A stretch of 20,974 nucleotides of DNA from a virus. Each line of letters starts with the position of its first letter. Within the stretch, counting starts at the first letter, position 1. Under the pieces are notes generated by a model, which was not told the origin of the DNA, searched no databases, and was given only the letters and a program-made list of their open reading frames with translations. A program made the position numbers and the translations under genes. Location: positions 1 to 20,974 of IMG/VR virus record IMGVR_UViG_3300035389_000059. The stretch is one strand, 5' to 3'. Of the stretch, positions 1 to 20,974 are shown piece by piece.

Positions 1-369
1 GGCCTCGGCCTCAATTTGAGAGGGTACGGCAAGGTCGGTCTGTTTCCCGGCGAAAAGCGCCGCCAGTTCAGCCTCCGTGTCATAGGCTGTTCCCAGTGCC
101 GTAGTTAATGCGGCGGGGGTTAAATAAAGACCGGACAGGTCAACGATATTGTCGATATGGATATCAGCTGTCACTTGATCCACGGTCCAATCCACATCAC
201 CAGTACCAAGCCCCAAAGCCGTTCGTGCTGCCTCGGCCGTGGTGGCGTTCGTTCCGCCTAGCTCGATATCAACAGCGCCGTTATCGTCGTTATCAAGTTC
301 AACACCCGCATAAGCCGGATTCCAGGCTGTGAACAAAAAAAGCATTAAAACAAGTATTATTTTTTTCAT
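1..369 (-). CDS. Tail-fibre-like protein with Sec signal peptide (partial, C-terminus beyond left edge)
   Basis: This frame is open from an ATG at 369-367 to the window edge, 123 codons with no stop. A strong GGAGG (374-378) lies 4-5 nt before the ATG, 11 nt after the previous gene's stop. The N-terminus is a textbook Sec signal: MKK, a hydrophobic core (IILVLMLFLF), then an AYA-G signal peptidase I-type site near residues 20-22. The mature part begins GVELDNDDNGAVDIELGG, followed by TNATTAEAARTALGLGTG, a low-complexity stretch common in phage tail fibres and tail collar proteins. Position at the end of the tail module fits a fibre or receptor-binding role. An export signal on a virion protein is odd; a secreted or periplasmic phage protein is the alternative. 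The fibre call rests on short motifs and position only. Confidence 0.75.
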   Translation of the reverse strand, partial: MKKIILVLMLFLFTAWNPAYAGVELDNDDNGAVDIELGGTNATTAEAARTALGLGTGDVDWTVDQVTADIHIDNIVDLSGLYLTPAALTTALGTAYDTEAELAALFAGKQTDLAVPSQIEAEA

Positions 370-380
370 AGTTCCTCCAT

Positions 381-1259
381 TTATAAAATTACTTCTTCGC
401 CGCCAAAGGTCACACCTTCGCCGCCAAAGGTCACACCTTCGCCGCCAAGGGGCATAACTTCGCCGCCAAAGGTCACACCTTCGCCGCCAAAGGTCACACC
501 TTCGCCGCCAAAGGTGACAGATTGGTTGCCGATTGCCATAGCCTCGAGCAACGTTATATCCAGTTTACTGTGCGCGGGCGCGCCGTGATAGCCCCGGGGC
601 ATCTCCTCTGTGTTCGCGAACACGATCCACTCCCAATCGGTCAAAGATTTGGTGATAAGGCGCCATGGCAGCGCCGCGCACCCTCTTTCTTGTATGATGT
701 CGCGCATGAACGTATAAAAATCAATATCCCGGGCTGCCGTGACCGAGAAGTTAAATGTCCGGATCACCGCCTGTTTTTTGTAGTACCGTCCCCCCTCACC
801 CAGGTCTTTCATAACAGACAGGTCTTTCAGCCCCTCCTGGATGCCCCGGCTCGGATCCCTGAATGAACTGACATCGCCCGCCCGGATGATGCCCGCCTCG
901 ATGATGGTTCCGGCCGCAGCAACAAAGTCCAGCTTGATGGTGTGCGCCACAGCAATCGCAGTATAATCAGCCCATAAGGCCCCTTTACCATTTGAGGTGC
1001 CGAATGTCACCGCGCTGCCTGACAACTCCTCCTCGATACCGGCTGCATCATCTACGACTGTCACAGTAATGCCGGTCGCGTTTGTGCCATAGACAAAACA
1101 CCCGTTACCCCGGCTGAGATTGAGGGTTACCCGGGCCGTATTTGTTGTCGCCTTCCACACCTCCTCCACATAATCATTTTCGACGTTGGAGACGGGATAA
1201 TCGGCATTTTCCTCATCAGCCGTGATGGAATTGACATTGCTCGGATATAGTATTTTCAC
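381..1259 (-). CDS. Tail-tip associated paralogue A, with C-terminal GVTFGGE repeats
   Basis: This encodes 292 aa from a GTG that directly follows the TAA of the upstream paralogue (stop 1262-1260, start 1259-1257), so translation is probably coupled. Residues 1-240 are collinear with the upstream gene product, with a nearly identical central part (TTNTARVTLNLSRGNGCFVY, ...ALWADYTAIAVAHTIKLDF). The sequence looks all-beta with Gly/Thr/Val-rich strands, like a carbohydrate-binding or distal-tail beta-sandwich. The last ~45 residues are six heptads ending in GGE that the paralogue lacks. I do not recognise a named family. Its place after the hub gene and before the fibre-like gene suggests a tail-tip or baseplate part. 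A dist-tail (Dit)-like role is possible but unproven. Confidence 0.8.
   Translation of the reverse strand: MKILYPSNVNSITADEENADYPVSNVENDYVEEVWKATTNTARVTLNLSRGNGCFVYGTNATGITVTVVDDAAGIEEELSGSAVTFGTSNGKGALWADYTAIAVAHTIKLDFVAAAGTIIEAGIIRAGDVSSFRDPSRGIQEGLKDLSVMKDLGEGGRYYKKQAVIRTFNFSVTAARDIDFYTFMRDIIQERGCAALPWRLITKSLTDWEWIVFANTEEMPRGYHGAPAHSKLDITLLEAMAIGNQSVTFGGEGVTFGGEGVTFGGEVMPLGGEGVTFGGEGVTFGGEEVIL
396..521 (-). repeat. Six tandem 21-bp units encoding GVTFGGE heptads
   Basis: On the plus strand the unit TTCGCCGCCAAAGGTCACACC starts at 396, 417, 438, 459, 480 and 501. Units 1, 2, 4 and 5 are identical; the one at 438 is diverged (encoding VMPLGGE) and the last differs at its end. All units keep the reading frame of the 381-1259 gene, so copy-number change by slippage would alter the protein by whole heptads without a frameshift. 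There are no unique spacers, so it is not a CRISPR array. Confidence 0.95.
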
Positions 1260-1985
1260 TTAACTTGCCTCGACCAATGTTATGTCCAGTTTGCTGTGCG
1301 CGAACCCGAAGTGATCGCCCTGGGGCATATCCTCTGTATTCACGAACACGATCCACGCCCAATCGGTCAAAGAATCGGTGATAAGGCGCCAGGCCAGCGG
1401 GGCAGCGCCCCGCCCCCTTATGATGCCCAGCATGAATTTATAGAAATCCGTGTCCCGGTCTTCCGTGACCGAGAAGTTAAATGTCCGCACGATGGCGCGC
1501 TTTCCGATATAGCGTGATCCGGTGTTCAGGGTTCTGATTATGGAGAAATCCTTTAGCCCCTCCGCCATGCCCTGGCTCGGATCCCTGAATGAACTGACAT
1601 CGCCCGCCCGGATGATGCCCGCCTCGATGATGGTGCCGGCGGCAGCAACAAAGTCCAGCTTGATGGTGTGCGCCACAGCAATCGCAGTATAATCAGCCCA
1701 TAAGGCCCCTTTACCATTTGAGGTGCCGAATGTCACCGCGCTGCCTGACAACTCCTCCCACTCTCCGGTTGCCTCGTCTCCGACTGTCACAGTAATGCCG
1801 GTCGCGTTTGTGCCATAGACAAAACACCCGTTACCCCGGCTGAGATTGAGGGTTACCCGGGCCGTATTTGTTGTCGCCTTCCATTTTTCCCGCGGGTGAT
1901 CATTTTGCGCATTGGCGATCGGGTAGTTTGTGTTTTCCTCATCGGCCGTTATGCCGGTGATTCTGTCCGGATATATTATTTGCAT
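1260..1985 (-). CDS. Tail-tip associated paralogue B
   Basis: This is a 241-aa protein starting at ATG 1985-1983, inside the end of the upstream gene (10-nt overlap, AATGCAAATAA). It is the partner of the downstream gene. The two align without indels through the core at a constant offset of 726 bp, which equals this gene's full length including the stop, as expected of a whole-gene tandem duplication. The N-terminus (IIYPDRITGITADEEN) and C-terminus (AHSKLDITLVEAS) are conserved but more diverged than the middle. It lacks the GVTFGGE tail. The fold is predicted beta-rich from composition only. Function is inferred from its place among the tail-tip genes; family unknown. Confidence 0.8.
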   Translation of the reverse strand: MQIIYPDRITGITADEENTNYPIANAQNDHPREKWKATTNTARVTLNLSRGNGCFVYGTNATGITVTVGDEATGEWEELSGSAVTFGTSNGKGALWADYTAIAVAHTIKLDFVAAAGTIIEAGIIRAGDVSSFRDPSQGMAEGLKDFSIIRTLNTGSRYIGKRAIVRTFNFSVTEDRDTDFYKFMLGIIRGRGAAPLAWRLITDSLTDWAWIVFVNTEDMPQGDHFGFAHSKLDITLVEAS

Positions 1986-2536
1986 TGCGCCGTCTCGTTG
2001 CTCTGCCGTTTTATTTTTTTAATATCGCCCACGGTTTTCGCACTCTCGATATTCGCCTCCGCCGCGGCAATGGCATCGATTATTTTTGTTACATATGCGT
2101 CCTTTTCGGCTTTTACGGTCTCATCGTATATCCCGGCATTGGCGTTGAGTTGCTTCCAAATCGGCCACTGGAGAAAAATGTCCGCCATCCCTTCTGCCCT
2201 CACCTCCTTGATCCGCAGGGCTTTGGCACTATCCACATCCATACCGTAGTATGGGTCCGCCTTTTTTGCGGTCATATCAGCCACCGCCGAGATCACCGCT
2301 TCGTATTTTTGCTCAGGGATATCGGCAGCACTGATCTCCGGGTCACTGTCGTCGATGTATGTCGGGATGGGCGCCCGTTCCGGTTCGTAGTTGATATACG
2401 TTTTGCCGATCAGGTCCAACCCAGGATAATACAGGTTAAACGCTTCGATGGTCGCAAACGACACCTGCACCCCGGCGGCGTCGCGGACGATGACGATTTT
2501 GCCGCGATCGAGCAAAAACAATTTACCATAGCGCAT
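1976..2536 (-). CDS. Hypothetical tail-module protein
   Basis: This encodes 186 aa from ATG 2536-2534, preceded by a strong AGGAGGG with 4-nt spacing. The start lies 15 nt below the second stop (2552) of the hub reading frame. The first ~75 residues look like a small beta-rich domain (GKLFLLDRGKIVIVRDAAG). The second half is strongly helical and charged (residues ~85-175, with AEKDAYVTKIIDAIAAAEAN), possibly a coiled coil. No family is recognised; small helical proteins beside receptor-binding genes are often tail-fibre assembly or chaperone proteins, which is the best guess. Its 3' end overlaps the next gene by 10 nt. Confidence 0.75.
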   Translation of the reverse strand: MRYGKLFLLDRGKIVIVRDAAGVQVSFATIEAFNLYYPGLDLIGKTYINYEPERAPIPTYIDDSDPEISAADIPEQKYEAVISAVADMTAKKADPYYGMDVDSAKALRIKEVRAEGMADIFLQWPIWKQLNANAGIYDETVKAEKDAYVTKIIDAIAAAEANIESAKTVGDIKKIKRQSNETAQCK

Positions 2537-2551
2537 TACACCCTCCTATGC

Positions 2552-2677
2552 TCACTCTGTTTTCATCACCGCCATCAGCGGATAATACGGCGGCTCCCAG
2601 CCGACGTCTCCCGATATGGTGTGGCTGTGTGTGTCGACTGTTTGGTGTCTCCCGGACACCAGTTCCTCGCAATCTCA
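2552..2677 (-). other. In-frame TGA and 40-codon continuation of the tail hub gene
   Basis: The conventional stop of the hub gene is TGA at 2677-2675. The same frame then stays open for 40 codons to a second TGA at 2554-2552. The extension contains THSHTISGDVGWEPPYYPL followed by MAVMKTE, a typical C-terminal end of a phage tail collar-type repeat. It matches the ends of the two earlier repeats in the protein (HSHDL...PRWVNLCFIQAN and NHTLTL...KKVYLRAWTKN). With the extension the gap to the next start is 15 nt, in keeping with this operon; without it the gap is 138 nt. Possible explanations are a nonsense substitution, stop readthrough, selenocysteine insertion, reinitiation at the GTG at 2659-2657 (GAGGA just upstream), or a sequencing error. 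Confidence 0.85.
2643..2661 (-). promoter_or_regulatory. Hairpin 3' of the in-frame TGA (SECIS-like candidate)
   Basis: On the coding strand TGGTGTC (2661-2655) pairs with GACACCA (2649-2643) around the 5-nt loop CGGGA. There are 20 nt between the TGA and the loop. Published descriptions of bacterial SECIS elements ask for a stem-loop shortly after UGA with a small apical loop holding a G in its first two positions, and this hairpin fits that loose layout. Such hairpins also occur by chance, and no selenocysteine gene is visible in the window. An alternative stem (ACTG/CAGT with GTGTC/GACAC) is also possible. Confidence 0.4.
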
Positions 2678-4861
2678 GATGCCGAAGACACCCCCGGCAT
2701 GGTCGTGTGTCAGGTTGCTCAGGGTGCCGCTCAGCCCCACCTCCTGTGTGCCACTGTTGGCATTATCGGCGTTTGCAGACAAGACGATGTAGCTGTCTTG
2801 TGTATCCGGCGTGCCGTTGTCGCCGTCACAAAACACACAGTCGGCTGGGATGGAGAAGACGTCACAAAACCCGATCATCCCCGACACCAGATCAAAAGCG
2901 GTGTTCTTGGTCCAGGCCCTCAGATAGACTTTTTTCAGTTTGTCCGTAATCGTCAGTGTCAGTGTGTGATTCGCGTGAGCACCTGCAGCCTCGAACTCTA
3001 GGGCCCCTTCCGAACCGGCCGTCGCCCCGCCCCCGCGTGTGCCGTGAGAATGGTCTGCAATAGCCGACTGCGTTTCATCCGCATAACTCCCACCGCCCGC
3101 GGTGACCATATCCGTGGCCCCCCGCATGATCAATTCCGGGAGGGAAAAGGGCTGGAGCCCTGTCGGTCTTATATTACTGTCTGTGAGAACGATCGCCCAG
3201 GCCGGCAATTGTTCCAGGTCGCAATTGGCCTGGATAAAACACAGGTTCACCCAGCGCGGCTCAAATTGTACGGTCAGGTCGTGAGAATGGTCTGTCGGGT
3301 CGGCACCGGCATTTACGTACCATGTGGGCTCTGATCCGCCGGCGGCGGCCAAGGCAAAAACATGGCTATACGCGCCGACATGCCCGCCGTCTGAAGCGCA
3401 GTTGAAGCTGATGGTTTTTGACCCCCCGACAGTCGCCGCCGAATGATCGGTACCGTGCCCGACAATGCACCGGTCCTTGACATCCGCGTATTTGCTCCAG
3501 CCGGCGGGAATATTGTCGTTGGCCTGGTAATAGGGAAATATCATCCCGGCCTTAATCGGCAAATCGGAGGCGGTTATCTTTTTCTCCCCGATAATAACAA
3601 CGGATGCCTTGTCAAAATTGTACCGTATGCTGCGGGCATAAATTTCATAGCTCGTATCGTTGCGCAGGGCCGTATCCGTCCACGATATCAATTGTCCCGG
3701 CAGGATTAAAGCCCCTTCGTTGGGGATCTCTATTTCTATTTGTTGCTGCAATAAAAACGTCAACACGTCCATCTGGGCGGTTTTGATATAAATCGCGACA
3801 TCATGGTAGGGCGTGAGGCTGCGCTCCTTGCCGTAGGCATACGCCGTCTTCCGGGTGGATTCGTGATCATAGGACTTTACGTAACTGCCGATCCCTTCGG
3901 TCACGGCCGCCTTTGTCCGCCATTTAGACCGTACCAGGCTCACCGGCGTTTCATACTCGTATTTCGCGCCGAAAAACCGGCTGACGGCGTACGTCCCGTT
4001 ACTCTGTTTCATGTCCACCAGGTACAATGTGCCGGACAGAATATAAAAAAGGTGGGTGCCATAGGCGGCCAGGTCGGAGAGAAAATCAATCAGCAGCTTC
4101 TGCCTGTCCGCCCAGTAATTAATGGCGGGACTGGCCGTGCGTTTTTTGGCGTTGTTGTATGTCAGGTCCAGGCCTGGGTATGTTCCCTGGAGGTACTGAC
4201 CGCAGGCCCAGTCCATGATCGTATCGATGGTGCCATCCTGACCCACACCCGACATGGTCACCGCGCCGGTAGGATCGACGGTCAGGGAAAATGTTCCGTC
4301 GCCGTTATCGCTGACATTTGCATTGATACCGATGCCATCGTCATACACATCCCAGTCGGTACCGATAACCACCGACGGGATACCGCCCTTGTGATAGGTG
4401 GGCTCGCCCCCGACATCGAACAGCCGTACGGGCGTCACGTGGGTGACCGTGCCGAATGCCCGGGGCAGGCACACCGTCCGGCTGTCGTAATTACAATCTT
4501 CGGCCAGCAGGCTGGCAGCGTATTCATCCGGGTGCACGTCATAGGTGACCGCCTCCTTTGTGTATGCCCGCAAGTATGCCCTGCCGGTGATGAGCGTGGT
4601 GGCAGCGGCTTCCGTGGTGTCGGTGTACTGGACCTGAAAGCTGGTCAGCTCCACCGGGGGGGGCCAGTCATCAACGAATACGTCAGGGGAGATGCTGATG
4701 GCGCCAAAGCCCATGCGGCAATACCCCCCGTATGTTTTCGCCATCTGGAACTGCGGCGGCGAAAATTTTATTATCCGATTTTTCCACAGGTGCGTGAGTT
4801 CGCATGTCTCATCGCTGATCCGGTGTGTTGTTCCGTTGATATTGATCGATACCAGCAGCAT
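2675..4861 (-). CDS. Tail hub / receptor-binding protein with collar-like repeats
   Basis: This is a 728-aa protein to the first TGA (769 positions if read to 2552). The ATG overlaps the tape measure stop by 1 nt (TGATG), the usual slot for tail hub genes. Residues ~1-440 look like a hub or tail-tip structural region. The C-terminal third has three collar-like units. One starts near residue 450 (IPAGWSKYADVKDRCIVG). The second ends near 660. The third, near 670-690, has CDGDNGTPDTQDS, close to the CDG-NGTPDLRDRF signature of phage tail collar domains. Each unit carries a His-rich HSH/HDH segment before a last beta-strand. It probably sits at the tail tip and contacts the host surface. The in-frame TGA removes the last strand of the third unit; see the separate entry. 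Confidence 0.85.
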   Translation of the reverse strand: MLLVSININGTTHRISDETCELTHLWKNRIIKFSPPQFQMAKTYGGYCRMGFGAISISPDVFVDDWPPPVELTSFQVQYTDTTEAAATTLITGRAYLRAYTKEAVTYDVHPDEYAASLLAEDCNYDSRTVCLPRAFGTVTHVTPVRLFDVGGEPTYHKGGIPSVVIGTDWDVYDDGIGINANVSDNGDGTFSLTVDPTGAVTMSGVGQDGTIDTIMDWACGQYLQGTYPGLDLTYNNAKKRTASPAINYWADRQKLLIDFLSDLAAYGTHLFYILSGTLYLVDMKQSNGTYAVSRFFGAKYEYETPVSLVRSKWRTKAAVTEGIGSYVKSYDHESTRKTAYAYGKERSLTPYHDVAIYIKTAQMDVLTFLLQQQIEIEIPNEGALILPGQLISWTDTALRNDTSYEIYARSIRYNFDKASVVIIGEKKITASDLPIKAGMIFPYYQANDNIPAGWSKYADVKDRCIVGHGTDHSAATVGGSKTISFNCASDGGHVGAYSHVFALAAAGGSEPTWYVNAGADPTDHSHDLTVQFEPRWVNLCFIQANCDLEQLPAWAIVLTDSNIRPTGLQPFSLPELIMRGATDMVTAGGGSYADETQSAIADHSHGTRGGGATAGSEGALEFEAAGAHANHTLTLTITDKLKKVYLRAWTKNTAFDLVSGMIGFCDVFSIPADCVFCDGDNGTPDTQDSYIVLSANADNANSGTQEVGLSGTLSNLTHDHAGGVFGI

Positions 4862-7800
4862 CAGATGATCCTCCGGGTGCCGGCATCCCGCCGCGTAGCT
4901 TCGATGCGCACATTGTCTGCGATCTGAGCCACATAGGTGCCCAGAGTTTCGTTGCCCAGGTTTACGGTGACGTGGATGGGCCGGTTGTTTCCACCGCCTG
5001 CCCCGCCCAGTTGCTGCACAATGGCAGCTGCAATGGCCGCCGGGTCCATGCCCACGGCATCGCGAAATTTCGATCGGTAGGGTTCGTCCAGGGGGACAAC
5101 CTCCTCGGCGCCGTGCAGCGTCATGGGGTAGCCGGCCCGGGGCCCATCGGAAAACCCGCCGTAGCGTCGGCCGTATCCGTCATCGGCCCCGCCCGGGGTG
5201 TCGCCGGAAAAACCGCCGCCGTTATCGTTATCGTTGTCATTCCCCCATCCCGTTTGAACCGGGTCCATCGCTGCCGGATCCAGCGCTCGGGCTTTTTCTG
5301 CATTCCACTGCCCAGTGCCGAAAAAATCCCCAGGGCTGTACTCTGATCCTGCAGAGATAGCCGCTGCAATCTGCGCAGTTGTATAGCCGTGCATTTCCAT
5401 CGCGCCGGCGTCCGCCAGGCCTGCAATAAGTTCCGCCATCTGCTCCGGTGTGACCGTGCCGTACTCGAACAGGCCCCACGATTCATACGGCATAAGCCCT
5501 TGATATGCCTGCCGGCCAGAGAAATACCCCAACGCGGCTTCCATCATATCCCTGATTTCTTCGTTTTCCCGCACTCCGAAAGCATCTCCTAATGCGTCGG
5601 TCAAAAAAGCGCCCAGGGGCTTCCCCACCATCGCGGCCAGGGCGCCCGGCAACCCCAGAGACATCATTGCAGTAGCGCCCAGCATAGACCCGAGAGAACT
5701 AAAACTAATCAGGCCCGGGGTCCCTATCCCCATCATCTCCGTCATCGCAGCCGGCAGGCCGCCGGTCGCCACAGCGCCGATCATCGCCTCGGGGCTGGTC
5801 ATACCTCGAAAAAAATCACCGAAATCCATCGTACCGCCCAGCAGCCCGGTCAGGCCCGTGGCCCCGATACCGGCGTAGCTTGTGGCCGTGCCCGTTGCCA
5901 GGGAGCCCATGACGTTGCTGCCGTGTGCCGACAGATTACCGGCCGCAGCGCCCAGTCCTGCAAAGCCGTCGCCGTACCCGCCGCCGTCAATACCCTCGCG
6001 GATCGCCCCGGCCAGGGGCGCTGGGATGATCATCTCGCCGGGGTGGGCCACGACGGGGATCCCGTCGTCACTGCCCTCAAGTTTCCACACCCCCTGGCTG
6101 GCAAAAATCGCATCGGTCACCCAGGAGATAACCGCCACACTGGCCGCTTCCACGGCCATCTGGGCAACGGTGTCGACTACAGATCGAAGCATCCCTTTCC
6201 ACAGCGAATCCCAGGCATCCTCAAGGGAGTCCATTTCTCCTGTCAGGATCCCAAACAGGCCGTCTGACAAGGACATGGATGCCTGGTCTGCAAAATCATG
6301 GGCCAGGTACACCCCGGCCTCGGCCCAGGTGGTGGCATCGGCGGTGATTTGTGAAAAACCGGCGGACACGCCATCAAAAAAGGTTCCTTCTGCCAGGAGC
6401 TTGTCATACGCGGCGTCCTGGGCCGCCCTGACCTGGGCCTGATTTTCGCGATCGGAAACGGCCGTTGTGTCGGCCGCCAAAGCCGCCAGCTCGCTGGCCA
6501 GCCACAGGGCGATGTGATGTTTGTCTGCCCCGGCGGCCTCGTAGGCCGCGGCCTGTGCCCTGAGCTGTGTGCGCTCAAATTCGGTGTCGCCCTGCACCGT
6601 ACGCTGGTACAAATCGGAAAACGCGGCCAGCACCCGGGCGTTGGCATCATGGGTTTGCTGCCAGGACTCGGCTGTCTCAACCCCCGCCCCGATGGCTACC
6701 TGGCCGCTGCGCCCCCATGCCGCGGTCCAGGTGGCCTGCACATCCTCGGCGGCGTCTTCTTCGGCGTCAACCACGTCTGCAGCCGCGGCCTTGCGCTGGG
6801 CGGCACTTTTTTCAGCCGCCTTCGCAATGGCCCGCTGATTTTTAATGGCGGCCTTTGCCGCGGCGCTCGCGGCCGTGGCGGTCTTTTTATAGCCCCGGGC
6901 CTCTTTCAGCATCCCATCGATGATATCCTCATGAGCGGCCAACTCCTTAAGCTTTGCAATGGTCACCTTGGCAACCGCGGCCCCGAATTTGTCGGACTCA
7001 CCCGTGTTGTCACTGATCTGATCGGCCAATTTTCGCATGGCTTCTGTGGCCGCATCCGAAAAGCCCGGCAGCCGGTCGAGCCCCTGGGAGACTGAATATA
7101 AAAAATCCGCCATGCGTTCTTCCAGGACATCGACACCGCTGGCCCAGGCCCCTTTAATGCCGGCAACCATCGTTTTAAACGCATATTCGATGTGGATCCA
7201 GCCACCGATCACCGCGTCCACCAGCAATACGCCGGCCACCCTGATACCCGCAAAGGTCGTATGCACCACATCAATCATCGTCGGCATAATGTCGATAATG
7301 CCTTGCATGGAGGATGACACCATCGGCGCCAACTCCTCACCAAACGCGATCATCAGATTTTTAATGGAGGCATCATAGGCGGCGTCAATCCCCTCCATCG
7401 ATTCTTTCCAATCGTCAAAGGCCTGTTCGGTATTGCCGGCCTTTGTCGCCATGTCATCCAGGCGCTGGTTGTACCCTTCCATGTCGTTACCGGTGAGGGT
7501 GAGCATGCCGCCCACAGCCTCGGCGCTGCCCATGAGTTTTTGCAGCTTGCCGGCATTGCCGCCGGCCGCATCGGAGATAAGATCCAGGACGCCCTCAAAG
7601 CCCATGTCCGCAATGGCTTGTTGCGCTCCGCCGTAGTCGCCGAGCAACCCTGTCATGGTCTCGGATGGCGCCATGAGGGAGGTCAAAACCGCCTTATACT
7701 GCGTGGCCGCATTGGCTGTGGACCCGGCCAGCAACGTCACCTGGGAAAATGCCGCCCCCAGCTCATCCTGGGTGATGCCTAAGGCCGCCGACTTGCCGGC

Positions 7801-8436
7801 CAGCTCGCCGATATAGGGGATCAATTCCTGGACAGTGGTTTTTCCGGATGCCTCGATTTGAAACATCAGGTCGGCAGATTCGCCGGCACCGTCAATGGCG
7901 TCGCCGTAGGCCTCCATGAGGGCCGTGATACCCGTCACGGTATCGGCGGCCTCGATGTGGGCCGCATTGGCGGCCTTAACTGACATTTGTAGGGTGTCCA
8001 GTGCCGCCACCGGCTCGGTCACGCCCGCAGAGATGACATTGTAATACGCCTGTGTCAGCGCCGTGGCATTGCCGTATTCCGGCCCCAGTGTGCCTATTTT
8101 AGCGGCAATGGACCCCACCGTTTCATCGGTGATCTTGCCCATGTCAACCACGGCGGCGTCATACTCGCTGTAGGCCTCTATGGAGGCCTCGGCAAAGCGC
8201 TTTACGGCTACGGCCGCAGCGACAACGGCGGCAATTGCCACGCCGATGCCGGCAGCCATCATCGCAGAGGATTTTTCCCAGGAGCGGCCCATGTTATCGG
8301 CCTGCGCGGCCCCGGCGGTCACATTTTTCTTCAGCTTGTCAAAGGCCCTGTCCGTGGTATCATCAAATCGTTTGACGACGGCACTGCCCTTGTCATCGAC
8401 CTCTAATGTGATGTAGACCTTGTTTTTATCGGCCAT
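4861..8436 (-). CDS. Tail tape measure protein
   Basis: At 1191 aa this is the longest gene in the window, as expected for the protein that sets tail length and is ejected with DNA. The N-terminal part resembles TP901-type tape measures (YDAAVVDMGKITDETVGSIA, then repeated helical segments through residue ~350). A hydrophobic Ala/Val/Ile stretch lies at about residues 59-78. An Ala/Lys-rich coiled-coil region follows near 520-570. Two short motifs typical of tape measure C-termini occur: HPGEMIIPAPL near 795 and HGAEEVVPL near 1105, with a Gly-rich linker (GNDNDNDNGGG) between. The start overlaps the end of the chaperone extension by 11 nt. Order chaperones, tape measure, hub is the standard siphovirus tail layout. 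Confidence 0.93.
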   Translation of the reverse strand: MADKNKVYITLEVDDKGSAVVKRFDDTTDRAFDKLKKNVTAGAAQADNMGRSWEKSSAMMAAGIGVAIAAVVAAAVAVKRFAEASIEAYSEYDAAVVDMGKITDETVGSIAAKIGTLGPEYGNATALTQAYYNVISAGVTEPVAALDTLQMSVKAANAAHIEAADTVTGITALMEAYGDAIDGAGESADLMFQIEASGKTTVQELIPYIGELAGKSAALGITQDELGAAFSQVTLLAGSTANAATQYKAVLTSLMAPSETMTGLLGDYGGAQQAIADMGFEGVLDLISDAAGGNAGKLQKLMGSAEAVGGMLTLTGNDMEGYNQRLDDMATKAGNTEQAFDDWKESMEGIDAAYDASIKNLMIAFGEELAPMVSSSMQGIIDIMPTMIDVVHTTFAGIRVAGVLLVDAVIGGWIHIEYAFKTMVAGIKGAWASGVDVLEERMADFLYSVSQGLDRLPGFSDAATEAMRKLADQISDNTGESDKFGAAVAKVTIAKLKELAAHEDIIDGMLKEARGYKKTATAASAAAKAAIKNQRAIAKAAEKSAAQRKAAAADVVDAEEDAAEDVQATWTAAWGRSGQVAIGAGVETAESWQQTHDANARVLAAFSDLYQRTVQGDTEFERTQLRAQAAAYEAAGADKHHIALWLASELAALAADTTAVSDRENQAQVRAAQDAAYDKLLAEGTFFDGVSAGFSQITADATTWAEAGVYLAHDFADQASMSLSDGLFGILTGEMDSLEDAWDSLWKGMLRSVVDTVAQMAVEAASVAVISWVTDAIFASQGVWKLEGSDDGIPVVAHPGEMIIPAPLAGAIREGIDGGGYGDGFAGLGAAAGNLSAHGSNVMGSLATGTATSYAGIGATGLTGLLGGTMDFGDFFRGMTSPEAMIGAVATGGLPAAMTEMMGIGTPGLISFSSLGSMLGATAMMSLGLPGALAAMVGKPLGAFLTDALGDAFGVRENEEIRDMMEAALGYFSGRQAYQGLMPYESWGLFEYGTVTPEQMAELIAGLADAGAMEMHGYTTAQIAAAISAGSEYSPGDFFGTGQWNAEKARALDPAAMDPVQTGWGNDNDNDNGGGFSGDTPGGADDGYGRRYGGFSDGPRAGYPMTLHGAEEVVPLDEPYRSKFRDAVGMDPAAIAAAIVQQLGGAGGGNNRPIHVTVNLGNETLGTYVAQIADNVRIEATRRDAGTRRII

Positions 8437-8797
8437 ATGGGTTTCCCTTTGCCCTGCGCAGTGCCATTTTGCGGTTTTCCGCTTCGATCTGCCTGCCTTT
8501 TACGAGACCATGCAGCAGGCTGAGCTTTTCCAGCATCTCCCTGGCCGTCTCCCGGGTACACGCGATATTATGGACCTCAAAGACCAGGGCCAGGGCCGAA
8601 AAATCTTTCACAAACGCCGTGTTTATGGTGCGATACAATGCCAGCAGGTCCCGGTTTTCCGGGAGCAACATCGGAACATCGCAGTTCTCACAGTCCGGCT
8701 CAATGCCGTCCACCTCAAAGAGTTCGTCACAGCGGTCACAATTCATCTCCGGATAGTCCAATCGGTACTGGACGTACTCGATCAGGTTTTCCCGCTC
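8426..8797 (-). CDS. Tail assembly chaperone extension (T part of a G/GT-type frameshift product)
   Basis: This frame has no convincing independent start. The first start-like codon is TTG at 8761, and the ATG at 8746-8744 has GGAG almost touching it. The frame joins the upstream chaperone by a -1 shift at 8797-8803, giving a 241-aa fusion. After the shift it reads ERENLIEYVQYRLDYPEMNC. Four cysteines in two CxxC pairs (fusion residues about 138/141 and 154/157) suggest a zinc knuckle. The rest is helical and ends NPYGR, overlapping the tape measure start by 11 nt. In lambda the equivalent GT product recruits tail tube protein to the tape measure, and many Mu-like and siphophages use the same arrangement. 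Confidence 0.82.
   Translation of the reverse strand, partial: ERENLIEYVQYRLDYPEMNCDRCDELFEVDGIEPDCENCDVPMLLPENRDLLALYRTINTAFVKDFSALALVFEVHNIACTRETAREMLEKLSLLHGLVKGRQIEAENRKMALRRAKGNPYGR
8756..8773 (-). promoter_or_regulatory. Hairpin downstream of the slippery site
   Basis: GTCCAGT (8773-8767) can pair with ATTGGAC (8762-8756), with one G-U, around the loop ACCG. It begins 23 nt after the slippery heptamer. That is farther than the 5-9 nt usual for a frameshift stimulator, so a role is uncertain. Confidence 0.3.
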
Positions 8798-9150
8798 TTT
8801 TTTTTTTGCCCATCGTCGGTAATGGAATCGGCATCACACGCCTCAATAATCTGCACCTTGACGACACCGGGCAGCTGTTGCTTGATGTCATATTCACAAG
8901 GCACATCGGCCCCGGTGGTGGGTGCTTTGACGTTTTCCCAGCCGGTGATCATATAGTCCAGCAGGTCCGCGTTGATGGCATAGGTGTCTTTTTCGACCAT
9001 AAACAGCCCGGTCCTGGGGTTCTTTTTTTTCGTGGTGTGTTTTTTCTCGATCAGCCGGTGCACATCGGACCCGAAGCGGCGCAGTTCAAACACGGAGTCT
9101 CCGATGGGCAATTCAAATGATTCACTTTCTTCTATGATTTCAATGTACAT
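8782..9150 (-). CDS. Tail assembly chaperone (G-like, zero-frame product)
   Basis: This encodes 122 aa from ATG 9150-9148, with GGAG about 10 nt upstream. It lies between the tail tube and tape measure genes, the fixed place of tail assembly chaperones. The protein is acidic at its N-terminus (MYIEIIEESESFELP), with a middle basic segment (EKKHTTKKKNPRTG) and a helical second half. It ends DDGQKKKSGKT just after a run of ten A residues that holds an in-phase A AAA AAG. In lambda the G protein and its frameshift product GT coat the tape measure during assembly and are absent from the virion. Assignment rests on position plus the frameshift signal rather than on sequence similarity. Confidence 0.85.
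   Translation of the reverse strand: MYIEIIEESESFELPIGDSVFELRRFGSDVHRLIEKKHTTKKKNPRTGLFMVEKDTYAINADLLDYMITGWENVKAPTTGADVPCEYDIKQQLPGVVKVQIIEACDADSITDDGQKKKSGKT
8797..8803 (-). promoter_or_regulatory. Programmed -1 frameshift slippery heptamer A AAA AAG
   Basis: On the coding strand the zero-frame codons are GGG CAA AAA AAA AAG AGC. The heptamer A AAA AAG therefore sits in the exact X XXY YYZ phase used for tandem -1 slippage (the E. coli dnaX type). The zero frame ends at TGA 8784-8782, while the -1 frame continues as GAG CGG GAA AAC to 8426. The full run is ten A (plus-strand T at 8798-8807), so transcriptional slippage could add to the effect. Confidence 0.85.
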
Positions 9151-9189
9151 ATTCTTTTATCTCCATAACCAATATTAGGTGTTGCTTGT

Positions 9190-10239
9190 TTAGGCCAGCG
9201 GATCGGTGGTCCGTTTGTTCTGCACGTCGATTTGAAACGGCTGGGTGATGCCGGTCATGCCGGTGGGCGCGGTATCGGTGCCAAGCACCTTGAAGCTCAG
9301 GCTCATCGGGATCTTGCCCGGGCCGGAGATAGCCGCGTCGGGATCTATCACCTTCAGGTTCGGCAGCGAGATTTTGAACTCGTAATAATAAGTGGTCTCG
9401 ATGACGCCGCCCTTGAAATAGATCTCCATTTTTTTGCGCGTCAGGGCTTCCCAGTCGGTAAAAAACGTGTGGTTCGCATCGTTATACCGCGGAAAATTCA
9501 ACGTGAGCGTGGCCTGGGGAAACCCTTCGCCCACCGGTTCGTCCACGTCTTCATTGCCTGTCGTCAGGTCCGCCTCCATGGGGCGGTCAAAGGACAGATC
9601 AAACCCGCTCGGGTAGATGGCGTCCCCGATGTCCAGGGCGTCCCCGGACTCATCCCCCAGCCAGAAATGGGCGTCCTTGTTCATGATGATCCGGTTGCCC
9701 TTGTCCGGGTAGGTGAGGCTGGCCATGGTGGCCGCCGTGTTGATGACCGATGCCAGTTCCAGCTGGTTGGCGATCCCATCGGCGGTGAGTTTAACAGGGG
9801 CGTTCATCTCTCCGGACAGCCCGAACTTGTTGTATTTCACGGACGGGAATTCCCAGACCTTGTCCGATTTTTTCAGCATCGGCAACGTGGCAAACAATCC
9901 GGACACGTTGTCCGCCATCACATAGCTGTTGATATAGGCCGCGGTGGCCGCCTGCTGCACGGGGGCGCCCGCCGTGCCCATGATCAGCGCAATGAGCGTG
10001 TCCAGCCCCTCATAGCGCATATAAGCTTCGATACCGCCGCCCGCGTTGATCTTGCCCTGGTCGGTACGCTGGATAAAGGCCAGGCCCGCGCTGTCGTCAT
10101 CGATGTGCTCGATGGTCTGTTTGAACGATTCGGACAGGATTAATATGCCGTCGTTTGCGCCGGCGGCCACGGCCGTCCGCCAGGTGGCGGCTTTTTTCAG
10201 GCCCACGAGTATTTCTCTACCTGTTAATGGGTTTCCCAT
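9190..10239 (-). CDS. Tail tube protein (major tail protein)
   Basis: This is a 349-aa protein starting at ATG 10239-10237 after CGGAGG, within the end of the preceding small gene (23-nt overlap). The sequence is acidic and beta-rich, with a typical tail-tube opening (GNPLTGREILVGLKKAATWR) and many short strands (FDLSFDRPMEADLTTGNED, IETTYYYEFKISLPNLKV). Length and position before the chaperone pair fit a siphovirus major tail tube subunit. No sheath gene sits beside it, as one would find in a contractile Mu tail. Tube subunits polymerise around the tape measure to form the tail. Confidence 0.82.
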   Translation of the reverse strand: MGNPLTGREILVGLKKAATWRTAVAAGANDGILILSESFKQTIEHIDDDSAGLAFIQRTDQGKINAGGGIEAYMRYEGLDTLIALIMGTAGAPVQQAATAAYINSYVMADNVSGLFATLPMLKKSDKVWEFPSVKYNKFGLSGEMNAPVKLTADGIANQLELASVINTAATMASLTYPDKGNRIIMNKDAHFWLGDESGDALDIGDAIYPSGFDLSFDRPMEADLTTGNEDVDEPVGEGFPQATLTLNFPRYNDANHTFFTDWEALTRKKMEIYFKGGVIETTYYYEFKISLPNLKVIDPDAAISGPGKIPMSLSFKVLGTDTAPTGMTGITQPFQIDVQNKRTTDPLA

Positions 10240-10423
10240 TATTGGTTACCTCCGCTGTTTTTGATTTTTGTTTTTCGGTTTTAACCTCTTTGAGCAACCC
10301 GGCCGCGATATATCCGGCAGCCTGATCATCGGGCAGGGCAAACGGTTTGCCCGCCGCGATATACCCCAACTTCGGGTGATATGTGCCGGGCCGGCCCTCC
10401 GGATCCTTGTAAATGACTTGCAT
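10217..10423 (-). CDS. Small conserved-position phage protein, 68 aa
   Basis: The start is ATG 10423-10421, with a near-perfect AGGAGG 5 nt upstream. Longer readings in this frame begin inside the previous gene and lack an RBS. The product begins MQVIYKDPEGRPGTYHP and has a short beta-like segment with a repeated AGY/YIAAG motif. It ends in a Lys-rich tail (KEVKTEKQKSKTAEV). It resembles in size and place the small DUF2635-like proteins found before the tail genes of Mu-like phages, but I cannot confirm that family. It starts 19 nt after the tail terminator-like gene's stop and overlaps the tail tube start. Confidence 0.7.
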   Translation of the reverse strand: MQVIYKDPEGRPGTYHPKLGYIAAGKPFALPDDQAAGYIAAGLLKEVKTEKQKSKTAEVTNNGKPINR

Positions 10424-10442
10424 AGTATCCTCCTGTAGACGC

Positions 10443-10880
10443 TCAGTCATAACGGCTGTAGCGCATGGTGACGGTTTTGGTCTGGATGGCCGTTTTTTCA
10501 TCGGCCAATAGTTCACTGGCTGTTTCCGCCACCGGCACGGCAACGGCCGCCTGGCCGGAAAGCGTGTTGTTTTTCAGGGCGGCCACAATATCAGCGATGA
10601 TATCCAGCACGCCTTTCTGGCCGGTGGCGGCATCGCCCATGATGGTGGCTTCGGGTTTTCTCAGCTCAACATAGGCGGCAAGGGTAACCTCCAGGGTATC
10701 GGTTTCCTGCACCTGGGTTTCGATGGTGTAGTCAATGTCACCATCTTTAATCGCCACGGCCGGACACCGGACCGTATCGGGGATGAGGAGGAGATCTTCG
10801 GTCACATAGATATCGCTGTCCCGGACATAGGTCAGGTCGGTTTGGAGTTGGGCCTTGATGGCGCTGATGAGCGTTTTCAT
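10443..10880 (-). CDS. Tail terminator / minor tail protein (Mu gp37-like position)
   Basis: This encodes 145 aa, with an ATGA overlap with the upstream tail-completion gene (start 10880-10878). The N-terminal helix (MKTLISAIKAQLQTDLTYVRD) and following beta-strands (CPAVAIKDGDIDYTIETQV, TLEVTLAAYVELR) match the general pattern of small tail terminator or joining proteins, which form a ring ending the tail tube. The assignment comes from size, order and secondary-structure pattern; no diagnostic residue is visible. In Mu this slot is held by gp37. Confidence 0.65.
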   Translation of the reverse strand: MKTLISAIKAQLQTDLTYVRDSDIYVTEDLLLIPDTVRCPAVAIKDGDIDYTIETQVQETDTLEVTLAAYVELRKPEATIMGDAATGQKGVLDIIADIVAALKNNTLSGQAAVAVPVAETASELLADEKTAIQTKTVTMRYSRYD

Positions 10881-11392
10881 TTCGTTAGATAATCTCCGAA
10901 AATGCGCGTAAATATCCGCCGGTCGGCAGCCTGGATCACCAGAAACGGACGGGCCGGCATCTTGAAATCCATGTTCCGCCGGTGCTGTTCAACCAGTACA
11001 TGACGGGCCGGTATGGTCTTTCCAAAAGCCTTGGCCATATACCGCCAGTGCTTTTTCACCGTTACGTTTTTTTTGATCCGCCCGCCCAGTTGATGTATCC
11101 GGGCATACTTCGCGTTGGTGCCCACCGTCACCGACTTAGCAGAAACCGCTATCGTGACCGATCGCATGAGCCTGGCCGTGTCGATGAGCGTCTTTCCGCC
11201 GGCGGCTTTTGCCCGGGCCGAGGCCTTCCAGCGCACCGGCCGGCCGCCGGCCTTGAAGGTTTTGGCAACCGAGCGCAGCAACACCAACCCGCATTCTTTC
11301 AGGGCTTTTTGGGGCTTTGAGAGCCGACCGGACAGGTCCTTTAGTGCGACCTTGGCTTCCAGGTCGTTAATGGTGTATTTAACGGCAATCAT
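10877..11392 (-). CDS. Phage virion morphogenesis / tail completion protein (Mu gpG, P2 gpS-like)
   Basis: This 171-aa basic protein has the familiar pattern of the Phage_tail_S family. It has an N-terminal helix region (LSKPQKALKECGLVLLRSVA), a GGRPVRWKASARAKAAGGKTLIDTARLMRS-type central motif near residues 50-78, then VGTNAKYARIHQLGG and PARPFLVI near the C-terminus. Such proteins act in tail completion or head-tail joining. The Shine-Dalgarno is weak (AGGG about 14 nt upstream). In Mu the gpG gene lies just after the F gene; here it lies after the gp36-like gene, a rearrangement within the head-tail junction block. Confidence 0.88.
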   Translation of the reverse strand: MIAVKYTINDLEAKVALKDLSGRLSKPQKALKECGLVLLRSVAKTFKAGGRPVRWKASARAKAAGGKTLIDTARLMRSVTIAVSAKSVTVGTNAKYARIHQLGGRIKKNVTVKKHWRYMAKAFGKTIPARHVLVEQHRRNMDFKMPARPFLVIQAADRRIFTRIFGDYLTK

Positions 11393-11416
11393 GGGTTGGT
11401 TTACCCTGTTTTGTGT

Positions 11417-11866
11417 TTAATAGTTATCCAAAGACCCGCTGGAACTGTCCGATGCCCGGCCCAGGGTAAAAATGCGATCGCTTTTCGGGTTTACAGCCGC
11501 AGGACCGCCGTCATCATCCGGGGACGGCGTATCCACCCCCAGGCTCACCGTGCCGGCGGCCACGGATTTGAGCAAGGCAATGGCGTTGTTATAGCGCTCT
11601 TTGCGATCATCGGGCGCGCCCCGGCGCCGGGAATACAGGTTGTATACGGCGATATCCACGGCGATCTTGCGCACCATGGCCGGCACGGTGGCAAAGGGCA
11701 CGTCATACTGCACCGCGCAATAAGTGTTGATCTCCGCGTCGGCATCGGCAATGGCCCGGTCAACGGCATCGGTGTCAATGATACCGGCATCGTCATCGTC
11801 TGTGATGTCGATAAGGTCATCTTCGCTGATGCTCTCCAGCATGTCGGTCTGGGTGCAATAGGCCAT
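11417..11866 (-). CDS. DUF1320 protein (Mu gp36-like)
   Basis: This encodes 149 aa from ATG 11866-11864; GAGGA overlaps the previous gene's stop. It has the usual DUF1320 opening (MAYCTQTDMLESISEDDLID) and the helical core with RAIADADAEINTYCAVQYD and VPAMVRKIAVDIAVYNLYSRR (residues ~40-82). The C-terminus is Asp/Ser/Gly-rich. This family is thought to be a head-tail connector (adaptor-like) protein in Mu-like phages. The order (after the gp35-like gene, before tail genes) matches Mu. Confidence 0.88.
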   Translation of the reverse strand: MAYCTQTDMLESISEDDLIDITDDDDAGIIDTDAVDRAIADADAEINTYCAVQYDVPFATVPAMVRKIAVDIAVYNLYSRRRGAPDDRKERYNNAIALLKSVAAGTVSLGVDTPSPDDDGGPAAVNPKSDRIFTLGRASDSSSGSLDNY

Positions 11867-11869
11867 CGT

Positions 11870-12199
11870 TTATTCCTCCGGCGGCTCGGCCGTGTGTTTT
11901 TCTTCCGGTGGCGGTGCCGTGTGTTTTTCCACTAAGGCGATAAGCTCCGCCTTTTTGTCTTTGGGGCCGGTTTCGATCCCCAGCTTTTTACACAGGGACT
12001 GGAGTTTTGGCACGGTCATGTTTTTCAGGGGCGGCGATGTGGCGCTGATCCCGTCATCTTCCTCAAACCGCTGACGCTTGCTGGTCTCCAGGAGATCGGC
12101 ACCGAACTCGTCGGGGTACTCCCTTACTTCGTCTTTCAGGTGCTGGCCGTAGGGGACCACGGTAACGCTGGATCCGGTGCCGAGATATTTGATTAGCAT
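11870..12199 (-). CDS. HeH/LEM-type domain protein (Mu gp35-like)
   Basis: This encodes 109 aa, with AAGGAG 8 nt before ATG 12199-12197. The first ~45 residues form a small domain (MLIKYLGTGSSVTVVPYGQ). Residues ~60-92 carry a helix-extension-helix motif, MTVPKLQSLCKKLGIETGPK then DKKAELIALVEKH, as in the HeH/LEM or SAP-like modules seen in Mu gp35 relatives. The C-terminus is Pro/Glu-rich. It directly follows the capsid gene and a hairpin repeat. It may help stabilise the head or bind DNA; the role is not settled. Confidence 0.8.
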   Translation of the reverse strand: MLIKYLGTGSSVTVVPYGQHLKDEVREYPDEFGADLLETSKRQRFEEDDGISATSPPLKNMTVPKLQSLCKKLGIETGPKDKKAELIALVEKHTAPPPEEKHTAEPPEE

Positions 12200-12216
12200 T
12201 TTATTGTCTCCTTAAT

Positions 12217-12247
12217 AAGGGGCAGGCACGGGGGCCTGCCCCTACAG
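12217..12247 (-). repeat. GTAGGGGC...GCCC-type hairpin, copy 1
   Basis: A perfect 9-bp stem, GGGGCAGGC (12219-12227) and GCCTGCCCC (12234-12242), encloses ACGGGG. On the coding strand it reads GTAGGGGCAGGC...GCCTGCCCC and lies between the capsid stop and the next gene's RBS. It is not followed by a T-run in the direction of transcription, so it is not a standard terminator. Confidence 0.85.
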
Positions 12248-12261
12248 ATTAAAATCATCCA

Positions 12262-13236
12262 TCAGGTGGAAATGCAGTCATACCAGAGAAACCCCAGGTA
12301 TGAGCCGGTCTGGAGGATGTCGGTCTCTTCAGCCACTTCGTAGACATCCTGATGCCGGGCATTTTCCCGCCACTTTTCAGTCCGGCGGGCCTGGCCGGTA
12401 TCGTATGCCACGCGCGCCTGGTATCCCGGACACGGCACCTTGAGCCCCGGTTTTTTAGGCCGGTAAAACAAAAAGGCGCTGCCCTTGTCGGCGTTTTTCT
12501 CCCAGACGTTCACGGCGGTGAAGTCGTCACCAGCATAGGTTTCCTCATCGCTGGAATAGATGGCATCCCCGATAAGACATTCTTCGAGTTCGAACATGGC
12601 GGCAATCAGGTGGGCCGTCACAATACCGCGCTCGGTATACTTGATGCGCTCAAGCACGGTGGATTCCTGTTTGAGCTGGGGCAGGAGATTGGCACTGAGC
12701 ATGAGCCCGTTGGGCCGGACACCCGAATTTTTGCGGATGGTCTCGATGCGGGTTTCCACATCATCGATGAACGTGTTTGAATCACTGGCGGCCCATAAGC
12801 CCTCGGTATCTTCCCCGGCCACGCCGCACCAGGTGCCGTCTAAAACCAGGCTGGCCACCCGGCGCTCTTTCTTGAGGTCGATCTTATCGGCGGCAAACTC
12901 GATGCTGTCGTTGTCCGGATCCAGGGGCGGGGCACCGGCCACCTTGGCGTCCCGGCGGTCTTCATCGGTGACCTCCTTTGCAAAGGCGTATTCCGCGGTG
13001 GCGATACTGACACTGCTCATCGGAAACTTGCCCCGGGCGGCTTCGGTACCGGCGGCCCGGATGGCGGCCTCATCCCGGAACCAGGCCCCCTTGAGGTATT
13101 TGGTAATTTTAGCCCGGGGGCTCACCTTGTCGATGATCGGGAATATCCGATCGCCGATATAACTTTTGTTTCGGTAGGCTACACTGACGTTTGCCAGGGG
13201 GCCGGCCACTATTTGACTTCTTACGTCGTCTGGCAT
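12262..13236 (-). CDS. Major capsid protein
   Basis: This encodes 324 aa from ATG 13236-13234 with AAGGAG 6 nt upstream. A start at 13266 is rejected because it would translate through the repeat and RBS. The protein opens with MPDDVRSQIVAGPLANVSVA and IGDRIFPIIDKVSPRAKITK, typical of capsid proteins with an extended N-arm. A DEDRRDAKVAGAP segment, the long helix DDVETRIETIRKNSG and the motif RPNGLMLSANLLPQLKQES (residues ~190-210) fit an HK97-fold subunit. It follows protease, scaffold and decoration genes, as in Mu-like head operons. It is not obviously the Mu gpT family itself, so the fold is inferred. Confidence 0.87.
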   Translation of the reverse strand: MPDDVRSQIVAGPLANVSVAYRNKSYIGDRIFPIIDKVSPRAKITKYLKGAWFRDEAAIRAAGTEAARGKFPMSSVSIATAEYAFAKEVTDEDRRDAKVAGAPPLDPDNDSIEFAADKIDLKKERRVASLVLDGTWCGVAGEDTEGLWAASDSNTFIDDVETRIETIRKNSGVRPNGLMLSANLLPQLKQESTVLERIKYTERGIVTAHLIAAMFELEECLIGDAIYSSDEETYAGDDFTAVNVWEKNADKGSAFLFYRPKKPGLKVPCPGYQARVAYDTGQARRTEKWRENARHQDVYEVAEETDILQTGSYLGFLWYDCIST

Positions 13237-13255
13237 GGGGTACTCCTTTTTTTTT

Positions 13256-13283
13256 AGGGCAGGCACGGGGGCCAGCCCCTACG
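13256..13283 (-). repeat. GTAGGGGC...GCCC-type hairpin, copy 2
   Basis: On the coding strand GGGCTGGC pairs with GCCTGCCC, with one T-T mismatch. It ends just before nine A residues and the capsid gene's RBS. Same orientation as copy 1. Confidence 0.8.
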
Positions 13284-13306
13284 GGTTTAATGGTTGAATG
13301 GGTTTA

Positions 13307-13334
13307 AGGGCGGACACACAGGTCCGGCCCTACG
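13307..13334 (-). repeat. GTAGGG...CGCCC-type hairpin, copy 3
   Basis: This diverged relative sits about 24 nt from copy 2 in the same gap. The coding strand reads CGTAGGGCCGGAC...GTCCGCCCT, an 8-bp stem with one bulged base. It lies 5 nt below the stop of the decoration gene. Confidence 0.75.
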
Positions 13335-13339
13335 TCGGT

Positions 13340-14092
13340 TTAATGGACCACGGTGCCCAGGCTGTAGATGGTGACCGTTGTGCTGGCGGTGACCACGGCC
13401 AGAAACCGTTTGCTGTTGTTCTGGCCGATGGTCATGGTGCCGGTGAGGGTCACGTCCGTGCCGGCGGTGACGGTGAGGACCTCCGACGCGTCCGCCGCAT
13501 TTTTGATGGTGAATTCAAAACTATTGCCCACGCCCGCCTGGGTGAGGGCCGCGATGATCAGGAGCGCTGTCGGGGTCACATCGGAGCGCGCGGCCCCGGC
13601 CGGGTCCCGGATGATCAGCCCGCCCAGCAATTGGGCCGCCGTGTAGGTGGCCGCAGCGGCCGTGGCGATGGAGGTCACGGTGGTCTGGCCGATCAGGGTA
13701 CCCAGACCCTGGGGAAAGGGGCCGATGAGCCGCACGGAGGCCAGGTCGTTTTCAGCGCCGGCGGCCATCACCACCACGCCGCGGGATGCTTTCCAGTTCG
13801 GCCCGGCTTCCTGGCCCTTGCCGGCATCGGCGGCCGACACATATTCCGGGGCCACAAATTCCCCGATGGCCAGGGCCGCATTGGCCACCAGCTTGGAGAT
13901 GCCGTCCACACGGATGCGGGCAGCTTCCCCGGATTCGGGGGCGTTTTGCAGGATGCCGTAGGGCACTTCCGCGGCGCTGTCCGGGCGCCGGGCAGCCCCT
14001 GAGGAGTTGAGTACCACGAACCGGTACTGGTCATCGGACAGGTCCTCCGCCGCTTCGGCAGATACATCCAGGATCATATTTTCTATTGCCAT
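13340..14092 (-). CDS. Capsid decoration-like protein with extra C-terminal domain
   Basis: This encodes 250 aa from ATG 14092-14090, preceded by GTGAGGAAC. Residues 1-125 resemble small capsid cement or DUF2190-like proteins: LSDDQYRFVVLNSSGAARRP, YGILQNAP, ISKLVANAALAIGEFVAPE. Residues ~150-250 form a second Ala/Thr/Val-rich beta-like domain (GNSFEFTIKNAADASEVLTV, TGTMTIGQNNSKRFLAVVTA) not needed for cement function. Position between scaffold and capsid genes fits a head decoration protein. The fusion could display an outer adhesion or stabilising domain on the capsid; this is inference. Confidence 0.75.
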   Translation of the reverse strand: MAIENMILDVSAEAAEDLSDDQYRFVVLNSSGAARRPDSAAEVPYGILQNAPESGEAARIRVDGISKLVANAALAIGEFVAPEYVSAADAGKGQEAGPNWKASRGVVVMAAGAENDLASVRLIGPFPQGLGTLIGQTTVTSIATAAAATYTAAQLLGGLIIRDPAGAARSDVTPTALLIIAALTQAGVGNSFEFTIKNAADASEVLTVTAGTDVTLTGTMTIGQNNSKRFLAVVTASTTVTIYSLGTVVH

Positions 14093-14112
14093 GAGTTCCT
14101 CACTTTCTTTTT

Positions 14113-14165
14113 ATTGATTATTGCTGACGGGTGGTAGCGCTGCGCGCTGACACCCTATGATGCCG
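14113..14165. repeat. Host-like intergenic repeat, short form
   Basis: The 76-bp gap 14093-14168 contains GTGGTAGCGCTGCGCGCTG (from 14131). AGCGC and GCGCT can form a small hairpin. The same GTGGTAGCGCT occurs at 19991-20001, where a ~40-nt hairpin follows before GCGCGCTG. No gene fits in this gap. Confidence 0.55.
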
Positions 14166-14168
14166 GGA

Positions 14169-14771
14169 TTACGCGTTGACATCCTTTGCGTATTCGGCCG
14201 CCAGAGCCGGGTGTTCTGCCTGGACTTCGGAAAATGCCGCGCTGTAGTCTATCTCGGGTTTTTCCTTGCGCTTGGCAGCCACCAGGGTCGTTAACTTACC
14301 GGCGGCGTCACCGCCGCCCACGTCTTTATCCCGGGTGGCCACTTCGGAAAAGTCGATGACCTTGGGCAGTTCCTCGACAAACGCCTTGAACCAGTCAAAT
14401 GCCGTGACCTTGTCACTGTCCTCGGCAAACTCGATGGTCTCCATGGCGTCGAGGCCTTCGCAAAAATTGGCCAGGCCCATCTTTTCCCAGGCGGGCAGCA
14501 CGTTGCCGCCTGCCACCAGGACTTTGACCCAGTCGGTGATCTTTGCCTTTGCCGCGGCCTTCTCATCGGCCAGGGCCTTTTCGGCAAATTCCGCCTCGAC
14601 ATCGGCCCGGGCCTTTTGGGCCGCGGTTTTTTTAGCCGCATCGATGTCCGCCTCGGTAAACGATGCACTGTCCCCGGCATCAGCGGGCAGGGCATCGTCG
14701 GGGATGGTGACCTTTGCGGGGTCAACCCCCAGGCCGGTGAGCATACTGGTGATTTTTTCTTTGATTCCCAT
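14169..14771 (-). CDS. Nested scaffold protein (Mu gpZ-like), internal start
   Basis: This is a 200-aa product from an in-frame ATG at 14771-14769 inside the protease gene, beginning MGIKEKITSMLTGLGVDPAK. A strong GAGGA sits 5 nt upstream. The region is acidic, Ala-rich and helical (AKKTAAQKARADVEAEFAEK), typical of phage scaffolds. In Mu, scaffold Z is made from an internal start in protease gene I, and the layout here is the same. Production of the short form is predicted, not shown. Confidence 0.78.
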   Translation of the reverse strand: MGIKEKITSMLTGLGVDPAKVTIPDDALPADAGDSASFTEADIDAAKKTAAQKARADVEAEFAEKALADEKAAAKAKITDWVKVLVAGGNVLPAWEKMGLANFCEGLDAMETIEFAEDSDKVTAFDWFKAFVEELPKVIDFSEVATRDKDVGGGDAAGKLTTLVAAKRKEKPEIDYSAAFSEVQAEHPALAAEYAKDVNA

Positions 14772-15410
14772 GTGTTCCTCACTTTCTGTAAATTGGTTTT
14801 CGATAAGTCCCGCCGCTTCCGTGGCAGGCGCTGACAGAGCCCGTGTTTCCTCATCTTTGATCTCTTCGATATCCCAGTTGCCGATAATGGCATCCGCCTT
14901 TTCAGCCCCGTCTTTTTCCAGGATATATTCGCGCAGTTTGCGAAAGACGCCGGCGATGGTCCGCCAGGTCCAGGGGTTGGTCTCGTCAAATTCCAAAACG
15001 TCCGCAGCGTCATCGTTAAACCCGATATCAGCCAGGCCCTTGACGGCCGGCGGGGCCGCGCCTAAAAACGCCACATGCCGCAACCGCCCGTCCGGGTAAA
15101 AGGCAGCGGATCGTTTTTTATACAGACCGGCCACGGCCAGGTCCGCAAACTCGGGCACCACGTCCTTGAACTTTGCAGACAGGTATCGGGTCCCGTCGCG
15201 CACGGTTTCCTTGAGGCCTTCCACCCAGCCAAAGGCCGGGGCGTTGTCCTTGGCGTGGCCCACACAGATGGGGGGCTCATGCACGGCCGCATTAAAACCG
15301 GCCAGGGCCTTGTCGATGAGGGCACTGCCGTCATGGGTGCGGCCCTTGTTGTCGACCTGGGGGCCGCCTTTGAAAATCTCGATGTAACCGTCGAAGCCTT
15401 TGAATTTCAT
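14169..15410 (-). CDS. Prohead protease with scaffold C-terminus (Mu gpI / gp32-like)
   Basis: This encodes 413 aa from ATG 15410-15408, with AAGGAG 9 nt upstream. A start at 15440 would read through the hairpin repeat and lacks an RBS. Residues 1-~130 match Mu-type head maturation proteases. The block YKKRSAAFYPDGRLRHVAFL (residues 97-116) is the strongest match, with conserved S101 and H112 as likely active-site residues and another His in VGHAK (H52). Residues ~214-413 are Ala/Lys/Glu-rich and helical, as expected of scaffold. The protease would process the capsid and scaffold during prohead maturation. The shared C-terminus is also made alone from an internal start (next entry), as in Mu I/Z. 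Confidence 0.9.
   Translation of the reverse strand: MKFKGFDGYIEIFKGGPQVDNKGRTHDGSALIDKALAGFNAAVHEPPICVGHAKDNAPAFGWVEGLKETVRDGTRYLSAKFKDVVPEFADLAVAGLYKKRSAAFYPDGRLRHVAFLGAAPPAVKGLADIGFNDDAADVLEFDETNPWTWRTIAGVFRKLREYILEKDGAEKADAIIGNWDIEEIKDEETRALSAPATEAAGLIENQFTESEEHMGIKEKITSMLTGLGVDPAKVTIPDDALPADAGDSASFTEADIDAAKKTAAQKARADVEAEFAEKALADEKAAAKAKITDWVKVLVAGGNVLPAWEKMGLANFCEGLDAMETIEFAEDSDKVTAFDWFKAFVEELPKVIDFSEVATRDKDVGGGDAAGKLTTLVAAKRKEKPEIDYSAAFSEVQAEHPALAAEYAKDVNA
14774..14780 (-). promoter_or_regulatory. Internal ribosome binding site for the nested scaffold
   Basis: The coding strand reads AGAAAGTGAGGAACACATGG here, and AGAAAGTGAGGAACTCATGG before the next gene (start 14092), identical in 19 of 20 bases. 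This copy of a true gene-start signal inside a coding frame strongly supports internal initiation. Confidence 0.8.
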
Positions 15411-15427
15411 CGTCTGGTTCTCCTTTT

Positions 15428-15458
15428 GGCGGGCGAGCACGGGGGCCAGCCCCTACGG
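15428..15458 (-). repeat. GTAGGGGC...GCCC-type hairpin, copy 4
   Basis: It starts 1 nt after the stop codon of the gp30-like gene and ends before the protease gene's AAGGAG. The coding strand reads CCGTAGGGGCTGGCCCCCGTG then CTCGCCC. Same orientation as copies 1-3, with a less perfect stem. Confidence 0.8.
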
Positions 15459-15459
15459 T

Positions 15460-16188
15460 TTAAAATTGATCGGCCAGGGCCGCCGGGTATTTTGACAGGT
15501 CCGGTTTCCATGGCGATTTGGCCGGGTTTTCATCCCACCCCGGATCAGGGATCAGGGGCCGGGCCGGCATGCGGACCCCGCTCACCGGGTCAATGGGTTC
15601 GATGAGCCCGCCGGTGGGGTCCTTGGTTTCGATGGTCAGGCCCTCCTCTTCGGCCACGTATCGGTGCACCGGGTTGACGCCGCACCGGCATCGATGGCCG
15701 TTGGGCGGGTACCAGGTATCCCAGAACGTGTGATCCGCCGGGAAGATCTTGCCGTCCAGGGCGCCGTGGGTGGGACGGGTGTCGCTGTCATTGACCGCGT
15801 CATATTCCCAGTAAGGGAAACTTTTTTTACTGCCGACCATCTGGTCATAGCGGCCCACGCTATAGGCGGTCTGGATGTTGTTTCGAAACACGGTCTCCAT
15901 GTGCCAGGGGGCCAGGCCGTCCCAGCCCCGGGTGGCCATGATCTCATCTAACCGCCCGGCAAAGTCCGCCAGGGTTTCGCCGTCGGTCAATGCTTTTCCC
16001 ACTGCCTTGTGGAGATCTTCGATGATATCCATGGACGATACCCGGGCCACGGTAAAGGCTTTGGCCTTTACCGCCGTTGCAACGCCTGCGAGTTCATCGG
16101 CGGTCAGGGGCACCTTATCGGCCCAGTAGGCGATGGCCTCGTCAAAGGGCAATGGCTCGATGGTGATGGTGTCGATGTTTTCGTCCAT
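15460..16188 (-). CDS. Head morphogenesis protein (Mu gp30/F-like, SPP1 gp7 family)
   Basis: This encodes 242 aa from ATG 16188-16186 with AAGGA 4 nt upstream. It carries the family signature at residues 134-173: DSDTRPTHGALDGKIFPADH followed by WYPPNGHRCRCGVNPV. Before it is an amphipathic helical stretch with MATRGWDGLAPWHMETVFRN and NIQTAYSVGRY. Such minor head proteins bind near the portal in the prohead and are needed for head assembly or DNA ejection. It follows the portal as in Mu, but across a 218-bp repeat-bearing gap rather than directly. Confidence 0.93.
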   Translation of the reverse strand: MDENIDTITIEPLPFDEAIAYWADKVPLTADELAGVATAVKAKAFTVARVSSMDIIEDLHKAVGKALTDGETLADFAGRLDEIMATRGWDGLAPWHMETVFRNNIQTAYSVGRYDQMVGSKKSFPYWEYDAVNDSDTRPTHGALDGKIFPADHTFWDTWYPPNGHRCRCGVNPVHRYVAEEEGLTIETKDPTGGLIEPIDPVSGVRMPARPLIPDPGWDENPAKSPWKPDLSKYPAALADQF

Positions 16189-16200
16189 GGGTTCCTTGAG

Positions 16201-16265
16201 CTGTTAGCAATTAGCTATTAGCTATTGGCTTTTAGCTAATCGCTAACGGCTAACCGCTAATAGCT
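16201..16265. repeat. AT-rich GCTATTAGC-type repeat cluster
   Basis: Several overlapping TTAGC/GCTAA units lie here, with outer arms AGCTATTAGC (16213-16222) and GCTAATAGCT (16256-16265) forming a perfect 10-bp inverted repeat. It is much more AT-rich than the flanking genes and looks like a host intergenic repeat. It lies just above the RBS of the gp30-like gene. Confidence 0.8.
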
Positions 16266-16362
16266 TCTTTTCGCCTTCTCAGTCCGGTTAAATCCCGTTG
16301 AAACCGTGTTTAAAACCGCCTACGTTTGTTTAACGACTTGTGCGTATAGGCAACCGGCCGTG

Positions 16363-16380
16363 TAAACGAGTGATCGTTTA
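16363..16380. repeat. Perfect inverted repeat in the portal-gp30 gap
   Basis: TAAACGA (16363-16369) and TCGTTTA (16374-16380) flank GTGA. It lies about 30 nt below the portal stop. It could be an operator-like site or a weak RNA hairpin; no T-run follows on the minus strand. The gap 16189-16406 holds no gene. Confidence 0.6.
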
Positions 16381-16406
16381 AATTTGGGGCACTCAGGGCG
16401 AATCGA

Positions 16407-17918
16407 TTATTTCTCATATTGTCGCCTGTCTTTTTTCATCTTCGCCTCAATCCCTGCCCGCCCGTGCATCTCGGCGGCGAACATGGCCCGGGCCAGCAGA
16501 TCTTCCAAGGCAGCCGGATCTAAATCCGAAAACGCGGCATAAAGGTTGTCCCTGAAATCTTCCAGGGAGGTGGACTTGGCCAGCAGGGCCTTGACCGGGC
16601 CGGATATGCCTGCCATGACATCGGCGCTGTGGGCCATGGCCTTGTGGGTCAGCCCTTCAATGGCCTGTTGTGCGGGCGTCAGCGCGGCTTCTGAAAACGC
16701 CCCGGCCATGCCCGGGGCCTTGACCGCCGGCTGCACCAGGTCATCCCCGGCACCCGGCTCGGGTACGTTATAGGTGTCGTAAAAATAGCGCCGGGCCACG
16801 GGCAGGCCGATGTCGGTGACCAGTGTCTTGTCGACCTCGACGCGCTCGGCCGGATCCGGATCCGCTTCGGTGCGCAGCCGGAGCTTGGGATAAACGGGGA
16901 CATTGGCAAAATTATAATCCACGATCCAAGGCACCAATGTGGCGTTGAGGCACTCGCACACCATGTCGGTATCGGCCGTGCGGATATCGGAGCGCACCTC
17001 ATCGTGAGTCTGGCTGGCCGCATAAGAGCCGGTGCCGGACACTTCGGTGGTCAGCGTCTGGCCGAGCACCGCCTTGGACATCTGGCGGTCCATGTAGTCG
17101 CACAACGACTCGTGGGTCACGTTGCCCGATCGGGAGGCCTCCAACAGATTCAGGGCCATGCCCTCGGGGATCTTGACCCCCGAGTCGGACTGGATGGACT
17201 CGATGGCCGCCATCAGGGCCGTTTGTTGCTCCGGCAGTGTGCCGGACGGGTACGTGCCCACGATGGTGGGCATGCCGAATTTTTCTAAAAAAATCAGCCA
17301 GAACTTGATGCCGTTTTTCTTGAACCATACCGGCCACCAGAGTTTCTGCCCTAACCCTTTGCCGTAGGGGTTGTCTGACGATCCATAGGAAAAAGTAACA
17401 AACTTTCGGTCCGGGACCTTTTCCCCCTCGATGAGGCTGGCCAGGGTGAGCATGCGCAGCTCGCGCTCGGGGGTAAAAACGAACCGCCGGGGATGCTTGC
17501 CCATGATCTTTGCCGGCAGCACATCACCGTCTTTTACCTGCCACATAACCTCGGCTTCATAGTGCCCGTAGAGCACGGCCTGCATGATCTCGGCCACGAA
17601 CTGGACAAAATTGCAGCCCTTGATGGCCTTTTCCACCAGGGCCGCCACCTGTTTGGCCGCGGCGGTATCTTCGCCGGGCAGGATCTCCCACTCGGACCCG
17701 GCCACGGACAGGTACCGGGTCTGAAGTACAGACCCGGCATGGGGATCCCGGTCCACTTCGTCGTATAAGCGAATACCCTTGCCGTAGGCCTCGGTGTTTA
17801 ACACCGGGTCCGGATTTTCCAGGCGGTTCAGATACCCGGCAAAGATATCCGGATCATTGCGCGTGGTGGCGATTTCGTCCGTGACGGGTGTGGCGGTTTT
17901 TTTTGTGTCGTCAGCCAT
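16407..17918 (-). CDS. Portal protein (Mu gp29-like, DUF935)
   Basis: This encodes 503 aa, starting 3 nt after the terminase stop. The N-terminal half has the family's typical order: AYGKGIRLYDEVDRDPHAGSV, then LQTRYLSVAGSEWEILPG, then GHYEAEVMW and KHPRRFVFTPERELRML (to residue ~170). The central block has NPYGKGLGQKLWWPVWFKKN and WLIFLEKFGMPTIVGTYPSG (residues ~180-225). A SGTGSYAASQTHDEVRSDI segment lies near 300. The protein forms the dodecameric ring at the unique vertex through which DNA enters and leaves. Length is usual for the family. The extended Ala-rich C-terminus may contact the gp30-like protein. Confidence 0.94.
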   Translation of the reverse strand: MADDTKKTATPVTDEIATTRNDPDIFAGYLNRLENPDPVLNTEAYGKGIRLYDEVDRDPHAGSVLQTRYLSVAGSEWEILPGEDTAAAKQVAALVEKAIKGCNFVQFVAEIMQAVLYGHYEAEVMWQVKDGDVLPAKIMGKHPRRFVFTPERELRMLTLASLIEGEKVPDRKFVTFSYGSSDNPYGKGLGQKLWWPVWFKKNGIKFWLIFLEKFGMPTIVGTYPSGTLPEQQTALMAAIESIQSDSGVKIPEGMALNLLEASRSGNVTHESLCDYMDRQMSKAVLGQTLTTEVSGTGSYAASQTHDEVRSDIRTADTDMVCECLNATLVPWIVDYNFANVPVYPKLRLRTEADPDPAERVEVDKTLVTDIGLPVARRYFYDTYNVPEPGAGDDLVQPAVKAPGMAGAFSEAALTPAQQAIEGLTHKAMAHSADVMAGISGPVKALLAKSTSLEDFRDNLYAAFSDLDPAALEDLLARAMFAAEMHGRAGIEAKMKKDRRQYEK

Positions 17919-17921
17919 GTT

Positions 17922-19391
17922 TTAGCGTCCCATGAATCGGTTTAGTTTTGTGAAAGTGGGCCGGCGGCCGGTGGACTCGTGTTCTATGGTGACAGAGGCA
18001 TCGTTCCGGCTGCGAAAATCAGCCAGCAACCCGGCGATCGTGCTGTCACCGTGGCGCTCTCCGGCCTTGTCGGTTTTACCCTGGGGCACCCGGGGCACAC
18101 CCCGCATTAATTTCACAGCCCGGTGGTCTTCAAGTACGTCATCATGGCGGACGATGGTGGTGGTCCGGTCTTCAAAACCGGCCTTGTACTTGGGGAATTC
18201 ATCCCGGTAAAATTGCTCTGTAAAATGGATGGCGTCCACCATCCCTTCGCCCCAGGCATCGGTGGCCGCCTCGGCGATAAATCCGCCATTGCCGCCGGCA
18301 TCGATGCTGCACCCGCCAAACCGGGGCAGGCCTTTGCCGATGGTCAGCACCACCTGTTCTTGTTGTTTATAGGGCACATTGTGGAGCTCAACCAAAAACG
18401 GCCAGGTCTTGTGCAGGGTGGCGCCGATTTCAAGGGGGACAATATCGGACATATCCCCCACCCGGGCAAAGTCCATGCCAAATACGTGCCGGCGGTCTTT
18501 ATCCAGTTTATCCAGTTCCGGCTGGAGGATGTCCTTTATCCAATCGGCCATTTCCGCCCGGCGGGCCGGCTCTTTGGCGATATTAAACGCCCGGGTGCCG
18601 TCAAAGCGGAGCAACGGCGCATCGGCCATGCAGGCTTCTACAAGGGCGCGGGGCAGGTAGGCCCCACCGCCGAATGCCGGTATACAAAACAGCTCCTCAT
18701 CCTCGTTGGGATGGTAGCGCTTGACCAGCTGCGCCCGCCAATCGGCCTCGACCGCTGCGGTCCACGGCTGGCCGGTGACTTCACAGATCTTCCGGTACAG
18801 CCCGTCATTAATGGCATCATCTAAGGTCACCCGGTGTACGGCATAATCGGTTTTACCGGCCCGGGCGTCCTGGATCAGGCCATTGAACGGGTTTTCATCC
18901 CCGTTGTGCGTTGAAATAATATGAACGGTACCGCCCCACATGGTCATGGCAATGGCGGCCTTGAGCAGCTCATCGATATCGTCGACAAACGCCGCTTCGT
19001 CCAGCACGAGGCGTTCCCGGGGCCGGCCCTTGGATCGCAAGTTGCGCGGGTTGGAAGAAAACGTCCGGATATGGTTTCCGCTGGCAAAGGGGATGTCATA
19101 CACATGGATGTCCCTGCCGTCATCGCGCGTCAGCAGCTGCTCTCCGGTCTCTCCGGAGGCGGCCTGAAACGCCGTGGCCCAGGTGGCGCAATCCTGGATA
19201 AACCAGGACGTCATTTCCTTGTCATAGGAGATGTAATACACGTTGGCCCCCCGATCCGCGTCCGCCGCGTGCAGCACCGCGTCCGCTGCCTCGGCATAGG
19301 ACAGGCCGATGCGCCGGCTTTTTTCGATGATCTTCACCGGTGACACATCATTGTTCCACCGGATCTGGTATGGGAGCAATACGGCACTCAT
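17922..19391 (-). CDS. Terminase large subunit (Mu gp28-like)
   Basis: This encodes 489 aa, with ATGA overlap with the small-terminase gene and GGAGA upstream. The ATPase domain begins with a deviant Walker A, EKSRRIGLSYAEA (residues 23-35), in the Mu gp28 style, and has Walker B RLVLDEAAFVDD with D131/E132. A TVHIISTHNGDENPF segment follows as coupling motif. The C-terminal RNase H-like nuclease shows GMDFARVGDMSDIV (near residue 305), SIDAGGNGGF and a late HGDSTIAG-type acidic site. The enzyme cuts and pumps phage DNA into proheads, for a Mu-type phage by headful packaging of replicated prophage DNA. Confidence 0.95.
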   Translation of the reverse strand: MSAVLLPYQIRWNNDVSPVKIIEKSRRIGLSYAEAADAVLHAADADRGANVYYISYDKEMTSWFIQDCATWATAFQAASGETGEQLLTRDDGRDIHVYDIPFASGNHIRTFSSNPRNLRSKGRPRERLVLDEAAFVDDIDELLKAAIAMTMWGGTVHIISTHNGDENPFNGLIQDARAGKTDYAVHRVTLDDAINDGLYRKICEVTGQPWTAAVEADWRAQLVKRYHPNEDEELFCIPAFGGGAYLPRALVEACMADAPLLRFDGTRAFNIAKEPARRAEMADWIKDILQPELDKLDKDRRHVFGMDFARVGDMSDIVPLEIGATLHKTWPFLVELHNVPYKQQEQVVLTIGKGLPRFGGCSIDAGGNGGFIAEAATDAWGEGMVDAIHFTEQFYRDEFPKYKAGFEDRTTTIVRHDDVLEDHRAVKLMRGVPRVPQGKTDKAGERHGDSTIAGLLADFRSRNDASVTIEHESTGRRPTFTKLNRFMGR

Positions 19392-19945
19392 GAAGACATC
19401 TCCGTCATGATAGCGGCCCGCAGGTCGTCAATGGTGGCCGCGCTGGCGCCTTGTTTCCGGGCGGTTTCCTCGACCACATCGGCGGCCTCTGTGATAATCT
19501 GTTTGCGAATCTTCTCTTCCCGTTTCACGTTCTCACTGGCGGCCCGCTCCAGCCGGTCAATGGCAATAGCCATGTCCTTGAGCATCTTGGGTTGCACCGG
19601 CGCCGATCCCTCGGCCATCTCCATGGTGGCCTCAAAGGCCAGGGTGCGGACCATTTCGTTGAGCAGCTTGCCCACTTCGCCCTGGGGCGCTGCCCCCAGC
19701 TTGCCGATCCACATTTTTGCTACTTCCCGGCTCTGGCGGAGGCGGGCGCCGATTTTATCCATCTGCACCGCATACCGGTTGACCGCGCTTTTGCTGAGGC
19801 GCTCATCGTGATCGACCTCATCTAAGATAGCGTTGATCCGGGCCGTGGCGTCGAGCTGTGTCACGCGCGGATCCCGAAGCAGCTCCTGGAGCTTTTCCCG
19901 GACATCGTCTGGTAGGCGGTCTATGCTGGATTGCTGGGTGGTCAT
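19388..19945 (-). CDS. DUF3486 protein, probable small terminase (Mu gp27-like)
   Basis: This encodes 185 aa from ATG 19945-19943. The opening SSIDRLPDDVREKLQELLRD and the following VTQLDATARINAILDE and LSKSAVNRYAVQMDKIGARL (residues ~8-72) contain a helix-turn-helix-like region typical of DUF3486. The remainder is helical and likely oligomerises. In Mu-like phages this gene precedes the large terminase and is the presumed DNA-recognition subunit. It is translationally coupled to the large subunit by a 4-nt overlap. Confidence 0.9.
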   Translation of the reverse strand: MTTQQSSIDRLPDDVREKLQELLRDPRVTQLDATARINAILDEVDHDERLSKSAVNRYAVQMDKIGARLRQSREVAKMWIGKLGAAPQGEVGKLLNEMVRTLAFEATMEMAEGSAPVQPKMLKDMAIAIDRLERAASENVKREEKIRKQIITEAADVVEETARKQGASAATIDDLRAAIMTEMSS

Positions 19946-19954
19946 GAGACCCTT

Positions 19955-20051
19955 TTTAATTGAAAATTGAATAGTGAAAAGTGAAAAGTGGTGGTAGCGC
20001 TCCTGCCCGCCATCGCTCTCGCTCAGGCGAGGCGGGCGGGGCGCGCTGCCG
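19955..20051. repeat. Host-like intergenic repeat with long GC-rich hairpin
   Basis: The 116-bp gap 19946-20061 has short direct repeats (GTGAAAA twice; AATTGAAAATTGAA), then an imperfect hairpin. GCGC (19997-20000), CCTGCCCGCC (20002-20011) and TCGC (20013-20016) pair with GCGA (20027-20030), GGCGGGCGGG (20031-20040) and GCGC (20041-20044). It shares its flank GTGGTAGCGCT with the gap at 14131. No gene is present. Confidence 0.75.
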
Positions 20052-20061
20052 GATTCATCAT

Positions 20062-20358
20062 TTACCTTGGGCTGGGCCGCTTGACGCCCGGCACCGTGGC
20101 CCGTCCCTGGGCTGTATCGGCCCCGCGGGCGGTCAGGGTTGCAACCTTGACGTTGACCACCTCATCGATGGTCACCAGGCCTTGTTCGGCCAGCCAGGTC
20201 AGGTCCGTGACCACCCGGTCACGGCTCACGTTGTGACCCAGGGCGGCAAGGCAGGTCTGGAGTACGGCTTCGTTCTGGCTGTACCCCGGGTCCTCTTCAA
20301 GGATACGCAGGATCACCAGGTGGCGGTCCTCTTCAATTAAGGCGGTATAGCTACTCAT
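20062..20358 (-). CDS. Small winged-helix-like protein of Mu-like phages
   Basis: This encodes 98 aa from ATG 20358-20356 with GGGAGG upstream, overlapping the previous gene's stop by 8 nt. The pattern (MSSYTALIEEDRHLVILRIL, EEDPGYSQNEAVLQTCLAAL, then VSRDRVVTDLTWLAEQGLVT) is a compact winged-helix fold. It ends in RGADTAQGRATVPGVKRPSP, a hallmark tail of this Mu-like phage family (often called ArsR-like or VpaChn25_0724 family). It lies just before the terminase genes. DNA binding is likely, its target unknown. Confidence 0.85.
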   Translation of the reverse strand: MSSYTALIEEDRHLVILRILEEDPGYSQNEAVLQTCLAALGHNVSRDRVVTDLTWLAEQGLVTIDEVVNVKVATLTARGADTAQGRATVPGVKRPSPR

Positions 20359-20716
20359 GTTTATTGCCTCCCTGGTTGATCAAAAATTGGTTCATTAAAT
20401 CCGCAACCCTGTTTAGGCCCTCCAGACGGCCCTCCACATTACCCAGTGATTTGGTCAACGTCCGGATATCCGTGCCCAGGGCGTCAAACTGGCCCTGGGT
20501 GGGCAGGTGTTTCAGCTCGGCCTGGACCCGCAGGATATCGCGTTCATTGGCATCGATGCGGCTGGTCAGACACTCTTCGGCCTGGTGAAACCGTTTGGCG
20601 GCCGCCTGGGTTTTTCGGCCGCGCCAAAGGTAGATCATCACCAGCAGGTTCAATCCCCACTGGGCCGTGGACGACCAGAAGCGCAGGGCATTATAATCAA
20701 CAGGAGCAGATGTCAT
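20351..20716 (-). CDS. DUF2730-like membrane/coiled-coil protein
   Basis: This encodes 121 aa, with ATGA overlap with the zinc-finger gene. A single hydrophobic segment near residues 14-30 (FWSSTAQWGLNLLVMIYLW) is followed by a basic patch (RGRKTQ), giving N-out or tail-in topology. Residues ~40-110 form a long heptad-type coiled coil (SRIDANERDILRVQAELKHL). The layout matches DUF2730 (Mu gp25-like), found beside lysis and terminase genes. It may assist lysis (spanin- or holin-like) but this is not established. Confidence 0.8.
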   Translation of the reverse strand: MTSAPVDYNALRFWSSTAQWGLNLLVMIYLWRGRKTQAAAKRFHQAEECLTSRIDANERDILRVQAELKHLPTQGQFDALGTDIRTLTKSLGNVEGRLEGLNRVADLMNQFLINQGGNKHE

Positions 20717-20919
20717 GAGTTTTCCTTTTCAAACAGGGCCTGGCAATTAATACACCGGGTGCATCCCGGGGATGCCGTGCGCCGGGCCTCGGGTATGAGT
20801 TCCTCGCAATCTTCGCAAAACCGTCTGGACGGGAACCGGCCGGGATCGGGACGGGCCGCGGCAAGGGCCTTTTGCAGGTGTTTGTCCGCAGCGATGGCGG
20901 CGCAATCCGCGTCATCCAC
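20713..20919 (-). CDS. TraR/DksA-type C4 zinc finger protein
   Basis: This encodes 68 aa from the GTG at 20919-20917, chosen because GAGGA lies about 9 nt upstream and family members start at this point; a TTG at 20934 would lack an RBS. Zinc ligands are C35, C38, C56 and C59 (CEDC, then CINC), in the typical FCEDCEELIPEARRTA context. Full DksA coiled-coil length is missing, as in TraR-like phage proteins. Plasmid TraR can bind RNA polymerase and mimic DksA with ppGpp; a similar role at the phage late promoter is possible. It overlaps the upstream gene's stop by 8 nt. Confidence 0.87.
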   Translation of the reverse strand: MDDADCAAIAADKHLQKALAAARPDPGRFPSRRFCEDCEELIPEARRTASPGCTRCINCQALFEKENS

Positions 20920-20974
20920 GGCGTATTTCCTCAAGCGTGGCCATCACCGTGTGCTTGTGAAAATAGCCGGGCCA
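20912..20974 (-). CDS. Unknown gene, C-terminal 20 codons only
   Basis: A frame enters from the right edge and ends at TGA 20914-20912, overlapping the zinc-finger start. It encodes WPGYFHKHTVMATLEEIRRG. The overlap, matching strand and presence of the next gene's RBS inside it argue for a real gene end. Too little is visible to name it. Confidence 0.6.
   Translation of the reverse strand, partial: WPGYFHKHTVMATLEEIRRG

What the first reader, a model, noticed from the sequence alone, without database searches (positions are those of the whole stretch)
2552..2700. In-frame TGA interrupts the tail hub gene, but its C-terminus remains open and looks conserved
After the TGA at 2677-2675 the same frame runs 40 codons to a second TGA at 2552. 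The added residues complete the third collar-like repeat (THSHTISGDVGWEPPYYPL) and match the ends of repeats 1 and 2. The next gene's RBS begins right after the second stop. Thus the first TGA is either very recent or is read through. Readthrough would give two forms of a receptor-binding protein, 728 and 769 residues, which could matter for host range.
Basis: partly seen in the sequence, partly recalled or inferred. Interest (0 to 1): 0.62.

Follow-up and report, generated by a model that had tools for sequence, protein, structure and literature searches.

The report
Selenocysteine candidates in Mu-like phage proteins
The 'premature stop' in this phage tail gene is probably a signal to insert the rare amino acid selenocysteine: its closest relative has cysteine at that spot, an RNA hairpin of the right kind follows it, and three related phages show the same pattern in a different structural (head) protein.

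Summary
In detail: the gene 4861→2675 (-) stops at TGA 2677-2675, and the frame stays open for 40 codons to a second TGA at 2554-2552. The only homologue found (L052, 73.5% over 767 aa) aligns straight through the TGA, with cysteine (TGT) there. The first TGA is followed by a perfect 7-bp hairpin with loop CGGGA, 20 nt downstream, which meets the published bacterial SECIS rules; none of the other 21 gene stops in the window does. I then looked for in-frame stops in homology-verified genes of related Mu-like phages. Three contigs (L008, L047, L057) carry an in-frame TGA in the MuF head protein (PF04233), each at the same invariant Cys of YPPNGxxCRC, with SECIS-like hairpins stronger than those after the Cys codons of 13 relatives (permutation p about 0.005; 0.001 with the tail gene). 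No phage tRNA is present. Best explanation: UGA encodes selenocysteine, inserted by host machinery, giving a 769-aa selenoprotein and some 728-aa truncated product. Simple decay, generic readthrough and a UGA=Cys code fit less well. No phage selenoprotein turned up in the papers searched. Not shown: the host, its Sec machinery, or the protein. There is only one tail-gene homologue.

The parts
2675..4861 (-). tail protein gene directly downstream of the tape-measure gene, 728 aa up to the first TGA
   Evidence: 74% identical to L052; no Pfam/PHROG hit; residues 660-730 weakly match a tail-fibre structure 9qgo
2675..2677 (-). in-frame TGA, proposed selenocysteine codon (residue 729)
   Evidence: aligned with Cys (TGT) in L052
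2643..2661 (-). SECIS-like hairpin UGGUGUC-CGGGA-GACACCA: 7 bp, 5-nt loop with G at position 2, loop begins 20 nt after the UGA
   Evidence: meets the four bSECIS constraints of PMC13188914
2555..2674 (-). 40-codon C-terminal extension that completes the last collar-like repeat (second HxH motif and WEPPYYPLMAVMK end)
2552..2554 (-). second TGA, true end of the 769-aa product
   Evidence: no SECIS-like hairpin follows it
1976..2536 (-). next gene (186 aa); its RBS AGGAGG at 2547-2542 lies just after the second TGA
   Evidence: 66% to L052 gene
15460..16188 (-). MuF head protein of this phage, Cys form (codon TGC at 15690-15688 where three related phages have TGA)
   Evidence: PF04233 E=2.9e-20

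Best explanation
The TGA at 2677-2675 is a selenocysteine codon. After UGA the ribosome meets a SECIS-like hairpin (2661-2643) that would recruit the host's SelB carrying Sec-tRNA. Sec is inserted at residue 729, where the relative L052 has Cys, and translation runs on 40 codons to make a 769-residue tail protein with a complete last collar-like repeat. When selenium or SelB is limiting, termination gives the 728-residue form. The same recoding occurs at an invariant Cys of the MuF head protein in three related Mu-like phages. Shown: the TGA, the Cys homologue, the conserved extension, the hairpin, and the recurrent TGA/Cys sites in MuF. Inferred: SelB use, host machinery, the amount of each form, and any redox or metal-binding role of the residue.
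For: (1) L052 aligns through the TGA with Cys there and 25/38 identical residues after it; distant collar proteins share the C-terminal end. (2) The hairpin meets all four bSECIS constraints; none of the other 21 gene stops in the window has one at or below -7.5 kcal/mol, 2.9% of codons in the gene do, about 8% of all TGA triplets do; at the Cys codon of L052 the best is -0.4. (3) In MuF genes of related phages the codon at the first Cys of YPPNGxxCRC is TGC 11, TGT 2, TGA 3 (L008, L047, L057); each reads through to a normal-length protein of the family and every homologue has Cys; the pattern was re-found in the three records. (4) Hairpins after these TGAs are stronger than after the homologous Cys codons: permutation 3/560 for MuF, 3/3060 with the tail gene. 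(5) L047 against its Cys relative L031: 6 of 11 hairpin codons changed synonymously against 34 of 230 elsewhere, p=0.0036; the linked TCC>TCG and AGG>CGA changes mend a mismatch in the stem. (6) A single-base nonsense change falls on a Cys codon only about 2% of the time in these genes. (7) TGA is an ordinary stop elsewhere in the window and the other 21 genes are open. (8) No tRNA genes in the phages tested.
Against: There is only one homologue of the tail gene, and the Cys sits in a variable loop, not conserved in distant collar proteins. Hairpins like this one are not rare (about 5% of TGA triplets reach -9.1), and whole-region folds are not exceptional against shuffles. The L008 and L057 upper stems alone (-6.0, -6.8) miss the -7.5 cut-off, although their local folds pass it. 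The L047 synonymous cluster is not significant against the second relative, L061 (p=0.23). The host is unknown, so Sec machinery was not tested. No TGA-MuF was found in 388 plus 204 bacterial genomes.
Confidence: 0.74

Rival explanations
1. Ordinary recent nonsense mutation (or a sequencing error) at a Cys codon, in a decaying prophage or a strain that tolerates a truncated tail protein; the hairpin is chance.
For: One base separates TGT/TGC from TGA; only one homologue of the tail gene; about 5-8% of TGA triplets are followed by such a hairpin; nonsense stops do occur in phage genes, e.g. one in-frame TAG among 21 MuF domains found in 190 genomes.
Against: A nonsense change would hit a Cys codon about 2% of the time, and the tail gene's TGA also has the SECIS-like hairpin; the other 21 window genes are intact; three other phage contigs independently carry TGA at one invariant Cys of MuF.
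Confidence: 0.15
2. Ordinary stop-codon readthrough by a near-cognate tRNA: a few percent of ribosomes read UGA as Trp or another residue and make a minor long form, with the residue itself unimportant.
For: The frame after the TGA is conserved and UGA is the leakiest stop (established knowledge); a downstream hairpin can promote readthrough.
Against: Relatives have Cys, not a stop or a variable residue, at all four sites, so residue identity matters; in MuF the stop sits inside the conserved motif, about 70 residues before the end, so most product would be broken.
Confidence: 0.07
3. UGA is read as cysteine (or another standard residue) throughout the host or phage, by a changed code or an opal-reading tRNA.
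For: All four sites align to Cys.
Against: TGA terminates six other genes of the window, normal Cys codons are common (47 in the window), and no tRNA gene was found in any of the phages tested.
Confidence: 0.04

Closest known systems
Bacterial selenoproteins with bSECIS elements (e.g. formate dehydrogenase; model in PMC13188914)
   Same: In-frame UGA aligned to Cys in homologues, followed within the coding region by a small stem-loop at the prescribed distance.
   Different: Known ones are mostly host redox enzymes; here the genes are phage structural genes (tail protein and MuF head protein).
Viral selenoproteins of eukaryotic viruses (poxvirus glutathione peroxidase, discussed in PMC8310308)
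   Same: A virus gene that relies on host Sec decoding.
   Different: Those are captured host enzymes using eukaryotic SECIS elements; here they are core phage virion genes with bacterial-type hairpins.
Stop-codon readthrough in phages (RNA phage Qbeta coat, PMC8310308)
   Same: Would give a short and an extended form of a structural protein.
   Different: In ordinary readthrough the inserted residue is secondary; here it replaces a Cys and a SECIS-like element follows.
Phage Mu protein F family (PF04233)
   Same: L057 and L008 MuF read through TGA score far above the Pfam cut-off; the motif YPPNGxxCRC is kept.
   Different: The first, otherwise invariant Cys codon is TGA.

Membership tests
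Bacterial selenoprotein gene (the tail gene in the window) | In-frame UGA with homology continuing on both sides | tested here: met
Bacterial selenoprotein gene (the tail gene in the window) | Cys-containing homologues at the UGA position | tested here: met
   one homologue, L052, TGT; no others found
Bacterial selenoprotein gene (the tail gene in the window) | bSECIS: loop 3-9 nt, stem 4-16 bp, G in first two loop positions, 16-37 nt from UGA, energy <= -7.5 | tested here: met
   5 nt, 7 bp, G at position 2, 20 nt, -9.1 kcal/mol; the preferred N1-N2 loop pair is not present
Bacterial selenoprotein gene (the tail gene in the window) | Other UGA-containing homologues (common, not required) | tested here: not met
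   none found in viral contigs, phages, plasmids or the genomes searched
Bacterial selenoprotein gene (the tail gene in the window) | Host with SelA, SelB, SelC, SelD | not testable with these tools
   window is a 21-kb virus record with no host; 2 of 5 hosts of distant terminase relatives have SelB over the cut-off
Bacterial selenoprotein gene (the tail gene in the window) | Sec present in the protein | not testable with these tools
   needs mass spectrometry or selenium labelling
Bacterial selenoprotein gene (MuF of L008, L047, L057) | UGA at a conserved Cys with intact flanks | tested here: met
Bacterial selenoprotein gene (MuF of L008, L047, L057) | bSECIS constraints | tested here: inconclusive
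   L047 meets all; L008 and L057 meet geometry but upper stems are -6.0 and -6.8, their wider folds are below -7.5
Alternative genetic code | TGA not used as a terminator | tested here: not met
   TGA ends six other window genes

The most novel reading that the evidence does not exclude
Transposable Mu-like phages of selenium-using bacteria repeatedly swap Cys for selenocysteine in virion proteins (MuF head protein and a tail-tip protein), tying assembly or infectivity of their particles to the host's selenium status.
Probability: 0.55. Interest if true: 0.88.

Novelty: new variant of a known kind. Interest (0 to 1): 0.77.

Why it matters
Known bacterial selenoproteins are mainly host enzymes, and the selenoproteome reviews and surveys searched here do not mention phages at all. 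If phage structural proteins contain selenocysteine, phage annotation pipelines are cutting real genes short at UGA, phage fitness becomes linked to host selenium metabolism, and the UGA/Cys pattern offers a clue to hosts. It also puts a chemically reactive residue in the MuF CRC motif, so the role of that invariant Cys becomes directly testable.

Tried and rejected
AlphaFold models of the whole protein and of its last repeat were useless (pLDDT 27 and 33), so no structural claim is made. Eight scans of viral contigs and two of genome contigs gave only one homologue of the tail gene (L052/L064/L065/L071/L072 are one contig). Large HxH-containing proteins of L056-L062 are not homologous. Collar-like hits in the order of G029 and the phylum of G030 are distant and have no Cys at the site. 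Shadow reading frames yield many false TGA/Cys pairs; only frames tied to homologues of the window genes were kept. A TGA/Cys pair in L048/L032 lies at the natural terminase end and was dropped. Split annotations in plasmid MuF hits proved to be gene overlaps. No tRNA-Sec or Rfam hit in the window. No paper on phage selenoproteins surfaced, but only open-access papers are held.

Full report
What is there. The window is a 20,974-base virus record. It carries 22 genes in the order of a Mu-like phage: terminase (46-47% to Mu), MuF (PF04233), tape measure (PHROG hits), then the gene in question. That gene (4861-2675, minus strand) encodes 728 residues and stops at TGA 2677-2675. The frame is open for another 40 codons to TGA 2554-2552, just before the ribosome-binding site of the next gene. 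The other 21 genes are open, and the order is collinear with the relative L052.

Is the extension real? The only homologue found, in contig L052 (a different virus record), is 73.5% identical over 767 residues and aligns without a break across the TGA. Its codon there is TGT, cysteine; 25 of the following 38 residues are identical. Distant collar-like proteins from bacterial genomes end in the same style (PP[FY]YxLxxIMK). So the 40 codons are coding sequence, not chance, and the 728-residue form lacks the end of the domain.

Why selenocysteine? A TGA that replaces Cys is the usual signature. In bacteria the UGA must be followed by a SECIS stem-loop. The published rules are a 3-9 nt loop, a 4-16 bp stem, a G in the first two loop positions, 16-37 nt from UGA to loop, and energy at or below -7.5 kcal/mol (PMC13188914). 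The sequence after this TGA forms UGGUGUC-CGGGA-GACACCA: 7 bp, 5 nt, G second, 20 nt, -9.1 kcal/mol. None of the other 21 gene stops in the window meets the rules, 2.9% of codon positions in this gene do, and the Cys codon of L052 does not. On its own this is suggestive, not proof: about 8% of all TGA triplets meet the same limits.

The broader test. I looked for in-frame stops inside homology-verified genes of about 70 related phage loci. Apart from gene ends and shadow frames, judged by eye from the listings, the ones with strong homology on both sides were four, all TGA and all aligned to Cys: this gene, and the MuF head protein (PF04233) in L008, L047 and L057. The three MuF sites are the same residue, the first Cys of YPPNGxxCRC, which every homologue has. 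Among 16 loci with the motif the codon is TGC 11, TGT 2, TGA 3. Reading UGA as a residue restores normal-length proteins; those of L057 and L008 score far above the Pfam cut-off. The hairpins after these TGAs (-14.1, -6.8, -6.0) are stronger than those at the same place in the 13 Cys forms (3 of 560 permutations; 3 of 3060 when the tail gene pair is added). In L047 the hairpin codons differ from the 90%-identical Cys relative L031 mostly by synonymous changes (6 of 11 codons against 34 of 230 elsewhere, p=0.0036), including a paired change that mends a stem mismatch; against a second relative, L061, the excess is not significant (p=0.23).

How it most likely works. The host's SelB and Sec-tRNA decode the UGA with help of the hairpin. 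No tRNA gene was found in any of the phages examined, so the host must supply the machinery. Competition with termination would give both the 728- and the 769-residue forms. In the window protein the Sec lies between two HxH motifs and next to a Cys (Sec-Asp-Cys), in a repeat that also keeps three Cys in both relatives (666, 675, 678). A redox or metal-binding role in the tail tip is possible but is inference only; structure prediction failed.

Rivals. A nonsense mutation explains one site but would fall on a Cys codon about 2% of the time and does not explain three more phages with the same kind of change. Generic readthrough does not explain why relatives always have Cys. A global UGA=Cys code is made unlikely by TGA stops in the same phage.

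Limits. The host is unknown, so Sec machinery is untested. Among five named hosts of distant terminase relatives, two have SelB above the cut-off. No TGA-MuF was seen in 388 and 204 bacterial genomes. There is one tail-gene homologue. The literature check covers open-access papers only, and no experiment was possible.

Novelty. Sec decoding and bSECIS are known; their use in phage structural proteins was not found in the papers searched. I therefore call it a new variant of a known kind, with the MuF cases arguably stronger than the one in the window.

Noticed in passing
L008:6749, L047:3191, L057:3940 (+): MuF head protein (PF04233) with in-frame TGA at the first, invariant Cys of YPPNGxxCRC, each followed by a SECIS-like hairpin; candidate phage selenoproteins in their own right.
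   Followed up: yes
window 381-1259 and 1260-1985 (-): Two neighbouring genes are tandem paralogues (L052 has a single copy); the first ends in a TFGGEGV-type repeat of several units.
   Followed up: no
L054:1335-2582 and 2636-3682; L055:8895-9884 and 10001-11041: The homologue of the window tail gene 9190-10239 occurs twice in tandem in these relatives.
   Followed up: no
L048:1068; L032 (same position of its terminase gene): Two 99% identical terminase genes differ at their end: TGA in L048, a Cys codon in L032, which extends the frame; looks like loss of the natural stop.
   Followed up: partly
L095 (G985:C376): A MuF domain in a bacterial genome carries an in-frame TAG, a likely true nonsense mutation, useful as a contrast.
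   Followed up: no
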